Source: Gemmatimonadaceae bacterium (GTDB taxonomy: Bacteria > Gemmatimonadota > Gemmatimonadetes > Gemmatimonadales > Gemmatimonadaceae). Taken from it: a DNA stretch of 64,000 bases. Numbering within the stretch: position 1 is the stretch's first letter; every line of letters starts with the position of its first letter. The stretch covers positions 1-64,000 of the forward strand of contig JAICWO010000017.1 in the NCBI GenBank assembly GCA_025934775.1, given 5' to 3'. The notes under the pieces are model-generated. The model saw nothing but the letters and a program-made list of their open reading frames with translations, was not told where the DNA came from and made no database searches. Made by a program: the position numbers and the translations under genes. This document shows positions 1-64,000 of this stretch, one piece after another.

Positions 1-1041
1 CGCCCGCGTGCGGGGCGTCGGTGCCGTCCGTGTTACGGCGGCCGGGGGGTTTGCGCCGCACGACCGCTTTTTTTTTTTCGTACGTCGTGCCGACTTTCGC
101 TCCCCCCCCGGCGCGGCCGCGCGCGACTCCGTCGCGCTCGTATTGAGCTCGGGGCGGCACGAGAGACGTTCGCGCACGAGGGCACGCACCTCCGCCAGAT
201 CGTCGCCGACGATCTCGAGCCGCGGGGGACGCACCGTGGCGCTTCCGCGGCCCAGCTCCGACTGCACGAGCTTGATCAGCTGCACGAACTTGGGCACCGT
301 GTCGAGCCGCAGCAGGGGCAGGAACCACTCGTAGATGGCCCGCGCTTCATCCCACCGGCCGTCGCGGGCCGCCTCGAACACCGCGACCGACTCCGCGGGA
401 AATGCGTTCACCAGACCCGCGACCCAGCCGCTCGCGCCCACCGGGATCGACTCGAGAATGGCGTCGTCCATTCCCGCGAAGATCACGAGCCGATCACCCA
501 ACTGCTCGCGAATCGCCGTCACGCGGCGCACGTCGCCGCTCGACTCCTTCACGGCGTGCAGATTCGCGTGCCGCGCCAGCTCGCGCATCTGCGCGGGCGT
601 GACGTCGGTGCCGTACGCGATGGGATTGTTGTAGAGCATGCACGAGAGCGGCGTCGCGGTGATCACCGCGTCGAAGTGCGCTTTGCTCTCCCGCCAATCG
701 CCCTTGTACACGTACGGCGGCAGCACCATGAGTCCGTCGCAGCCCACGTTCTGCGCGCGCTTCGCGAGCGCGACGCACTCCGCGGTGCTCAGGCCGGCGA
801 TGCCGGCGACGAGAGGCGCCCGATCGCCGAGGGCACGCTTGCACGTTTCGAGAATGCTGATCTTCTCTTCGAAGCCGAGCGTCGCCGACTCTCCCAGCGA
901 GCCGAGCGCGACGATGCCGCTGCAGCTTTCGTCGATGAGCCAGCCGACGTGCTTGGTGAGCCCTGCGTGGTCGATCTCCAGTGTCTCGTGAAACGGCGTC
1001 GTGATCGCGGGGAAGACGCCTTTCCAGTCAGGCTGGTGCAT
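1..1041 (-). CDS. DHDPS/NAL-family aldolase, probable 1-pyrroline-4-hydroxy-2-carboxylate deaminase (3' end not in window)
   Basis: A dihydrodipicolinate synthase family TIM barrel. The ATG at 1041 overlaps the end of the preceding gene by 14 bases. Visible family signatures are GSLGES near the N-terminus, YNNP in the middle and HAVKESSGD holding the Schiff-base lysine. In hydroxyproline operons this family member deaminates and dehydrates cis-4-hydroxy-D-proline-derived pyrroline to alpha-ketoglutarate semialdehyde. That substrate is inferred from the neighbours, since the fold alone cannot tell DHDPS, KDG aldolase and this deaminase apart. The family length of about 300 residues is reached near position 140. 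The frame then stays open to base 1 as an Ala/Arg/Lys-rich tail crossing an 8-C and an 11-T run, so the true stop is unclear: a natural extension, a homopolymer frameshift or a contig edge. Confidence 0.8.
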   Translation of the reverse strand, partial: MHQPDWKGVFPAITTPFHETLEIDHAGLTKHVGWLIDESCSGIVALGSLGESATLGFEEKISILETCKRALGDRAPLVAGIAGLSTAECVALAKRAQNVGCDGLMVLPPYVYKGDWRESKAHFDAVITATPLSCMLYNNPIAYGTDVTPAQMRELARHANLHAVKESSGDVRRVTAIREQLGDRLVIFAGMDDAILESIPVGASGWVAGLVNAFPAESVAVFEAARDGRWDEARAIYEWFLPLLRLDTVPKFVQLIKLVQSELGRGSATVRPPRLEIVGDDLAEVRALVRERLSCRPELNTSATESRAAAPGGERKSARRTKKKKRSCGANPPAAVTRTAPTPRTRA

Positions 1042-2341
1042 CGTGATTGCGCTCCGAGGTTTCGGCAGAATCGCCGGTCTTCGCCGGCGAGGAGAGTGTA
1101 CGAACGCGAGCCGGAAAAACGGGCGGCCGCACCGAATCCGCCGACCAGCCCATGAGACATTCTAACGCAGGACCGCAAATTCGGCCCTGGCAGGGGCCCA
1201 TGCCGGCGCGGGTGTAAAGCTTGCCCTGGCGAGCGCTCCAGCCCCGGTCGAGCTGTCCCAGGCGCACGTCCTCGCACCGGCACACGATCGTGTCGGATGC
1301 GGCGAGCGTATGGATTTCGGGCCGCAGCGCGAATGCGCGGTCGAGCCCGCGTCCGTGCGCCGCGCGGCGGCTCACGACGCGTCGCAGTGGTGCCGCATCG
1401 CTCGCGCGACCAGCTGCCGCGAGTCCCGCGACCTGTCCTTCGGCGATCGCGCTGTCCACGCCGGCGACGCCGGTTGGCTCGCCCGCGCAGTACACACCAT
1501 CGGTCGACGTGCTCTGGTCCGCATCGACGAAGACCACGCTCCCACGCATGACGCAGCCGAGCAACCGCGCCAACTCGGTGTTCGGGACTAGACCGTAGCC
1601 GGTGCAGAGCGCGTCGCACTCGAGCGTGCGCGTCTCGGTGCCGACTCGCACGACGACCCGGCGCAGGCGATCGTCGCCTTCCGCGCGCACGACCCACGAG
1701 TTCATCGAATACGGCGCGCCGAAAAAGCCGGCGCGATACCGAGCCGCCTGCGCGAGCGTCGCCGGCGCATTCCAGAGGCCCGCGGCGAAACGTGCCACGC
1801 GAGCGCGCGACGATTGCTCGGCGACGACCAACAGCTTGGCGCCCGCCGCCGACAGCGAAGCGGCGACCGGAAGCAGAAGCGGCCCCGTGCCCGCGATCAC
1901 GACACGCTTGCCGTCGAAGCGAGTTCCCGATTTCAGGAGCGCCTGTGCGCCGCCAATCCCGAAGACGTTCGGCAGCGTCCAGCCCGGGAACGGCAGGAAT
2001 CGTTCGCGCGCGCCGGTCGCGAGAACGAGCGCTCGCGCGCCGATGATCGTCGGAATGCCGCTACGCTCGGCGCGCACGATGAACGAGCGCGGCGCGGACA
2101 CTTGCAGATCGACGACGGTCGTGCGCGGCGAGACGGTCGCCTCGGAAGCGGCGAGCCGCGCGAGCCATTGCCTCGCGACCGACGGCTGATGCCCAGTGAG
2201 CTTTGGCCGCCAGATCTGTCCACCCGGCGACGCGCCTTCATCGACGACCATCGTACGCGCGCCCGCCTCGGCGGCCCGCGACGCGGCGGCAATGCCAGCG
2301 GGACCGCCGCCGATCACGAGCACGTCGCAGCTCTGCGTCAC
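1028..2341 (-). CDS. FAD/NAD-binding subunit of D-hydroxyproline dehydrogenase (LhpE/HcnB-like) with C-terminal 2Fe-2S domain
   Basis: A 437-residue pyridine nucleotide-disulfide type flavoprotein. GGGPAG at residues 11-16 is the FAD dinucleotide fold. A second Rossmann motif (GTGPLLLPVA) lies mid-protein, and an AGEPTGVAGVDSA segment closes the FAD site. The C-terminus carries a BFD-like [2Fe-2S] ligand set at Cys354, Cys356, Cys384 and Cys389. I chose the GTG at 2341 because it makes a GTGA overlap with the ferredoxin gene stop and leaves just three residues before the first beta strand. Three-part opine or hydroxyproline dehydrogenases use this subunit to pass electrons from the DAO-type flavoprotein. 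It sits between the ferredoxin-like subunit and the deaminase in a tightly coupled operon. Confidence 0.85.
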   Translation of the reverse strand: MTQSCDVLVIGGGPAGIAAASRAAEAGARTMVVDEGASPGGQIWRPKLTGHQPSVARQWLARLAASEATVSPRTTVVDLQVSAPRSFIVRAERSGIPTIIGARALVLATGARERFLPFPGWTLPNVFGIGGAQALLKSGTRFDGKRVVIAGTGPLLLPVAASLSAAGAKLLVVAEQSSRARVARFAAGLWNAPATLAQAARYRAGFFGAPYSMNSWVVRAEGDDRLRRVVVRVGTETRTLECDALCTGYGLVPNTELARLLGCVMRGSVVFVDADQSTSTDGVYCAGEPTGVAGVDSAIAEGQVAGLAAAGRASDAAPLRRVVSRRAAHGRGLDRAFALRPEIHTLAASDTIVCRCEDVRLGQLDRGWSARQGKLYTRAGMGPCQGRICGPALECLMGWSADSVRPPVFPARVRTLSSPAKTGDSAETSERNHDAPA

Positions 2342-2598
2342 GGCTCGGCGCTCGTCGCGGTCACGATGCGCATCCCCTCCGCCACGGTGACCATGCACGC
2401 ACGCTGGTGCGCCGCGCCGTCGATCGTGACGCGGCACTCCTGGCAGACGCCCATTCCGCACAACGGCGCGCGGGCATCCCCTCCTCTCGACCGTCGAAAG
2501 GAAGCGACCGACGCGTTGAGCAGCGCGCTCGCGACGCTGATCCCCGGCGCGACGTGGTGCTCGGCGGCGTCGATCGTGATGGCGACCGTCTCGCTCAC
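2338..2598 (-). CDS. Small (2Fe-2S)-binding subunit of D-hydroxyproline dehydrogenase (LhpF/HcnA-like)
   Basis: An 86-residue plant-type ferredoxin fold. The four cluster ligands are at Cys47, Cys52, Cys55 and Cys68, in the usual C-x4-C-x2-C-x(12)-C spacing. Small proteins of this kind are the gamma subunit of SoxA-like opine, octopine and hydroxyproline dehydrogenases, where they carry electrons between the two flavin subunits. It overlaps the genes on both sides by four bases (ATGA upstream, GTGA downstream), which suggests translational coupling and a fixed stoichiometry with its partners. Confidence 0.88.
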   Translation of the reverse strand: MSETVAITIDAAEHHVAPGISVASALLNASVASFRRSRGGDARAPLCGMGVCQECRVTIDGAAHQRACMVTVAEGMRIVTATSAEP

Positions 2599-3722
2599 GC
2601 CGCGCTCGCCGAGTGGACGCGCGCCGGCCAGTACGGCGTGGGATCGATCGCCGGCGCGCGGCCGACGATCTGGTCCACCAGCAGCCGCGCGGTCGATAAT
2701 GATGTCGTAATACCAAGACCCTCATGGCCGGAGGCGATCCACAAGCCTGGCACGGCATCCCACGGGCCGATGAGGGGGAGCTTGTCCGGCGTGGCGGGCC
2801 GAAAGCCCGTCCACGTCCGGATCACCGACAGCTCGCCGAGCGCGGGCATGAACGCTTCCGCGCGCCGGAGCATCTGCGCGAGGATGTCGCGGTTGAGGCT
2901 CGCTTCCCACTCCACGAGCTCGCGCGATGATCCGATCAACACCTGCCCGGTAGCGCGCGGCTGAACGTTGAAGGCGACTGATTCGTTCGTCATCACGTGC
3001 GCGCTGGTGAGATATCCCAGCTCCACGAGCTGGTGCCGCACGAAGCCGAGATAGCGATCGGTGATCGCAAGGTGGCCTTTGCGCGGAACGATCGGCAGCC
3101 CCGGCGTGAGTCGCGCGGCGAGCGGCCCCGCGGCATTGATCACGACCTCGGCGTGATACGTCTCGTGCACGCAGCGCACGCCATTCGGCAGAATCTCGAC
3201 GGCCTCTTCCCCGCTCCGCACGCGCGCTCCGTTCGCGCGCGCGATGTCGAGCAGGCGCAGCGTCGCACCGGGCGGATACACTACCATGTCGCCGGTGACG
3301 TAGAGCGCGCCCGCGAGGCCGGGCCGGAGATTCGGCTCCGCGTCGGCGAGCGCGCGCGCGTCGAGAATCTCGCTCGCGATGCCGGCCGCGGCGTACACGT
3401 CGCGCTTGGCGCGCACCGCCGCGAACTGCGCGTCATCTTCCGCCACCCACAGCGTTCCGCAGTGATCGAGCTCCGAGCGCGGGTCCAGCTCCGGCGCGAG
3501 ATCGTGCCAGAGTCGCTGCGCGTACGCGCTGAGCGCGAGCTGCTCGGGCGAGTCGTCCATCGCGACGATGTGCCCCATCCCGACCGACGTGGTGCCAGCG
3601 GACGGGAACGCGCGATCGAGGACGGTCACCTGAAAGCCATCGCGCGCGAGCGCGGCCGCGCACGCCGCGCCGACGATGCCGGCGCCGATCACGATCGCGT
3701 CAGCGCGCCGCGCGCTCGTCAT
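2595..3722 (-). CDS. FAD-dependent D-amino-acid/D-hydroxyproline dehydrogenase catalytic subunit (LhpB-like)
   Basis: A 375-residue DAO-family flavoprotein. The N-terminus has the GAGIVGAACA dinucleotide motif and the C-terminal part has the typical IRTWTGFRPATPD and GHEGLGITTS segments of glycine oxidase and D-proline dehydrogenase relatives. It would oxidise cis-4-hydroxy-D-proline, the product of the epimerase encoded just upstream, to 1-pyrroline-4-hydroxy-2-carboxylate. The adjacent ferredoxin-like and FAD/NAD subunits point to a heterotrimeric dehydrogenase rather than a stand-alone oxygen-using oxidase. It has four-base ATGA overlaps at both ends. Substrate assignment rests on the operon; the fold alone would also fit glycine or D-proline. 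Confidence 0.85.
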   Translation of the reverse strand: MTSARRADAIVIGAGIVGAACAAALARDGFQVTVLDRAFPSAGTTSVGMGHIVAMDDSPEQLALSAYAQRLWHDLAPELDPRSELDHCGTLWVAEDDAQFAAVRAKRDVYAAAGIASEILDARALADAEPNLRPGLAGALYVTGDMVVYPPGATLRLLDIARANGARVRSGEEAVEILPNGVRCVHETYHAEVVINAAGPLAARLTPGLPIVPRKGHLAITDRYLGFVRHQLVELGYLTSAHVMTNESVAFNVQPRATGQVLIGSSRELVEWEASLNRDILAQMLRRAEAFMPALGELSVIRTWTGFRPATPDKLPLIGPWDAVPGLWIASGHEGLGITTSLSTARLLVDQIVGRAPAIDPTPYWPARVHSASAA

Positions 3723-4669
3723 GCGCCCTCGATGCCGAGCCGGAATGGATCGTCGGGATCGAAGCGCAGCGTCGCTTCACCGGTGACGTACGCCGTCCCG
3801 CGGATGTGCGGCAGCAGCTCGCCGTTCGCGCCCTCGGTAAGCCACCCGACGAACCGGCTGCCGGTAATGCTCTCCTGGCGCCATTCCTCGCCGGCCGCGA
3901 GGCGCCCGCGCGCGTGGAGCACCGCCATCGTCGCCGAGGTGCCGGTGCCGCATGGCGACCGATCGTACTCGCCGCCGGAGCAGAGGACGAAATTGCGAGC
4001 GTCCGCGTCGTCGCGCGTCGGCGGTCCCGAGAGCTCGATGTGATCGATCGGCGCGCCGCCGGCGACCCGCGCCGCGTCGATCGCGTCCTGGATCGACTGC
4101 GTGAGCCGCGTCAGCGCGTTGACATTCGACATCTCTAACGAAACGTCGAGATGGGTGATGAAGAACCAGTTGCCGCCGTAGCCGACGTCCCCGGTGACGG
4201 TCCCGAATTCCGGCACGTCGACCGCGACGTCGAGCGCGTGGCAGCGCGACGGCACGTTGTCGATCGTCACGGAGCCGTCGCCATTGAGCTCCGCCGAGAC
4301 GACGCCCGCCGGCGTGTCGAAGCGAACGACGCCCGGCCTGAGCCGGCCGAGGTGCTCGAGCGTGCGCACGACGCCGATCAGCCCGTGGCCGCACATGCCG
4401 AGGTACGTCCCGTTGTTGAAGAACACGATGCCGCACAGTGAACCGGCATTCACCGGCGGCGTGAGCAGCGCGCCGACGATGGCCGAGTGCCCGCGCGGCT
4501 CGCACACCACGGCTCGGCGCAGGTGATCGTGCTGCTGCCGCATGTACTCGCGGCGCTCTTCCATCGTGCGGCCCTCGACCTCGGGCCACCCGTCGACGAT
4601 CACCCGCGTCGGCTCGCCTTCGGTGTGCGAATCGACGACGCGAATGACCAACGGGACTTCGTCGATCAT
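3719..4669 (-). CDS. lhpA: 4-hydroxyproline 2-epimerase (proline racemase family)
   Basis: A 316-residue proline racemase family enzyme converting trans-4-hydroxy-L-proline to cis-4-hydroxy-D-proline, the first catabolic step. Both catalytic bases of the racemase/epimerase mechanism are cysteines: Cys93 in the MCGHG motif and Cys240 in DRSPCGTGTSA. In the related trans-3-hydroxyproline dehydratases the second position is threonine, so the dehydratase reading is unlikely. Proline racemase proper cannot be excluded by sequence reading, but the context (semialdehyde dehydrogenase, dehydrogenase trio, DHDPS-like deaminase) favours hydroxyproline. It overlaps its downstream neighbour by four bases, and the ALDH stop overlaps its start likewise. 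Confidence 0.88.
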   Translation of the reverse strand: MIDEVPLVIRVVDSHTEGEPTRVIVDGWPEVEGRTMEERREYMRQQHDHLRRAVVCEPRGHSAIVGALLTPPVNAGSLCGIVFFNNGTYLGMCGHGLIGVVRTLEHLGRLRPGVVRFDTPAGVVSAELNGDGSVTIDNVPSRCHALDVAVDVPEFGTVTGDVGYGGNWFFITHLDVSLEMSNVNALTRLTQSIQDAIDAARVAGGAPIDHIELSGPPTRDDADARNFVLCSGGEYDRSPCGTGTSATMAVLHARGRLAAGEEWRQESITGSRFVGWLTEGANGELLPHIRGTAYVTGEATLRFDPDDPFRLGIEGA

Positions 4670-6114
4670 GGGTTGATCTGGACCGTCTTGATCTCGGTGT
4701 AGAACTCTCGCGCCGCCGGGCCCTGCTCGCGACTTCCCGAGCTGGAGCTCTTCATCCCGCCGAACGGCGCGTGCGGATCGACGCCGGTGGTGTCGCCGTT
4801 GACGCGCACCATACCGGCCTCGATGCGATCAATGTAGCGCAACGCGGCGCGAAGATCGCGCGTGAAGAGCGACGCGCTCAGGCCATACGGCGTGCTGTTC
4901 GCGAGCGCGATCGCATGATCGAGGTCGTCGGCCGCGAACGAGGCGAGCACCGGGCCGAAGAGCTCGCGCTGCGCGAGCTCGGAATCGGCCGCGGCCCCGC
5001 GCACGATGGTGGGCGCAAGGAAATATCCGCGCGAGAATTCCGCCGATGCGGGGATCTCGCCGGCGTAGATGCACTCCGCGTCCATGGACTCGAGCGCTTT
5101 GCGAATCGAGTCGCGCGACTGCTGGCTGATCACCGGTCCGACGGCCGCATTGGGGTCGGTCACGGGTCCGAGCGGAAGGGCGGCGACCTGCGCGCGCAGC
5201 ACGTCGAGAAATTCGCCCTCGACCTCGCGTGCCACCACGACGCGGCTCGTCGCGGTGCATTTCTGGCCGGCATACCGCATCGCGCCGGCGGCCGTGAGGG
5301 TCGCCGCGAGTTGGAGATCGGCATCGGGCATGACGATCGCCACGTTCTTGCCGCCCATCTCGGTCTGATAGCGAATGTTGCGGGCCGCCGCCGCCGCCGC
5401 GACGGTCGCGCCGATGCGTGCCGAGCCCGTGAACGAGACGGCCTGCACGGCGGGCGCGCCGATCAACGCCGGCCCGACCACGTCGCCCGCGCCGAGCACC
5501 ACGTTCACGACGCCCGGCGGCAGCCCGGCCGCGGCCGCGCACTCGGCGAGCGCGATCGCCGACGCCGCCGATGCCTCGGCGGGCTTTAGTACAATGGTAT
5601 TACCGAACGCTAACGCCGGCGCCGCCTTCCACAGCGGGATGGCGACCGGAAAGTTCCACGGCGTGATCAGCGCGACGACGCCGAGCGGCTGGCGGAGCGT
5701 GAATTGGAGCGCGCCGGCGGACTGCGCCGGTATCACGTCGCCGATCTCGCGCACCGCCTCGCCGGCATAGTAGCGCAGGATCATCACGCACCGGCCCACT
5801 TCGCCGCGCGCTTCGCCGATCGGCTTCCCGACCTCGCGCGCCACGAGTTGCCCGATCTCTTCCTGCCGCTCGCCGATCGCCGCCGCCCATTTGTAGAGCA
5901 GCTCCGCGCGCGCCGGACCGGACATCGCGCGCCAACCCGGGAGCGCGCGCTCCGCCGCGCTCACCGCGGCGCGCACGTCGTCGTCGGTTCCGCGCGGCAC
6001 CTGCGCGACGACGTCGGATGCGTCGGAGGGATTCACGTCGGCGATCCACGAGTCCGATTCGCTCGCGCGCCAGTCTCCGCCGACGAAATGTCTGAGTCGA
6101 GTCGGAGCGGTCAC
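4666..6114 (-). CDS. NAD(P)-dependent alpha-ketoglutaric semialdehyde dehydrogenase (ALDH superfamily)
   Basis: A 482-residue aldehyde dehydrogenase. TPWNFPVAIP begins the cofactor fold, FTGS follows, and the catalytic pair is Glu252 in TEMGGKN and Cys286 in GQKCTAT. The GTG at 6114 was chosen because it overlaps the regulator stop in a GTGA junction and gives the family's normal length; reading further upstream only adds a translation of the GntR gene in another frame. In this operon the enzyme would oxidise 2,5-dioxopentanoate, formed by the DHDPS-like deaminase, to 2-oxoglutarate, delivering the hydroxyproline carbon skeleton to the TCA cycle. Succinate semialdehyde or related substrates are the alternative. 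Confidence 0.85.
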   Translation of the reverse strand: MTAPTRLRHFVGGDWRASESDSWIADVNPSDASDVVAQVPRGTDDDVRAAVSAAERALPGWRAMSGPARAELLYKWAAAIGERQEEIGQLVAREVGKPIGEARGEVGRCVMILRYYAGEAVREIGDVIPAQSAGALQFTLRQPLGVVALITPWNFPVAIPLWKAAPALAFGNTIVLKPAEASAASAIALAECAAAAGLPPGVVNVVLGAGDVVGPALIGAPAVQAVSFTGSARIGATVAAAAAARNIRYQTEMGGKNVAIVMPDADLQLAATLTAAGAMRYAGQKCTATSRVVVAREVEGEFLDVLRAQVAALPLGPVTDPNAAVGPVISQQSRDSIRKALESMDAECIYAGEIPASAEFSRGYFLAPTIVRGAAADSELAQRELFGPVLASFAADDLDHAIALANSTPYGLSASLFTRDLRAALRYIDRIEAGMVRVNGDTTGVDPHAPFGGMKSSSSGSREQGPAAREFYTEIKTVQINP

Positions 6115-6878
6115 CGGCCCGTCCGCGAACCGGCGTTCGTATTGCCGCCGCGCTGCTCTTGCAGCAAGGCGAGGAGCGAGCACCCCGCACCGAGAATGTG
6201 CGCCCGCATCAGTTGCATGGCTGTTTTCACGTCTTTCTTTCGCACCGCGCCGATGATCTCCCGATGTTCTTCGTTCGCCTTCTCGCCGCCATGGGCGAGC
6301 AGGACCTGCATCCGAAAATAACGATCGCTGTGCTGATGGAGTTTTTGCAGCACGCCCATCGTGACCTTGCGCTCGGCCGGCGCGTAGAGCGCGGCGTGAA
6401 AGTGCCAGTTGAGCGGTCCCCACCGCGCCGACTCACCCGCCTCGAGGGCATCCTGGAATTCGTCGAGCACGTCGGTCGCGCGCTCGAGCTGCTCGGCGTT
6501 CATCCGCGGAATCGCGCGACGGAGCAGCTCGCACTCGATGTCCGCCCGGAGCTCGAACAGCTCTTCGATCTCGGCGAGCGAGAGGCTCGACACCACGGCG
6601 CCGCGGTGCGGATTGAACGTGACGAGCCCTTCTGCCTCGAGTTGGCGCAACGCCTCGCGCACCGGAATTCGGCTCACGCCAAGCTCTTCAGCCAGCGCGT
6701 CCTGGCGCAAAGGCTCGCCATCGGGGTAATCACCTCGAAGGATTCGCTCGCGCAACGCTTCGACCGCCATGCTCGCGATGGTCTGCCGCTGGATCGGAGC
6801 GCTTCGCGGTTTCACCGGTGCGGAGGGCGCCGGCGAGTATTCGGTTGGGATTGCCACGTCAACGGATCGCCGGGGCAT
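6111..6878 (-). CDS. GntR-family transcriptional regulator with FCD effector domain
   Basis: A 255-residue regulator. Residues 34-96 form the GntR winged helix, with the recognition segment EELGVSRIPVREALRQL. From about residue 105 to 235 lies an all-helical FCD domain with the His and Asp positions that usually hold a metal and a small carboxylate ligand. The start at 6878 (MPRR) was preferred over an in-frame ATG about 100 bases upstream, because the upstream stretch contains the putative promoter and operator. It is the first gene of the hydroxyproline unit and overlaps the ALDH gene by four bases. It therefore probably controls the operon and itself, with hydroxyproline or an intermediate as effector. 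Confidence 0.87.
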   Translation of the reverse strand: MPRRSVDVAIPTEYSPAPSAPVKPRSAPIQRQTIASMAVEALRERILRGDYPDGEPLRQDALAEELGVSRIPVREALRQLEAEGLVTFNPHRGAVVSSLSLAEIEELFELRADIECELLRRAIPRMNAEQLERATDVLDEFQDALEAGESARWGPLNWHFHAALYAPAERKVTMGVLQKLHQHSDRYFRMQVLLAHGGEKANEEHREIIGAVRKKDVKTAMQLMRAHILGAGCSLLALLQEQRGGNTNAGSRTGR

Positions 6879-6915
6879 GCGTACTCCAAACTGTCGAAGT
6901 CTCGTAGATTCGGGC

Positions 6916-6948
6916 GGATACGATATCCTCATGGCGGAGGCGCGGCAA
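6916..6948 (-). promoter_or_regulatory. Promoter and palindromic operator of the hydroxyproline operon
   Basis: On the minus strand a TTGCCG box (6943-6948) and TATCGT (6920-6925) are 17 bases apart, about 42 bases before the regulator start codon. GGATA and TATCC arms separated by three bases (6916-6928) form a palindrome that covers the -10 box. GntR/FCD proteins bind short palindromes of this size, so this is a reasonable autoregulatory operator. It is inferred from sequence only. Confidence 0.4.
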
Positions 6949-7067
6949 GCACTCGCCACGGCGCGCCGCCGCTCGACCATCTACCGCCATGATGGTCCGC
7001 TCGCCATTGTCCACGTAATGTACGGCCGTCGCCGCATGCTCCATCCACCCTCCCGCCTCCCTCACTG

Positions 7068-8006
7068 ATGCTTCTGCAAACGGCTCAAACCGCTTCGACG
7101 GAGCGTACCGCGCTGTTCGTCGCGCTCGGACTGCTGACGCTCGGCTTCATCGTGGCCGTCGCGCGCGCGTTGCGCGCACGGGCGGCGGCGGGCGAACGGG
7201 TTCGCACGCCCGCGGCGATCTCGGCCACCAGCTTCGTGATGAACTTCTTCGACACACTCGGCATCGGGTCGTTCGCGACCACGACGTCGGTGTTCCGGCA
7301 GTGGAGCCTGGTGCCCGACGAGCGCATTCCAGGCACGTTGAACATCGGGTACGCCCTGCCGACGATCGCGGAAGCGTTCATCTATACGCAGATCGTCCCG
7401 GTCGATCCAAGAACGCTCATCCTGATGATCGGAGCGGCGATTCTCGGCGCGTGGCTCGGCGCCGGCGTGGTCGCGTCATGGTCGCGGCGCAAGGTGCAAA
7501 TCGGGATGGGTCTCGCCTTGTTCGCGTTCTCGATCATTCTGTTCCTGCAGGCGTCGAAGATGATGCCGAGCGGCGGCGACCGCGTTGGGCTCACGGGAAC
7601 CATGCTCGTGCTCGGCATCATCGGGAATTTCGCGCTCGGCGCGCTCATGACGATCGGGATCGGCCTGTACGCGCCGTGCATCATTCTCATCTGCATGCTC
7701 GGCATGAATCCCAAGACCGCGTTCCCGATCATGATGGGTTCGTGCGCGTTCCTCATGCCGCTCGCGAGCGCGCGATTCGTGCGCTCGCGGAGCTTCGACC
7801 CCAAGGCAATCCTGGGCATGATGATCTGGGGCGTGCCCGGCGTGCTGATCGCCGCGTATCTCGTGAAGCAGCTCCCGCTCACGGCCATGCAATGGCTCGT
7901 GCTCGCGGTAGTGCTCTACACGGCCACGAGCCTGCTGCGTGCGGCGCGCCGCGAGCGCAACATCGCCAGCGACGCGACGGCGGCCGAGGCGCAGCCGGTG
8001 GGCTGA
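7068..8006 (+). CDS. TauE/SafE-family membrane transporter (sulfite/organosulfonate exporter family)
   Basis: A 312-residue integral membrane protein with multiple hydrophobic helices: one at residues 12-30, a pair in the first half and more through the C-terminal half. The charged segment WSRRKVQIGMGLALF sits between helices, as is usual for TSUP/TauE-SafE proteins. The family exports sulfite, sulfoacetate or related small anions, often after amino-acid or taurine breakdown. The substrate cannot be read from sequence. It is transcribed away from the hydroxyproline operon, sharing a 189-base divergent region, so joint regulation is possible but not shown. The next gene on the right is convergent. 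Confidence 0.75.
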   Translation: MLLQTAQTASTERTALFVALGLLTLGFIVAVARALRARAAAGERVRTPAAISATSFVMNFFDTLGIGSFATTTSVFRQWSLVPDERIPGTLNIGYALPTIAEAFIYTQIVPVDPRTLILMIGAAILGAWLGAGVVASWSRRKVQIGMGLALFAFSIILFLQASKMMPSGGDRVGLTGTMLVLGIIGNFALGALMTIGIGLYAPCIILICMLGMNPKTAFPIMMGSCAFLMPLASARFVRSRSFDPKAILGMMIWGVPGVLIAAYLVKQLPLTAMQWLVLAVVLYTATSLLRAARRERNIASDATAAEAQPVG

Positions 8007-8031
8007 GTCCCGCCGGCCCGGCGCCCCGACT

Positions 8032-9786
8032 TTACCGAGCGCCGTTGCAGAACGATTTGACTTGACTGTCGACGTACGGGCGCAGCTTGGCCACGTAGTC
8101 CAGGTACTGTTTCGCCGCGTCGGGCGCCACGGAGCCGCCGCTCGCCAGATTGATCTCGGCATCTGTCAGCGCCGACGCGGCGAGCTTCGAGAGATCGCAG
8201 CTCTTGGTGGTAGGCGCCTCGGTCGCGGCGGATTGGCTGACCGCTAACGCCGACGCGCCCAGGAGAAACTTGGCTTCGGGGCTCGGCGTGATCTTTTCCG
8301 CGTAGGCGATGAATCGCATCGCACGCTGATAGTCGTCGCGCTTCTGCGTCGCGCCCGCCGCTTTGTACAGCGCGTTGCCGCGAGCCAACGCGAACTGCGC
8401 GACGGTGGTCGAATCTTCACCGTTCTTGGCAGCGAGCGCGATCGCGTCGAACGCGCTGTCCGCCTGCCCCGCGTCGATCAGCGATTGGGCGAGTTGCAGG
8501 TATCCGTGCGGGAGCCGTGGATTCTGCGCGAGCGCGCGCTCGAGCTCGGTGCGAGCGCCGGCCGCGTTGCCCGAGCTCTTCATCGCTCCCGCCGCGAACA
8601 CGTGCATCGCGGCGTTGTCCGGGAACTGCGCGAGGGCGCTTTGCACGGCGACCTGATGCTGCGACTCGAGCAGCTGCAAGTACGCGAGCCGCACTGATGC
8701 ATCCTTTGGAAATTTCGAGACGCCGAGTGCGGCCACAGACAGCGCGCGCTCCGGCTCGCTGTCCGCGCGATAGGCGGTCGCGAGCCGCGCGTACATATCG
8801 GGGTCGACCTGGGCTGCCGCGTCGCGCGCGAGCAGCGAGTCGCCGGCGGTGATGGCGCGTTTCCAATCGCTGTTCGCGAGATGGACGAGCCATTCCAGCT
8901 TGAGCAGCCTGAGATTCGCGGCGTGCTCGGCGACGGCGCGATCGATAATCGGCTGTGCCTCCTGCGTCTTGCCCTCGCGCGACAACGCGTTCACCACGCG
9001 CTCGAGCAAATCCTCATTCGTCGAATCCGTCGCGAGAAAGCGCACCCACGCCGGCGCCGCATCGGCCGACTTCCCTTCGGCATCGTACGCCTGCGCGAGA
9101 TCCTCGAGCGCGATCGGATTCGACGGCGCCACGGAAAGCGCCGCGCGCGCCACCGAGATGATGCTGTCGTTCGAGGCGCCGAGTCGAACGAGGGCACCGA
9201 GCAGGCAGAGACGCGCCGGCACGGCCTTGCCGTACGCCGCGATCCCCGCCGCGGCATCAGCGACTGCTTCGCGCAAGCGATTGGCCCGCTCGTCGTTCTC
9301 ACATTTGCGGAGCGGTACGAGCTGCTTTCGCGCCGCGATGACGTCGCGCGCAATCGCGTCGGCCGCGGCATCCGCGGTCGGCGCGGTCGCCGCGAATGGC
9401 TGCGACAATCGAAGGTCGCGGATCATCGTGAGCGCGGCGGTGGCGTTGACGCCGCCCTGCGTACGCGAAACCGTCCCCGTGATGCGCTCGTCGGCGCGGA
9501 ACTGCTCGGCCAGCAGCTTGAGCTCGCCCTCGGACAACTGCGCGTTCTCCTCGAAGCTCGACCGGCGGAGCCAATCGTCGACGTCGCCGCCGGAGATCAC
9601 TCGCAGCTCGTGCTTATCGAACGCGCCGGCAACCCGGTCGCGGACGATGTCCGCCACCTTGCCGCCGAGCCTACGATCCGGTCCTCGGAACGCGGGCACT
9701 ACCATGACTTGTGTCGTGAACGTCTGCTGGGCGGCGAGAGGAGCTGACGCGCACAGCAGGCACACGATCGTCGAACGAAGCGGCAT
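8032..9786 (-). CDS. Secreted tetratricopeptide-repeat protein of unknown function
   Basis: A 584-residue protein. Residues 1-19 form a signal peptide ending in APLAAQQ, which sets the start at 9786; the open frame continues upstream but without signal-peptide or domain logic. Residues 20-135 form a small alpha/beta region beginning TTQVMVVPAF, which looks like the secreted nucleotide- or lipoprotein-associated domains found before TPRs, but I cannot name the family. From about residue 150 to the end there are repeated 34-residue helical pairs rich in Ala and Leu, as in TPR scaffolds of periplasmic assembly systems. It converges on the TauE gene with 25 bases between the stops. Confidence 0.65.
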   Translation of the reverse strand: MPLRSTIVCLLCASAPLAAQQTFTTQVMVVPAFRGPDRRLGGKVADIVRDRVAGAFDKHELRVISGGDVDDWLRRSSFEENAQLSEGELKLLAEQFRADERITGTVSRTQGGVNATAALTMIRDLRLSQPFAATAPTADAAADAIARDVIAARKQLVPLRKCENDERANRLREAVADAAAGIAAYGKAVPARLCLLGALVRLGASNDSIISVARAALSVAPSNPIALEDLAQAYDAEGKSADAAPAWVRFLATDSTNEDLLERVVNALSREGKTQEAQPIIDRAVAEHAANLRLLKLEWLVHLANSDWKRAITAGDSLLARDAAAQVDPDMYARLATAYRADSEPERALSVAALGVSKFPKDASVRLAYLQLLESQHQVAVQSALAQFPDNAAMHVFAAGAMKSSGNAAGARTELERALAQNPRLPHGYLQLAQSLIDAGQADSAFDAIALAAKNGEDSTTVAQFALARGNALYKAAGATQKRDDYQRAMRFIAYAEKITPSPEAKFLLGASALAVSQSAATEAPTTKSCDLSKLAASALTDAEINLASGGSVAPDAAKQYLDYVAKLRPYVDSQVKSFCNGAR

Positions 9787-9930
9787 CGCGAACGAGCGAC
9801 TCAGGGGGATGCCTGCGGCCCAGGGCCTAGGCGGGAAATCGCGGGTGGATAGGCGCGAGTATTTTAAAAAATTAACGCGCGACACGTGAAAAGGGCTGCG
9901 CGGCCGGCCCGACGCAGTCCTCACAAATCG

Positions 9931-9962
9931 AAAAAAAGAGCCCGCGCGGGTAGCGCGGGCTC
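9931..9962 (-). terminator. Rho-independent terminator of the cupredoxin gene
   Basis: A perfect 10-bp stem GAGCCCGCGC / GCGCGGGCTC with a five-base loop, followed on the minus strand by seven T (the A run at 9931-9937). It lies 24 bases after the stop of the minus-strand cupredoxin gene. Confidence 0.88.
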
Positions 9963-9986
9963 GTTCACACGTGGACCCCGCAACCG

Positions 9987-10403
9987 CTACTTCACGACGA
10001 CTGAGCCAGACATGGCCGCGCCGTGGATCGCGCAGTGGTACTTGTACGTGCCCGCGGCCGCGAACGTCCGGTTGAACGTGCCGCTGTCCTGGGGCGCCGA
10101 CGCGATGTTGCTTCCGTCGTCGAACGTCACGGTGTGCGTGACGCAACCCGTGGTGTAGCCGTAGCCGTCGTTGCTGCACGTCCATTTCCACGTCACCGTC
10201 GTGCCGACGGCGACATTGAGCGTTGCGGGCGAGAACGACTCGTCGCCGAGTGTCACGACGTTGTCCGACGGCGGCGTGCCACCGCCCGGACCTGGCGGCG
10301 TCGGGGTGGTGCTCGGACTGGTGTTGTAGCCACCGCCGCTGCCGCCGCAGGCGGCCAGCGCCGCCACGAGCATCGAAACGGTCAGGATTCGCAACTGTCT
10401 CAT
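9987..10403 (-). CDS. Cupredoxin (plastocyanin-like) lipoprotein
   Basis: A 138-residue secreted lipoprotein. The signal peptide ends in a lipobox with Cys19 (LAAC). A Gly/Pro/Thr-rich linker spans residues 20-46, and a blue-copper beta-sandwich follows. Type 1 copper ligands are visible as His90, Cys124, His127 and Met131, in the C-x2-H-x3-M order of plastocyanins. Two extra cysteines (76 and 87) could form a disulfide. It probably works as an exported electron carrier or copper-binding protein anchored to a membrane. A strong GGAGGA ribosome site lies six bases before the ATG at 10403, and a clear terminator follows, so it is likely monocistronic. Confidence 0.85.
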   Translation of the reverse strand: MRQLRILTVSMLVAALAACGGSGGGYNTSPSTTPTPPGPGGGTPPSDNVVTLGDESFSPATLNVAVGTTVTWKWTCSNDGYGYTTGCVTHTVTFDDGSNIASAPQDSGTFNRTFAAAGTYKYHCAIHGAAMSGSVVVK

Positions 10404-10425
10404 ACTTCCTCCGGGAGAGCACAGC

Positions 10426-10447
10426 GCCGCCTGTGGGAAGAGGCGGC
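10426..10447. other. Leader hairpin upstream of the cupredoxin gene
   Basis: GCCGCCT and AGGCGGC arms with an eight-base loop lie between the beta-propeller gene and the cupredoxin gene. There is no T run, so it may be an mRNA 3' end structure of the former or a leader structure of the latter. The rest of the 143-base gap shows nothing clear. Confidence 0.35.
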
Positions 10448-10546
10448 AACCTTGTGGATGAGGGGTTCACACGGCGCGGGTGTTCGGCCGTGACCATTCA
10501 ATCCAACGTCTCCCGGGGAGGTTCCAGGCGTCCGCGGCGCGCACGG

Positions 10547-11755
10547 TCAGGGCATGTCGACCGCACGCACCCGGTTCGTTTTCTTCAACAGCGCCGGCTG
10601 GAAATCGGCCGGCCGGGCCGACTGCAGCAGATCGAGCAGCGCCTGGAGATTCACAGAAGTGTGATAGACCGTCCACGCCCCGCCGGCGAGCGCCGACGGC
10701 CAGATGTGCAGCCTGCCGCTCACGGAATCCTCGTACATGGTGCCGCGATACCACGTGGAGATGTCGCGGCTGCGCGCGGCGTGCATCGTGCGCCACAGGA
10801 TCGGCACCGCGTACGTCGTCCAGCTCAATCCATCGGCGCTCCAACCCAGCCACAGATCGCTGTTCGCGCAGTTCGTGGCGTGCGGGAACGCCGCGATGAG
10901 CGCGAGATAGCCGCGGTTGCCGGACATCGGCATCACGTCGAAGTGCCAGACGACGTAATTCGGGATGCTCATCGAGACGGGCACCGCCTTGGACCAGACC
11001 GCATGCTCGTAGCTGGAGTCGGGCGCGGGCGAAGCAGTGCGCATGGCCACCATGGAGGAGCCGGCATCGCAGCCGAGCGCACCTGATTGCACGTACCACA
11101 CGCGCGCCGTGCGATCGGCCTCCAGCACCAGTGTCGGCGACACGGCATCGTGCATCGGCTCTCGAAACGCGAGCACCGGTTTGGTCCAGTGCACGGCGTC
11201 GGGCGTCGACATCAGCATGATCTTGTTGAACCCATCTCCGACGACGCGATAAACCTGGACCATTCGATTCGTCGTCTTGTCGAAGGCTTGATCGGGATCC
11301 GAGTTGTACGCCGCCTGTCCGGGATACGGGATCAATGGGTTGTGCACGTTGGGCGGCGTGTCCCAACTCGTGTCGTCCGCGGCATACAACACGCCGGGGT
11401 TCTCGTAGTGCGCGTCGCCATTGTGATACGGTGTGTACATCAACCAGCAATGGCGGCCGTTCCACCCCTGGCCCGGACACGCGATGTCGGGATGCACCGC
11501 GTCCGACGAATTGGAGTAGTCGTCGGCCGGCAGTGCGACCTGGTCGACCTTGGGCCCGATCATCCCCTCGAGCCTCGTCATGAGCGGCGCCACGTCGGCA
11601 CCGGTTCGCGTCAGCGCGGATTTGGGCGTGGCGTCGTTGGGGGAGCCCGGCGCGACATGACTATGCACGACGACCGGCGCGCGTTCAGTGGGTGTGGCGG
11701 CGTCGGAACAGCCGACGAGCGTGAGGAGGCACAGCGTGGGCGCAAGAATGCGCAT
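10547..11755 (-). CDS. Secreted lipoprotein with glycosidase-like beta-propeller features
   Basis: A 402-residue protein. The signal peptide ends in a lipobox (LVGC, Cys around residue 14), which fixes the start at 11755. The body has repeated Trp/Tyr/Asp-rich strands such as DIACPGQGWNGRHCWLMYTP, PDAVHWTKPVLAFREP and WLGWSADGLSWTTY. This pattern of an aspartate followed by a substrate-facing aromatic strand resembles five-bladed propellers of GH43/GH32-type glycosidases and sialidase-like folds. I cannot place it in a defined family or name catalytic residues with certainty. It diverges from the LolA-like gene, with a CRP-type site in the 244-base gap. Confidence 0.5.
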   Translation of the reverse strand: MRILAPTLCLLTLVGCSDAATPTERAPVVVHSHVAPGSPNDATPKSALTRTGADVAPLMTRLEGMIGPKVDQVALPADDYSNSSDAVHPDIACPGQGWNGRHCWLMYTPYHNGDAHYENPGVLYAADDTSWDTPPNVHNPLIPYPGQAAYNSDPDQAFDKTTNRMVQVYRVVGDGFNKIMLMSTPDAVHWTKPVLAFREPMHDAVSPTLVLEADRTARVWYVQSGALGCDAGSSMVAMRTASPAPDSSYEHAVWSKAVPVSMSIPNYVVWHFDVMPMSGNRGYLALIAAFPHATNCANSDLWLGWSADGLSWTTYAVPILWRTMHAARSRDISTWYRGTMYEDSVSGRLHIWPSALAGGAWTVYHTSVNLQALLDLLQSARPADFQPALLKKTNRVRAVDMP

Positions 11756-11838
11756 GACCGAGTCCCTGCGTCGGGAGTGGTGAGGAGGCGGGGCGCGCGC
11801 GTATATAGTGTTCCCTAAACTGGCGCGCGCGAGCCGAG

Positions 11839-11854
11839 TGTGATCGGCGTCACA
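11839..11854. promoter_or_regulatory. CRP/FNR-type operator, TGTGA-N6-TCACA
   Basis: A perfect TGTGA (11839-11843) and TCACA (11850-11854) palindrome with a six-base spacer matches the CRP consensus core. It sits in the gap between the divergent propeller-lipoprotein gene (start 11755, 84 bases away) and the LolA-like gene (start 12000, 146 bases away). No regulator of this family is encoded in the window. Confidence 0.5.
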
Positions 11855-11999
11855 GAACCTCGCGCACGGGCATCGATCACGCAAGTTATTGTATGCAAAG
11901 AGGATGCATTGGCTCCTTCTATTGGCTCCTTACACTCGCACCTGGCACCGAGGCGTCCAGCGGCGCAACGTACAATCACCGACACCGCACCTTCCCATC

Positions 12000-12779
12000 A
12001 TGCGACAGATACTTGCATTCACGCTCGCCCTCATCAGCATCAGCGCGGCCGCCGCGGCGCAGACCACCCCGTCGCACGGAGAAGCGGTGCTGCAACGCAT
12101 GCACGACGCGTACGCCGGCCGCTGGTGTCGCACGCTCACGTTTCGGCAGAAGACGACGCAGTGGGGCAACGACGGCCAGCCGCGCGTGTCGTCCTGGTAT
12201 GAGAGTTTGCTCTACGCCGAACCGCGCGGCGCACAGTTGCGCATCGACATCGGTCCGCCCGCGGAGGGGAACGGCGTCCTCTACACGGCGGATTCCAGCT
12301 TTCGCGTCCGCGGCGGCAAGCTCGCGTCGAGCCAAGCCGGTGGCAACGAGTTTCTCCCGCTGATCGAAGGCGTATACGTGCAGCCGGTGGCGCGCACGAT
12401 GCGCGAGCTCGCGGATACACACGTCGATTTTTCACGCGTCTCCGCCGGCACGTGGGAGGATCGTCCGGTGTGGATCATCGGCGCGTCGAGCGCGGCCGAC
12501 AGCACGGTCCCGCAGATCTGGGTCGACACGGCGCGCAAAGTCGTTGTGCGAATGCTCATCGAGCCGGCGCCGGGCACGCCCGTGCTCGACATTCACCTGA
12601 GCAACTATGAGCCGCTCGGACAGGGCTGGCTCGCGACGAAGGTCGAGATGTACGCGGCGGGCAAGCCGCGGCAGTTCGAGGAATACTCGGACTGGAAGGC
12701 GGACGTCGCGCTCTCGCCGCAGCTGTTCGATCCGGCGACGTGGACGACGGCGCCGCACTGGGCGGCACGGTCACCGTAG
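12000..12779 (+). CDS. LolA-like outer-membrane lipoprotein-sorting family protein
   Basis: A 259-residue exported protein. The signal peptide ends near residue 20 (AAAAAQTT), which supports the ATG at 12000 over an in-frame start 111 bases upstream. The mature part has the alternating beta strands of the LolA/LolB superfamily: an early helix (LQRMHDAYAGRWCRTLTF), then antiparallel strands carrying YTADSSFRV, and a late segment VEMYAAGKPRQFEEYSDWK typical of DUF4292/LolA-like proteins. It probably binds a lipid or lipoprotein in the periplasm, but it is not necessarily the housekeeping LolA. It is followed by an 88-base gap and then the PIG-L operon on the same strand. Confidence 0.6.
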   Translation: MRQILAFTLALISISAAAAAQTTPSHGEAVLQRMHDAYAGRWCRTLTFRQKTTQWGNDGQPRVSSWYESLLYAEPRGAQLRIDIGPPAEGNGVLYTADSSFRVRGGKLASSQAGGNEFLPLIEGVYVQPVARTMRELADTHVDFSRVSAGTWEDRPVWIIGASSAADSTVPQIWVDTARKVVVRMLIEPAPGTPVLDIHLSNYEPLGQGWLATKVEMYAAGKPRQFEEYSDWKADVALSPQLFDPATWTTAPHWAARSP

Positions 12780-12867
12780 CGGGCACCGTAATCGATTGGA
12801 TGCGGTTCAGCCGGCCGCGCACCGGGCATGAAATCTGAACCCACCGCCGTTCAGTCGCAGCAGAAGG

Positions 12868-13710
12868 TTGCCGTTGTCGAACGAGGTCGGTGCACGCGAG
12901 CTGTTGCAGAAGTGCCGCCCCGGAGCGCGTGAGGCCGAGCGTATCGTTGTGATCGTCGCGCACCCCGACGACGAAGTCATCGGTGTGGGTGCCCGCCTGT
13001 GCACGTGGCGCGACGTGCGCCTCGTCTATGCGACGAACGGAGCGCCGCGCGACATGCGCGATGCGTACCGAGTGGGCCTGTCCAGTCGCGAGGCGTACGC
13101 GACGCTCCGCCGCGCCGAACGCGAGCGCGCGCTGCGCATCGCGGGTGTGGATCCCGCGCGGGTGCACGAGCTCGGGTTCAGCGACCAGGAGACCGCGCGC
13201 GAGCTCGTCGATTGTGCCGCACGCGTCGCCGTGCTGCTGCGCGGCACGCGGCCGCGAGTCGTGATCACGCATCCGTACGAGGGAGGCCACCCGGATCACG
13301 ACGCCTGCGCGTTCGCCGTGAGCGCGGCGGTGGCGATGCTCGCGCGCGACGGCGTTCCCGCGCCGACTCGGCTCGAAATGTCGTCGTACCACGTGGCACC
13401 GAACGGCATCAGCACGGGCACGTTCCTGCCGTCGGAGACGGCGCTCACTGACGACGCGCGGCTACCGCTCGAGCTCCGCGATCGCAAGCGCGCCATGTTC
13501 GCGTGCTTCGGCTCGCAACGCCAGACGCTGCGGTACTTCGATTGCGCGATCGAGCCGCTGCGCATCGCACCGCGATATCGCTTCGGAACGCCGCCGCACG
13601 ATGGCGTGCTGTTTTATGAGAACTTTGACTGGGGGATCACGGGTCACGAGTGGCGCGCACTGGCACGTGGCGCCGCGCACGCGCTCGGTCTCTCGGGACA
13701 GATGGCATGA
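12868..13710 (+). CDS. PIG-L/LmbE-family deacetylase
   Basis: A 280-residue zinc-dependent N-deacetylase. HPDDE at residues 32-36 holds the first metal ligands and the catalytic Asp, and HPDH at 141-144 supplies the other histidine region, both typical of MshB, BshB and PIG-L enzymes that remove acetyl from GlcNAc conjugates. The start is uncertain: an in-frame stop at 12829 forces a TTG at 12868 or a nearby non-ATG codon. Its stop overlaps the next gene start (ATGA at 13707). A glycosyltransferase and an acyltransferase follow, so the three may make and modify an amino-sugar conjugate. The exact substrate is not readable. Confidence 0.82.
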   Translation: MPLSNEVGARELLQKCRPGAREAERIVVIVAHPDDEVIGVGARLCTWRDVRLVYATNGAPRDMRDAYRVGLSSREAYATLRRAERERALRIAGVDPARVHELGFSDQETARELVDCAARVAVLLRGTRPRVVITHPYEGGHPDHDACAFAVSAAVAMLARDGVPAPTRLEMSSYHVAPNGISTGTFLPSETALTDDARLPLELRDRKRAMFACFGSQRQTLRYFDCAIEPLRIAPRYRFGTPPHDGVLFYENFDWGITGHEWRALARGAAHALGLSGQMA

Positions 13711-14771
13711 TGCTCACGGTCTTGAATGTCGCGTACCCGCTCGCCCGCGTCGGACCGGGCGCGGTGGGAGGCGCGGAACAGATTCTGGCGCGCATCGATC
13801 GCGCGCTGGTCGAGCATGGCGCGACCTCGGTCGTCGTGAGCTGCGCCGGCTCGAGCTGCGCCGGCGTGCTGTGCGCGACCCCAGCGGCGAGCGGCGTACT
13901 CGATGATGCGGCGTGCGCCTGCGCGCAGCGTGCGCACGCGGAGACCATCGCTCGAATTCTCGACGAGTACCCGGTGGACGTCGTGCACATGCATGGCGTC
14001 GATTTTCCCGCCTATCTACCTGCCCCCGGCGTGCCGGTACTCGCCACGTTGCATGTGGCGCCGAGATCGTACCCGCCTGCCGTATTCGAGCCGGCGCGAG
14101 CCGCCACGCACCTCAACTGCGTGTCGCGCAGCCAGCGCACGGCCTGTCCTGCATCCGCGGCAATCGTCGCCACGATCGAGAATGGCGTCGACCCGCGGCC
14201 AGTGCTGCCGCACAATCGCCAGCGTGCGTACGCGATGGCACTCGGCCGCATCTGTCCGGAGAAGGGCTTTCACATCGCGATCGACGCCGCGCGGCGCGCC
14301 GGCATTCGGATGCTGCTCGCCGGCCGGGTGTTTCCCTATCCCGGACACGAACACTATTTCACAACCGCGATCCTTCCGCGGCTCGGGACATCGTGCGCGT
14401 TCATCGGACCCGTCTCGGGTGATGAGAAATCGCATCTGCTCGCCGGCGCGCGCTGCGTCGTCATCTCGAGCCTCGTGGCGGAAACGAGCTCACTCGTGGC
14501 GATGGAAGCGCTCGCCTGCGGCACGCCGGTGATCGCGTTCCCGTACGGCGCGCTGCCGGAGATCGTCGACCACGGCGTCACGGGCTTGCTCGTGCGCGAC
14601 GAGCGCGAGATGGCCGACGCGATCATCGCCGCCGGCACGCTCGACCGGCAGGCGTGCCGGACGGCGGCGGCCGAGCGGTTCTCGGCCGCGCGCATGACCC
14701 GCGAGTACCTCCAGCTTTATGAAACACTCACGATGCGAGGATCGGTAGACGAAGCGCGGGAGGTCGCCTGA
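13707..14771 (+). CDS. GT4-family glycosyltransferase (GT-B fold)
   Basis: A 354-residue glycosyltransferase of the GT4 type. The N-terminal Rossmann domain includes GGAEQILARIDRAL and the VDVVHMHG strand. The C-terminal nucleotide-sugar domain starts at about residue 180 with ALGRICPEKGF, and has the E-x7-E-like segment around ETSSLVAMEALACGTPVIA, where a glutamate normally contacts the nucleotide ribose. The N-terminus is unusually Cys-rich for the family (several cysteines between residues 48 and 80). It overlaps the deacetylase by four bases and is followed after two bases by the GNAT gene. MshA and BshA belong to the same GT4 class, but so do many polysaccharide enzymes. Confidence 0.83.
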   Translation: MMLTVLNVAYPLARVGPGAVGGAEQILARIDRALVEHGATSVVVSCAGSSCAGVLCATPAASGVLDDAACACAQRAHAETIARILDEYPVDVVHMHGVDFPAYLPAPGVPVLATLHVAPRSYPPAVFEPARAATHLNCVSRSQRTACPASAAIVATIENGVDPRPVLPHNRQRAYAMALGRICPEKGFHIAIDAARRAGIRMLLAGRVFPYPGHEHYFTTAILPRLGTSCAFIGPVSGDEKSHLLAGARCVVISSLVAETSSLVAMEALACGTPVIAFPYGALPEIVDHGVTGLLVRDEREMADAIIAAGTLDRQACRTAAAERFSAARMTREYLQLYETLTMRGSVDEAREVA

Positions 14772-14773
14772 CC

Positions 14774-15832
14774 ATGGCCGCCGATGACCGCGTGATCGCG
14801 ACCGAGATGCGGTCGTTCGACGCGCTGCGGACGCTCGCGCCGGAGTGGCGCGCCCTCTGTGCGCGGGCGCATTCGTGCACGCCGTTTCAATATCCCGAAT
14901 GGATTCTGCCATGGTGGTCACACTTTGGGGCTGTGGACGGCAGCGATCTTCGTGTTCTCGCCCTGCGCCATGCCGGCAGCTCCGCGTTGGTGGGTCTCGC
15001 GCCTTTCCATTGCCGCCATGATCCTGATGGTGCCACGCGTCTCGCGCTGCTCGGCACCGGCAACACGGACTACGTCGACGCGATCGTCGCGCCGGGGTTC
15101 GAGGGCGCCGCGCTCCGCATGTTCGCGGGGTATCTCCACGACATTCGGGACTCTTGGGACGAGTGCGACCTGCATCCGCTTTCGTCGACAACTCTGCTTC
15201 GCCAACTGCCCGCGCGAGGCGGCTTGCGTATCGCCGAAACACAATCCGACGTCTTTCCAGTTCTCGAATTGCGCGCGAACGGCGAAGGCCTCGCCGAGCG
15301 CGTGCCCCACGGGGTGCTCGCCAAGCTCCGGCATGCGAGACGCCGGCTGCAGCGTGAAGGCGGGTTCGACGTCGAGCACGCCGACGCGCAGAGCGCGCCT
15401 GAATTATTCGAGATCTTCTGCGCCCTTCATGCGGCGCGCTGGCGCGATCGTGGCGAACCGGGCGTGCTCGCCAACGAGCGCTCGCGGCACTTTCACGCCG
15501 AGGTGGTCGCGGGTATGGCCGCGGAGGACATGCTTCGCTTGAATGTGCTTCGTGTGCGCGGGCAGCCGGCGGGCGCCTGCTACGGATTCGCACGCGGGAG
15601 CACGTTGTACTTGTATCTCGGCGGATTTGATCCGGCGTTCGAGCGCGACAGCGCGGGGTCGCTCGCGATCCTCGACGCGATCGAGCACGCCATCGAGCGC
15701 GGGCAACGCCGGTTCGATTTTCTCCGCGGCGCGGAGGCGTACAAGTACCGGTGGGGAGCGGTCGAACAGCCTGGGTATCGGGTCAGGATCGTGCGCGAGC
15801 GCGGCGTGATCAGCGAGAAGAACGTGGCGTGA
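14774..15832 (+). CDS. GNAT/FemAB-like (BioF2/CelD-type) acyltransferase
   Basis: A 352-residue protein with two tandem GNAT-like folds. CTPFQYPEWILPWW (about residues 36-49) marks the N-terminal fold. RHARRRLQREG and the C-terminal stretch QRRFDFLRGAEAYKYRWG match the CelD/BcsL and FemAB-type acetyltransferase group. Such enzymes use acyl-CoA or aminoacyl-tRNA to acylate amines on sugars, lipids or peptides. It starts two bases after the glycosyltransferase stop and ends the operon. Together with the PIG-L enzyme it suggests deacetylation of a GlcNAc-like unit followed by re-acylation with a different group. Donor and acceptor are not known. Confidence 0.72.
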   Translation: MAADDRVIATEMRSFDALRTLAPEWRALCARAHSCTPFQYPEWILPWWSHFGAVDGSDLRVLALRHAGSSALVGLAPFHCRHDPDGATRLALLGTGNTDYVDAIVAPGFEGAALRMFAGYLHDIRDSWDECDLHPLSSTTLLRQLPARGGLRIAETQSDVFPVLELRANGEGLAERVPHGVLAKLRHARRRLQREGGFDVEHADAQSAPELFEIFCALHAARWRDRGEPGVLANERSRHFHAEVVAGMAAEDMLRLNVLRVRGQPAGACYGFARGSTLYLYLGGFDPAFERDSAGSLAILDAIEHAIERGQRRFDFLRGAEAYKYRWGAVEQPGYRVRIVRERGVISEKNVA

Positions 15833-15859
15833 GTCGGCGGAGGTTATGGCGACTCAGAC

Positions 15860-15893
15860 AAAAAAGCTCGCGAGCCGCCTGGCCCGCGAGCTT
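15860..15893 (-). terminator. Rho-independent terminator of tRNA-Met
   Basis: A perfect 9-bp stem (AAGCTCGCG 15864-15872 / CGCGAGCTT 15885-15893) with a run of T on the minus strand from bases 15860-15865. It lies nine bases after the 3' end of the minus-strand tRNA and may also stop transcription from the converging GNAT gene. Confidence 0.85.
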
Positions 15894-15901
15894 GATCGTA
15901 A

Positions 15902-15975
15902 TAGCAGGGGTGGGACTCGAACCCACGACCCCGGCATTATGAGTGCCGTGCTCTAACCACCTGAGCTACCCTGCC
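15902..15975 (-). tRNA. tRNA-Met(CAU), elongator type
   Basis: A 74-base cloverleaf. The acceptor GGCAGGG pairs with CCCTGCT (1:72 is G-U) and the discriminator is A. The D-arm is GCTC/GAGC. The anticodon arm is CGGCA-CTCATAA-TGCCG with anticodon CAU. The T-arm is GTGGG/CCCAC around TTCGAGT, and CCA is not encoded. The variable loop and anticodon-loop context resemble elongator tRNA-Met; tRNA-Ile2 (also CAU, modified by TilS) is the alternative. The initiator is the separate tRNA at 17506. Confidence 0.9.
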
Positions 15976-16005
15976 CCTCGCCGCCATCTTCCGCGGCAGA
16001 CATGA

Positions 16006-16034
16006 ATTATAGCCAGCCGCCACGCTCAACTAAA
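16006..16034 (-). promoter_or_regulatory. Promoter of tRNA-Met(CAU)
   Basis: On the minus strand a perfect TATAAT (16006-16011) follows TTTAGT (16029-16034) with a 17-base spacer. The -10 box ends 30 bases before the first tRNA base, which leaves a short 5' leader for RNase P. Confidence 0.7.
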
Positions 16035-16058
16035 GGTCTGTCGGACTGCCGCAAGCAT

Positions 16059-16091
16059 AGCAGGGACCCGAGCTTGGCTCGGGTCCCTGCT
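16059..16091. terminator. 15-bp perfect hairpin, terminator-like without T tract
   Basis: Arms at 16059-16073 and 16077-16091 (AGCAGGGACCCGAGC and its complement) are perfectly paired around a TTG loop. The hairpin lies 71 bases past the stop of the EXORDIUM-like gene and 25 bases before the tRNA-Met promoter, so it probably separates the two units. Neither side has a clear T run. Confidence 0.6.
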
Positions 16092-16162
16092 GTTCATCGC
16101 TCGCGACACACTCGCGAAACACTCGATGAAACTCTCTCAGACTTTCCGACCGCACACCGCGA

Positions 16163-17191
16163 TCAGTACGACAGCACACACCCGCCCGACCCGGCGTTCA
16201 CCCAGTTCCGCTGCACGAGGAAATCCTTACCGCCAACATTGATGTTCGCCGTGCCGCCGGAGCTCGTGGTGTACGTGGTGCCCCACGTCCACGCACACTT
16301 GTCCGCGTTCTCCTGCCCGCGGCGGTCGTACCACGCCGTGCCCAGCATATCCGTCGTCGTCTCTTCCGTCTCGTGCACGAGCGTGTTCACCTCGTAGTCC
16401 GCGCCCGGATCGAGCGAGCCGTTCGCCGGTGCAAAGCCCGACGTGCACCCGGACTTGTACGTCGCATTGTATGGCATCGCCGCGTAGAGCACCGTCTGCG
16501 ACACCCCGTTGATCGTGACCGTGCCGTGGGTGTGATACGCGCAGTACGACGTGCCGAAGCCGCCGCCGAGGTTCACCGCGCCGGACGTGAAGATCGCGTA
16601 GAGCGTTCCCGCATCGTACGTGAGCGCGCCCGAGTCGAAGCCGCTCTGCAGCATCGCGACCATCTGCGCGTCGCTGATGGTCGTGCTTCCGGACGGCGCG
16701 TTGGTGCCGTTCGCCCAGTACTGCGTGTACTGCACCGAGTTCACGATGTGCGCGCCGCTGCCGTCGGTGTACGACGTGTTGACGTTGAAGTACGACGACC
16801 CGCCGATGTGGCTGAGGAAGAATCCGACGAGCGAGCCGTCATTCGAGCCGGCGCCGTGCGTGCCAACCGCGGGGGCGCCGTTGAAGATCGGCGCGCTCGC
16901 CCAGTAGACCGCGGCGACCTTGGTCCCGCTCTGCAACACCGGGCCACCGTGATAGTAGATGCCCGTGTTGCTGCCGCCGCCGCCCGGCTTTGCCGCGTTC
17001 CCCGGCTGATCGTTCAGCTCGCGGATCGGCATTACGTGCCCATGCTCGGCGTTGGGACTGACGTCGAAGCTCGGATCGTGTGGACTGAACGCGCGTGGGC
17101 TGCTCGTTGGTTCCGAGCAAGCCGCGAGGGTGAGTGAAATGGCGGCGAGCGTAGCGGCGGTCGTGCGGAACCCCAGGATGAAACGGGACAT
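16163..17191 (-). CDS. EXORDIUM/phosphate-induced-protein-1-like secreted lipoprotein
   Basis: A 342-residue lipoprotein with lipobox LAAC near residue 24, which sets the start at 17191. The mature part begins with a Gly/Asn-rich linker, then GPVLQSGTKVAAVYWA, a central region with YHTHGTVTINGV, and a C-terminal segment NTLVHETEETTTDML followed by WYDRRGQENADKCAW. The strand pattern and the His-Glu element resemble the EXORDIUM/PHI-1 family known from plants and from scattered bacteria, whose biochemical role is unclear; the HETEE stretch could also be a metalloprotease-like site. It lies between two minus-strand tRNA-Met genes. Confidence 0.5.
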   Translation of the reverse strand: MSRFILGFRTTAATLAAISLTLAACSEPTSSPRAFSPHDPSFDVSPNAEHGHVMPIRELNDQPGNAAKPGGGGSNTGIYYHGGPVLQSGTKVAAVYWASAPIFNGAPAVGTHGAGSNDGSLVGFFLSHIGGSSYFNVNTSYTDGSGAHIVNSVQYTQYWANGTNAPSGSTTISDAQMVAMLQSGFDSGALTYDAGTLYAIFTSGAVNLGGGFGTSYCAYHTHGTVTINGVSQTVLYAAMPYNATYKSGCTSGFAPANGSLDPGADYEVNTLVHETEETTTDMLGTAWYDRRGQENADKCAWTWGTTYTTSSGGTANINVGGKDFLVQRNWVNAGSGGCVLSY

Positions 17192-17457
17192 CGACGATTC
17201 TCCAATCGAGGTGACTGCGCACGTCCCCTGACGAGCGCAGACGTGCACGCCGCTGCTTCGCGGCGGTCGTGCAGACGGACTCGGAATGGGGTGGATCGGG
17301 AGGCCTGGATTGACATCCAGGCCAATGCGGCGTCGCGGTCGCCGATAGTACGGTTGGCCCCAGGAGGGCGCAAGAACAAAAGTTTAGCAATCCGCCAACT
17401 GGCGATTTTGTTCCCCTCGAGCTCGGTCGGGTCGCGGAAAATGCTCGAACGGGGTAC
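17192..17457. other. Intergenic region upstream of the EXORDIUM-like gene
   Basis: A 266-base non-coding stretch containing the 5' region of the lipoprotein gene. It holds moderately AT-rich patches (around 17380-17410) where a minus-strand promoter could lie, but no clear -10/-35 pair. No conserved RNA structure was recognised. Confidence 0.4.
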
Positions 17458-17491
17458 AAAAAAAGCCGGCCGATCCTCTCGGACCGGCCGG
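17458..17491 (-). terminator. Rho-independent terminator of tRNA-fMet
   Basis: CCGGCCG (17466-17472) pairs with CGGCCGG (17485-17491), followed on the minus strand by seven T from bases 17458-17464. It lies 14 bases after the tRNA 3' end. Confidence 0.8.
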
Positions 17492-17505
17492 TCTCATTCC
17501 TTCGA

Positions 17506-17579
<74 letters not shown>

Positions 17580-17591
17580 TCAGTATCTCCT

Positions 17592-17619
17592 AAGCTACCC
17601 GCGACCTTCGAACTGTCAA
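17592..17619 (-). promoter_or_regulatory. Promoter of tRNA-fMet
   Basis: On the minus strand a perfect TTGACA (17614-17619) is followed after 16 bases by TAGCTT (17592-17597), whose end is 12 bases before the tRNA. The -10 match is weak, but spacing and position fit. Confidence 0.55.
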
Positions 17620-17652
17620 GCGGTGTGCCAAGGCACCCAGTGTTTCATCCCT

Positions 17653-19279
<1,627 letters not shown>

Positions 19280-20035
19280 CTATTCGCCGCGCGCCGGCGC
19301 GACGGGATGTTCGGACGTCATCTCGCCGTAGTGCTCACGAAGCGCATCGGCCATCGCGGTCCAGACGCGCGTCATCAGCTCGGTGCGATGATCGTAGTCG
19401 TAGCCGGCGGTGGGCACCGGCTCGAGAAAGTGGACGTCGATGACGCCGCGCCGAATTCTGAACGATCCCTTCGGCATCACTTCGCGCGCGCCGTGCACGA
19501 TCGTTGGGATGACGGGCGACTGCGATGCGATCGCGAGGACGAATGGGCCTTTCTTGAATGGCCGCAGATGATAATCGAGGCCGCGGGTGCCTTCCGGGCA
19601 GACGACGATCGTGCGGCCGCGCTGCACTTCCTTGGCCGCGACTTCGTACGACGCGAACGCGGATTTGCGATTGTCGCGATCGATGAAGACGATCCCCGCC
19701 GCCTCGGCCGCGATGCCGAACATGGGAATCCTCCGCAGCTCCGACTTGGCGACGAAGCTGCACCACGGCACGTTCGCGGCGAGCGGAAAGATGTCGAACC
19801 AACTCACGTGATTCGACATGACCACCGCGCCGCGCGCGTTGACGAGGCGTTCCGCGCCATGCAGTCGCACTTGCACGCCAGCGGACCAGTCGACCGACGC
19901 CGCCCAGAGTCGCACGCAACGCGCATAGATGGACGTCGGGCCTTGCGGCAGGCGAAACAGGCGCGCGATCACGAGCGTCGTGCCGAGCACGAACGTCATG
20001 AACAGCGACGTCACGGTGACGAACAGCGTTCGCAT
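19280..20035 (-). CDS. plsC: 1-acyl-sn-glycerol-3-phosphate acyltransferase
   Basis: A 251-residue membrane-bound acyltransferase. An N-terminal hydrophobic helix covers residues 5-24. The catalytic N-H-x4-D motif is NHVSWFD at residues 75-81, and the phosphate-binding PEGTRG is at 147-152. It would acylate lysophosphatidic acid to phosphatidic acid in phospholipid synthesis. The start at 20035 shares one base with the thiL stop (TGATG), so re-initiation coupling is likely. The open frame continues upstream into thiL, but those residues are only a shadow of that gene. Confidence 0.9.
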   Translation of the reverse strand: MRTLFVTVTSLFMTFVLGTTLVIARLFRLPQGPTSIYARCVRLWAASVDWSAGVQVRLHGAERLVNARGAVVMSNHVSWFDIFPLAANVPWCSFVAKSELRRIPMFGIAAEAAGIVFIDRDNRKSAFASYEVAAKEVQRGRTIVVCPEGTRGLDYHLRPFKKGPFVLAIASQSPVIPTIVHGAREVMPKGSFRIRRGVIDVHFLEPVPTAGYDYDHRTELMTRVWTAMADALREHYGEMTSEHPVAPARGE

Positions 20036-20961
20036 CAGCGGGAAAAGTGATCGTGGCCCGACGGCGCCGCAACGCGCGCGCCGCGCACCACGACGTCGCT
20101 CCCGTGCTCGACGATGCCAATCGGCGTGAGGGGAATTCCGAATCGTGCTTCGAACTCCGCGGCATCCAGCGCGACCGGCGATGCGACGAGCAGCTCGTAC
20201 TCCTCGCCGCTCGCCAGCGCGAGCTCCGCGGGCACATCGCTCACGCACGGAATGTCCGGCGAGTCGAGTACGAGACGCACGCCGCTCGCGGCGGCGACGT
20301 GCCGCGCGTCAGCGGCGAGTCCGTCGGAGATGTCGATAGCCGCGGAGGCGCCGCGCTCGGCGAGCCAGCGCGCTTCGGCGATCCGCGCGACGGGACGCGC
20401 AAAGCGATCACGATGCGGACCGGCGTCGCGGCCGTCGCGCAAGCGAAACAACGCGTCGGCGGGGCCGCCGAGCCGGCCGGTGACATAGAGACGATCGCCA
20501 ACGTGTGCGCCGCTTCGCGCCAGCGGCACGTAGACGTGGCCGAGCACCGTCGTCGTGATCGAGAGCTCGTCGCCCGCGCTGATGTTGCCGCCGATGATGT
20601 ACGTCCCCGCGTCGCGCACCGCATCGCCGACGCCGTCCGCGAGGCCGAGCAGCTCGTCGCGCCAGGCATCGGGCACGATGAGAGAAATCAACACGCCCGC
20701 CGGCGTGGCGGCCATCGCGGCAAGGTCGCTGAGCGCGGCGACGACCGCGCGCCGCGCGAGCTCGCGCGTCGTGAGCCAACCGCGCACGAAGTGTCGGTTC
20801 TCGACCGCCGTGTCGACGCTCGCGACGAGCGACTCGCCGCGCGGGAGGCCGAGCACCGCGGCATCGTCGCCGACACCGCTCGCGCGCGGGCCCCAGCGCT
20901 CCAACATCGATCGGATCGCGTCGAACTCGGCACCCGGGCCGAGCGGCAGCGCGTTGCTCAC
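20035..20961 (-). CDS. thiL: Thiamine-monophosphate kinase
   Basis: A 308-residue ThiL of the PurM/AIR-synthase fold, which phosphorylates thiamine monophosphate to the diphosphate cofactor. Family marks are GVGDDAAVL near residue 30, SLSDLAAMAA-like AALSDLAAMAATP, GGNISAGDELSITTTVLG with the metal-binding aspartate, and AIDISDGLAADA in the C-terminal half. The GTG at 20961 overlaps the nnr stop in a GTGA junction and gives the expected N-terminus. Its role is in thiamine cofactor activation; no other thiamine gene or TPP riboswitch is visible nearby. Confidence 0.92.
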   Translation of the reverse strand: MSNALPLGPGAEFDAIRSMLERWGPRASGVGDDAAVLGLPRGESLVASVDTAVENRHFVRGWLTTRELARRAVVAALSDLAAMAATPAGVLISLIVPDAWRDELLGLADGVGDAVRDAGTYIIGGNISAGDELSITTTVLGHVYVPLARSGAHVGDRLYVTGRLGGPADALFRLRDGRDAGPHRDRFARPVARIAEARWLAERGASAAIDISDGLAADARHVAAASGVRLVLDSPDIPCVSDVPAELALASGEEYELLVASPVALDAAEFEARFGIPLTPIGIVEHGSDVVVRGARVAAPSGHDHFSR

Positions 20962-22547
20962 CGCGCGCCGCCCACGGCAGGAAGCTCGACGAGGACCGGA
21001 TATCGGCGCGGGCGATCGTCGAACGACCAGCTGTCCCGGAGCTCGTTCACGATGTCGTCGAGTGCGATGCCGCGCACTCCCGCGCCGGCGGCGGCGGGCA
21101 CGCGTTCGGCGGCGCGGCCATGCACCCACGCTCCGATCCCGCCCGCGACGAACGCGTCGCGCGTCTGGGCGAGCATCGTCCCGGCGATGCCGCTCAACAC
21201 GTCGCCGCGTCCCGCGGTCGCGAGCGCCGGCGTTCCGGACGCGCTCACGAGCCGCCGGCCGTCGGGCGCGGTGATCACGGTGGGAACGCCCTTGAGCAGC
21301 ACGGCGGCGCCGAGCGTCTGCGCCATCGCGCGGCCGACGTCGAAGCGCGCGGCGAGCACGTCGCCCGCGTCCATTCCGGCGAGTCGCGCGAATTCGATGG
21401 GATGCGGCGTGATCAACGCCGGCCGGGCCCCAAGCGCCTCGGCGAGCGCCGGCGCACGACTTTCGAAAAGTGTGATAGCGTCGGCATCGAGCAGCGTGGG
21501 CCCGCGCCAGCGGCGGAGCACGCGCTCGAGGAGCGCGCGACTGTCGTCGCCTCGTCCAAGCCCGGGGCCGATCACGACCGCATCGGCCCACTCGCACAGC
21601 TCGCGATCGGCGGACGCGTCGTCGGTCGGCCAGGCGGCCGCGAGCGCGTACGGTTCGCTCTCTTGCACGACCGGCATGCTCGCGGGGGCCACGAAGAGCT
21701 TGACCATGCCGATGCCGCTGCGCAGCGCGGCACGCGCGGCGAGCATCGACGCGCCCGCCATGCCGCTCGCGCCGCCGACGATCGCCAGCTTCTTTCGAAT
21801 TCCCTTGTGCGCGCTCGCGGGAATGCGGGGCACGTGCTCGGAGACCCACGGCTCGTCGACGAGCATCGGCGCGTCCGGGCCCGTGTGCGCGTGCGTGCCG
21901 AGGCCGATGTCGAGCACCACGATGGCGCCGCATCGTCCGCGCGCGACGGCGTGGCCGCGTTTCATCGCCGCGAACGTGAGCGTGAGATCGGCGGTGACGC
22001 ACGTCTCTGCCTCGTCGCCGGTCGATGCATCGACGCCGGTGGGTACGTCGAGGGCGGCGACCGAGGCGCCGCGATCGCGGAGCGCGGCGACGAGGCCAAC
22101 GCCGCGCGCGATGTCGCCGCGAGGAGCCCCGGTCGCGCCAGTGCCGAGCATCGCGTCGATGACGATCGTTCCGGATGCGAACGCGGGTTCGGTCGCGCCA
22201 GCGTCCGCGATGGTGCGAACGGCGTTGGCCCCGAGCGCGGCGAGCGCGAGGTCGCGCTCCGCGACGCCGTCCGGCGATTTCGCCGGCGAGGTCTCGATGA
22301 CGCGGACGTCCACGCCGGCGGTCGCGAGAGCGCGGGCAACGACCCAGCCGTCGCCGCCGTTGTTGCCGGGACCGGTGAGCACGAGCACACCGCCGGCGAG
22401 CCGGTCGCGCCAGCGGAGCGCGATCTCGCTCGCCGCCGCCGCGCCGGCGCGCTGCATGAGCGCGCGGCTCGGAATGCCGGCGCCGATCGCGGACGCGTCG
22501 CCAGCCGCCGACTCACCACTGGTGACGACGTTCACGAGCGAACGCAT
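20958..22547 (-). CDS. nnr: Bifunctional NAD(P)H-hydrate epimerase / ADP-dependent NAD(P)H-hydrate dehydratase
   Basis: A 529-residue fusion that repairs hydrated NAD(P)H. The N-terminal YjeF_N epimerase domain (about 1-215) has GNNGGDG at residues 61-67 and the DAMLGTG strand. The C-terminal ribokinase-like dehydratase domain (about 235-515) has KGIRKKLAIVGG, GPGLGRG, ITPHPIEFARL and ATAGRGDVLSGI, where the usual GTGD appears as GRGD. Whether that Thr-to-Arg change matters is unknown. It is first in the nnr-thiL-plsC chain and overlaps thiL by four bases. Fusion of the two activities is common in bacteria. Confidence 0.93.
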   Translation of the reverse strand: MRSLVNVVTSGESAAGDASAIGAGIPSRALMQRAGAAAASEIALRWRDRLAGGVLVLTGPGNNGGDGWVVARALATAGVDVRVIETSPAKSPDGVAERDLALAALGANAVRTIADAGATEPAFASGTIVIDAMLGTGATGAPRGDIARGVGLVAALRDRGASVAALDVPTGVDASTGDEAETCVTADLTLTFAAMKRGHAVARGRCGAIVVLDIGLGTHAHTGPDAPMLVDEPWVSEHVPRIPASAHKGIRKKLAIVGGASGMAGASMLAARAALRSGIGMVKLFVAPASMPVVQESEPYALAAAWPTDDASADRELCEWADAVVIGPGLGRGDDSRALLERVLRRWRGPTLLDADAITLFESRAPALAEALGARPALITPHPIEFARLAGMDAGDVLAARFDVGRAMAQTLGAAVLLKGVPTVITAPDGRRLVSASGTPALATAGRGDVLSGIAGTMLAQTRDAFVAGGIGAWVHGRAAERVPAAAGAGVRGIALDDIVNELRDSWSFDDRPRRYPVLVELPAVGGAR

Positions 22548-22568
22548 ATGAGAATTTTTGTTGACGCG

Positions 22569-22766
22569 CTACTTCTGCGACGTGCCGACGGTGCGTCCGT
22601 AGCTCAGCTCACCGTTGTCGATGCGCAGGTTGAAGCCGCAATCGGGGTTGCTGCACGCCCAGGCCTTATAGGTGATCGGCGCTCCGTCACGTCCGTAGTC
22701 GCTCAGCGGAAGCAGCGTTCCCGTCTGACACTTGCGACAACTCGGTAGTTCCATCGTTCGCTCCAT
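22569..22766 (-). CDS. Small zinc-ribbon protein
   Basis: A 65-residue protein with two Cys pairs, Cys10/Cys13 (CRKC) and Cys38/Cys43 (CSNPDC), spaced like a treble-clef or zinc-ribbon finger. A GGAGAGG ribosome site just before the ATG at 22766 supports this start over the longer in-frame ATG at 22811. No named family was recognised; it may bind nucleic acid or act as an accessory protein. It lies 21 bases before the nnr start on the same strand and could be cotranscribed with it. Confidence 0.6.
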   Translation of the reverse strand: MERTMELPSCRKCQTGTLLPLSDYGRDGAPITYKAWACSNPDCGFNLRIDNGELSYGRTVGTSQK

Positions 22767-22847
22767 GCAGCCCTCTCCTCCCGTCATCACGTCGACCCAA
22801 CGCGACCGCATTGTCGCGCCTGCACGACACGCCGCGACCGTGGAACG

Positions 22848-23237
22848 TTACGACGCCGTGAGCGCGCCGCACCACGGGTATTCGCGCTCGAACGCCTGAT
22901 CGAACGCGAAGACGTCGGCGAATTCCTCGCGGCTGTCCGAGGGCTGGCTCATGAGCAAGCCCAGGTCCACGAGCGTGAACACGACGTCGCCGATGTCGGC
23001 GCTGCTGCGAACGCCCCAATGCTCGAGGACGAGGCGCGCCATGACGCCAAACCGCTCGAGCGCCAGGTCCCGGCAGGACAGCGCCAGTTCCCGGCCGGTG
23101 ATGTGCCGGCGTTCGTCCAAGTGCTGCTGGCAATACTCGAGGGCGCCGAGCACGAACAGATACGCGCGCTCGTCGAACCGCGGCTCCTTGAGCCGAATCC
23201 GGTCCATGATGCCATCGCGAAATGCCAGTTCCGCCAC
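22848..23237 (-). CDS. Conserved Minf_1886-family protein
   Basis: A 129-residue soluble protein, recognised by AYLFVLGALEYCQQHL, RHITGRELALSCRDLALERFG and IGDVVFTLVDLGLL, which are the conserved blocks of the Minf_1886 family found in Verrucomicrobia, Planctomycetes, Gemmatimonadota and relatives. The function is not known. The start is a GTG at 23237 (an internal ATG 30 bases later is the alternative). It is transcribed away from the TIR-like gene, with a hairpin in the shared 232-base gap. Confidence 0.78.
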   Translation of the reverse strand: MAELAFRDGIMDRIRLKEPRFDERAYLFVLGALEYCQQHLDERRHITGRELALSCRDLALERFGVMARLVLEHWGVRSSADIGDVVFTLVDLGLLMSQPSDSREEFADVFAFDQAFEREYPWCGALTAS

Positions 23238-23272
23238 TGCCCTGTCCCGTCCAAAGTCTGAAATGCGGTCAC

Positions 23273-23294
23273 CGGCGGGTGTTCACACCCGCCG
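23273..23294. other. Hairpin in divergent intergenic region
   Basis: CGGCGGGTG (23273-23281) and CACCCGCCG (23286-23294) form a perfect 9-bp stem with a TTCA loop. It sits 36 bases before the GTG of the Minf_1886 gene and about 175 bases before the TIR-like gene. No T run follows on either strand, so an operator or leader structure is as likely as a terminator. The rest of the 232-base gap shows no clear promoter. Confidence 0.4.
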
Positions 23295-23469
23295 ACGCAA
23301 AGAAAATGACCAGTGCACGCCCGCACCACAACCCTGCGGGGCAGGCGCCGTGCCGAACTCGTTAGTAGATTACGCGTGTTGAGCCGAAGGTCGGGAGCGG
23401 AGTTTGCTCCCATGGTTGCATTGTTCCGCATCACCGCACCGCACCCGCCCACCTCCGCCTCCCGTCCCC

Positions 23470-24420
23470 ATGCCATCCGTCTTCAAGCACGACGTCGCGA
23501 TCACCGCCACGGAGTACGACGGGCTCGCGGTCGCCGAATTGAAACGCCGACTCGAGCACCGGATCGCCAAGGCGGTGTTCACACCGTCGCGCGCCGACGG
23601 CAAGCCGCGCACCACGGCGTCGACGGCGGCGATTCAGAAGGCGTTCGCCAAGGAATCCCGCGTCGTCGTCGTTCTATTCCAGCGCCTCTGGGGCGAGACG
23701 GAGGCGACGCTCCCCGAAGCCGCGGCGCTCAAGACGCGCATCGGCAAGACGAAGAAGCAGGACGTCGTCGTCGTGCCGCTCGATTCGAGCACGGTGCCGA
23801 GCTGGTTGAAGGGAACGATCGTGCGCGGCACGCCGTCGAGCGACGCCGTGGTCGACGCCGTGGTGCACGCGGTGGCGACGGCATCGGGCACGCCGAAAAA
23901 GCTCACCGAAGCCGCCGTCGCGGCGCGGCGCGCGGAAGAAGAGAAGCGCTCCCGAGCGCGGATCGCGTTTCTTACCTCGCAGCGCGCCCTCACGATGATC
24001 AATCGCGAGCTCGATTCGCTCTCGGCGACCGTGATGAAGCTGTGCGAGACGCCTGGCACGCTGCCCGCCGGCGTCGCGCCCGACGTGCGCCGAACGCCGG
24101 ATCGTTACACGGTGCAGATCGGCCCCGTGGGGCTCAGCTTCTCCTGGATCCGCGGCCGCTCCAACTCGATCGCGGACGGCCAGCTGCTCGTGATCGAATG
24201 GTCCGGTACGCTCGGCGATCAACACACGGCCGAGGCACCGAAGGCCGCGATGCCCACGTTCGAGCACGTGCTGCAGCCGCACGCAACGAGCCCCGAGGAT
24301 TGGCACTGGCGGCGGATCGATCTCGATCTGTGCGGATACACGACGCGCGATCTCGCGGCGCAGTGCGTTGCATCAGTCGTGAGGAGACTGCCGGCGATGC
24401 CGGCGGCGGCGCAGGCGTAA
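23470..24420 (+). CDS. Putative TIR-like domain protein of unknown function
   Basis: A 316-residue protein. Residues 5-118 alternate strands and helices in a TIR-like order: VFKHDVAITATEYDG for the first strand, AVAELKRRLEH for the helix, then AAIQKAFAKESRVVVVLF and QDVVVVPLDSS. A charged helical linker (about 145-170) leads to a C-terminal beta-rich domain (about 175-305, with YTVQIGPVGLSFSW and LLVIEWSG). The TIR match is by pattern only, and the catalytic Glu cannot be assigned confidently. The start at 23470 was chosen because upstream sequence is Pro-rich and unlike a domain. It is apparently monocistronic. Confidence 0.4.
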   Translation: MPSVFKHDVAITATEYDGLAVAELKRRLEHRIAKAVFTPSRADGKPRTTASTAAIQKAFAKESRVVVVLFQRLWGETEATLPEAAALKTRIGKTKKQDVVVVPLDSSTVPSWLKGTIVRGTPSSDAVVDAVVHAVATASGTPKKLTEAAVAARRAEEEKRSRARIAFLTSQRALTMINRELDSLSATVMKLCETPGTLPAGVAPDVRRTPDRYTVQIGPVGLSFSWIRGRSNSIADGQLLVIEWSGTLGDQHTAEAPKAAMPTFEHVLQPHATSPEDWHWRRIDLDLCGYTTRDLAAQCVASVVRRLPAMPAAAQA

Positions 24421-24509
24421 CGGATAGAACGGCGCGAACGGCGCGCGCGGCGAGATAGAGCGCGACGTGGTCGGCGAGACCAGCATCGAGGTGTGAGGAT
24501 CCAGGAGTC

Positions 24510-24535
24510 AGAGGGAGTTGGTATTCTCTCCCTCT
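24510..24535. terminator. Weak hairpin between convergent genes
   Basis: AGAGGGAG and CTCCCTCT arms (8 bp) with a ten-base loop lie between the converging TIR-like gene and glyA. A weak bidirectional terminator is the best guess; nothing else is visible in this 204-base gap. Confidence 0.35.
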
Positions 24536-24624
24536 CATTCCTGTATGCTCAATTCTCGATGCAGGACTCAACGTCCACGTTGCAATTCCACCTCGGCCTC
24601 ACCGAACACCGCCCGGCTCTCCCG

Positions 24625-25896
24625 CTACACCGTATAGAGCGGGAATCTTTCCGTCAGCGCCTTGACCTCGCCGCGCACCGTGGCCTTCACGCTCGCGTCG
24701 GCCGGCGCCTGCAGCACGCGGTCGATCAGCGCCGCGATCTCGGACATCTCGCGCTCGCCCATGCCACGCGTGGTGACCGCGGGCGTGCCGATGCGGATGC
24801 CGCTCGTCACGAACGGCGACTCGGTTTCCTTGGGCACGGTGTTCTTGTTCACCGTGATCGCCGCCTCGTCGAGCGAGAGTTGGGCGGTCTTGCCGGTGAG
24901 GCCGCGGTTGCGGAGGTCGATCAGCATCAGGTGATTGTCCGTTCCACCCGAGACGACCTGGAAGCCGCGCTGCGTCAACGCACCGGCGAGTGCGCGCGCG
25001 TTGGCGACGACCTTCGCCGCGTACTCTTTGAACGACGGCGAGAGCGCTTCCGCGAGGCACACCGCTTTCGCGGCGATGATATGCTCGAGCGGGCCGCCCT
25101 GACTGCCGGGAAAGACGGCTTTGTCGATCGCCTTCGCGTGCGTCTGGCGGCTCAGGATCATGCCGCCGCGCGGGCCGCGGAGCGTCTTGTGCGTCGTCGT
25201 CGTGACCACGTCGGCGTGCGGCACGGGCGACGGATACACCCCGCCGGCGACCAGGCCGGCGAAGTGCGCCATGTCGACCATGAAGATCGCGCCGATCTCG
25301 CGCGCGACCTCGGCGAACGCGGCGAAGTCGACGACGCGCGAGTAGGCGCTGTAGCCGGCGAGGACGAGCTTGGGCTTGTGCTCGCGCGCCTTGCGGCGCA
25401 TGTCGTCGTAATCGATCAGCCCATCCTCGGTCACGCCGTATGATATTGCTTTAAAGAGCATTCCGGAAAAATTCACCGGCGAGCCGTGCGTGAGATGGCC
25501 GCCGTTCGAGAGATCCATGCCCAGGAACGTGTCGCCGGGCTTGAGAAACGCCGTCATCGCGGCGTAGTTCGCCTGCGCGCCGGAGTGCGGCTGCACGTTC
25601 GCGTGCTCGGCGCCAAAGAGCTGCTTGGCGCGATCGATCGCCAGCTGCTCGACGCGATCGACGATCTCACAGCCGCCGTAGTAGCGCTTTCCGGGCAGCC
25701 CCTCGGCGTACTTGTTGGTGAGCGGCGTCCCCATCGCCTCGAGCACCGCGGGGGACACGAAGTTCTCGCTCGCGATGAGCTCGAGGCCATCGCGCTGGCG
25801 CGCGATCTCGTCGTCGATCAGCGACGCGATTTCGGGGTCGCGCTCGCGGAGCGCGGCGCCCGGCGCGCAGAGCCGGTGCTTGGTCCAGTCGTTCAT
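24625..25896 (-). CDS. glyA: Serine hydroxymethyltransferase
   Basis: A 423-residue PLP enzyme interconverting serine and glycine with tetrahydrofolate. [10 protein letters not shown], the [12 protein letters not shown] block, HSGAQAN and the PLP lysine Lys237 in [14 protein letters not shown] are all present, and the C-terminus has the [11 protein letters not shown] block. The length is normal. The ATG at 25896 overlaps the rpiB stop (ATGA), so the two are translated together. The frame continues upstream, but that part is a shadow of rpiB. Confidence 0.97.
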
Positions 25897-26369
25897 ACGT
25901 CTCCGTTCGACTCGTTCTTCTCGACCGTTGCGGTCGTTTCGATCTTCTCGACGCGGCGAGCGTGCCGGCCGCCCTCGAATGGCGTGTCGAGCCAGGTTCG
26001 CAGAATCTCCACGCCCTCCTGCTCCGAGACGAATCGCGCCGGCAGCACGAGCACGTTCGCGTCGTTGTGCTCGCGCGCGAGCTTCGCGATCTCCGGATTC
26101 CACGCCACCGCCGCGCGCACACGGGCATGGCGATTCGCGGTGTAGCTCATCCCCAGTCCCGTGCCGCAGAGCAGCACGCCGCGTTGCACCTCGCCGCTCG
26201 ACACGCGTTCGGCGAGCGGGTGCGCGTAGTCCGCGTAATCCGTCGACGCCGCGCTGTCGGTGCCGAGATCCTGAACGTCAAATCCGAGATCGACCAACGC
26301 CCGCTCGAGCGATTCCTTCAGCGCGAAGCCGGCGTGGTCGGAGGCGATGAGGATTTTCTCCCGTGGCAT
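25893..26369 (-). CDS. rpiB: Ribose-5-phosphate isomerase B
   Basis: A 158-residue RpiB/LacAB-family isomerase converting ribulose-5-phosphate and ribose-5-phosphate. The N-terminus [11 protein letters not shown] has the DHAG motif at residues 11-14. The catalytic Cys68 is in [15 protein letters not shown], and the conserved RAAVAWN and [12 protein letters not shown] blocks follow. The start at 26369 lies exactly at the edge of an intergenic REP-like repeat. A C-terminal tail of about 20 charged residues ([17 protein letters not shown]) extends past the usual end. It overlaps glyA by four bases. Confidence 0.93.
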
Positions 26370-26467
26370 TCCGAGCGGAGTGAGCGTGGCGAACGAAGTC
26401 GAGGAGTCCGGGCGCGTCGCGCAACGAGCCCCGATCCCTCGACTCGCTGCGCTCGCTCGGGCTGACA
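26366..26467. repeat. REP-like imperfect palindrome (CCGAGCG-type)
   Basis: The gap between rpiB and the amino-acid dehydrogenase has CCGAGCG at 26371 and its complement in the CGCTCGG end at 26460, with a second matching pair (AGTCGAGG / CCTCGACT) further in, forming an imperfect palindrome of about 90 bases. The arms read like the ATTCCGAGCG...CTCGGAATGACA extragenic repeats common in Acidobacteria and Gemmatimonadota. The rpiB start codon lies at its left edge. Confidence 0.6.
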
Positions 26468-26472
26468 TGCTA

Positions 26473-27543
26473 CTATTTATTCGGCCACTGCGGCCACGTG
26501 CGCACCATCGAGCCCACGGCGCGAATGCGCTGCTCGGCGAGACGGTCCGCGGCGAGATAGGTCGGCACCTTCTCGTCCTTCGCGATCGCGAAGACCTTGA
26601 GGACCGTGTCGTAGATCTCGTCCGCCTTGCGGAACGCGCGCGCCGACGACCAGCCGGCGAGCTCGCTGTACACGTTGATCACGCCGCCGGCGTTGGCGAC
26701 GTAGTCCGGCGTGTAGAGCATGTTGCGCTTCTCGAGCTCGTCGCCGTGCCGCTCCTCGAGGAGCTGATTGTTCGCGGCGCCGCACACGATCTCCACCTTG
26801 AGCTGCGGGATCGTCTTGTCGTTGATGATCGCACCGAGCGCGCAGGGCGCGAAGATGTCGGCCTGCACACCGTAGATCTCGTCGAGCCCCACCGCGCGTG
26901 CGCCGAACTCGTTCACCACACGCTTCACGCGCTCTCCGTCCATGTCCGTCACCGCGAGCTTGGCGCCCGCTTCGTGCAGCTCTTTGGCGAGGTAATAGCC
27001 CACGTGGCCGCAGCCCTGGATCGCGACCGTCTTGGTGGTGAGGTCGTCCGCCCCCCAGCGATGCTTCGCCGACGCCTGGATCGCGCGGAAGACGCCGTGC
27101 GCGGTCACCGGCGAGGGATCGCCCGAGCGGCCGGCGAGGCCGCTCACGTAGTCCGTCTCCATGTGGACGTAGTCCATGTCCGCCGTGCTGGTGCCGACGT
27201 CCTCGGCGGTGATGTACCGGCCGCCGAGACTCTCGACGAAGCGCCCGTGCGCGCGGAAGATCATCTCGCGATCGGTCGTCTTGTTGTCGCCGATGATCAC
27301 CGACTTGCCGCCGCCGAGATTGAGTCCGGCGACCGCGTTCTTGTACGTCATCCCGCGCGCGAGGCGCAGCGCGTCGACGATCGCTTCCTCGTCGCTCGCG
27401 TACTGCCAGAAGCGGGTGCCGCCGAGCGCGGGACCGAGGACGGTGCTATGGACGGCGATGATGCCGCGATATCCGGACGCCGAATCCTGGCAGAGCACGA
27501 GCTGCTCGTGTCCCATGTCGGCGATCGTGTCGAAGAGTTTCAT
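26473..27543 (-). CDS. Leu/Glu/Phe/Val-type amino acid dehydrogenase
   Basis: A 356-residue NAD-dependent oxidative deaminase of the ELFV family. The substrate-binding and catalytic lysines appear as Lys68 (TYKNAVAG) and Lys80 (GGGKSVI). The NAD fold is seen in [15 protein letters not shown] and in the late VCGAANNQL block. Its length and the N-terminal [13 protein letters not shown] fit leucine or valine dehydrogenases, which produce branched-chain 2-oxo acids and ammonia. The neighbouring acyl-CoA dehydrogenase, 3-hydroxyacyl-CoA dehydrogenase and thiolase support branched-chain amino-acid breakdown. It starts at the ATG at 27543, 43 bases after the acyl-CoA dehydrogenase stop. Confidence 0.88.
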
Positions 27544-27586
27544 GACAGCGGAGGCTGGAGATTGGAGAGTGGAGGGTGGGCGTCGA

Positions 27587-28747
27587 TCAGCGCGAGTACA
27601 GCTCGCGCGCGATGACGATGCGCTGGATCTCGGACGTGCCTTCGTAAATCTCGGTGACCTTGGCATCGCGGAACAGCCGTTCGACGGGATACTCCTTCAC
27701 GTAGCCGTAGCCGCCGAAGATCTGGATCGCCTGCGTCGTCGCCCACATGGCCGTCTCGCTGGCCTGGAGCTTGGCCATGGCGCTGAACTGCGTCATGTGC
27801 TCGCCGCGGTCCTTCGCCGTCGCCGACATGTGCAGCAGCGCGCGCGACGCAGAGACGCGCATCGCGATGTCGGCGAGCTTGAACTGAATCGCCTGGAATT
27901 CCTTGATCGGCTTGCCGAACTGCTTCCGCTCAGCGGCGTACGCCGCCGAATGCCGCAGCGCCGCCTCGGCGATGCCGATCGCCTGCGCGGCGATGCCAAG
28001 CCGGCCATTGTCGAGCGACTGCATGGCGTAAATGAAGCCGCTGCCGATCTGCCCGAGCAGCCGGTCGGCCGGCACGCGCATGTCGGAAAAATGGAGCTGC
28101 ACCGTCGGCGACGCGCGCAGCCCCATCTTGTCTTCCTTCTTGCCGACGTGGAACCCGGGCAGGTCCGGCGTGATGACGAACGCGCTGATCCCCCGCGCGC
28201 CGCGCCGGTCGTCGGGCGTATCGGTGCGCGCCATGGCGATGATGATGTCGCTCTTGGTGCCGCTCGAGACCCACGCCTTGGTGCCGTTGAGCACCCAGTG
28301 GTCGCCGTCGCGCACCGCCTGGGTGCGCAGCGAGGCGGCGTCGGACCCGGCCTCCGGCTCCGAGAGCGCGAACGCGCCGAGCCGCTCGCCGCGCGCCATC
28401 GGCTTTAAAAAACACTCTTTCTGCTTCTCAGATCCCCATCGCAGGATCATCTGCGTGGGGAGCGAGTTGTGCACGCTGAGCATGACGGCGACCGACGCGT
28501 CGAGGATCGCGATCTCCTCGAGCGCGACCAGATACGTCAGCGTGTCGAGCCCGAGGCCGTCGTACTGCTCGGGGATCATCATGCCGAGAAACCCGAGCGC
28601 GCCGAGCTTGCCGACGAGCGACGGCTCGAAGTACGCGTCGCGATCCCAGTCGGCGCTGTGCGGCGCGATCTCGGCGAGCGCGAACTCGCGCGCCGTGCGC
28701 TGGATCTCGCGCTGTTCTTCGGTGAGAGGGGTGAGGGCCCAGGCCAT
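27587..28747 (-). CDS. Acyl-CoA dehydrogenase
   Basis: A 386-residue FAD-dependent acyl-CoA dehydrogenase, introducing the alpha-beta double bond. [15 protein letters not shown] and [10 protein letters not shown] mark the flavin site. The RKQFGKPI and [22 protein letters not shown] blocks are intact, and the catalytic base is Glu369 in EGTSEIQR. Motif spacing fits short/branched-chain or butyryl-CoA dehydrogenases, but chain length cannot be read. The gene precedes the amino-acid dehydrogenase and follows the 3-hydroxyacyl-CoA dehydrogenase by 81 bases, all on the minus strand, so it probably belongs to one catabolic operon. Confidence 0.93.
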
Positions 28748-28828
28748 AGTTAGGAAGCGGAGGGCCGGCCGAGCCGCGCGCGCACGACCGTACAGCGAGC
28801 GCCAGCGAGCGACTCTACACGTTGTTCC

Positions 28829-29674
28829 TCAGTACGCATAGAACCCGCGCTTCGACTTCCTCCCCAACCACCCCGCCGCGACATACTTCCGCAGCAACGG
28901 ACACGGGCGGTACTTCGGATCGCCGAGGCCGTCGTGCAGGACCTCGAGAATCGCCAGGCACGTATCGAGGCCAATCAAGTCGGCGAGCGCGAGCGGGCCC
29001 ATGGGGTGATTCATGCCGAGCTTCATCACGGTGTCGATCGCCTCCGCCGTGCCGACGCCTTCCATGAGACAGTAAATCGCCTCGTTGATCATCGGCATCA
29101 GAATGCGATTGGCGACGAAGCCGGGATAATCCTGCACTTCCACCGGCGTCTTGCCGACGGCGGTGCTCAGTGCGAGGACGCGCTGCGTCGTCTCGTCGGA
29201 GGTCGCGAGGCCGCGAATCACCTCGACGAGCTGCATCACCGGCACGGGATTCATGAAGTGCATGCCGATCACGTTGCCCGGCCGCTTCGTCCGCGCCGCG
29301 ATCTCCGTGATCGAGATCGAGCTCGTGTTCGTGGCGAGGATCGCGCCCGGATCGGCGATGCCGTCGAGATCTGTAAAGATCTTGAATTTGAGATCGCGAT
29401 TCTCGGTCGCCGCCTCGATCACGAGCGACGCGCCCTTCGCCGCATTCAGCGACGGCTCGGTCGCGATGCGGCCGAGGATCGCGTCCTTGTCGGCCGCCTG
29501 GAGCGTGCCCTTCTTGATCTGTCGATCGAGGTTCGCGCCAATCGTGTTCCTGCCGCGCGCCAACGCGTCGGCCGACACGTCGATCATCGTCACGTCGAAT
29601 CCGCTCTGGGCGAAGACGTGCGCGATGCCATTCCCCATCTGTCCCGCGCCAACCACGGCCACACGTTCGGCCAT
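28829..29674 (-). CDS. 3-hydroxyacyl-CoA (3-hydroxybutyryl-CoA) dehydrogenase
   Basis: A 281-residue two-domain NAD(P)-dependent dehydrogenase that oxidises or reduces the 3-hydroxyl of short acyl-CoA thioesters. GAGQMG at residues 9-14 binds NAD. The catalytic [15 protein letters not shown] block holds the active His and partner Glu/Asn, and the C-terminal domain has [11 protein letters not shown] and GMNHPMGPL. Length and motif wording fit 3-hydroxybutyryl-CoA dehydrogenase (Hbd/PaaH). A thiolase and acyl-CoA dehydrogenase on the same strand would give a nearly complete beta-oxidation or butyrate-type cycle, though no enoyl-CoA hydratase lies here. Confidence 0.92.
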
Positions 29675-29719
29675 CGGTGCTCTCCTATGAGCGGCCGGTC
29701 GGCGCGCCTGCTCCCGCGC

Positions 29720-30601
29720 TCACGACTCCGCCGCGTCTCGCGGCTCGTGCTTGCGCCGCGCGAAAAGGTACACGATACCAGCAGCCATCCCGAGTCCAGC
29801 CGGGAGCCCGCCCTCCGGCCCCCATTCCCCACCCGTCGCCCAATCCGGCCCCGCATCAACATAACGGTATCGCGGCGATTCCATGGGAATCCCACTCACC
29901 GCCGTGTGAAAGAGCACCGCCATCGTCCAGTTCCACGCGAAATGCGCGAGCCACGCCGCGTAGAGACTGCGCGTCGCGTAGACCACGCCGGCGAGAAAAA
30001 TTCCCGCCAGCGTCACGAGCCCGATCGACTCGGCGCTCACGCCTTCCGGATTCCAGAGGTGCAGCAGCCCGAAGCCGACGCTCGTCGCGAGAATCGCCCA
30101 GCTCCATCCCCACGCATCGCGGAGCACGGCGAGGAGATATCCGCGCGTGAGCAGCTCCTCGAGCAGCGCCGCCGGCACGAGAAAGACGGTCACTCGAATC
30201 GCCGCGCCCCACCACGATGCGGGCGCCGCGGGCTGCTCGCGGAGCCAATGCACGCCGATCAGCCCGAGGATCGGCAGCGCGATCGCCCCGCATCCAATGG
30301 CGAAGCCCAACGCGAGCGCGCGCGCACGCAGCGATTCCCGTCCGAGCCAGACGTAGCTCCACGGTCGTTTGTCGATCACGTGGAGCATGAACCAGGTGCC
30401 GGCGAGGAGACCGACCGCTTGCACGATGTACGCGGTCGTCATGCCGTGCATGCCGACGACGTCGAACGCGAGCGTCATCGCCGGACCGACGGTCGCGACG
30501 GCGATGACCATCGCGACCCACGTGGCGAGCAGGAAGAGGAACACGCGCCAGGGCGCTCGAAGCACCCCGGCGTCAGTGAACCAGATCCTGCGCTTGGTCA
30601 A
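29720..30601 (-). CDS. CPBP-family intramembrane metalloprotease (CAAX/Abi type)
   Basis: A 293-residue membrane protein with six to eight helices. The three motifs of CPBP proteases are present: EELLTRG (EExxxR), FGLLHLW (FxxxH) and HFAWNW (HxxxN/B). The family cleaves membrane-anchored substrates or acts in bacteriocin immunity. The substrate is unknown. The start is a TTG at 30601 overlapping the bioY stop (TTGA); no ATG lies near, and a longer frame upstream belongs to bioY. Close linkage to bioY and the thiolase suggests transcription from the thiolase promoter rather than a shared function. Confidence 0.8.
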   Translation of the reverse strand: MTKRRIWFTDAGVLRAPWRVFLFLLATWVAMVIAVATVGPAMTLAFDVVGMHGMTTAYIVQAVGLLAGTWFMLHVIDKRPWSYVWLGRESLRARALALGFAIGCGAIALPILGLIGVHWLREQPAAPASWWGAAIRVTVFLVPAALLEELLTRGYLLAVLRDAWGWSWAILATSVGFGLLHLWNPEGVSAESIGLVTLAGIFLAGVVYATRSLYAAWLAHFAWNWTMAVLFHTAVSGIPMESPRYRYVDAGPDWATGGEWGPEGGLPAGLGMAAGIVYLFARRKHEPRDAAES

Positions 30602-31152
30602 GTGCCGCGGCGCGCGCTCCGCGGACCGCTGATCACCGCGGCGACGAACGCCTTCACCAGATCGAGCGCCGCGAACGGCGTGACGCCGAGCTGCACGGCG
30701 CGACCGATGCTGCCGCTCAGGATCGAGAGCTGCGCGATGCCGCCGAGGAAAATCACCGCCACACCCGCGCTCGCGGCGAGCCACCGCAGGCCGAGCGACG
30801 ATGCGCGGCGCGTGAGCGCGCCGGCGACGAACGCCGCGGCCGGGTACGCGATGAGATAGCCGCCCGTCGGTCCAAGGAAGCGCGCGATGCCGGGCGCGCC
30901 CATCGGGGTGAACACCGGCAGCCCCGCGGCGCCGGCGGCGAGGTAGAGCAGCATGCTCGCCGCGCCGGCGCGCGGCCCGAGCCACATGCCGGCGAGAATG
31001 ACGAGCATCGGCTGCAGCGTCACCGGCACCGGCGTCCATGGGAGCGGGATCGCGACCTGCGATGCCGCGGCCACCGCCGCCGCGAACCCGGCGACGCCGA
31101 GAATGGTGAGACCGTGATCGTTCGTCTGAAGCCGTGAGGTATTCGTCGTCAT
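30598..31152 (-). CDS. bioY: Biotin transporter substrate-binding component BioY
   Basis: A 184-residue S-component of the ECF-type biotin transporter, with about six hydrophobic helices. Family signs are PLPWTPVPVTLQPMLVILAG near residue 40 and GPTGGYLIAYPAAAFVAG, where the conserved GPTGGYL lines the biotin site. The energising subunits BioM/BioN are not in the window, so it would have to use a shared ECF module or act alone. It starts one base after the thiolase stop. No biotin-operator palindrome was seen upstream of this gene. Biotin supply could serve acyl-CoA carboxylases linked to branched-chain catabolism. Confidence 0.92.
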   Translation of the reverse strand: MTTNTSRLQTNDHGLTILGVAGFAAAVAAASQVAIPLPWTPVPVTLQPMLVILAGMWLGPRAGAASMLLYLAAGAAGLPVFTPMGAPGIARFLGPTGGYLIAYPAAAFVAGALTRRASSLGLRWLAASAGVAVIFLGGIAQLSILSGSIGRAVQLGVTPFAALDLVKAFVAAVISGPRSARRGT

Positions 31153-31153
31153 G

Positions 31154-32362
31154 TCAATTCACTCGCGTGACGCTGAGCGCGACCGCGTCGCCACCGCCGA
31201 GGCAGAGCGTCGCGAGCCCGCGCTGCTTGTTGCGATCCCGGAGCGCATAGAGAAGCGTGGTGAGCACGCGTGCGCCGCTCGCGCCGATGGGATGGCCGAG
31301 GGCGATCGCGCCGCCGTTCACGTTGACGCGGTCCCAATCCCAATTCAACCCCATGCCGTCGGCGATCGCCTGCGACGCGAACGCTTCGTTCGCTTCGATG
31401 AGATCGTAATCGCCGATCGCCGTGCCGCTCTTCTTCATGAGATTCTGAACGGCGTGGATCGGTGCGAAGAACAGCTCGCGCGGCTCGACCGCCCCCGTGG
31501 CGTACGCGTCGATGCGCGCCAGAATCGTGAGGCCGTGCGCGCGCGCGAATTCCTCCGACGTCACGACGAGCGCCGACGCGCCGTCGTTGAGGCTCGACGC
31601 GTTCCCCGCGGTGACTGAGAGCTGGTCGCTCTTCTCCTTGCCGGGAAACGCGGGACGCAGCTTGCCGAGCGACTCGGCGGTTGTGTCTTTCCGCGGGCCC
31701 TCGTCGGTGTCGATCGTCGTCGTGCCTTTCCTCCCCTGGATCTGCACGGGCACGATCTCGTCCTTGAACTTGCCGCTCTCGATCGCGCCGACGGCTTTCT
31801 GGTGCGACTTGACCGCGAACTCGTCCTGCATCTGCCGCGTGACGCCCGCTTTCTGCGCGGTGTACTCGGCGTGGCTGCCCATGTGCACGTCGCAGAACGA
31901 ACACCACAGGCCGTCCTTGATCATGCCGTCGACGAGCGTCTGATCACCGAGCTTGACGCCGGCGCGCATTCCATAGTTGTAATAGGGCGCATTCGACATC
32001 GACTCCTGGCCGCCGGCGACGACGACCTGCCGGTCGCCCGCCTTGATCGATTGCGCGGCGAGCATCACGGCCTTGAGCCCCGAGCCGCACACCTTGTTGA
32101 TCGTGAGCGCCGACACGGTCGCGGGCACGCCGGCCTTGAGCGACGCCTGCCGCGCGGGCGCCTGGCCGACGCCGCCTTGGATGACGTTGCCCATGATCAC
32201 TTCTTCGATCTGCATGAGATCGACGCCGGCGCGCTCGACGGCGGCGCGGATCGCGATGGCGCCGAGCTCCGGCGCCGTGAGCGGCGCGAGTCCGCCGAGG
32301 AATTTGCCAATCGGGGTGCGGGCGGCCGAGACGACGACGGCCTGCCGGGATGTATCCGTCAT
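31154..32362 (-). CDS. Acetyl-CoA C-acetyltransferase (thiolase)
   Basis: A 402-residue biosynthetic-type thiolase that condenses or cleaves acetoacetyl-CoA. The nucleophile is Cys92 in NKVCGSG. The other active residues are His357 in [10 protein letters not shown] and Cys387 in CLGGGDA. An unusual short Cys pair (WCSFCDVH) sits in the loop domain around residue 155, where most thiolases have DGLTDAF; this SFCD variant would alter the loop over the active site, and its meaning is not known. It is the first gene of the minus-strand run thiolase-bioY-CPBP, directly after a region with a large inverted repeat. Confidence 0.93.
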
Positions 32363-32454
32363 TGCAGCAAGAGCTCCGGAGGAAAGAGGGGCAATGGGAA
32401 AATAACGAGAGGAGGGGCTGAGGGCTGAGGGCGAGGCTGGGGGCTGGAGGCGGA
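32363..32454. other. Thiolase upstream region with G-rich tract
   Basis: This 92-base stretch upstream of the thiolase holds tandem GGGCTGAG-like units and further G runs (32413-32450), which might form a G-quadruplex on the plus strand. No standard promoter was recognised. It runs directly into the inverted-repeat element. Confidence 0.4.
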
Positions 32455-32736
32455 GCTGACAGCAAGCCGGCAGTTCCCAGCTCGGCTATTCGCTATCAGC
32501 GACAGCTATCAGAGGGATTTGGAAGTGTGTAATGAGATCGGGGGTCGGCTTCCGCTGGCGGTGTACGCGAGTCGAGGCACGACACGAAGGCTGTGCACAC
32601 CCATTTCCGCATCGATGCTCGGAAATGCCCCGTGGGGTGCAGCACGCGCTCCCATGCAACGCTTCGTTCCGAATTCCTCCGATAGCTGTCGCTGATAGCG
32701 AATAGCCGAGCTGGGAGCTGCCAGCTTGCTGTCAGC
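32455..32736. mobile_element. 282-bp element with 66-bp terminal inverted repeats (MITE-like)
   Basis: The arm at 32455-32520 is repeated in inverted orientation at 32671-32736, with 61 of 66 positions identical on my alignment. Both arms contain the repeat-rich wording GCTATTCGCTATCAGCGACA. The 150-base core has no supported gene and contains short palindromes such as CATCGATG flanked by TTTCCG/CGGAAA. Non-autonomous transposon-like elements have this build, but no target-site duplication or matching transposase is evident, and the whole could instead be a large structured repeat. It lies between the thiolase and padR. Confidence 0.6.
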
Positions 32737-32812
32737 GCCCTCCCGCCCTCTTGACTTGTCGCACTCTTCCATACAGACTCTCCATAGAACATCTCCCTAG
32801 AGAATCTCCCCC

Positions 32813-33169
32813 ATGCCCCGCCTCCCTCTCCTCAAAGGCACCCTCGATCTCCTCGTCCTCCGCGCCCTCACCTGGGCGCCGATGCACGGGTTCGAGATCG
32901 TCACCTGGCTCGAGCGCGCCGCCAACGGGCAGCTCGAGCTCGAAGACTCCGCCCTCTATCAGGCCGTGTATCGCCTCGAGGAGAGAGGGTTCCTCGCCGC
33001 GGACTGGGGCGTGACCGAGAACAATCGCCGAGCGCGGTACTACAAGATCACCGCCGCCGGACGCGCCCATCTGCGCGCGGAAACCAAGAACTGGATGCAG
33101 TACGCCGGCACCGTCACCGCGGTGCTCAGCGCGGGCAAAGACGCGCGGCCGGCGACGGCTGGCGCGTGA
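32813..33169 (+). CDS. PadR-family transcriptional regulator
   Basis: A 118-residue PadR regulator. The winged helix is marked by LLKGTLDLLVLRALTW, MHGFEIVTWLER, LEDSALYQAVYRLEERGFL and RARYYKITAAGRAHL. PadR proteins of this short type repress adjacent transporter genes and respond to small toxic compounds. Its stop overlaps the GTG of the permease (GTGA), a pairing seen repeatedly in Acidobacteria and Gemmatimonadota, so it probably controls that permease. The inverted-repeat element ends 76 bases before its start and may contain or disturb its promoter. Confidence 0.9.
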   Translation: MPRLPLLKGTLDLLVLRALTWAPMHGFEIVTWLERAANGQLELEDSALYQAVYRLEERGFLAADWGVTENNRRARYYKITAAGRAHLRAETKNWMQYAGTVTAVLSAGKDARPATAGA

Positions 33170-35826
33170 TCCGCTCCGGCATCCGACGCGTCTTCGCGCT
33201 CGCACTGCGCCGGCGCGACCAGTGGGAGCGCGACGTCGAAGACGAGATCAAGCTGCACCTCGCGCTCCGCGCCGAGCAGTTGGCCGCCGAGGGGCGGTCG
33301 CCCGATGATGCCTATGCCGAGGCGGTGCGCCGCTTCGGTCCACTCACCGAATCACGCGCGCGGCTCGTCGAGGCCGCGCGGCAACGGGAGCGCAACATGG
33401 CTCGCACGGAATTTTTCGCCGATCTCCGCCAGGATCTCAGGTTCGCGCTGCGCACGCTCGGCCGGCAGCGCGGCTGGACGACGGTGACGATCCTGACGCT
33501 CGCCCTCGGCATCGGCGCGACGACCGCGGTGTTCAGCGTCGTGAGCCCGTTGATGCTCCATCCACTCAGCTATCCACACTCGGACCGCATCGTCTTCGTC
33601 AATCAGCAGCCGGCCGGCGGCAATAATACCGGCATTCGCGTGACGATCACGCCGTCCATGCCCGTCGTCCGCGCGTGGCAGCAGAGCGCGCACAGCTTCG
33701 AGCAGATCGAAGCGTACGCGATGTCGCCGATGTCGATGGAAACCACGTCGGGCGAACCGTCGGTGATTCAGACGGTGAGCGTCTTCCCGACGTTCACGTC
33801 GTTCGCGGGGACGCAGCCGCTGCGAGGCCGCATGTTCACCGACGCTGAGATCCACGCACGCGAGAAGGTCGCGCTGCTCGGCGAGGGGTTCTGGCGCGAG
33901 CGACTCGGCGGCGATCCGTCGGTGATTGGCAAACGCATCACGCTGGATGACACCGCGTTCACGGTGATCGGGATCATGCCGGCGAGCGTCGACGCACCGG
34001 GCATTCACGCGCAGCCGTCGGACGTGTGGCTGCCGCTGGACATTCACAACGATCGTCGCGGCGGCCAGGTCGTGGCGCGACTCCGGCCGCACGTCGACAT
34101 CGGCACGGCGCGAGCGGAGCTCGATTCGATTTACAAGCGCGACCCGTCACACGGCGCCGCGATGTTCCAGTTTCGGACCGTGATCACCACGCCGGGCGAA
34201 CAGGTGTCGTTCCGCGAATCACTGATCGTGCTCGTGGTGGCGGTGGCGCTCGTGCTGCTCGTCGCGTGCGCGAACGTGGCGCATCTCTTGATCGCGCGCG
34301 CCACGACGCGGCGGCGCGAGATGGCCATTCGCGCCGCACTCGGCGCCGCGCGCGGGCGACAAATGCGGCAACTGATCACCGAGAGCTTGCTGCTCGCGTT
34401 CGGTGGAGCGATTGCGGGCGTGCTGCTTGGCTGGATCGGCTTGCACCTGCTCGTGGCGATGCGCCCGCGCGAGCTGGACGCGCTCCATGCCGCGCACCTC
34501 GACGGAACGACGCTCGCCATCGCGATCGGGGTGATGATCGTGAGCGGGATCGTGTTCGGTCTCATCGGCACGGTGCAGAGCGCGCGGGCCTCGACGCACG
34601 ATACGCTCAAGGCGGGATCGGTGGCGCTCAACGGAACGAGCCGCGCCCGGGGCCGCGCCGTATTGATCGTGAGCGAGATGGCGCTCTCCGCGGCGCTGCT
34701 CGTCATGGCCACGCTGCTCATCCGGAGCGTGGTGAACATGCAGCGCGCCGATCTCGGATTTCAGCCGCAAGGGTTGTACAGCGTGACGCTGCATCCGCTC
34801 AAAGGCGATATCACGTCCAAGCCTCGAGCCGCCGCGATCCTGCGCGATCTCACGACTCGGCTCGCGAGCATGCCGGGCGTGCGCGGCGTCGCGGTCGCGA
34901 GCTATCCACCGGGGACGCGGGCATTTCTCATCGGGCGGCTCGAAGTGGAGGGCGAGACGCCCTCGGGAAGCACGACCGCGTTCATCGACGACGGCGAAGT
35001 CGCGCCGAATTACTTCCGCGTGATGCGCATCCCGCTCGTCGCGGGCACGCTCTTCACGGATACCACGAGCAAGTCGCGCGAGGTGTTGATCAACGCTGGA
35101 TTCGCGCGGAGCCATTGGGGCCGCACGTCGGCAATCGGGCATCGCGTTCGCGTCGGGCCCTATGTGGACGCGCAGTGGTACACGATCGTCGGCGTCGTCT
35201 CGGACGTGAAGACGAGTGGTCCCGGCACGGAGTCCAACGCGCCGATGCTCTACTTCCCGTGGACCGAGCCGGCGGATTCCACCGCGCCTCCCGAGCTCCC
35301 GGCGCTGCTCGTGCGGGCCGATCCCGGCACCCCGATGCAGGCGCTCGTGACGACCGCCTCGCGTGAGGCGGGAGTGCGGGGAACACCGCAGGTCGACGAC
35401 GTCGTGCACACGATCCGCGGCGCGATCGCGGGCGGGCGATACATCATGCTGCTCCTCACGATCTTCGCGCTGATGGCGGTCGTGCTCGCGAGCGTCGGCC
35501 TGTACGGCGTCATGGCGTATACGGTCTCGCAGCGCACGCGGGAGATCGGCGTGCGCATCGCGTTGGGCGCGCCGCGCTCGACGATCGCGCGTGGGATCCT
35601 CGTGCGCGGTGTGCTGCTCGCGATCGTCGGAGCGGTGATCGGCCTGGCCGGCGCGCACTGGGCCACGCGCCTCGTCCAGAGCTCGCTCTACGGCGTCACG
35701 CGGAGCGACCCGTGGTCGCTGGCCGCGGGCGTGGTCGTGCTCGCGGCGGCGGCGCTGCTGGCGTGCATCGTTCCGACGCGGCGCGCGCTGGCCGTCGATC
35801 CGATGACGGCCATTCGGGCGGACTGA
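33166..35826 (+). CDS. ADOP-type (acidobacterial duplicated orphan permease) ABC permease, FtsX/MacB family
   Basis: An 886-residue permease. Residues 1-85 form the soluble prefix domain typical of ADOP proteins (LALRAEQLAAEGRSPDDAYA). Two MacB/FtsX units follow. The first membrane helix starts near 100 (TILTLALGIGATTAVFSVV), with a periplasmic MacB_PCD domain, then helices around 350-450 and REMAIRAALGAARGRQM. The second unit starts near 500 and ends with TREIGVRIALGAPRS and the final four helices. No ATPase gene lies beside it, which is usual for this group, so it would work with an ATPase encoded elsewhere. The GTG start at 33166 is fixed by the overlap with padR. Confidence 0.9.
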   Translation: MIRSGIRRVFALALRRRDQWERDVEDEIKLHLALRAEQLAAEGRSPDDAYAEAVRRFGPLTESRARLVEAARQRERNMARTEFFADLRQDLRFALRTLGRQRGWTTVTILTLALGIGATTAVFSVVSPLMLHPLSYPHSDRIVFVNQQPAGGNNTGIRVTITPSMPVVRAWQQSAHSFEQIEAYAMSPMSMETTSGEPSVIQTVSVFPTFTSFAGTQPLRGRMFTDAEIHAREKVALLGEGFWRERLGGDPSVIGKRITLDDTAFTVIGIMPASVDAPGIHAQPSDVWLPLDIHNDRRGGQVVARLRPHVDIGTARAELDSIYKRDPSHGAAMFQFRTVITTPGEQVSFRESLIVLVVAVALVLLVACANVAHLLIARATTRRREMAIRAALGAARGRQMRQLITESLLLAFGGAIAGVLLGWIGLHLLVAMRPRELDALHAAHLDGTTLAIAIGVMIVSGIVFGLIGTVQSARASTHDTLKAGSVALNGTSRARGRAVLIVSEMALSAALLVMATLLIRSVVNMQRADLGFQPQGLYSVTLHPLKGDITSKPRAAAILRDLTTRLASMPGVRGVAVASYPPGTRAFLIGRLEVEGETPSGSTTAFIDDGEVAPNYFRVMRIPLVAGTLFTDTTSKSREVLINAGFARSHWGRTSAIGHRVRVGPYVDAQWYTIVGVVSDVKTSGPGTESNAPMLYFPWTEPADSTAPPELPALLVRADPGTPMQALVTTASREAGVRGTPQVDDVVHTIRGAIAGGRYIMLLLTIFALMAVVLASVGLYGVMAYTVSQRTREIGVRIALGAPRSTIARGILVRGVLLAIVGAVIGLAGAHWATRLVQSSLYGVTRSDPWSLAAGVVVLAAAALLACIVPTRRALAVDPMTAIRAD

Positions 35827-36666
35827 CTATTTCTCGCGGGTCCAGAGGAGCAGCGCCCCGCAGCGGCTGGAGGTGTGCGCGAACGCGATGGGCAGCATGT
35901 CGCTGTCGGGGTACCACTCGACGCCGGCGAGATCAGAAATGTTGAATTCTGAAAGATTGAACGCGATCTGGGTGTTCGCGGCGCCGCCGGATGTGCCGTC
36001 GCGAACGCCGAAGACGGACTTCGGATGGATCGGATGCGCGGCGGGGTCGGGCGTGGGCGTCGGACTCAGCGGGACGCCGTCGAGAAAGACCTGCGGCGGC
36101 AGACCATTCGCGCAGCGCGGCGACCGCTGGAGGTACGCGGAGCTCGCCGTGCCCCGCGTGATAATCACACCAGGCTTGGTCGAGAGCACGCTCGCGAGCT
36201 GCCGCCCCTCATTCTTGCGCAGGGTCGCTTCGTCGATGAAGTAGCCGTCCTCGGTCTTCATCCGTTCCTGAAAACCTCGAAGATTCGGCGAGATGTACGT
36301 CGTCGCCGAATCGCGCGTGACCACCTTCGGCAGCTCGGCCACCCGTGTGAGCATGATCGTGAGCGGCGTCGTGTCGGCGGGGGAGATCCGCACGGTCAGG
36401 GTTTGCGCCGCGTACCCGATTTTCTGGAGGCGAACCAGCGATCCGCCGTCCGGCAGGAAGTCGAGCGAGACGGTGCCGGTGCGCGTCGTCAGCGCGGAGT
36501 TGCCGTTGAGGATGTCGAGCACCCGCACGCCGTCGATCGGTTCGCCCGAGGTTTGGTCGAACACGCCGAGCACGCGGCCGCGGTAGCGCGGGACCGTGTC
36601 CGTCTGGGCGCCGCAGATCGAAACAAAAGCGACCGCGAGCAGCGGCGCCAGCCAGGCGGATCTCAT
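35827..36666 (-). CDS. Secreted protein with carboxypeptidase-regulatory-like and TonB-plug-like domains (second of tandem pair)
   Basis: A 279-residue exported protein with a signal peptide ending SICGAQT. A beta-sandwich like CarboxypepD_reg (about 25-110, GRVLGVFDQTSGEPIDGVRVLD) is followed by a region resembling the TonB-receptor plug (DGYFIDEATLRKNEGRQLASVLSTKPG up to VFLDGVPL) and a tail ending FAHTSSRCGALLLWTRE. No beta-barrel follows. It is closely related to the gene upstream, and their four-base overlap (ATGA) shows they are one unit; a tandem duplication is clear. The role is unknown; one guess is an outer-membrane partner. Confidence 0.6.
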   Translation of the reverse strand: MRSAWLAPLLAVAFVSICGAQTDTVPRYRGRVLGVFDQTSGEPIDGVRVLDILNGNSALTTRTGTVSLDFLPDGGSLVRLQKIGYAAQTLTVRISPADTTPLTIMLTRVAELPKVVTRDSATTYISPNLRGFQERMKTEDGYFIDEATLRKNEGRQLASVLSTKPGVIITRGTASSAYLQRSPRCANGLPPQVFLDGVPLSPTPTPDPAAHPIHPKSVFGVRDGTSGGAANTQIAFNLSEFNISDLAGVEWYPDSDMLPIAFAHTSSRCGALLLWTREK

Positions 36667-37547
36667 CGCTCGCGCGTCCACAGCATCAGCGCGCCACACC
36701 GTCCGGACGTGTGCGAGAACTCCGCGGGTACGGTCGTTCCGTCCGGGTACCACTCGATGCCGGCGAGATCAGAGATGTTGAAATCCGCAAGATTGAACGG
36801 CAGCAGATCAGGATCGTCCGGACTCTCCGCCGTCTTCATGCCGAACACGGTTCTCGAGTTCGCCTTCGTGGCACCGATCTGGGCGGGGTCGTCCGTCTTG
36901 AGCGGTGAGAGCGCGACGCCGTCGAGGTAGACCTGCGGCGGTCCGCCGTTCGCGCAACGCGGCGAACGCCAGATGTACGCGGAGCTCGACATTCCCCGGT
37001 GGATCTGCACGCCGGGCTTGGTCATCAGCAGATTCGCCACGCTGCGCCCATCGTTTTTTCGCAGCGTCGCTTCGTCGATGAAATATCCGCTCTCCGTCTT
37101 CATGCGACTGGCGAAGCCGCGCAGCCGGGGCGACAGATACTTCGGCGAGGAATCCGTCGTGACGACTTTGGGCAGCTCGGCCACGTGCGACATCATGATC
37201 GTCAGCGGCGCCGTGTCGGCGGGCGAGATCTTCACCATGAACGTCTGCGTCGCGAAGCCAATGTGCTGCAGCCGCACCATCGAGCCGCCGTCGGGTAGAA
37301 ACGCCAGCGAAACGGTGCCCGTCTTGGTGGTGACCGCGGAGACGCCATTGAGCACATCGAGGACGCGCACGCCCTCGAGCGGCTCACCGGATTGATCGTC
37401 GAACACGCCGAGTACGCGGGTGCGATATCGGGACGGCGGCTTGGCGCTCGACGTGTCCTGCGCGCCGAGTCGGCCGCTGAGTGGTGCGGCGAATGTGGCA
37501 GCGAGCAGCAACGATCGAATCGTGAGACGCGACGCGAACCACTGCAT
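36663..37547 (-). CDS. Secreted protein with carboxypeptidase-regulatory-like and TonB-plug-like domains (first of tandem pair)
   Basis: A 294-residue paralogue of the downstream gene. The signal peptide spans about 1-30 (ending GRLGAQD), with the same beta-sandwich (TRVLGVFDDQSGEPLEGVRVLD), plug-like block (SGYFIDEATLRKNDGRSVANLL) and tail (FSHTSGRCGALMLWTRE). Relative to its twin it has a slightly longer insert before the tail (KTDDPAQIGATKANS). The start at 37547 is supported by the signal peptide; the frame upstream is only a shadow of thrS. The gene lies 47 bases after the thrS stop on the same strand. Confidence 0.6.
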   Translation of the reverse strand: MQWFASRLTIRSLLLAATFAAPLSGRLGAQDTSSAKPPSRYRTRVLGVFDDQSGEPLEGVRVLDVLNGVSAVTTKTGTVSLAFLPDGGSMVRLQHIGFATQTFMVKISPADTAPLTIMMSHVAELPKVVTTDSSPKYLSPRLRGFASRMKTESGYFIDEATLRKNDGRSVANLLMTKPGVQIHRGMSSSAYIWRSPRCANGGPPQVYLDGVALSPLKTDDPAQIGATKANSRTVFGMKTAESPDDPDLLPFNLADFNISDLAGIEWYPDGTTVPAEFSHTSGRCGALMLWTRER

Positions 37548-37594
37548 ACCACCCTCCGTTTTCACGCGCCGTTCGGCGCGGCAATCGAGACGAT

Positions 37595-39562
37595 CTACAC
37601 CGCGTGCGCCGACAACGTGAGCGCGCGGCTGCGATTCTCTTCTGCCACTCGTGATACGAATACGTCGAGTGGCACGGAGTTCGGCTTCTGCTCTTTGCCG
37701 GCTCCGCGCACGTTGACCGCGACGGTCCCCTGCTCCGCTTCCCGCCGTCCGACGACCACCATGTACGGCACCTTCATGCGCGCGCCTTCGGCGATCCGGT
37801 ACTTGAGCGTCTCCGAGCGAGCATCCAAATGAACGCGCACTCCGGAGTCGTGCAACGCGGCCGTCACCTGCTCGGCGTACGCCTTGTAGTCGTCGGTGAT
37901 TGGAAGCACGCGCACCTGCTCGGGTGCGAGCCAGACCGGGAACGCGCCGGCGAAATGTTCGATGAGAATCGCGATGAAGCGCTCGAGCGAGCCGCTCACG
38001 GCGCGATGGATCACCACCGGACGATGCGCCTCGTTGTCGTCGCCGACGTAGGTGAGGTCGAACCGTTCCGGCGCGTTGTAGTCGAGCTGAATCGTGCCGA
38101 GCTGCCACGGGCGCCCGATTGAGTCGGTCACGTCGAAGTCGATCTTGGGCCCGTAGAACGCGCCGTCGCCCGGTTTGAGCTCGTACTCCATTCCCGTCGC
38201 CTCGAGCGCCGCTCTGAGCGCGCCTTCGGCGCGATCCCAGAGCTCGTCGGTCCCGATGCGCACCTCCGGCCGCGTCGCGAACTTGAGGCGCGCCGAGAGG
38301 CCGAAGGTCTGGTAGTAGTCGAGGATGAAGCGCAGCAGGAAGTGCACCTCGTCCGTGATCTGATCCTCGCGGAGGAAGACGTGGCAGTCGTCCTGCTGGA
38401 ACTGCCGCACGCGCGTGAGCCCGGAGAGCGCGCCGGTCACCTCGTTCCGGTGCAGCACGTCGAACGTGACGTACCGGAGCGGCAGCTCGCGATATGAGTG
38501 TTTTTTAGTTAAATAAAGCAAATAATGCGACGGGCAGTTCATGGGCTTGAGCGAGAAGTCGTGCTCCCCGGTCTCGTTGTCGAGGACGAGGAACATGTTC
38601 TCCTTGTACTTGCCCCAATGCCCGGAGATCTCCCACAGCCCCTTGTTGTACATGAGGGGCGTCTTGATCTCCTTGAAATCATCGTGCTGGCGCGCCCGGA
38701 TGAAATCATGGATCGCGTTGAACAGCGTCGTGCCGCGCTCGGTCCAGAACACGGCGCCGGGCGCGAACGGGTGCATCATGAACAGGTCGAGCTGCTTGCC
38801 GAGCACGCGGTGATCGCGCTTCTTCGCCTCCTCGATGCGCGCGAGGTACGCGTCCAGCTCGTCCTTCTTGAAGAAGGCCGTGCCGTAGATGCGCTGGAGC
38901 ATCTGCCGCCTGGAGTCGCCGCGCCAGTACGCGCCCGCCGTGTGCGTGAGCTTGAAGTGCTTGAGCCGCGACGTGTCGGGAACGTGCGGCCCGCGACAGA
39001 GATCGATGAACGGACCGTCCGTGTAGGTCGAGATGATCTCGTCCTCACCGAGCTCCGACAGGCGCTCGAGCTTGAGCGGATCGTCGGCGAAGCGTTTCTG
39101 CGCTTCGCCGCGATTCACCTCGTCGCGGACGAACGGATACTTCTCCGCCGCGACCTTCCGCATCTCGGTCTCGAACGCGGCGAGGTCCTCGGGCGTGAAT
39201 GGTTCCGCGACCTCGAAGTCGTAATAGAATCCGTCCTCGATCGCGGGACCGAAGCCGATCTTGGCCTCGGGACGAATGCGCCGGACGGCGGTTGCAAGGA
39301 TGTGCGCCGCGGAGTGACGGAGCACGTCGAGCGACGGCGCGTCCTTTTCCGTGAGCACGCGAAAGCTGCCGCCGGAGCGGAGCGGCGTCACGAGATCCTG
39401 AATGCGTCCGTCGACCTGGACCGCGACGGCGGCCTGCAGCAGACGCTCACCGATGGACTTGACGACGTCCGACGGGAGCGTGCCCGCCGGGACGTGACGC
39501 TCAGACCCGTCGGGCAGCGTCAAAGTGAGCGTGGATTCGGCTTCGGCTGGACGATCGATCAT
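37595..39562 (-). CDS. thrS: Threonine-tRNA ligase
   Basis: A full-length 655-residue class II synthetase charging tRNA-Thr. The N-terminal TGS domain (about 10-70) and the editing domain with HSAAHIL and HTAGAYWRGD come first. The catalytic core has the zinc-site cysteine in LKPMNCPSHYLLY, motif 2 near YRELPLRYVTFDVLHRNE and motif 3 in the GSLERFIAILIEHF block. The C-terminal anticodon domain ends at 655. No T-box or other leader structure was seen in the 119-base divergent gap with the BON gene. Two plug-domain genes follow on the same strand. Confidence 0.97.
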   Translation of the reverse strand: MIDRPAEAESTLTLTLPDGSERHVPAGTLPSDVVKSIGERLLQAAVAVQVDGRIQDLVTPLRSGGSFRVLTEKDAPSLDVLRHSAAHILATAVRRIRPEAKIGFGPAIEDGFYYDFEVAEPFTPEDLAAFETEMRKVAAEKYPFVRDEVNRGEAQKRFADDPLKLERLSELGEDEIISTYTDGPFIDLCRGPHVPDTSRLKHFKLTHTAGAYWRGDSRRQMLQRIYGTAFFKKDELDAYLARIEEAKKRDHRVLGKQLDLFMMHPFAPGAVFWTERGTTLFNAIHDFIRARQHDDFKEIKTPLMYNKGLWEISGHWGKYKENMFLVLDNETGEHDFSLKPMNCPSHYLLYLTKKHSYRELPLRYVTFDVLHRNEVTGALSGLTRVRQFQQDDCHVFLREDQITDEVHFLLRFILDYYQTFGLSARLKFATRPEVRIGTDELWDRAEGALRAALEATGMEYELKPGDGAFYGPKIDFDVTDSIGRPWQLGTIQLDYNAPERFDLTYVGDDNEAHRPVVIHRAVSGSLERFIAILIEHFAGAFPVWLAPEQVRVLPITDDYKAYAEQVTAALHDSGVRVHLDARSETLKYRIAEGARMKVPYMVVVGRREAEQGTVAVNVRGAGKEQKPNSVPLDVFVSRVAEENRSRALTLSAHAV

Positions 39563-39681
39563 GTGATTCGGACGTGCTACAGATGGCCTTGTTCTTGCAC
39601 CGCGACGAGCGTTGGAACTCGCGCGTTCGATCCGCGTAACTTATCATTTTGCAATAACCTCCGCCACAGGGCTCACACTCC

Positions 39682-40533
39682 ATGTCACCGTTCCGCTATC
39701 GTGACGAAGAGTCGTCATCCACGGGCACGATCGTCGGCGTCTTGGTCGGTGCGCTCGCTGGATTCGCGGCCGGCATGTTCGTCGCCCAACGCGTGGGCGG
39801 CTTGAACGGCTTGCGCTCGAAGATTGCCCGTCGTCGACACGCTCGCCCCGAGGAGCAGTTGCGGGGCGCGCACGGCGTGATGGATGAAGAAGAAGAGTTC
39901 GAGGAGTACCCCGAGGACGAGCTCGAGGCGGAAGACTACGACGAGTCGCTCGAGGAGCGCGTGCTCGAGGCGTTCCGCAACGATCCCATTCTCGCCGAGC
40001 GTGCGATCGATATCGGCTCGATCGCGAACGGCGTGATCGAGCTCGCGGGTTGGGTCGAAGACGAAGCGGAGTCGCGCCACGCGGTGACGATCGCGCGCGG
40101 CGTGCCGGGCGTGGACACGGTCGTGAATCGCATCGCGATCGGCGACGATGAGGAGCGCTTCGAGCGCGCCGCGCAGCGCGTGCGCGAGGGCGATCCGGCG
40201 CTGACCGAGGCGCGGTGGGAGGGGAGCCGCGTCGGGACGGGCCGTCCGCGACAGGGGCAATCCGATCAACCCGGGCGCCATGCGGATCCGAAGGTCGTGC
40301 TGGAGGAGCGCTGGAATCGCGCCGACGAAGCGATCCGCAATGCGGCGGATGACACCGAAGGGACGGCCGAGCGCCGGAGTCGCAGCGCGAAGCGCGCGGT
40401 GCGTGGCGATCGGACCGGCGGCGCACCGGTTGCGCCGAGTGGCGTGCCGAAAGCGGATCACGTCGCGAACCCGACCGCGGAGCCGGAAGACACGACCGGC
40501 GCTCCGGACGTCGAGCGCGGCGATCGATTCTAG
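39682..40533 (+). CDS. Membrane-anchored BON-domain protein
   Basis: A 283-residue protein. A glycine-rich membrane helix at about residues 15-37 (TIVGVLVGALAGFAAGMF) resembles YtxH-type anchors. A very acidic linker (about 65-90) leads to one BON domain at about 91-155, recognised by LEERVLEAFRNDP and GVIELAGWVEDEAESRHAV. The C-terminal 120 residues are charged and low in complexity. BON domains bind membranes or lipids in envelope stress proteins such as OsmY. A clear terminator follows 27 bases after the stop, and thrS diverges from it, so it is likely a single-gene unit. Confidence 0.8.
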   Translation: MSPFRYRDEESSSTGTIVGVLVGALAGFAAGMFVAQRVGGLNGLRSKIARRRHARPEEQLRGAHGVMDEEEEFEEYPEDELEAEDYDESLEERVLEAFRNDPILAERAIDIGSIANGVIELAGWVEDEAESRHAVTIARGVPGVDTVVNRIAIGDDEERFERAAQRVREGDPALTEARWEGSRVGTGRPRQGQSDQPGRHADPKVVLEERWNRADEAIRNAADDTEGTAERRSRSAKRAVRGDRTGGAPVAPSGVPKADHVANPTAEPEDTTGAPDVERGDRF

Positions 40534-40559
40534 TCGTCAGTCGCGAGTTGTGAGATTCG

Positions 40560-40585
40560 AGGCCGCGTTCGCGCGGCCTTTTTTT
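40560..40585 (+). terminator. Rho-independent terminator of the BON-domain gene
   Basis: AGGCCGCG and CGCGGCCT arms (8 bp) around a TTCG tetraloop, followed by a run of seven T up to 40585. Confidence 0.92.
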
Positions 40586-40610
40586 CTTGCCGAGGTGAGT
40601 CGCGGTGCTC

Positions 40611-40698
40611 GGGGCCGGGGTGACCTTCGGCGACGAGGCAGAACTGACACTGATCGTGTCAGTTCTGCCATCCGCTCGCCTACGGCCACCCCGGCCCC
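40611..40698. other. 88-base two-tier hairpin upstream of valS
   Basis: A perfect 14-bp inner stem (40637-40650 with 40656-40669, five-base loop) is enclosed by a perfect 12-bp outer stem (40611-40622 with 40687-40698), with an imperfect middle. It lies after the BON terminator and 86 bases before valS. It may be a leader structure or an extragenic palindrome; no T-box features are visible. Confidence 0.55.
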
Positions 40699-40784
40699 TG
40701 CGCGCCTTGTCGCGCGACGAACGCCAGACGCAGTTGCGCCGTCACCTGAAGCCTCCCGCCGCGGCGTTGTAAATTTCCGTGATC

Positions 40785-43571
40785 ATGGCACTTCCCGACC
40801 GCTACGACTTCGCGAGCTCCGACCCCGAGATTTACCGCGCCTGGATCGAGGGCGGGTGCTTTCACGCGCGCGCCGAGCACTCCGCGCGCGTCGGCGGCGC
40901 GCGCGAGCCGTACACGATCGTGATGCCGCCGCCGAACGTCACGGCGATCCTGCACGTCGGGCATGGACTCAACAACACGGTGCAGGACGTGATCGTGCGC
41001 TGGGCGCGCATGAAAGGCGCCGAAGCGCTGTGGGTGCCGGGCACGGACCACGCGGGCATCGCGACTCAGAACGTGATCGAGAAGCAGCTCACGGTGGAAG
41101 GCAAGACGCGCTTCGATCTCGGTCGCGAGTCATTCGTGCGGCGCACCGAAGCGTTCGTGACGGAGACCGGCGGCACCATTCTCCAGCAACTGCGCGCGAT
41201 CGGCGCGTCGGCCGACTGGAGCCGTACCGCGTACACGCTCTCGCCCGAGCTCTCGCGCGCCGTGCGTGAAGCGTTCGTGCGGCTGTACGAGCGCGGGTTG
41301 ATCTACCGCGGCTACCGCGTGATCCACTGGTGCCCGCGCTGTCTCACGTCGCTGAGCGACGAAGAGGCCGAGTTCCAGGATGAGGCGGGAAAGTTGTATC
41401 ACATCGGGTATCCGGTGGCGGCCGGCGAAGGCCGGCTGCTCATCGTCGCAACCACGCGCCCCGAGACGATGCTCGGCGACGTCGCGGTCGCGGTGAACCC
41501 CGACGATCCACGATACCGCGATCTGATCGGCAAGCATGTGGTGCTGCCGATCGTGAATCGCGAGATCCCGATCATCGCCGACGAATACGCCGATCCGGCC
41601 TTTGGCACCGGCGTCGTGAAGATCACGCCGGCGCACGACGCGAACGACTTCGAGGTGGGCAAACGCCATCGTCTCGCGATGCCGATCGTGATCGACGAGC
41701 GCGGCGAATTACGCGAGGTGAAGGACGCCGACGGCCGCGTGCCGGCGGAGCTCGTCGGCGTCGATCGATTCGCCGCGCGCGAGCGGATCGTGGAACGGCT
41801 GCGCGAGACGGGCGCGCTGCAGAAAGTGGAGAATCACCGTCACGCGGTGCGGCACTGCTACCGGTGCGACACCGTGGTCGAGCCGCGCCTCTCGGACCAG
41901 TGGTTCGTGAAGATGGAGCCGCTCGCCCGCCCCGCGCTCCAGGCGGTGCGCGACGGCGCGATCCGCATCCTGCCCGAGCGGTGGGAAGCGGTGTACGTGA
42001 ACTGGCTCATGAACATCCGCGACTGGAACATCTCGCGGCAGCTCTGGTGGGGCCACCGCATACCAGTTTGGTACTGCGAGAACTGTGATGGCGCGAACGG
42101 CGTGATCGTGAGCCGCGACGACCTCGCCGCCTGCCCGCACTGCGGCGGCCCGGTGCGGCAGGACGAGGACGTGCTCGACACCTGGTTCTCGTCCTGGCTC
42201 TGGCCGATCTCCACGCTCGGCTGGCCCGACGAGCAGTCGCCGGATCTGGCGGCGTTCTACCCGACGGACACGCTCGTCACCGCGCCCGAGATCCTGTTCT
42301 TCTGGGTCGCGCGGATGATCATGTCGGGCTACGAGTTCATGGGACGGTCGCCGTTCCACACGGTGTACCTGCACGGCACCGCGCGCGACACGCAGCATCG
42401 CAAGATGTCCAAGTCGCTCGGAAACGGCATCGATCCGCTCGACGTCGTGCAGCTGTACGGCGCAGACGCGCTGCGCTGGACGTTGATCGCGGGCATGGGC
42501 ATGGGCTCGGACGTGATCCTCGATCCGAACGACATCGACAAGTCGTTCGCCACGGGGCGCAACTTCGGCACGAAGCTCTGGAACATCGGGCGATTCCTGC
42601 TCGACCGCGTCGGCGACGATCCGGTCGCGGCGATCGAGACGATCGATCGCGTGTCGCTGACGCGCGCCGACGAGTGGATCCTCTCGCGCCTGGATGCCGC
42701 GACCGGCGAATGCGACCGCGCGCTCGGCCCGCTCCAGGCGACGGCGGCGCACGATTCGCCCGACGCCCGCGTCTGGCGCGACAACGAGCGCGCGGCGGGG
42801 CTGCGGCTCAACGAGTACGCCGAGACCGCGCGGCGGTTCGTCTGGAACGAATTAGCGGATTGGTATTTGGAATCTCTGAAAGGCCGGCTGGACGCCCCCG
42901 GCGCCGACCGTGAGACGGCGCGCGCGGTTCTCGTGCACGCCTTCGATCACGCGCTCCGGCTGCTGCATCCCATCGTGCCGTTCGTCACCGAGGCGATCTG
43001 GCAGAAGCTGCCGGGCCGCGCGCGGGGCGAGTTCCTCGCCACGGTGGCATGGCCGGCGCGGCGCACGACCGCGAACGAGCGCGCGGCCGCCGACTTCGAG
43101 CTCATTCGCGAGGCGGTCCTCGCCGTGCGGCAGATTCGCAGCGACAACGCCGTTCCCCCCGGCAAGATGATCGACATCGTGGTGCGGCCAAGCGGCCCGC
43201 CGACTCGAGCATTGTTCGAAGACGAGGCGGCGGCGCTCGGACGCCTGTCGCGCGCGCAGGTGCGGGTCGCCGACGGCGCGGCACATGGCGCAGCCGAAGG
43301 CGCCGCCGCGCACGCGGTGCTCACCGGGGGCACGGAGATCATCGTGCCGCTCGCCGGCCTGATCGACGTCGACAAGGAATGCGCACGGCTCCGCTCCGAA
43401 GTCGCGGAGTTGGAAAAGCAGATCGCCGCGCGCGAGGGGCGCCTGAGCAATGCGAAATACGTGCAGCGCGCGCCGCCCAATGTGGTGGCGAGCGACCGCG
43501 CGATCCTCCAGGAGATGAAGGGCAAGCGCGAGCAACTCGTCGACAAGGTGCGGACATTGTGCGGCGCTTAA
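40785..43571 (+). CDS. valS: Valine-tRNA ligase
   Basis: A 928-residue class I synthetase charging tRNA-Val. The HIGH box is HVGH at residues 57-60 (after PPPNVTA) and the KMSKS box is at 540-544. The editing CP1 domain carries TTRPETMLGD and CPRC/CENC-CPHC zinc-type pairs, and the C-terminus has a coiled-coil tRNA arm. The ATG at 40785 was chosen; a GTG six bases upstream is equally possible and no strong ribosome site helps. An insertion near residue 640 (HDSPDARVWRDN) is slightly unusual. The downstream lipoprotein gene overlaps its end by 13 bases. Confidence 0.97.
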   Translation: MALPDRYDFASSDPEIYRAWIEGGCFHARAEHSARVGGAREPYTIVMPPPNVTAILHVGHGLNNTVQDVIVRWARMKGAEALWVPGTDHAGIATQNVIEKQLTVEGKTRFDLGRESFVRRTEAFVTETGGTILQQLRAIGASADWSRTAYTLSPELSRAVREAFVRLYERGLIYRGYRVIHWCPRCLTSLSDEEAEFQDEAGKLYHIGYPVAAGEGRLLIVATTRPETMLGDVAVAVNPDDPRYRDLIGKHVVLPIVNREIPIIADEYADPAFGTGVVKITPAHDANDFEVGKRHRLAMPIVIDERGELREVKDADGRVPAELVGVDRFAARERIVERLRETGALQKVENHRHAVRHCYRCDTVVEPRLSDQWFVKMEPLARPALQAVRDGAIRILPERWEAVYVNWLMNIRDWNISRQLWWGHRIPVWYCENCDGANGVIVSRDDLAACPHCGGPVRQDEDVLDTWFSSWLWPISTLGWPDEQSPDLAAFYPTDTLVTAPEILFFWVARMIMSGYEFMGRSPFHTVYLHGTARDTQHRKMSKSLGNGIDPLDVVQLYGADALRWTLIAGMGMGSDVILDPNDIDKSFATGRNFGTKLWNIGRFLLDRVGDDPVAAIETIDRVSLTRADEWILSRLDAATGECDRALGPLQATAAHDSPDARVWRDNERAAGLRLNEYAETARRFVWNELADWYLESLKGRLDAPGADRETARAVLVHAFDHALRLLHPIVPFVTEAIWQKLPGRARGEFLATVAWPARRTTANERAAADFELIREAVLAVRQIRSDNAVPPGKMIDIVVRPSGPPTRALFEDEAAALGRLSRAQVRVADGAAHGAAEGAAAHAVLTGGTEIIVPLAGLIDVDKECARLRSEVAELEKQIAAREGRLSNAKYVQRAPPNVVASDRAILQEMKGKREQLVDKVRTLCGA

Positions 43572-44821
43572 TCGCGTTCATCGCGGCGGCGATCGGCGTC
43601 GCTTGCGCATCGGCGGGTGCTCCGCCCGGCGGCCCGGAGCGCCGCGTTCCACCGGCGATCGTGAGCATCACCCCCGACTCGGGGGCGATCAACGTCAAGG
43701 CGAAGAACGTGGTCATTCGCTTCGACGAGGTGGTGAGCGATCGGCCGGCGGGAAGCGCCGCGCAGCTCGATCAGACGGTGCTCATCTCGCCGCGCAACGG
43801 CGAGGCGGTGGTGTCGTGGCATCGCACGCACATCGACGCGCATCCACGGAACGGCTTCCGGCCGAACACCGCGTACCGCGTCACGCTGCTGCCGGGGATC
43901 GTCGACCTGCGCGGAAACGTGATCAAGGAGCCGCGCTCGATCGTGTTCTCCACCGGCGCCGCGTTTCCGCGCTTCGGAATCGTCGGGCAAGTCTTCGATT
44001 GGAATCTGCAGCGGCCGGCGATCGGCGCCTACGTCGAGGCGATCTCGCATCCGGACACCGCGACGGTCTATCTGGCGTCCACGGATTCGATCGGCCAGTT
44101 CGAGATCGGACCGATGCCCGCGGGGACGTACACCGTGCGCGCGCTGATCGACAAGAACTCGAATCATGTCGTCGACCGCGGCGAGCCGTGGGACAGCGCC
44201 ACCGTCACCATCACCGAGACGCGGCCGACGGTCGAGCTGGACGCGATCGAGCGCGACTCCGTGCCGGCGTTCATCGAGAGCGTCGACATGCTCGACAGCG
44301 TCGCGCTCGCCGTGCACTTCGACAAACCGCTCGATCCGCGCATTCCGCTGCAGCCCGCGCTCGTCCGAGTGCAGCGCGCTGATTCCTCCGAGCTCCAGGT
44401 CGCGAGCGTGCAGTGGCTCGGCGCGTATCAACATGCGCGCGCCGCGCAGGATTCAGCGCGGCGCGCGGATTCCATCAAGGCCGCGGCGAAGACGCCCGCC
44501 GCGACACCACCGCGCCCCGCTCCGCCGCCAACCGCGTCGGCGCGTGCACTGCCGCCACCGCCCAAGCCGCGCGCACCGCCGCCGGAGCGCGCGATCGCGA
44601 TCCTGCTCTCGACCACGACGCCGGTGAAGCCCGGGAGCACCTACGTGCTCACCGCGCGTGGGATGCGCAATCTGGTCGGACACGACACGGTGCTCACGCG
44701 CCGCTTCACCCCGCCGCGTCCGGCGCCGAAGGACACGTCGCACGCGAAGACGGATTCGCTGAAGGCGAAGCCCGACACCGCGCACCCGCCGGCCGCGCCG
44801 GTGCGGAAGCCGCCGCGGTGA
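43559..44821 (+). CDS. Lipoprotein with bacterial Ig-like (Big_5/SbsA-type) domain
   Basis: A 420-residue lipoprotein. The signal peptide runs from the GTG at 43559 to a lipobox-like GVAC around residue 16. A Big_5-like domain (about 30-130, VSITPDSGAINVKAKNVVIRFDE) is followed by a carboxypeptidase-regulatory-like region (140-225, GQFEIGPMPAGTYTVRALIDKN). A Pro/Ala-rich segment follows (about 310-345), with a final strand region and a Lys/Pro tail. The family, often described as an Ig-like domain lipoprotein, has no firm biochemical role and may be part of envelope architecture. It overlaps valS by 13 bases and is followed by selA after 22 bases. Confidence 0.68.
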   Translation: MRRLIAFIAAAIGVACASAGAPPGGPERRVPPAIVSITPDSGAINVKAKNVVIRFDEVVSDRPAGSAAQLDQTVLISPRNGEAVVSWHRTHIDAHPRNGFRPNTAYRVTLLPGIVDLRGNVIKEPRSIVFSTGAAFPRFGIVGQVFDWNLQRPAIGAYVEAISHPDTATVYLASTDSIGQFEIGPMPAGTYTVRALIDKNSNHVVDRGEPWDSATVTITETRPTVELDAIERDSVPAFIESVDMLDSVALAVHFDKPLDPRIPLQPALVRVQRADSSELQVASVQWLGAYQHARAAQDSARRADSIKAAAKTPAATPPRPAPPPTASARALPPPPKPRAPPPERAIAILLSTTTPVKPGSTYVLTARGMRNLVGHDTVLTRRFTPPRPAPKDTSHAKTDSLKAKPDTAHPPAAPVRKPPR

Positions 44822-44843
44822 CCGGGATGACCGGGATGCACAC

Positions 44844-46196
44844 GTGAGCGACGCGCGCCGTGCACTGCCCAGCGTGAACGCGCTGCTCGAGAGCGAAGCG
44901 CTCCGACCGGTGCTCGAGCGCGCGCCGCGCGGGGTGGTCGTCGACGCGGTCCGCCGCACGATCGACGCGGCGCGCACCGCGCCGGCGAGCGTCCCGCGCG
45001 ACGACACGGCGTGGGCCGCCGCCGTCGCGGAGGCCGTGGATGCATCGACGCGGCCATCGCTGCGACCGGTGATCAACGCGACCGGCGTCGTGCTGCACAC
45101 GAACCTGGGGCGGGCGCCGCTCGCGCACGCGGCGATCGAGGCCATCGCGCGCGTGGCGTCCGGCTTCTCGAATCTCGAATATGATATCGCTCATGGCGCG
45201 CGCGGGTCGCGGTACACCCATTGCGCGGCGCTGTTGCGCGAGCTCACCGGCGCCGAGGATGCGCTCGTCGTCAACAATGGCGCGGCGGCGCTGGTGCTCG
45301 TGCTCAACACGCTCGCGGCGCGCCGCGAAGCGGTCGTATCGCGCGGCGAGCTGATCGAGATCGGCGGGAGCTTCCGGATCCCCGACATCATGGAAAAGAG
45401 CGGCGCGCGACTCGTCGAAATCGGGACGACGAATCGCACACACGTCGACGACTACCGGCGCGCGCTGACGTCCGAGACCGGCGTGCTGCTCAAGGTGCAT
45501 CGGAGCAACTTCGCGGTCGAAGGATTCGTCGCCGAGGCGACCGCGGCGGAGTTGGCATCGGTCGCCCGCGACCGCGAGCTTCCGCTGCTCCACGACCTCG
45601 GTAGTGGACTCCTCCTCTCGCTCGCCGACTATGGGCTCAGCGGCGAGCCGACGGCGCGCGACGCGCTGCGCGCCGGGGCCTCCGTGGTCACCATGAGCGG
45701 CGACAAGCTGCTCGGCGGCCCGCAGGCCGGGATCGTGCTCGGCACACACGACATCATCGATCGCGTGCGCAAGAATCCACTCACGCGCTCGTATCGCGTC
45801 GACAAGCTCACGCTCGCGGCGTTGGAGGCGACGCTCGCGCTCTGTCGCGAGCCGGAGCGCGCCATGCGCGAGATCCCCGTGCTCGCGCAACTCACTACGG
45901 ATCGCGACGCACTGCGCGTCCGCGCGGAACGCATCGCGCGGCAGCTCGCCGGCGCGCCCGTCCGCGTCGACGAAAGCGACGCGAGCGTCGGCGGCGGCGC
46001 GTTCCCGACGGCGCGCATCGCGTCCATCGCGCTCTCGATCGGCGGAGACGCGACGACGATCGAACGCCGCCTGCGCGAGGGCGATCCCACAGTCGTGGCG
46101 CGCGTGCGCGACGGCCGCGTGCTGCTCGATCTCCGCACGATCTTCCCGGCCGAAGACGAGCGCGTCGTCACGGCGATTCGCGCGGCGCTCGCATGA
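44844..46196 (+). CDS. selA: L-seryl-tRNA(Sec) selenium transferase
   Basis: A 450-residue PLP enzyme converting seryl-tRNA(Sec) to selenocysteyl-tRNA with selenophosphate. The N-terminal PSVNALL, the long RPVINATGVVLHTNLGRAPL block and the PLP lysine Lys288 in SGDKLLGGPQAGI are intact, and the length is normal. The start is a GTG at 44844, with no better ATG. selB, selC and selD are not in the window, so a full selenocysteine route would have to be encoded elsewhere. The stop overlaps gmhB by four bases (ATGA), placing it in an operon with gmhB and purine genes, which is an unusual company. Confidence 0.92.
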   Translation: MSDARRALPSVNALLESEALRPVLERAPRGVVVDAVRRTIDAARTAPASVPRDDTAWAAAVAEAVDASTRPSLRPVINATGVVLHTNLGRAPLAHAAIEAIARVASGFSNLEYDIAHGARGSRYTHCAALLRELTGAEDALVVNNGAAALVLVLNTLAARREAVVSRGELIEIGGSFRIPDIMEKSGARLVEIGTTNRTHVDDYRRALTSETGVLLKVHRSNFAVEGFVAEATAAELASVARDRELPLLHDLGSGLLLSLADYGLSGEPTARDALRAGASVVTMSGDKLLGGPQAGIVLGTHDIIDRVRKNPLTRSYRVDKLTLAALEATLALCREPERAMREIPVLAQLTTDRDALRVRAERIARQLAGAPVRVDESDASVGGGAFPTARIASIALSIGGDATTIERRLREGDPTVVARVRDGRVLLDLRTIFPAEDERVVTAIRAALA

Positions 46197-46765
46197 GCAG
46201 CCGCCCCGCCGCGTTTCTCGATCGGGACGGCACGATCATTCACGACGCGAGCTACGTGCGCGACCCGGACGACGTCGTGCTGCTCGACGGCGCCGCGGAC
46301 GCGATCAAGGAGCTCAACGCGCGCGGCATCGCGGTGATCGTCGTGACGAATCAATCCGGGATCGCGCGCGGCTGGCTCACGCGCGCGGACTACGAGCTGG
46401 TGCACGCTCGGCTCCAAGCGCTCCTCGCCGAGGAAGGCGCTCGCCTCGACGCGGCGTACGTGTGCCCGCATCATCCGGACATCAGCGGTCCGTGCGACTG
46501 CCGCAAGCCTGGGCTCGCGCTCTACCGGCAGGCGATCGCGGAGCACGGACTCGACGCGGCACAGTCGCTCTTCACCGGCGATCGCTGGCGCGACGTCGCG
46601 CCGGCGAAGGATCTCGGCGGCCTCGGCATCCTCCTCGACGTCGCGTCGACGCCGGCCGAAGATCACAAGCGTGCGCGGGTCGAGGGCGCGCTCACGGCGG
46701 GTTCGCTCCGCGAGGCCGTCGACCGGTATCTCGCGATGCTTCCCGCGCGTTCCGGCGGGCAATAG
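46193..46765 (+). CDS. gmhB: D-glycero-beta-D-manno-heptose 1,7-bisphosphate 7-phosphatase (HAD family)
   Basis: A 190-residue HAD phosphatase of the GmhB/HisB-N type. The nucleophile is Asp10 and the acid is Asp12 (FLDRDGT). TNQSGIARG is motif II, and the zinc loop CPHHPDISGPCDCRKP is the distinctive metal site of GmhB. It would remove the C7 phosphate in heptose synthesis for the outer-membrane core, or a histidinol-phosphate-like substrate as the alternative. It overlaps selA by four bases and precedes purN by 10 bases, so the four genes form one unit. Confidence 0.87.
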   Translation: MSSRPAAFLDRDGTIIHDASYVRDPDDVVLLDGAADAIKELNARGIAVIVVTNQSGIARGWLTRADYELVHARLQALLAEEGARLDAAYVCPHHPDISGPCDCRKPGLALYRQAIAEHGLDAAQSLFTGDRWRDVAPAKDLGGLGILLDVASTPAEDHKRARVEGALTAGSLREAVDRYLAMLPARSGGQ

Positions 46766-46775
46766 AATCCGCGCG

Positions 46776-47480
46776 ATGAGATCCCGGATCGCGGTACTGG
46801 CATCGGGCGGCGGGACGAATCTCCAAGCGATTCTCGACTATCTCGAGGCGATCGGCGACCGGCGAAGCGGCGACGTGGTGCTCGTCGCGAGCAATCGTCG
46901 CGACGCCGGCGCGCTCGACCGGGCGCGCTCGCGCGGGATCGCGACCGCGGTTCTCGCGGGGGCGCCGCGCGCCGATGCGCCGGCGCTCGGCGCGGTGCTG
47001 GCCGAGCAGCGCATCGATCTCGTCGTGCTCGCGGGATATCTCAAGCTCATTCCCGCCGATGTGATCGACGCGTACACCGGACGCATCGTGAACGTCCACC
47101 CTGCGCTGCTGCCGGCGTTCGGCGGCCCCGGGATGTACGGCCAGCGCGTGCATCAGGCGGTGATCGAATCGGGAGCGCGCGTCACCGGCGTGACCGCGCA
47201 TTTCGTCGATCGGGAATACGATCGCGGCCGGATCATCGCGCAGTGGCCGGTGCCGGTGTTCGCGGGCGACGACGCCGCGTCGCTCGCCGCGCGCGTGCTG
47301 CGCGTGGAGCACTTGCTCTTTCCGCGCGTGGTCGACGCGGTCGCCGGCGGCCGCGTCACGCTCGCGAACTGCGCCACCGCGGCCGAGCGCTCGCTGCTCG
47401 ACGCGCGCCCGGCGTTCACGCTCTTTCCTCATGAGAATTCTCGCTTGGCCGAGAACATGGAATTGGTCCTCGGCTGCTGA
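46776..47480 (+). CDS. purN: Phosphoribosylglycinamide formyltransferase
   Basis: A 234-residue GAR transformylase using 10-formyl-tetrahydrofolate in purine synthesis. LASGGGTNLQAI starts the fold, and LAGYLKLIP and NVHPALLPAFGG with the catalytic Asn and His follow. The TGVTAHFVDREYDRG block contains the catalytic Asp. A C-terminal extension of about 20 residues goes beyond the usual end. It starts 10 bases after gmhB and is followed by purH after 24 bases. The ATG at 46776 was preferred over longer in-frame readings, which translate gmhB sequence. Confidence 0.94.
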   Translation: MRSRIAVLASGGGTNLQAILDYLEAIGDRRSGDVVLVASNRRDAGALDRARSRGIATAVLAGAPRADAPALGAVLAEQRIDLVVLAGYLKLIPADVIDAYTGRIVNVHPALLPAFGGPGMYGQRVHQAVIESGARVTGVTAHFVDREYDRGRIIAQWPVPVFAGDDAASLAARVLRVEHLLFPRVVDAVAGGRVTLANCATAAERSLLDARPAFTLFPHENSRLAENMELVLGC

Positions 47481-47504
47481 CATTTCACCACGCTCACCGA
47501 ACAC

Positions 47505-49043
47505 ATGCCCCGCGCTCTCCTCTCGGTATCCGACAAGACTGGCCTGATCGATTTCGCACGCGGACTCGCCGAGCTGGGGTGGGAGCTCGTCTCCACCGGC
47601 GGCACGGCGAAGGTGCTCCGCGACGAGGGACTGTCGGTGGTCGACGTCGCCGATGTGACGGGCTTCCCGGAGATGATGGACGGCCGCGTGAAGACGCTGC
47701 ACCCCGCCGTGCACGGCGCGCTGCTCGCCCGCCGCGACGTGCCCGAGCACATGGACGCGCTGCGTGAGCATCAGATCACGCCGATCGATCTCGTCGCCGT
47801 GAATCTCTACCCATTCCGGGAGACGATTGCCAGGAAGAACGTGACCGACGAACAGGCGATCGAGAACATCGACATCGGCGGCCCGAGCATGCTCCGCTCG
47901 GCGGCGAAGAACTTCGAGTCCGTGTGGGTGATCGCCGATCCGACCGACTACGGCCGCGTGCTCGCCGCGCTCGAGGCGCACGACGACGATCACGATCTGC
48001 GCAAGCTGCTCGCCGGCAAGGTGTACGCGCACACGGCGTCGTACGACGCGGCAATCGCCGCGTGGTTCGCGCTCCAGCGCAACGACAAGTTTCCGCAGAC
48101 GATCGTCGTCTCGTTCGACCGCGCGCAGTCGCTGCGCTACGGCGAGAACCCCGGTCAGGCGGCCGCGTTCTACGCCGAGCGGCCGGGCGCGGGCCTCGCC
48201 GGACTCACGCAGCGCGGTGGCAAAGAACTCTCATTCAATAATCTACTGGATCTCGAGGGCGCGCTGCTCGCCGTCGATCCGTTCGCCGGCGAGACGGCCT
48301 GCGCGATCGTGAAGCACACGACGCCGTGCGGGCTGGCGATCGGAGCGTCCGCGATCGACGCGTACAAGAAGGCGTTGTCGTGCGATCCCGTCTCGGCGTT
48401 CGGCTCCGTCATCGCGTTCACCGTGCCCGTCGACGACGAGACGGCGAACGCGGTCGCGAGCCTCTTCGTCGAATGCATCGTGGCGCCCGAGTTCAGCGAG
48501 GGCGCGGTCGAGATTCTTGGCCGCAAGCGAAACCTGCGCGTGCTCGTCGGGCGCGCGACGTGGGGCAATCGCGCGACCAATCTCGATTACAAGCGCGTCC
48601 GCGGCGGCGTCCTCGTCCAGGAGCGTGCGGCGACCATCGTGAACACGGACGACTGGACGGTGGTGACGACGCGCCAACCCACGCCGGAGGAATCCCGCGA
48701 CCTGCTGTTTGCGTGGAAGGCGGTTGCCTCGGTGAAATCGAATGCGATCGTGCTCGCGCGCGACGGGATGACGATCGGGATCGGTGCCGGCCAGATGTCA
48801 CGCGTGGACGCGGCATTTCTCGCCGTGCACAAGGCGGAGCTGGCGAGCCACCCGACTCAGGGCGCGGTACTCGGCTCCGATGCATACTTCCCGTTCCGCG
48901 ACGGCGTGGATCAAGCCGCCGACGCCGGTGTCTCGGCGATCGTGCAGCCCGGCGGCTCCGTGCGTGATCCCGAGGTCATCGCCGCGGCCAACGAGAAAGG
49001 TTTGGCGATGCTGTTCACGGGGCAGCGGCAGTTCCGGCATTAA
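47505..49043 (+). CDS. purH: Bifunctional AICAR formyltransferase / IMP cyclohydrolase
   Basis: A 512-residue fusion completing IMP synthesis. The N-terminal MGS-like cyclohydrolase domain (1-200) has [17 protein letters not shown] and [15 protein letters not shown]. The C-terminal transformylase domain has [20 protein letters not shown] with the catalytic Lys-His pair, and the end block [12 protein letters not shown] and [10 protein letters not shown]. Length and motifs are normal. It ends the selA-gmhB-purN-purH run, and a hairpin follows 53 bases later. purN and purH use the same folate cofactor. Confidence 0.97.
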
Positions 49044-49096
49044 GGAAACGCTGGCTAGAAAAAGCCTTCGCGTCACACCATGTTTCATGTCTTCCC

Positions 49097-49120
49097 CGCC
49101 CCGCCCGCCTGAGCGGGGCG
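49097..49120 (+). terminator. Hairpin after purH, probable terminator
   Basis: CGCCCCGC and GCGGGGCG arms (8 bp) with an eight-base loop lie 53 bases after the purH stop and 28 bases before the next gene. There is no clear T run. Confidence 0.5.
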
Positions 49121-49148
49121 CTTGCTGTCAGCTACATCCCGGATCGCA

Positions 49149-51500
49149 ATGGCGACCTCAACGTCCATAGAGCTCGACTATCGGCCGTCCTACCGCGCAG
49201 CGGTGATCGTGTCGCTCGCGACGCTCGTGCTGTACCTCCTCACGCTCGCCCCGTCGACGGCGATGTGGGACACGAGCGAATACATCGCCGCGGCGTACAC
49301 CCTCGGCCTCCCGCACCCGCCGGGCAACCCGCTCTTCGTCATTCTCGGCCGCGTGTTCTCGATCCTGCCGATCGCGAGCTCGGTGGCCGTACGCATCAAC
49401 ATTCTCGCGGCCATTTGCAGCGCGGTGTCGGCGGGCATGTGGTTCCTCGTCACCGAGCGCGTGCTCGTGGGCTGGTTCGAGGCGCGGTGGCAGCGCATCC
49501 TTGGCGGCGTGCTCGGCGCGCTGATCGGCGCGACGGCGTTCACGGTGTGGAACCAGTCGGTGGTGAACGAGAAGGTGTACACCGTCTCGCTCGTCGGGCT
49601 GGCGGTGGTGTCGTGGCTGATGATCCGGTGGTCGGACGATCCCGACGGGCGCCGCGCGGACCGGTTGCTGGTCCTCGTCGCGTATCTCTGCGGCCTCGGA
49701 TACGCGAACCACATGGCCGGCATGCTGCCCGCGCCGGCGGTGGCGCTCGCCGTGCTCGTGCAGCGGCCTCGGACGATCATGCGGTGGAAGCTCCTGCTCG
49801 CGTGCGCGGGCGCGATCGTGCTCGGGCTCACGCCGTTCGCCACGCAGCCCATTCGCGCGGCGTACTTCCCGGCGATCAACGAAGGCGAGCCCACGGCGTG
49901 CCGCACGAAGCTCGAGCTGTCGTGCACCTTCTCGAAGGGCACGTACGACGCGTTCATGTACAACTTCAATCGCGGCCAGTACGGCAAGCCGGCGCTGGGC
50001 GACCGCCAGGCTTCGCTCGGCGACCAGATCGGCATGTGGTGGCTGTACTTCAAGTGGCAGTGGATCCGCGACGCGCACGAGCAGCACGGGTTCGCGCAGG
50101 CGATTCTCGCCGCGGCGTTCCTCGTGCTCGGGCTCTTCGGCGGCTACGTGCACTTCCAGCGCGACCGACGAAGTTTCTGGTATTTCGGCGCGCTGATGTT
50201 TACAGTTACGTTATTATTGATATATTATTTGAACTTCAAGCTCGGCGCGTCCCAGGACCCCAGCTCGCCCAATCCGCACGAGGTCCGCGACCGCGACTAC
50301 TTCTTCATCTGGAGCTTCTCGGCGTGGGGCGTCTGGGCCGCGCTCGGCCTGCTCTGGGTCTGGGAGTCGGTCGCGTCGCTGTTCGGCACGCGGACCATCA
50401 AGGTGGGACGCGAGTCCGTGCTCGCGCCGAAGAAGGAAGGTTGGGCCTATGGCTCGCCGGTTCTGATCCTCGCGATCATCCCGCTGTTCGCGAACTGGCA
50501 CTGGGCGTCGCGCGCCGGCCATCGCGACACCGGTGATTTCGCCGCCGATCTGCTCAATTCCGTCGAGCCGTACGGCGTCCTCGTCACCGTCGGCGACAAC
50601 GACACCTTCCCGCTCTGGTACGCGCAGGAGGTCGAGGGCGTACGGAAGGACGTGATCGTCGCCAATACGTCGCTGCTGAACACCGATTGGTACGTGCGGC
50701 AGATCATTCGCCGGCCGATTTACACGTACGACGCCGCGAAGGGGCCGGCGATTTACCGGAACAGAACCTGGACGAAGCCAGCGACGTCGCCGATCCACAT
50801 GACGATGTCCGATGCGGACTCGGTGCCCGCGTACTATCCACTCGAACGGCCGATGGCGTTCGAGTCGCACGGACTCAAGGCGACGATCGACCCGAAGAAT
50901 CTCGACCACGGCATTCTGCAACGCGCGGATCTGTTCGTGCTGCGCATGATACAGGACGCATGGCCCGATCGACCGATCTACTTCGCGCGGACCTCGGGCG
51001 GCTACGCGCGGTCGCTCGGACTCGGCGACAACGTGCTCACCCAGGGACTCGCCTCCAAGCTGTTCATGCCGCCGGCCGCGAGCTCGGCCAAGGACACGAT
51101 GTACGTGCAGGGCGACGGCTGGTTCGATGTGCCACGAAGTGATTCGCTGTGGAATGAGTTCAAGGGACCGCAGTCGGTGCTGCACACCGGCGACTGGATC
51201 GACCGGCCATCGGTCGGCATCCCGTATCTGTACGTAGCAACGGGGATCGAGCTGGCCGAGGCGCTGAAGCAGGAAGGCAAGCCGCAGGACGCGATGAAGG
51301 TCTTCCAGACCTCCAAGCAGATCGCGACGGTGGTGCGTCTCCAGGATCTCGTGCGTCCGGCCGAGCAGGAGTTCGAGGCGCCGCTGCTGCCCAGCGACAC
51401 GTCGGCCGGCGCGACGATCAACGCGAAGCCCGCGCCATCCGCGCCGCCGCCCGCCGCGCAGAAGACCGGCGCGGCGCCGGCGCCGACGAAGAAGAAGTAG
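49149..51500 (+). CDS. DUF2723-family integral membrane protein
   Basis: A 783-residue multi-pass membrane protein. The N-terminal half holds about ten helices, with an early luminal loop WDTSEYIAAAYTLGLPHPPGNP that recalls the Asp/Glu motif of GT-C glycosyltransferases, which DUF2723 resembles. The C-terminal third (from about residue 480) is soluble, with GDNDTFPLWYAQEVEGVRKDVIV, and the end is a Pro/Ala/Lys-rich tail. A role as a protein or lipid O-glycosyltransferase is inferred from the family. The start at 49149 was chosen for its direct entry to the first helix; an in-frame start 27 bases earlier is possible. Confidence 0.8.
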   Translation: MATSTSIELDYRPSYRAAVIVSLATLVLYLLTLAPSTAMWDTSEYIAAAYTLGLPHPPGNPLFVILGRVFSILPIASSVAVRINILAAICSAVSAGMWFLVTERVLVGWFEARWQRILGGVLGALIGATAFTVWNQSVVNEKVYTVSLVGLAVVSWLMIRWSDDPDGRRADRLLVLVAYLCGLGYANHMAGMLPAPAVALAVLVQRPRTIMRWKLLLACAGAIVLGLTPFATQPIRAAYFPAINEGEPTACRTKLELSCTFSKGTYDAFMYNFNRGQYGKPALGDRQASLGDQIGMWWLYFKWQWIRDAHEQHGFAQAILAAAFLVLGLFGGYVHFQRDRRSFWYFGALMFTVTLLLIYYLNFKLGASQDPSSPNPHEVRDRDYFFIWSFSAWGVWAALGLLWVWESVASLFGTRTIKVGRESVLAPKKEGWAYGSPVLILAIIPLFANWHWASRAGHRDTGDFAADLLNSVEPYGVLVTVGDNDTFPLWYAQEVEGVRKDVIVANTSLLNTDWYVRQIIRRPIYTYDAAKGPAIYRNRTWTKPATSPIHMTMSDADSVPAYYPLERPMAFESHGLKATIDPKNLDHGILQRADLFVLRMIQDAWPDRPIYFARTSGGYARSLGLGDNVLTQGLASKLFMPPAASSAKDTMYVQGDGWFDVPRSDSLWNEFKGPQSVLHTGDWIDRPSVGIPYLYVATGIELAEALKQEGKPQDAMKVFQTSKQIATVVRLQDLVRPAEQEFEAPLLPSDTSAGATINAKPAPSAPPPAAQKTGAAPAPTKKK

Positions 51501-51502
51501 CC

Positions 51503-52972
51503 TTGCGCGTGCGGCGGGCGCTCGTCGCGCTGACGGCGCTGCTCGCCGCGTGCGCCAGTCCGCAGGCGACGGGCGCCGGTGCGCCGCTCCGGTGGGGCGG
51601 CGACGCCGAAGGCGGCGCGCCGTTCGTCGAAGCCGATCCCGCCGACCCGTCGCACGTGCGCGGGTTCGACGTCGAGATCGCCGGCATGATCGCGCACGGC
51701 CTCGGCCGGCGGCCGCAGTTCGTGCAGGTCGCGTGGGCGTCGATCGAACAGTCGGTGGAGCGCGGCGACTTCGCGATCGGCATGTCGGGCGTCGAGGACC
51801 GGCCGGAGCTGCGGGCGCGGCACGCCGTGAGCATTCCATACTATGAGTTTCGTGAAGTGCTCGCGGTTCGGCCCGCGGACTCGGCGCGCTACCGCTCGCT
51901 CGGCGACCTCGCCGGACATCGCGTGGCGACGCTGGGCGGGACGGGCGCCTACACGCTCCTGCTCGACGCGCAGCGGCAGCACGGCGTCGTGCCCGTCTCC
52001 TACGACGACGACGTGCATCCGTACGAGGACCTCGTCGCTGGACGCGTGGACGCCGTGCTCCTCGACAACATCATCGCCGAGCGCTCGCTCCGGCGGCAGG
52101 GCGGATTCGTGATCCAGGCGCGCCCGATCGCGATCGGGCACTACGTCGGCGTGCTCGCCCGCCGCGACAGCGTGCTGCGCGACTCGGTGAACGCGATCCT
52201 CCGCGCGCGCATGCAAGACGGGTCGCTCGAGCGAACGTTCCAGGCCTGGCAGGTGTGGAGTCCCGCCGAGTCGACCTACTTCCAGACCGTGCTCGCGGCG
52301 GCGCCGCGGCACGACGTCGCGCCGGTCCAGTCGGTGCGCTCGGTCGCGACGTATCTGCCGTCGCTCCTTCGCGCGGCGTTGATCACGCTGGTTCTCTCAT
52401 TCCTCGCGATGACGCTCGCCGTCGCGTTCGGGGCGATGCTCGCCGCCGGGCGCGTGTACGGCGGCGCGCTCGTCCGCGGCGCGTGCACCGCGTACGTGGA
52501 AATCGTGCGCGGCACGCCGGTGCTCCTTCAACTGTTCGTGCTCTATTACGGGCTCTCGACGGTGATTCGGCTGCCGGCATTTCTCGCGGCGATTCTCGGC
52601 CTCGGACTCAACTACGCGGCGTACGAGTCGGAGATTTATCGCTCCGCCCTGGAGGCAATCGCACGCGCGCAGCTCGAGGCCGCGCGCACGCTCGGCCTGA
52701 GCGAGCTCCAGATCTTTCGACTGGTCCGAGCGCCGCAAGCGCTTCGCCTCGCGCTCGCGCCGATGACGAACGACTTCGTCGCGCTGCTCAAGGATTCGTC
52801 ACTCGTCTCGGTGATCACCGTCGTCGAGCTCACGAAGCAGACCGCGATCTACGCGACGAACATCGGAAGTTGGGTCGTGCCAGGCATGGTGTGCGCGGCG
52901 CTCTACCTCGTCTTCTCGCTCCCGCTCGCGCGGTTCGCGAGGCAGCTCGAGCGGCAATGGAGTATCACGTGA
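51503..52972 (+). CDS. Amino-acid ABC transporter, fused substrate-binding and permease protein
   Basis: A 489-residue fusion. The signal sequence ends in a lipobox-like LLAAC near residue 17. A PBP3-type periplasmic domain (about 30-255) includes VRGFDVEIAGMIA and FAIGMSGVEDRPE. A HisM-type permease domain (about 280-485) follows, with EIVRGTPVLLQLFVLYYGL and the EAA-like block EAARTLGLSELQIFRLVRAPQALRLALAP in pieces. The start is a TTG at 51503, two bases after the DUF2723 stop; a GTG six bases later is also possible. With the ATPase next to it the transporter would import polar amino acids; the precise substrate is unknown. Confidence 0.87.
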   Translation: MRVRRALVALTALLAACASPQATGAGAPLRWGGDAEGGAPFVEADPADPSHVRGFDVEIAGMIAHGLGRRPQFVQVAWASIEQSVERGDFAIGMSGVEDRPELRARHAVSIPYYEFREVLAVRPADSARYRSLGDLAGHRVATLGGTGAYTLLLDAQRQHGVVPVSYDDDVHPYEDLVAGRVDAVLLDNIIAERSLRRQGGFVIQARPIAIGHYVGVLARRDSVLRDSVNAILRARMQDGSLERTFQAWQVWSPAESTYFQTVLAAAPRHDVAPVQSVRSVATYLPSLLRAALITLVLSFLAMTLAVAFGAMLAAGRVYGGALVRGACTAYVEIVRGTPVLLQLFVLYYGLSTVIRLPAFLAAILGLGLNYAAYESEIYRSALEAIARAQLEAARTLGLSELQIFRLVRAPQALRLALAPMTNDFVALLKDSSLVSVITVVELTKQTAIYATNIGSWVVPGMVCAALYLVFSLPLARFARQLERQWSIT

Positions 52973-53727
52973 CCGCGGCGCTCGAGATTCGCGGCCTGCG
53001 CGTGATGCGGGGCACACGCGACGTGCTGCGCGGCGTCGATCTCACGATCGAGACCGGCGCGCTGTGCGCGTTGATGGGCGTATCGGGCGCGGGCAAGTCG
53101 ACCGTGCTCCGCGCGATCGCCGCGCTCCAGCCGATCGCCGCGGGAAGGATCGAGATCGGCGGCGTGCGGCTCGAGCCGGGGCCGCTTCCGCCCGAGTCGC
53201 GTCTCCGCGATCTGCGCCGCCACGTCGGCATGGTCTTTCAGTCCGCGGCGCTGTTCGATCATCTCACGGCACTCGAGAACGTGACGCTCGCGCCGATCCA
53301 CGCGCTGCGCTGGTCGCGCGAGCGGGCGAACGAGGCCGCGCGACGGCTGCTCGGCGAGCTGGGCGTCGGCGGCCGCGCGGCCGCGTACCCGCGGCAACTC
53401 TCGGGCGGTGAGGCGCAGCGCGTCGCGATCGCTCGCGCGCTCGCGCCCGATCCCGAGCTCCTGCTCATGGACGAGCCGACGTCCGCGCTCGACCCGGCTC
53501 GCCGCGGCGCGCTGGGCGACGCGCTCCGGACGCTTGCCCGCGGTGGTCGAGCGCTGCTCATCGCGACGCACGATGTGGATTTCGCGCTCGCATTCGCGGA
53601 TCGCGTCGTCGTGCTGCACGAAGGGACCATCGTCGAGACGGGACCGGCCGCCGACGTGCTGCGCGCGCCGCGCCACGAGGCGACACGCGAGCTGCTTCGC
53701 GCCGACGCCATCGAGGAGCGTACGTAG
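52969..53727 (+). CDS. Amino-acid ABC transporter ATP-binding protein
   Basis: A 252-residue ABC ATPase. Walker A is GVSGAGKST at residues 37-45, the Q-loop lies at VFQSAALF, the signature is LSGGE at 144-148, Walker B is LLLMDEP at 164-170 and the switch His is in ATHDVDFA. The GTG at 52969 makes the GTGA overlap typical of this genome; an ATG 12 bases upstream is the alternative start. It energises the fused binding/permease protein before it. The 69-base gap to the next gene has no clear terminator. Confidence 0.92.
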   Translation: MTAALEIRGLRVMRGTRDVLRGVDLTIETGALCALMGVSGAGKSTVLRAIAALQPIAAGRIEIGGVRLEPGPLPPESRLRDLRRHVGMVFQSAALFDHLTALENVTLAPIHALRWSRERANEAARRLLGELGVGGRAAAYPRQLSGGEAQRVAIARALAPDPELLLMDEPTSALDPARRGALGDALRTLARGGRALLIATHDVDFALAFADRVVVLHEGTIVETGPAADVLRAPRHEATRELLRADAIEERT

Positions 53728-53796
53728 GAGCAGCGCGGTGCCGTGCCCTGTCGGGTCGAAGCGCCGCGCGATAAGATCGTGGCTCACTGGAGCACG

Positions 53797-54414
53797 ATGA
53801 TGACGACGATCGCATACATCAGCAGCCCCACCGTCGACTCGCTCCGCGAAACGGTCATCGGGTGGCGGCGGCATTTGCATCAACATCCTGAGCTTTCGTT
53901 TCACGAGGAAGCCACGGCGCAGTTCATTGCCGACACGCTCGCCGAATTCGGCAGCCTGGAGATCACCCGTCCCACGCGGACGAGCGTCGTCGCGCGGCTC
54001 GTCGGAGCTCGCCCCGGACCGGTGCTCGCGATCCGCGCCGACATCGACGCGCTGCCGATCGTCGAGAAGAACACGCACGATTTCGTGTCGCGCACGCCCG
54101 GCGTGATGCACGCCTGTGGCCACGACGGACACACGGCGATGCTGCTCGGCGCGGCCAGCGCGATCGTGCGCGCGCTCGGTGCCGACGTGCTCGGTGAGGC
54201 AGTTCCCGTGATGGGCGGCGAGGATTTCTCGGGTTATCAGCAGGCCGCACCGGGTGCGTTTATCTTCATCGGCGCGCGGAACGAGGAGCGCGGGATCGTG
54301 CACCCGCATCATCACGAGCAGTTCGATCTCGACGAGCGCGCGCTCGACTACGGCACGCGCATCTTCGTGGCGGCGGCGCTCGAGCATCTGGCGCCAAGAT
54401 CACCGTCGGCATGA
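53797..54414 (+). pseudogene. Internally deleted M20D amidohydrolase (IAA-amino-acid/hippurate hydrolase family)
   Basis: A 205-residue open frame in which both ends of an M20D amidohydrolase are well conserved but the middle is missing. The N-terminal part has RRHLHQHPELSFHE, ADIDALPI and HACGHDGHTAM (Cys107, His109). The sequence then jumps near residues 123-133 straight to PVMGGEDFS and VHPHHHEQFD (His171). Family members are about 380-400 residues long, so about 170-190 residues are lost, including the catalytic Glu-Glu pair, a metal-binding His and the dimerisation domain. The frame is kept across the join. It overlaps the DUF3311 gene by four bases. It is very likely inactive; an assembly error is the alternative. 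Confidence 0.8.
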
Positions 54415-54641
54415 GCGACGCGACCGCGCGCCGGGGCTTTCGGCCGTATCATCTGCTGGCGGCGATTCCCGCGGTTTGCCTGCTCGGCGGCATACCATTC
54501 GCGAATCGCGCGGAGCCGTACGTTCTCGGTCTGCCGTTCCTGCTCTTCTGGATCGTCGCGTGGGTCGTCGCGACGTCGGCGGTGATGGGCGTGATCTGGC
54601 TGCTCGATCGTCGCGGCGATCATGACGGAACGCGTCGATGA
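54411..54641 (+). CDS. DUF3311-like small membrane protein
   Basis: A 76-residue protein with two membrane helices (about 14-32 and 40-64) around a short loop, ending in a basic tail. Small proteins of this kind (DUF3311) are usually encoded directly before sodium:solute symporters and are thought to be accessory subunits. Here the stop overlaps the symporter start by four bases (ATGA), and its own start overlaps the truncated M20 gene likewise. The role is inferred from this pairing. Confidence 0.72.
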   Translation: MSDATARRGFRPYHLLAAIPAVCLLGGIPFANRAEPYVLGLPFLLFWIVAWVVATSAVMGVIWLLDRRGDHDGTRR

Positions 54642-56119
54642 GCATCGCGCTGGTCATTCTCGTCGCGGTGTTCGTGGTGGCGATCGGGCTCGCACTGCTC
54701 GCCCGCCGCGGCCACGACATGAGCCTCGAGCAATGGAGCGTCGGCGGCCGTGGCTTCGGCTCGATCTTCGTGTTCCTGCTCATGGCAGGCGAGATCTACA
54801 CGACGTTCACGTTCCTCGGCGGAAGCGGGTGGGCTTACGGCAAGGGCGCGCCCGCGTTCTACATCCTGTGCTACGGCGCGATCGCGTACAGCCTGTCGTA
54901 TTTCCTGCTCCCCGTCATCTGGCGGTACGCGCAGCCGCGACGGCTGGTCTCGCAGGCGGACTTCTTCATCGCGAAGTACGACAGCCGGCCGCTCGGCGTG
55001 CTCGTCGCGCTCGTGGGCGTCGCGTCGCTGGTGCCGTACCTCACGCTGCAGCTTAAGGGTCTTGGTATTATCGTTTCAGAAGCATCGTACGGATCGATCT
55101 CGCCGACCGTGGCCGGCTGGGTGGGCACGATCACGCTCGTGGCGTACGTCGTCGTCTCCGGCGTGCGCGGTTCGGCGTGGACGGCCGCGCTCAAGGACGT
55201 GATGATCCTGGCGATCGTCGTCGTGATCGGCGTCTACCTGCCGATGCACTTCTATGGCGGCTATGGCCCGATGTTCCGCGCGATCGAGCACGCGAAGCCG
55301 GACTTCCTGACGCTGCCGCGCGCGGGGATGAGTCCAACGTGGTTCATCTCGACGGTGCTCCTCACGGCGTGCGGCTTCTACATGTGGCCGCAGTATTTCT
55401 CGAGCGTGTACACGGCGCGCGCCGAGGACGTGTTCCGGAAGAACGCGGTGATGCTGCCGCTCTATCAGCTCGTGATCCTGTTCGTGTTCTTCGCCGGCTT
55501 CGCGGCGCTGCTCGTCGTCCCGGGCCTCACCGGCAGCGACGCCGACCTGTCGCTCCTTCGCATGTCGAAGCACGCGTTCGGACCGGCGTCGGTCGGCATC
55601 ATCGGCGGCGCGGGACTGCTCACGGCGCTCGTTCCGGGCTCGGTGATTCTCATCGCGGCGGCGACGATCATCGCGCAGAACGTCTACCGCGCGGTCGTTC
55701 CCGCGGCGTCCGACCGATCGGTGGCCAACGTGGCGCGCGCACTCGTTCCCGTCATCGCGCTCTTGTCGCTCACCATGGCGCTCCGCGGCGGCCAAGCGAT
55801 CGTCGTCCTCCTGCTCATGGGCTACAACCTCGTGACGCAGCTCTTCCCCGCGCTCCTGCTCAGTCTCCCCGAACGGCCGCTCGTGAGCTCGACCGCCGCG
55901 TTCGCCGGGATCCTCGCCGGCGAGCTCACCGTCGCCTGGGCGACGATCACCGGCGCGTCGATCGCGACGCTCGCCCCGAGCGCACCGCAGTTTCTCAAAG
56001 ATCTGAATGTCGGGATCGTCGCGCTTGCCATGAACGTGGTGGTGCTCGCCGCCGTGGCGCTGGTGACGCGCCGCCCCGCGACCGTGGCCAGCGTTCAGGA
56101 TGCGATCTCAGTTTCATAA
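54638..56119 (+). CDS. Sodium:solute symporter (SSS family)
   Basis: A 493-residue transporter with about 13 hydrophobic helices in the LeuT-like fold. N-terminal features are the EQWSVGGRGFG loop after the first helix and FTFLGGSGWAYGKGAPAFY, the latter placed like the sodium-site helix of SSS proteins. The substrate is not readable. SSS members carry pantothenate, proline, sugars, urea or other organic solutes. The flanking M20 hydrolases make an N-substituted amino acid or ureide a sensible guess. The intact M20 gene starts nine bases after its stop. Confidence 0.9.
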   Translation: MSIALVILVAVFVVAIGLALLARRGHDMSLEQWSVGGRGFGSIFVFLLMAGEIYTTFTFLGGSGWAYGKGAPAFYILCYGAIAYSLSYFLLPVIWRYAQPRRLVSQADFFIAKYDSRPLGVLVALVGVASLVPYLTLQLKGLGIIVSEASYGSISPTVAGWVGTITLVAYVVVSGVRGSAWTAALKDVMILAIVVVIGVYLPMHFYGGYGPMFRAIEHAKPDFLTLPRAGMSPTWFISTVLLTACGFYMWPQYFSSVYTARAEDVFRKNAVMLPLYQLVILFVFFAGFAALLVVPGLTGSDADLSLLRMSKHAFGPASVGIIGGAGLLTALVPGSVILIAAATIIAQNVYRAVVPAASDRSVANVARALVPVIALLSLTMALRGGQAIVVLLLMGYNLVTQLFPALLLSLPERPLVSSTAAFAGILAGELTVAWATITGASIATLAPSAPQFLKDLNVGIVALAMNVVVLAAVALVTRRPATVASVQDAISVS

Positions 56120-56128
56120 ACTCTCATC

Positions 56129-57367
56129 ATGCACGAATCGAACGTCCGCGTACGCGGTGAGCGACTGCTCGCCGATCTCGCCGCGCTCGCGCGGATTGGC
56201 GCCACGCCGGAGGGCGGCGTGAATCGGCCCGCGTACAGCGATGCCGATCTCGAGGCGCGCCAGATCGTCCGCGCCTGGATGCGCGACGCCGGCCTCGCCG
56301 TTCGCGTCGACACGGCGGGCAACACGTTTGGCCGGCGCGAGGGCGCCGACTCGAGCGCGCCGCCGATCGTCATCGGCTCACACACGGACAGCGTTCCGCA
56401 GGGCGGCCGGTTCGACGGCGCGCTCGGCGTGCTCGCCGCGATCGAGGTCGCGCGCACGGTGCGCGACGCCGGCATCAGGCTCACGCATCCACTCGAAGTG
56501 GTGGATTTTCAGAACGAGGAAGGCGGTCTGGTCGGCAGCAAGATCGTCGCGGGCAGATTCGAGCGCGACGCGCTCGCACTCAAGGCGACGAGCGGCCGCA
56601 CGATCGAGGCAGGGATCGCGCTCCTCGGCGGCGATCCGTCGCGACTCGACGATGCACGACGCCTGCCCGGCAGCATCGCCGGCTATTTGGAATTACACAT
56701 CGAGCAGGGACGCGTGCTCGAGCGCGCAGGCGCCGACATTGGCGTCGTCGAAGGACTCGTCGGCATTCGCTACTGGGAGGTCACGTTCACCGGAGTCGCC
56801 TCGCATGCCGGTACGACGCCGATGGCCGATCGACACGACGCGCTCGTTGCCGCGGCGCGATTGGTGAGCATGGTCCCGGCAATCGTGACGTCCACACCCG
56901 GGCGGCAGGTGGGCACCGTCGGCCGGCTCGCGGTATTCCCGGGCGGCGCGAACGTGATCCCGGGCAAGGTCGTGCTCACGCTCGAACTGCGCGATCTCGA
57001 CCTCGCGAAAGTTGGTGAGTTGTTCTCAGCGATCGAACGCGAAGCGCACGCCATCGCCGCGGCGACCGGCACGACCGTGTCGCTCGAGCCGACGCACACG
57101 AACGATCCTTCGCCGACGGATCCGATCATTCAACAGGCGGTGGCGAACGCCGCGCGCACGCTCGGTCTCAGATCACACGCCATGCCGAGCGGCGCGGGGC
57201 ACGACGCGCAGAACATGGCGACGATCGGGCCGGCGGGGATGCTCTTCGTGCCCAGCGTGAACGGCATCAGCCACTCGCCGCTCGAACGCACCGAGGATCA
57301 TGACGTGGTGAACGGGGTGAACGTGCTGCTCGCGGCGGTGCTCGAGCTCGATCGCACGCTATCGTAG
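56129..57367 (+). CDS. M20-family amidohydrolase (N-carbamoyl-L-amino-acid hydrolase/allantoate amidohydrolase type)
   Basis: A 412-residue dinuclear metal hydrolase that cleaves N-carbamoyl or ureido groups. The first metal ligands are His85 (GSHTDSVPQGG) and Asp96; Glu130/Glu131 follow in FQNEEGG. HIEQGRVLE (His194) is the signature of the carbamoylase/allantoate branch. The lid domain block GVASHAGTTPM and the final SGAGHDAQNM and NGISHSP segments are present, so the enzyme looks complete, in contrast to the truncated M20D gene nearby. Beta-ureidopropionase is another possible activity. It follows the symporter after nine bases. Confidence 0.88.
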   Translation: MHESNVRVRGERLLADLAALARIGATPEGGVNRPAYSDADLEARQIVRAWMRDAGLAVRVDTAGNTFGRREGADSSAPPIVIGSHTDSVPQGGRFDGALGVLAAIEVARTVRDAGIRLTHPLEVVDFQNEEGGLVGSKIVAGRFERDALALKATSGRTIEAGIALLGGDPSRLDDARRLPGSIAGYLELHIEQGRVLERAGADIGVVEGLVGIRYWEVTFTGVASHAGTTPMADRHDALVAAARLVSMVPAIVTSTPGRQVGTVGRLAVFPGGANVIPGKVVLTLELRDLDLAKVGELFSAIEREAHAIAAATGTTVSLEPTHTNDPSPTDPIIQQAVANAARTLGLRSHAMPSGAGHDAQNMATIGPAGMLFVPSVNGISHSPLERTEDHDVVNGVNVLLAAVLELDRTLS

Positions 57368-57385
57368 CGCGACGCGCTCGCTCCG

Positions 57386-57414
57386 TTGCCGCCGTCGTTT
57401 CGTGTGGCGATCTT
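57386..57414 (+). promoter_or_regulatory. Possible promoter of tRNA-Ser(UGA)
   Basis: TTGCCG (57386-57391) and GATCTT (57409-57414) are 17 bases apart, and the -10 ends nine bases before the tRNA. The match to consensus is weak. Confidence 0.3.
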
Positions 57415-57423
57415 TCGGGCTTC

Positions 57424-57506
<83 letters not shown>

Positions 57507-57636
57507 CTCTCGTCAATCGTCGTTTCGAAGCATCCCCGCGGCTGCGGCGCCTTGGCGTCGCCGCGGTGTCGTAGGTACTCGCGAAGAATGCGAGCGTCTC
57601 GCTCGGGATCACGGGCTGCGCGCACCGCGTCGTACT

Positions 57637-57918
57637 TTAGAATCCACTCACGAAGCACAGTCGGCGCGCGGCGTCGGCGTCGTACGCGCCGTGAATCTCA
57701 TCGCGGTCGAACGGAATGACTTCGGCGAGCTCCACAGGCGTCGGGTGGATGCGCACGTCGACACCGAGCACGCGTAGCGCCGCCATGGCTTCCCGATAGA
57801 AATCGGCCACCGATCGTGGCGCCAGTGCCAGCGTGTCTTTCGTCTCACGCCAAGCGTGAAGTGGCAGCGGCAGCCACTCTCCACGCGATACTGGCGCATC
57901 CGCGCCAGACGCGCTCAC
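57637..57918 (-). pseudogene. DUF5996-family gene remnant with internal deletion
   Basis: A 93-residue open frame. The first part, ending WLPLPLHAWRETKDTLAL, matches the start of DUF5996 proteins. The next residues, APRSVADFYREAMAALRVLG and IPFDRDEIHGAYDADAARR in pieces, match a block that normally lies about 100 residues later. The frame then ends after a short unrelated tail (LCFVSGF), so the C-terminal half is gone too. Full DUF5996 proteins are about 300 residues. The GTG at 57918 overlaps the zf-UBP stop (GTGA), so it was once a normal downstream gene. Family recall is from memory of conserved blocks. Confidence 0.65.
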
Positions 57919-58211
57919 GACGACGTTTGCGTCGCAACCGGCGCCGGCTCGAACATCAGCTCGTCGACGTAGCACCACCCCCAGTCTTCGCCGGGCTCGA
58001 AGCTCCGGATGATCGGATGCTTTGTCGCATGGAAATGTTTGGTGGCGTGCTTGTTCGGTGAATCGTCGCAGCAGCCAACGTGGCCGCACGTGAGGCAGAG
58101 CCGCAGATGCACCCACTCGCCGCCCGTTTTCAAGCATTCCTCACAGCCTTCCGGCGTACGTGGCGTGACCGGATTCACTTGGTCGAGATGCGCGCATTGT
58201 GTGGTAGTCAT
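57915..58211 (-). CDS. UBP-type zinc finger protein
   Basis: A 98-residue protein that is essentially one zf-UBP domain. Ligand candidates are Cys6/His8, Cys23/Cys26, Cys39/Cys42, Cys47 and the following histidines in the C-x2-CGHVGC...HATKHFHATKHP pattern. Such domains bind the C-terminus of ubiquitin in eukaryotes; bacterial single-domain versions are widespread with unknown partners. The start at 58211 is backed by a GGAGAG ribosome site; an ATG 12 bases upstream is the alternative. It is followed by the DUF5996 remnant in a four-base overlap. Confidence 0.85.
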   Translation of the reverse strand: MTTTQCAHLDQVNPVTPRTPEGCEECLKTGGEWVHLRLCLTCGHVGCCDDSPNKHATKHFHATKHPIIRSFEPGEDWGWCYVDELMFEPAPVATQTSS

Positions 58212-58606
58212 CTTCTCTCCCATGGCTTCTCACAATATGCTCACAGCGCCGGTCTGACCGCGAGCAATCTCAGCGATGCCCCGCCTTGCTCGGTCTGCAC
58301 TGGCCGCGGGGCCGAGGGTCCACGGATCGGATGTGCCCACAAACGGCCGACCGTACGCGCTACACCATCGAGCTCGATGCAGACGTACGCAGCGCTTCGG
58401 CAAGCGCCCATCCTCCACGCTCAGACCGATGGCGTCGGTCTCGGTCGCGGCGAGGCGCGAGATCCGATATTTTCCGTACCATTCTCCATTGGCGGCTCGA
58501 ATCCCTCGACTCCGCTCCACGCAGCACGCGCCGAACCGCAGCAGTTCCGCCGCTCGGCGCCTTCTCTCATTTTGACGGATCGACTCTTCCGCCACCCCTT
58601 CCTTCC
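58212..58606. other. Non-coding stretch between zf-UBP and Spy-like genes
   Basis: About 395 bases with no supported gene. Several overlapping open frames exist, but none has domain-like sequence. The only recognisable item is the tRNA-Ser 3'-end-like fragment at 58489-58517. The region reads like decayed sequence. Confidence 0.5.
58489..58517 (+). repeat. tRNA-Ser 3'-end-like fragment (possible att remnant)
   Basis: A 29-base stretch matching the 3' end of tRNA-Ser(UGA) at 57480-57509 with three mismatches and one gap. Its T-stem does not pair (GGCGG against CCCTC) and no 5' half lies upstream, so it is not a working tRNA. It is in the same orientation as the intact gene. Confidence 0.5.
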
Positions 58607-59161
58607 ATGCGCACTCGCCTCATTCTCTCCGCCGCGCTCGTCGCGCTGCCCTGCACGACCCTCGCCGCCCAGCGCAGCCGCGGCTCGCGCTCCGATGCCG
58701 ATCATCCCACGGAGATGTTCGACAAGGATCAGCCGAGCGGCCCGTCCCTGCGCTCGCGCGACATCGAGGACCTGAGCGACATCAAGCTGCTCATCGACAA
58801 GCACAAGGACCTGCAGCTCACCGATGACCAGGTGAAGGCGCTCAAGGACGCCGAGAACAAGGAGAAGGACTCGACGTCGCAGTACTTCAAGCTCGTCGAT
58901 TCGCTCGTCCACGAGCTGCGGCCGGCGACGAATCCCTCCGACGACGATCGCGCTCGCATGCGCACCAGCCGCATGGCGCTCACGAACGTGATCCACACGA
59001 TACGCGACACCTACGCGGGCGACGCGAACGCCGCGATCGCTCAGTACACGCCCGAGCAGCAGCAGAAGGCCAAAGCGCTGCTCGACAAGCTGCACGAGGA
59101 CGGCGACAAGAAGCTTCGGGAGAAGCTCGGCGGCGGCGAGCGCCACGACGGCGGGATCTGA
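58607..59161 (+). CDS. Secreted Spy/CpxP-like helical protein
   Basis: A 184-residue exported protein. The signal peptide ends around residue 21 (TTLAAQRS). The mature part is mainly helical and charged, with LQLTDDQVKALKDAENKEKD resembling the LTxxQ motif of Spy/CpxP-type periplasmic chaperones, and a second unit YTPEQQQKAKALLDKLHED near the end. A role in envelope stress or metal sequestration is inferred from this pattern only. The ATG at 58607 fits the signal peptide; the longer frame upstream lacks support. Confidence 0.6.
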   Translation: MRTRLILSAALVALPCTTLAAQRSRGSRSDADHPTEMFDKDQPSGPSLRSRDIEDLSDIKLLIDKHKDLQLTDDQVKALKDAENKEKDSTSQYFKLVDSLVHELRPATNPSDDDRARMRTSRMALTNVIHTIRDTYAGDANAAIAQYTPEQQQKAKALLDKLHEDGDKKLREKLGGGERHDGGI

Positions 59162-59186
59162 GCTGATCCCGCGGAACGCACGTCAC

Positions 59187-59216
59187 TTGTGCGGACTCCG
59201 CGCGAGCCGATACATT
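59187..59216 (+). promoter_or_regulatory. Possible promoter of tRNA-Ser(GCU)
   Basis: TTGTGC (59187-59192) and TACATT (59211-59216) are 18 bases apart, 34 bases before the tRNA. Four of six bases match at each box. Confidence 0.35.
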
Positions 59217-59250
59217 GGATGCTCGGCAACACATAGCGCTGCCGAACTTT

Positions 59251-59340
59251 GGGGGGGTGGCCGAGAGGCTGAAGGCGGCGGTTTGCTAAACCGTTATACG
59301 GTCAAAAGCCGTATCGAGGGTTCGAATCCCTCCCCTCCCG
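59251..59340 (+). tRNA. tRNA-Ser(GCU)
   Basis: A 90-base class II tRNA. The acceptor is GGGGGGG / CCCTCCC with one G-U pair and discriminator G. The anticodon arm is GCGGT-TTGCTAA-ACCGT with anticodon GCU. A long variable arm (TACGG...CCGTA) and the T-arm GAGGG-TTCGAAT-CCCTC follow. CCA is not encoded. Confidence 0.95.
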
Positions 59341-59380
59341 CTCGAGAGCAGCCATAGCGGCAAGCTCTTCCGGTGCTCAG

Positions 59381-59426
59381 AAGGGAGATGGGAGCGGCGA
59401 GCAACGCCGGATCCCGTCTCCCTTTT
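59381..59426 (+). terminator. Terminator after tRNA-Ser(GCU) / leader hairpin of gltX
   Basis: AAGGGAGA (59381-59388) pairs with TCTCCCTT (59417-59424), extended by a G-U pair, a GGGA/TCCC step and an inner CGGCG-agcaa-CGCCG stem, and followed by four T. It ends 52 bases before the gltX start. Confidence 0.7.
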
Positions 59427-59477
59427 CCCGTCTCCGCTCCGCGCGCGCACCACTTCCGACAGGCTCGATCAGGCTCG

Positions 59478-60926
59478 ATGACACACCGCCTTCGCTTTGC
59501 CCCATCTCCCACCGGCTATCTCCACGTCGGCGGCGCTCGAACGGCGCTCTTCAACTGGCTGTTCGCGAAACACTATGGCGGCCAGTTCCTGCTTCGTGTC
59601 GAGGACACCGACAAGGCGCGCAGCACCGCCGAGAGCACGCGCGCGATTTTCGAAGGCCTGGAGTGGCTCGACTTGATGTGGGACGAGGAGGTGGTGTATC
59701 AGGGCGCGAATCTCCCGCGGCATCAAGCCGACGCGCGGACGCTGCTCGACGAGAACAAGGCGTACCGCTGCTTCTGCACGCAGGCCGAGCTTGAGGAACA
59801 GCGCAAGCTCGCCGAAGCGCGCGGCGACGCGTTCAGGTACGACCGGCGATGCGACCGTCTGCCGCGCGAGGAGGTTGCGCGGCGAGTCGCGAGCGGCGCG
59901 CCGTTCGTGGTTCGATTTCGCATGCCCGACGGCGAGACCGCGTGGACGGATCTCGTGCACGGGCACATTGCATTTCCGAATAGGGATATTGGCGAGGGAG
60001 ATTTCATCATCCTTCGCTCCGACGGGACGCCGATCTACAACCTCGCCGTGGTGTCGGACGACATCGCGATGCGGATCACGCTCGTGATGCGCGGCGACGA
60101 CCACATCTCGAACACGCCAAAGCAGATTCTGCTCTACCGCGCGCTCGGCGCGCCGCTCCCGGAGTTCGCGCACCTGCCCATGATCCACGGCATGGATGGC
60201 AAGAAGCTGAGCAAGCGGCACGGCGCCACGGCAGTCGGCGACTATCAGCACATGGGCATTCTGCCGCAGGCGATGCTCAACTTTCTCGCGCTGCTCGGGT
60301 GGTCGCCCGGCAACGACATCGAGGTGATGACCGTGCCGCAGATGATCGAGCTGTTCTCGAGCGAGGGGTTGTCGAGGAAGGCCGCGATCTTCGACACGAA
60401 GAAGCTCGAGTGGATGAACGGGCAGCATCTCGCGATGACGCCCGCGGCCGAGCTCGCGCCGCGCGTGGCGCCCGCGCTGATCGCGCGCGGACTCACGACA
60501 GAAACCGAGCTCGAGTCCCGAGCGGCGTGGTTCCACTCGCTGATTGATCTGCTCAAGGTGCGCTCGCGCACGATCGACGACATCGTGCATCAGGCCGTTC
60601 CGTATTTCGGCGAGGCCGTGACGTACGACGCGGATGCCGTCGCGAAGCAATGGAAGGATCGCTCTGCCGTGCGCGAACTGCTCGTTGCCGTGCGCGAAAC
60701 ACTCGCGTCGATTCCCGAGTGGAACATGCCGTCGATGGAGCACGCGCTGCATGCGCTCGCGCAATCGCGCGGCGTCGGGAACGGGAAAGTGTTTCAGCCG
60801 CTGCGCGTAGCGCTCACGGGCGTGAGTGTGAGTCCGGGAATTTTCGACGTGCTGCTTTTGTTGGGGCGCGAACGTTCGCTTCACCGGATCGATGCGGCGA
60901 CAGCCGTGCTCGCGACAAACAATTGA
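59478..60926 (+). CDS. gltX: Glutamate-tRNA ligase
   Basis: A 482-residue class I synthetase charging tRNA-Glu (and possibly tRNA-Gln if GatCAB is present). The HIGH box reads HVGG at residues 16-19 (PTGYLHVGGART). LRVEDTDKARS and the GDDHISNTPKQ block are conserved, and the KMSKS box is KLSKR at 243-247. The zinc-type CFCT pair near residue 98-100 is present. The start at 59478 follows two tandem AGGCTCGAT units; longer in-frame readings lack homology. A hairpin lies in the gap before lexA. Confidence 0.97.
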   Translation: MTHRLRFAPSPTGYLHVGGARTALFNWLFAKHYGGQFLLRVEDTDKARSTAESTRAIFEGLEWLDLMWDEEVVYQGANLPRHQADARTLLDENKAYRCFCTQAELEEQRKLAEARGDAFRYDRRCDRLPREEVARRVASGAPFVVRFRMPDGETAWTDLVHGHIAFPNRDIGEGDFIILRSDGTPIYNLAVVSDDIAMRITLVMRGDDHISNTPKQILLYRALGAPLPEFAHLPMIHGMDGKKLSKRHGATAVGDYQHMGILPQAMLNFLALLGWSPGNDIEVMTVPQMIELFSSEGLSRKAAIFDTKKLEWMNGQHLAMTPAAELAPRVAPALIARGLTTETELESRAAWFHSLIDLLKVRSRTIDDIVHQAVPYFGEAVTYDADAVAKQWKDRSAVRELLVAVRETLASIPEWNMPSMEHALHALAQSRGVGNGKVFQPLRVALTGVSVSPGIFDVLLLLGRERSLHRIDAATAVLATNN

Positions 60927-60990
60927 ACTACACGTTAGGCCAATTGCGCGCCGCTCGCGCCCGTCCCTACATTTGCGTGCAACTGAGACA

Positions 60991-61022
60991 CGCCGGGCCC
61001 TCAGCAAGTTGAGAGCCCGGCG
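60991..61022. terminator. Hairpin between gltX and lexA
   Basis: CGCCGGGC pairs with GCCCGGCG, extended by CTCA/TGAG across one mismatch, around a short loop. It lies 64 bases after the gltX stop and 24 bases before lexA, without a T run. It is either a terminator of gltX or a leader structure of lexA. Confidence 0.45.
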
Positions 61023-61046
61023 TCCTCTTACCGCTGACGGGGGCCC

Positions 61047-61706
61047 ATGCCGGAGCCGCTCACACAGCTGGAGCAACGGGTCTATCACTATTTGATAGAC
61101 TTTCTCGCGGCAAACACGTACCAGCCGAGCATCCGCGAGATTGCACGCAAGTTCCGCATCAAGTCCACGAAGACGGTGTCGGATCTGCTGCACGCGCTCG
61201 AGGCGAAGGGATACATCGAGCGGGACGAGTCGCGCTCGCGCGGCGTGCGCCTGCTCGGGTTCGCGGCGGCGGGCAACACGCAGCCGGTGCCGTACTATGG
61301 CCGCGTGCACGCGGGCGAGCCGACGCCGCGCGCGGAGGACCGCGAGTGCTACATCACCGTCGACCGGCGGTTCCTCCCGAGCGGTGATGTGTATTTTCTA
61401 AAGGTGCGCGGCGAGAGCATGGCGGGCCGCGGTCTTCTCGACGGCGACTACGTGCTGCTCAGCCCCTCGGCGCTCGCGAAGGATGGCGACATCATCGCGG
61501 CGCGGCTCGGCGACGAAGCGACGGTGAAGACGCTCACGCATCGCGGCGCGACGGTGGTGCTCGAGCCGGCGAACGTGGGCGAGCGCGCGATCGAAGTCGG
61601 CCCGCGCGACGATTTCGCGGTGCTTGGCGTGGCGTGCGGGGTGTTTCGCCCGTTCTGGGAAGAGGACCCGGTGCCGGTGATCCCCGAAGGCGAGGCGAAC
61701 GACTGA
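61047..61706 (+). CDS. lexA: LexA-family SOS repressor
   Basis: A 219-residue LexA. The N-terminal winged helix (about 1-68) has QPSIREIARKFRIKS and TVSDLLHALEAKGYIERD. The self-cleavage bond is Ala89-Gly90 in VHAGEP, and the S24 peptidase residues are Ser124 in GESMAGRG and Lys161 in ATVKTL. RecA filaments would trigger its cleavage and open the SOS regulon. The recognition helix differs from E. coli LexA, so the operator may differ; no known SOS box type was recognised upstream. A long palindrome with CGAAC and GTTCG arms follows directly after the stop. Confidence 0.92.
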   Translation: MPEPLTQLEQRVYHYLIDFLAANTYQPSIREIARKFRIKSTKTVSDLLHALEAKGYIERDESRSRGVRLLGFAAAGNTQPVPYYGRVHAGEPTPRAEDRECYITVDRRFLPSGDVYFLKVRGESMAGRGLLDGDYVLLSPSALAKDGDIIAARLGDEATVKTLTHRGATVVLEPANVGERAIEVGPRDDFAVLGVACGVFRPFWEEDPVPVIPEGEAND

Positions 61707-61734
61707 TCAGCGAACGATAATTATAGTTCGCTGA
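61707..61734. terminator. Near-perfect 28-base palindrome between lexA and a convergent gene
   Basis: It begins one base after the lexA stop. TCAGCGAAC (61707-61715) pairs with GTTCGCTGA (61726-61734), and the centre ATAATTAT is itself a palindrome; only one pair (G/A) fails. It may be a bidirectional terminator for the convergent genes or a protein-binding site. Confidence 0.5.
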
Positions 61735-61747
61735 ACCTAGTGCCGCG

Positions 61748-62617
61748 CTACGGCACGATCGGCTGCGCCGGCTTCCCCTTCTCTTTCGCCTTGGCTTCCT
61801 CGGCTTCGCGATGCTCGCGATCCTTGCGCTCGCGAATCCGCCGCACCGCCTCGCGGAAGTCGTCTTCGCTCAAGCCCTGCGCGTGCTCGTAGATGTCGTT
61901 CCGAATCCAATCCGAGTTGCGCGCCTGAATGATTCGCGCGCCATCCACGCCGCCGAAGTTGAACGGCAGCGCGGCGAGGATCGCCGACGGCAGCTTGAAC
62001 TTGCCCAGGTATACGTACTGCGAGTCGAGCCCGAACTTCTCGCCGTTCTTCTCGAACGTCCAGTCGCGCGGACTGCGTCCGCGATTCTCCGCGGCCGCGA
62101 TCTCCGCCTCGCGATACGTGTAGTAGATCGCCTTCACCGCGCTGTCGTTGCTCTCCGCCGTGGTGAGCGGCAGGCGGAGCGTGTTGGGATGCAGCTCGAT
62201 CCGCGGATCGGGGAGCGTGGGCTCCACACCCGCCGCGACACCGACGGCGTTCGCGCCGGTCGCGGTGCCGGTCCCGCCGGGCACTCCGGCGGCCGGCTCG
62301 GGCGGAGCCGCCGGTGGAATGGTCGTCGGGATCGTCGTTGGCGCCACGATGGGCGCAGGGATCGGCTTCTGGGACGCGCGCTTCGCGCTGCTGCCGTTCC
62401 CCGGCGCCGCGGCGGGCGCCGCCGCCTTTGCCTGCACGCGCACGAACGTCAGCCGTTCGGTTGTGAGCTTCGCGGGCGACGGCCCGAACAGCGCCGCGAT
62501 CGGATAGCGGAAGGTGATCGATGCGATGAGCGCGATCACGATCGTATGAACGAAGAGCGAGAGCGCGATCGATCCCTTCTGCGACTTGCGCCGCTCGAAC
62601 ATCGTCCGCGTGTTCAT
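61748..62617 (-). CDS. TonB-like single-pass membrane protein of unknown function
   Basis: A 289-residue protein. A short basic N-terminus (RRKSQKGS) precedes one membrane helix at about 17-37 (ALSLFVHTIVIALIASITF), as in TonB-type energy transducers. A Pro/Ala/Gly-rich linker spans about 70-130. The folded C-terminal region (about 150-265) has KAIYYTYREAEIAAAENRG and SDWIRNDIYEHAQGLSEDDF, and the tail is Lys/Glu rich. The TonB comparison rests only on the layout of the N-terminal half. The start at 62617 shares one base with the aminotransferase stop (TGATG). Confidence 0.5.
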   Translation of the reverse strand: MNTRTMFERRKSQKGSIALSLFVHTIVIALIASITFRYPIAALFGPSPAKLTTERLTFVRVQAKAAAPAAAPGNGSSAKRASQKPIPAPIVAPTTIPTTIPPAAPPEPAAGVPGGTGTATGANAVGVAAGVEPTLPDPRIELHPNTLRLPLTTAESNDSAVKAIYYTYREAEIAAAENRGRSPRDWTFEKNGEKFGLDSQYVYLGKFKLPSAILAALPFNFGGVDGARIIQARNSDWIRNDIYEHAQGLSEDDFREAVRRIRERKDREHREAEEAKAKEKGKPAQPIVP

Positions 62618-63798
62618 CAGACCTCCGCTCCGACCGACGCGAGCACGCGTCCGGCACGCACCGCCGCTTCGGCGATCCGCTCCGGCGACGTGATGAACGA
62701 GATCCGGAAGAACCCTTCCCCGCCCGCCCCGAAGCCCGAGCCCGGCATCACGACGACGCCTTCTTCCTCGAGCAGCCGGTCGGCAAAGAGCGCGCTCGGC
62801 ACGCCGTCGGGGAGCGGAATCCAGAGATACATCGTGGCCCGCGGCGTATCGCACGCGAAGCCCGCGGCGCGGAACGCCGCCACGGCCGCGTCGCGGCGCG
62901 CCTTGAACGTGGCGACGTTGGCCGGCACGAACGTGTCGTAGCTCTCGAGCGCCGCGACGCCGGCCGCCTGCACGGCGAGGAACTGGCCGGTGTCCATGAA
63001 CGACTTCACCTTGGCGAGCACCGAGGTGAACTTGGGCGCCGCCGCCGCCCAGCCGCACCGCCAGCCGGTCATGTTGTACGTCTTGGACAGCGAATGAAAT
63101 TCGATCGCGCAGTCGCGCGCGCCGTCGATCTCGAAGATGCTCGGCGGCACGTAGCCGTCGTACGCGAGCTCCGAGTAGGCGTTGTCGTAGACGAGCAGGA
63201 TGTCGAGCTCGCGGCAGCGCGCGACGACCCGTTCGAGGTACGACCGCGGCGCCGTGGCCGCGGTCGGGTTGTTTGGATAATTTAAATAGAGAATTCTCGT
63301 CCGGTGCAGCACGTCGGACGGAATCTCGTCCAGGTCGACGAGGAAGCTCGTGCGCGGACGAAGCGCGTAGCGATACGGCTCGCCGTTCGAGAGCAGCGTC
63401 CCGCCCTGGTACGCGTTGTAGCCCGGCTCGGGAATTATGCCAATCCGCCCCGGCTCCAGATACGCGAGCGCGAGGTGCGAGATCCCTTCCTTGGAGCCGA
63501 TGAGCGGCACGATCTCCGTCATCGGATCGAACGTCTGGCCGAACCGCCGCAGCATCCACGCGGCGATCGCCTCGCGGTACGCCACGAGCCCCATCCCGAA
63601 TCCGTAGCGGTGCATCGCCGGCACGCGCGACGCCGCGCCGAGTGCCTCGATGGCTTTGGACGGCGGCGCCAGGTCCGCGTCGCCGGCGCCGAGGTCGATC
63701 ACGTCCACGCCGCGCGCGGCGAGCTCCCGCTTTTTTTGCGGGATCGTCGCCAACGGATATTCGGGCAGCGTGAGAAAACGCTCGGCGAGCTGCGGCAC
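62617..63798 (-). CDS. Class I/II PLP aminotransferase, possibly LL-diaminopimelate aminotransferase
   Basis: A 393-residue fold type I aminotransferase. Conserved parts are LGAGDADLAPP at the N-terminus, MHRYGFGMG, GSKEGISHLALAYLEPG, LYLNYPNNPTAATA, and the PLP lysine Lys239 in SLSKTYNMTGWRCG. The wording of the SKEG and YPNNPT blocks resembles DapL-type LL-DAP aminotransferases, so a role in lysine and cell-wall synthesis is a good guess; DapC and other aminotransferases remain possible. The start is a GTG at 63798 that shares one base with the TAG of the upstream gene. Confidence 0.85.
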   Translation of the reverse strand: MPQLAERFLTLPEYPLATIPQKKRELAARGVDVIDLGAGDADLAPPSKAIEALGAASRVPAMHRYGFGMGLVAYREAIAAWMLRRFGQTFDPMTEIVPLIGSKEGISHLALAYLEPGRIGIIPEPGYNAYQGGTLLSNGEPYRYALRPRTSFLVDLDEIPSDVLHRTRILYLNYPNNPTAATAPRSYLERVVARCRELDILLVYDNAYSELAYDGYVPPSIFEIDGARDCAIEFHSLSKTYNMTGWRCGWAAAAPKFTSVLAKVKSFMDTGQFLAVQAAGVAALESYDTFVPANVATFKARRDAAVAAFRAAGFACDTPRATMYLWIPLPDGVPSALFADRLLEEEGVVVMPGSGFGAGGEGFFRISFITSPERIAEAAVRAGRVLASVGAEV

Positions 63799-64000
63799 TA
63801 GGCTTCCACCCTGACTGAGTTGCTAACCCTGCTGAGGCACGGGTCGCCGGTCGAAGACGCGGGGCCGAGCACCTCCACTACTACCTCGTCCCCCGGTGAG
63901 AGGGTCCCGACGCCCGCCGGCGTGCCGGTGAGCACCAGGTCCCCGGCCTCGAGCGTCATGACCGTCGAGATGAAGGCGAGCACGTCAGGGATCGAAAACA
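63798..64000 (-). CDS. Fumarylacetoacetate hydrolase family protein, C-terminal part (5' end beyond window)
   Basis: The last 67 or so residues of an FAH-family protein, open to the right edge. [28 protein letters not shown] and [13 protein letters not shown] are the conserved end blocks of 2-hydroxyhepta-2,4-diene-1,7-dioate isomerase and acylpyruvase-type enzymes. Substrate and metal ligands lie in the missing N-terminal part. It is cotranscribed with the aminotransferase, since stop and start share one base. Confidence 0.85.

Follow-up and report, generated by a model that had tools for sequence, protein, structure and literature searches.

Between a thiolase gene and padR, and thus outside rRNA, a Gemmatimonadaceae genome carries a long inverted repeat whose nature is the subject of this study. 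The window (the entire 64,000-nucleotide stretch analyzed) poses the question of whether this structure is a mobile element or repeat family member, or whether it serves the genes beside it.

Structure of the hairpin

The two arms (positions 32452-32524 and 32667-32739) measure 73 nt each, are 92% complementary, and are separated by a 142-nt spacer, which bears out the long inverted repeat beside padR described in the initial annotation; it is also, as that annotation held, the clearest repeat structure of the window, being the longest and best-matched inverted repeat across it. The RNA fold of the element is predicted at -199 kcal/mol, against -111 ± 5 kcal/mol for shuffled sequences (z = -17). 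The space between the arms had been described as free of genes and indeed contains nothing convincing, the listed open reading frames overlapping the element only mechanically. The features of the locus are as follows.

31154-32362, minus strand: thiolase gene (PF00108/PF02803, family match), neighbor outside the element
32409-32459, no strand: degenerate G-rich heptad tract of GGGCTGA units outside the left arm (tandem repeat finder), with similar tracts beside several other copies
32452-32524, plus strand: left arm, family-conserved part approximately 32471-32525 (inverted repeat and copy alignment)
32525-32666, no strand: core between the arms, gene-less, 64% mean identity, remnant of intervening-sequence protein (IVP) undetected (copy comparison)
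32667-32739, minus strand: right arm, family-conserved part approximately 32660-32719 (inverted repeat and copy alignment)
32813-33169, plus strand: padR (PF03551, family match), neighbor outside the element

The element has fuzzy boundaries, the parts of the arms that are conserved across copies being those given in the list. The GCTAT-like sub-repeats previously noticed in the arms are real, as the self-identity of the left arm at a lag of 7 nt (0.41) is the highest among lags 3 to 21. In the heptad tract directly outside this arm, the tandem repeat finder reported a period of 7 (32415-32446) and a period of 19 (32409-32459).

A dispersed family of copies

In the own genome (4.88 Mb in 47 contigs, 99% complete), the search identified 11 full-length copies, namely the window copy and ten others which are 77 to 84% identical to it, together with two shortened palindromic copies (C12:105142-105375 and C3:163213-163407) and a half copy (C41:74448-74528). 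The arms are approximately 92% identical among the full copies, with mean pairwise identities of 93% for the left arm, 91% for the right arm, and 64% for the core, and the copies have unrelated genes as neighbors. The similarity between the arms of one copy does not exceed that between copies; the left and right ends thus stay distinct, which argues that copies spread as units, and gene conversion of one arm by its partner is ruled out on the same grounds. Local duplication or chance is ruled out by the multi-copy family and by a fold far beyond that of the shuffled sequences, and the single, locally duplicated copy that had been named beforehand as speaking against a mobile family did not materialize.

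No match to the family was obtained in 58 relatives, five of them congeners (E <= 1e-5). The syntenic regions of the congeners were located with flanking sequence and then read directly. The gap between queE and queC spans 562 bp in the own genome versus 189 to 236 bp in all five congeners, in which no inverted repeat above noise is present at this site. At the thiolase-padR site, congener G004 lacks an inverted repeat above a score of 24, an inverted heptad array of another sequence (GGTGGAC...GTCCACC) occupies the site in G005, and the heptad tracts of G003 form no matching inverted pair; species thus seem to differ in the element that fills this site. That the family spread by insertion is well supported, and the suggestion of a non-autonomous mobile element or a large structured repeat family finds support in its multiple copies, its absence from the 58 relatives, and the site that is empty in five congeners.

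Other repeats were observed in the course of this comparison. The thiolase-padR gap of congener G002 (L142, G002:C11) holds an unrelated long hairpin with a 115-nt arm (score 64), several palindromes of the GGGGTCTGACCCC type precede padR in that of congener G001 (L143, G001:C76), and another inverted repeat family, with GTCATCCCGAGCG motifs, is present in the own genome (L372, G000:C47:9800-15027).

The family member that encloses a gene

Two family arms lie approximately 480 bp apart on contig 20 (G000:C20:262418-263036). Genes for the 23S rRNA intervening-sequence protein (IVP/S23; PF05635) are located among heptamer repeats, and the own genome was, therefore, searched for this protein family. 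Seven such genes were found, of which one, intact, is situated exactly between both contig 20 arms. The arms make up an inverted repeat of 89 nt in which the family's inner end, GAGGAATTTGGA, is present, and the arm search revealed no second gene enclosed by them in the own genome. Where a matching transposase had been envisaged, none was found, and the gene-bearing member encodes an IVP instead.

The IVP is homologous to XCC0516 (2GSC; E value of 3.6e-37), the structure of which is a pentamer of four-helix bundles (PMC4990558). The bAvd Pfam model was matched weakly by 11 of 17 IVP sequences (best E value of 5e-7, below the curated cut-off), from which a homologous fold of IVP and bAvd appears likely.

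Two other routes to the present copies were considered and rejected. Spread driven by a reverse transcriptase or a RAYT is ruled out, since the own genome yielded no match to RVT_1 (PF00078) or to the Y1 transposase family (Y1_Tnp, PF01797). Derivation by internal deletion, leaving IVP fragments, is likewise ruled out, as a tblastn comparison of IVPs with the gene-less copies returned only noise (best E value of 0.018).

Inverted heptad arms at IVP loci

Of the six remaining IVP genes in the own genome, five are flanked by inverted repeats above the shuffle maximum; these repeats all differ in sequence, and one extends to 233 nt at 94%. Across this order and its sampled families, a flanking inverted repeat (counted from a score of >=40) was present at 55 of 69 IVP loci versus 2 of 158 control windows, typically 30 to 150 bp away from the domain. 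A scan of the collection, which employed a narrow IVP alignment and a score threshold of 36 and covered approximately 20 phyla, detected such repeats at 59 of 78 IVP loci versus 0 of 145 controls, and a third locus set yielded 28 of 46 versus 0 of 92, the controls being windows from the same loci rather than matched intergenic genes. Detectable arms are missing at approximately 20 to 25% of IVP loci.

The arms share a period and a polarity: the best lag equals 7 in 47 of 50 arms across phyla and in 37 of 55 in this order, and, of the same two sets, 48 of 50 and 53 of 55 are G-rich on their inward strand. The 7-nt period of the window's left arm is weaker than that of typical IVP arms. Arm sequence is locus-specific and follows the IVP protein only among close relatives; co-evolution of IVP and arm was tried as an explanation and rejected (Mantel rho of 0.08, a value reached in 99 of 2000 permutations and owed to close pairs).

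Two further observations concern the placement of IVP genes. Three of them (L271, L262, and L267) occur inside a 12.5-kb span of one contig in a Vreelandella record (G060:C12:17745-30252), with arms of up to 212 nt, and five gammaproteobacterial IVP genes (L384, L386, L387, L388, and L390) have tRNA genes within approximately 100 bp.

Gene-less copies of other IVP arms

When nine genomes were searched with the arms of 21 IVP loci, gene-less copies were recovered for many of them and, among the matches listed, essentially in the genome of origin only. Arm copies without a gene number at least about 20 in genome G023, at least about 30 in G020, and at least about 15 in G009. The own genome harbors a second gene-less family of at least six loci (L235 to L240; approximately 410 to 550 bp), with the 233-nt arms that also flank the contig 7 IVP gene; no IVP remnant was found in these six satellites.

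Heptamer repeats and a prediction

Xanthomonas genomes contain GGGAATC heptamers, with 70 to 75 convergent inverted pairs (PMC4692102). If heptads are part of IVP elements, a genome selected for GGGAATC should, therefore, hold an IVP with GGGAATC arms. A genome was chosen by GGGAATC arrays alone, the pattern being present in one (G433) of 369 genomes of one class, and the prediction held. The genome has a single IVP match (L292, G433:C14:68006-68197), broken in frame and located between genes reading as accB and accC, which is flanked by inverted GGGAATC units; the inner GTTCAAGC of its arms recurs elsewhere in G433, in a pair that encloses no gene. The reversed control pattern also matched one genome, G221, which is IVP-positive as well and has perfect GGGCCAA heptad arms (31/31), and the base rate of IVP in a draw from this class was 28 of 143 genomes.

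Heptad arrays occur at 25.3 per Mb in seven IVP-positive genomes of the order versus 2.7 per Mb in seven IVP-negative ones (P = 0.02; densities from sampled stretches, seven versus seven, uncorrected for phylogeny). Arrays with periods of 6, 8, 9, and 10 were no commoner in the IVP-positive genomes of this comparison. Hairpins follow the trend of the arrays, with 20 in IVP-positive and 5 in IVP-negative genomes (small samples, uncorrected for phylogeny).

Intervening sequences of 23S rRNA

One gammaproteobacterial IVP gene (L389:277-2799) lies within a 23S rRNA gene as a classical intervening sequence (IVS), with two in-frame stops, and its arms are inverted and 7-nt periodic, as at other IVP loci. 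The Coxiella IVS possesses a 28-bp terminal stem with GACAGAT heptamers ahead of the S23 open reading frame, and earlier authors have proposed IVSs to be remnants of transposition or of mobile elements (PMC4990558). No report linking IVP genes with inverted heptad arms beyond the Coxiella IVS was found in an open-access library that lacks most subscription journals.

Proposed mechanism and alternative explanations

Of only seven IVP genes in the own genome, one is found in the sole family member that encloses a gene, a link to the IVP element that was arrived at by starting from the repeat. The window copy shares its arms with the IVP-bearing copy on contig 20 and has no IVP gene itself; it is, therefore, filed as a satellite of an IVP inverted-arm element. 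We propose that it is probably a gene-less, non-autonomous, REPIN-like satellite, moved in trans by the IVP, which we infer to be the driver of hairpin spread.

The IVP, which is a four-helix bundle and a relative of the diversity-generating retroelement (DGR) protein Avd, would act in trans, recognizing the arms either as hairpin DNA or as a transcript, and hairpins with matching arms would be moved or copied by it into intergenic sites. We know of no DNA cutting by IVP itself; cutting and joining may be borrowed from host replication, repair, or some other nuclease, a suggestion prompted by the lack of a detectable reverse transcriptase or Y1 transposase in the genome. Heptads may lengthen and shorten by slippage, which would leave every lineage with arms of a distinct sequence. 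On this view, classical IVSs of 23S rRNA would be elements of this type that inserted into an rRNA loop, from which RNase III removes them.

The main rival treats the IVP as a passenger, the hairpins arising by slippage, recombination, or another mover and the IVP inserting into, or surviving in, their loops. Gene-bearing copies are indeed far fewer than gene-less ones, which hold no IVP remnant, heptad tracts without IVP occur, and rRNA IVSs likewise occupy hairpin loops. It is less readily reconciled with gene-less families that share arms specifically with an IVP locus of the same genome, or with IVP-negative genomes that are nearly heptad-free while other periods are equally frequent (in a small sample), and we regard it as unlikely, though to be taken seriously.

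That the element is a conventional MITE, mobilized in trans by the DDE transposase of an insertion sequence that is diverged or missing from the draft assembly, is improbable. The terminal inverted repeats, non-coding core, and dispersed intergenic copies fit this description, the assembly comprises 47 contigs, and the transposase survey was one of the Y1 family; against it, a genome that is 99% complete has no further gene-bearing locus with these arms, and the arms are far longer than usual and have fuzzy heptad edges. No target duplication was seen, the edges being too fuzzy and the congener flanks too diverged for a duplication or an exact end to be read. A MITE would, moreover, leave the IVP genes in the gene-bearing copy and in IVP loci elsewhere unexplained.

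A structured regulatory RNA, or an attenuator or terminator with padR or the thiolase operon as its target, as the initial annotation had also suggested, is suited by a very stable predicted hairpin within an intergenic region but is very improbable, given that copies elsewhere adjoin unrelated genes, that the site is empty or otherwise filled in congeners, that compensatory change at only 1 of 73 pairs (a pair broken by 4 of the 11 copies) rules out selection on RNA structure, and that no Rfam family reaches its gathering score, the only match, to MIR1858, falling far below it and reflecting the long hairpin.

The IVP-driven reading of the hairpin family may extend further, as IVP genes between inverted heptad arms may tie rRNA intervening sequences to the heptamer repeats of bacteria, two subjects which papers treat separately except where heptamers are noted in the Coxiella IVS. 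Should this link hold, IVSs, S23/IVP, and heptamers would belong to a single system in which the protein has a name, the DNA end is defined, and natural substrates are at hand, and a class of mobile element without a known transposase would be added, with relatives in approximately 20 phyla. More tentatively, and with somewhat less than even confidence, minimal mobile elements that lack a recognizable transposase could form a widespread class defined by IVP/S23, whose heptad-armed hairpins and gene-less satellites would explain rRNA IVSs and many heptameric repeats, including G-quadruplex repeats.

Comparison with known systems

Among described systems, REPINs and their RAYTs, as described in PMC3116915 and PMC2817692, resemble the present family in that dispersed, gene-less hairpins have sequence in common with the ends on either side of a gene that each family possesses once in that genome. 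They differ in that the gene of the window family encodes an IVP rather than a Y1 tyrosine transposase and in that its arms are longer and 7-nt periodic. The family thus works like a REPIN in which IVP replaces the RAYT, yet it is not a REPIN, having no Y1 transposase.

With MITEs it has in common the inverted-repeat ends, the short non-coding core, and the dispersed intergenic copies; a cognate transposase was not found at any locus with the same ends, an IVP being the only gene enclosed by them in the own genome, and the family is not a proven MITE. A resemblance to DGRs is confined to the IVP, which resembles the accessory protein Avd by its weak matches to the bAvd model, whereas the own genome has no reverse transcriptase (0 matches to PF00078) and, therefore, no DGR.

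In the 23S rRNA IVSs of Leptospira and Coxiella, as in the contig 20 copy, an inverted repeat holds an IVP gene in its loop. The window family is, in contrast, intergenic, dispersed, multi-copy, and mostly gene-less, and the window hairpin, lying outside rRNA, does not strictly qualify as an IVS. Finally, the heptamers GGGAATC of Xanthomonas, GGGGAYT of Nostoc, and TAACTGA of Beggiatoaceae, together with STRR repeats, are, like IVP arms, G-rich 7-nt intergenic units, from which the window element differs in having degenerate heptads inside a longer conserved arm; the papers on these repeats draw no connection to IVP genes.
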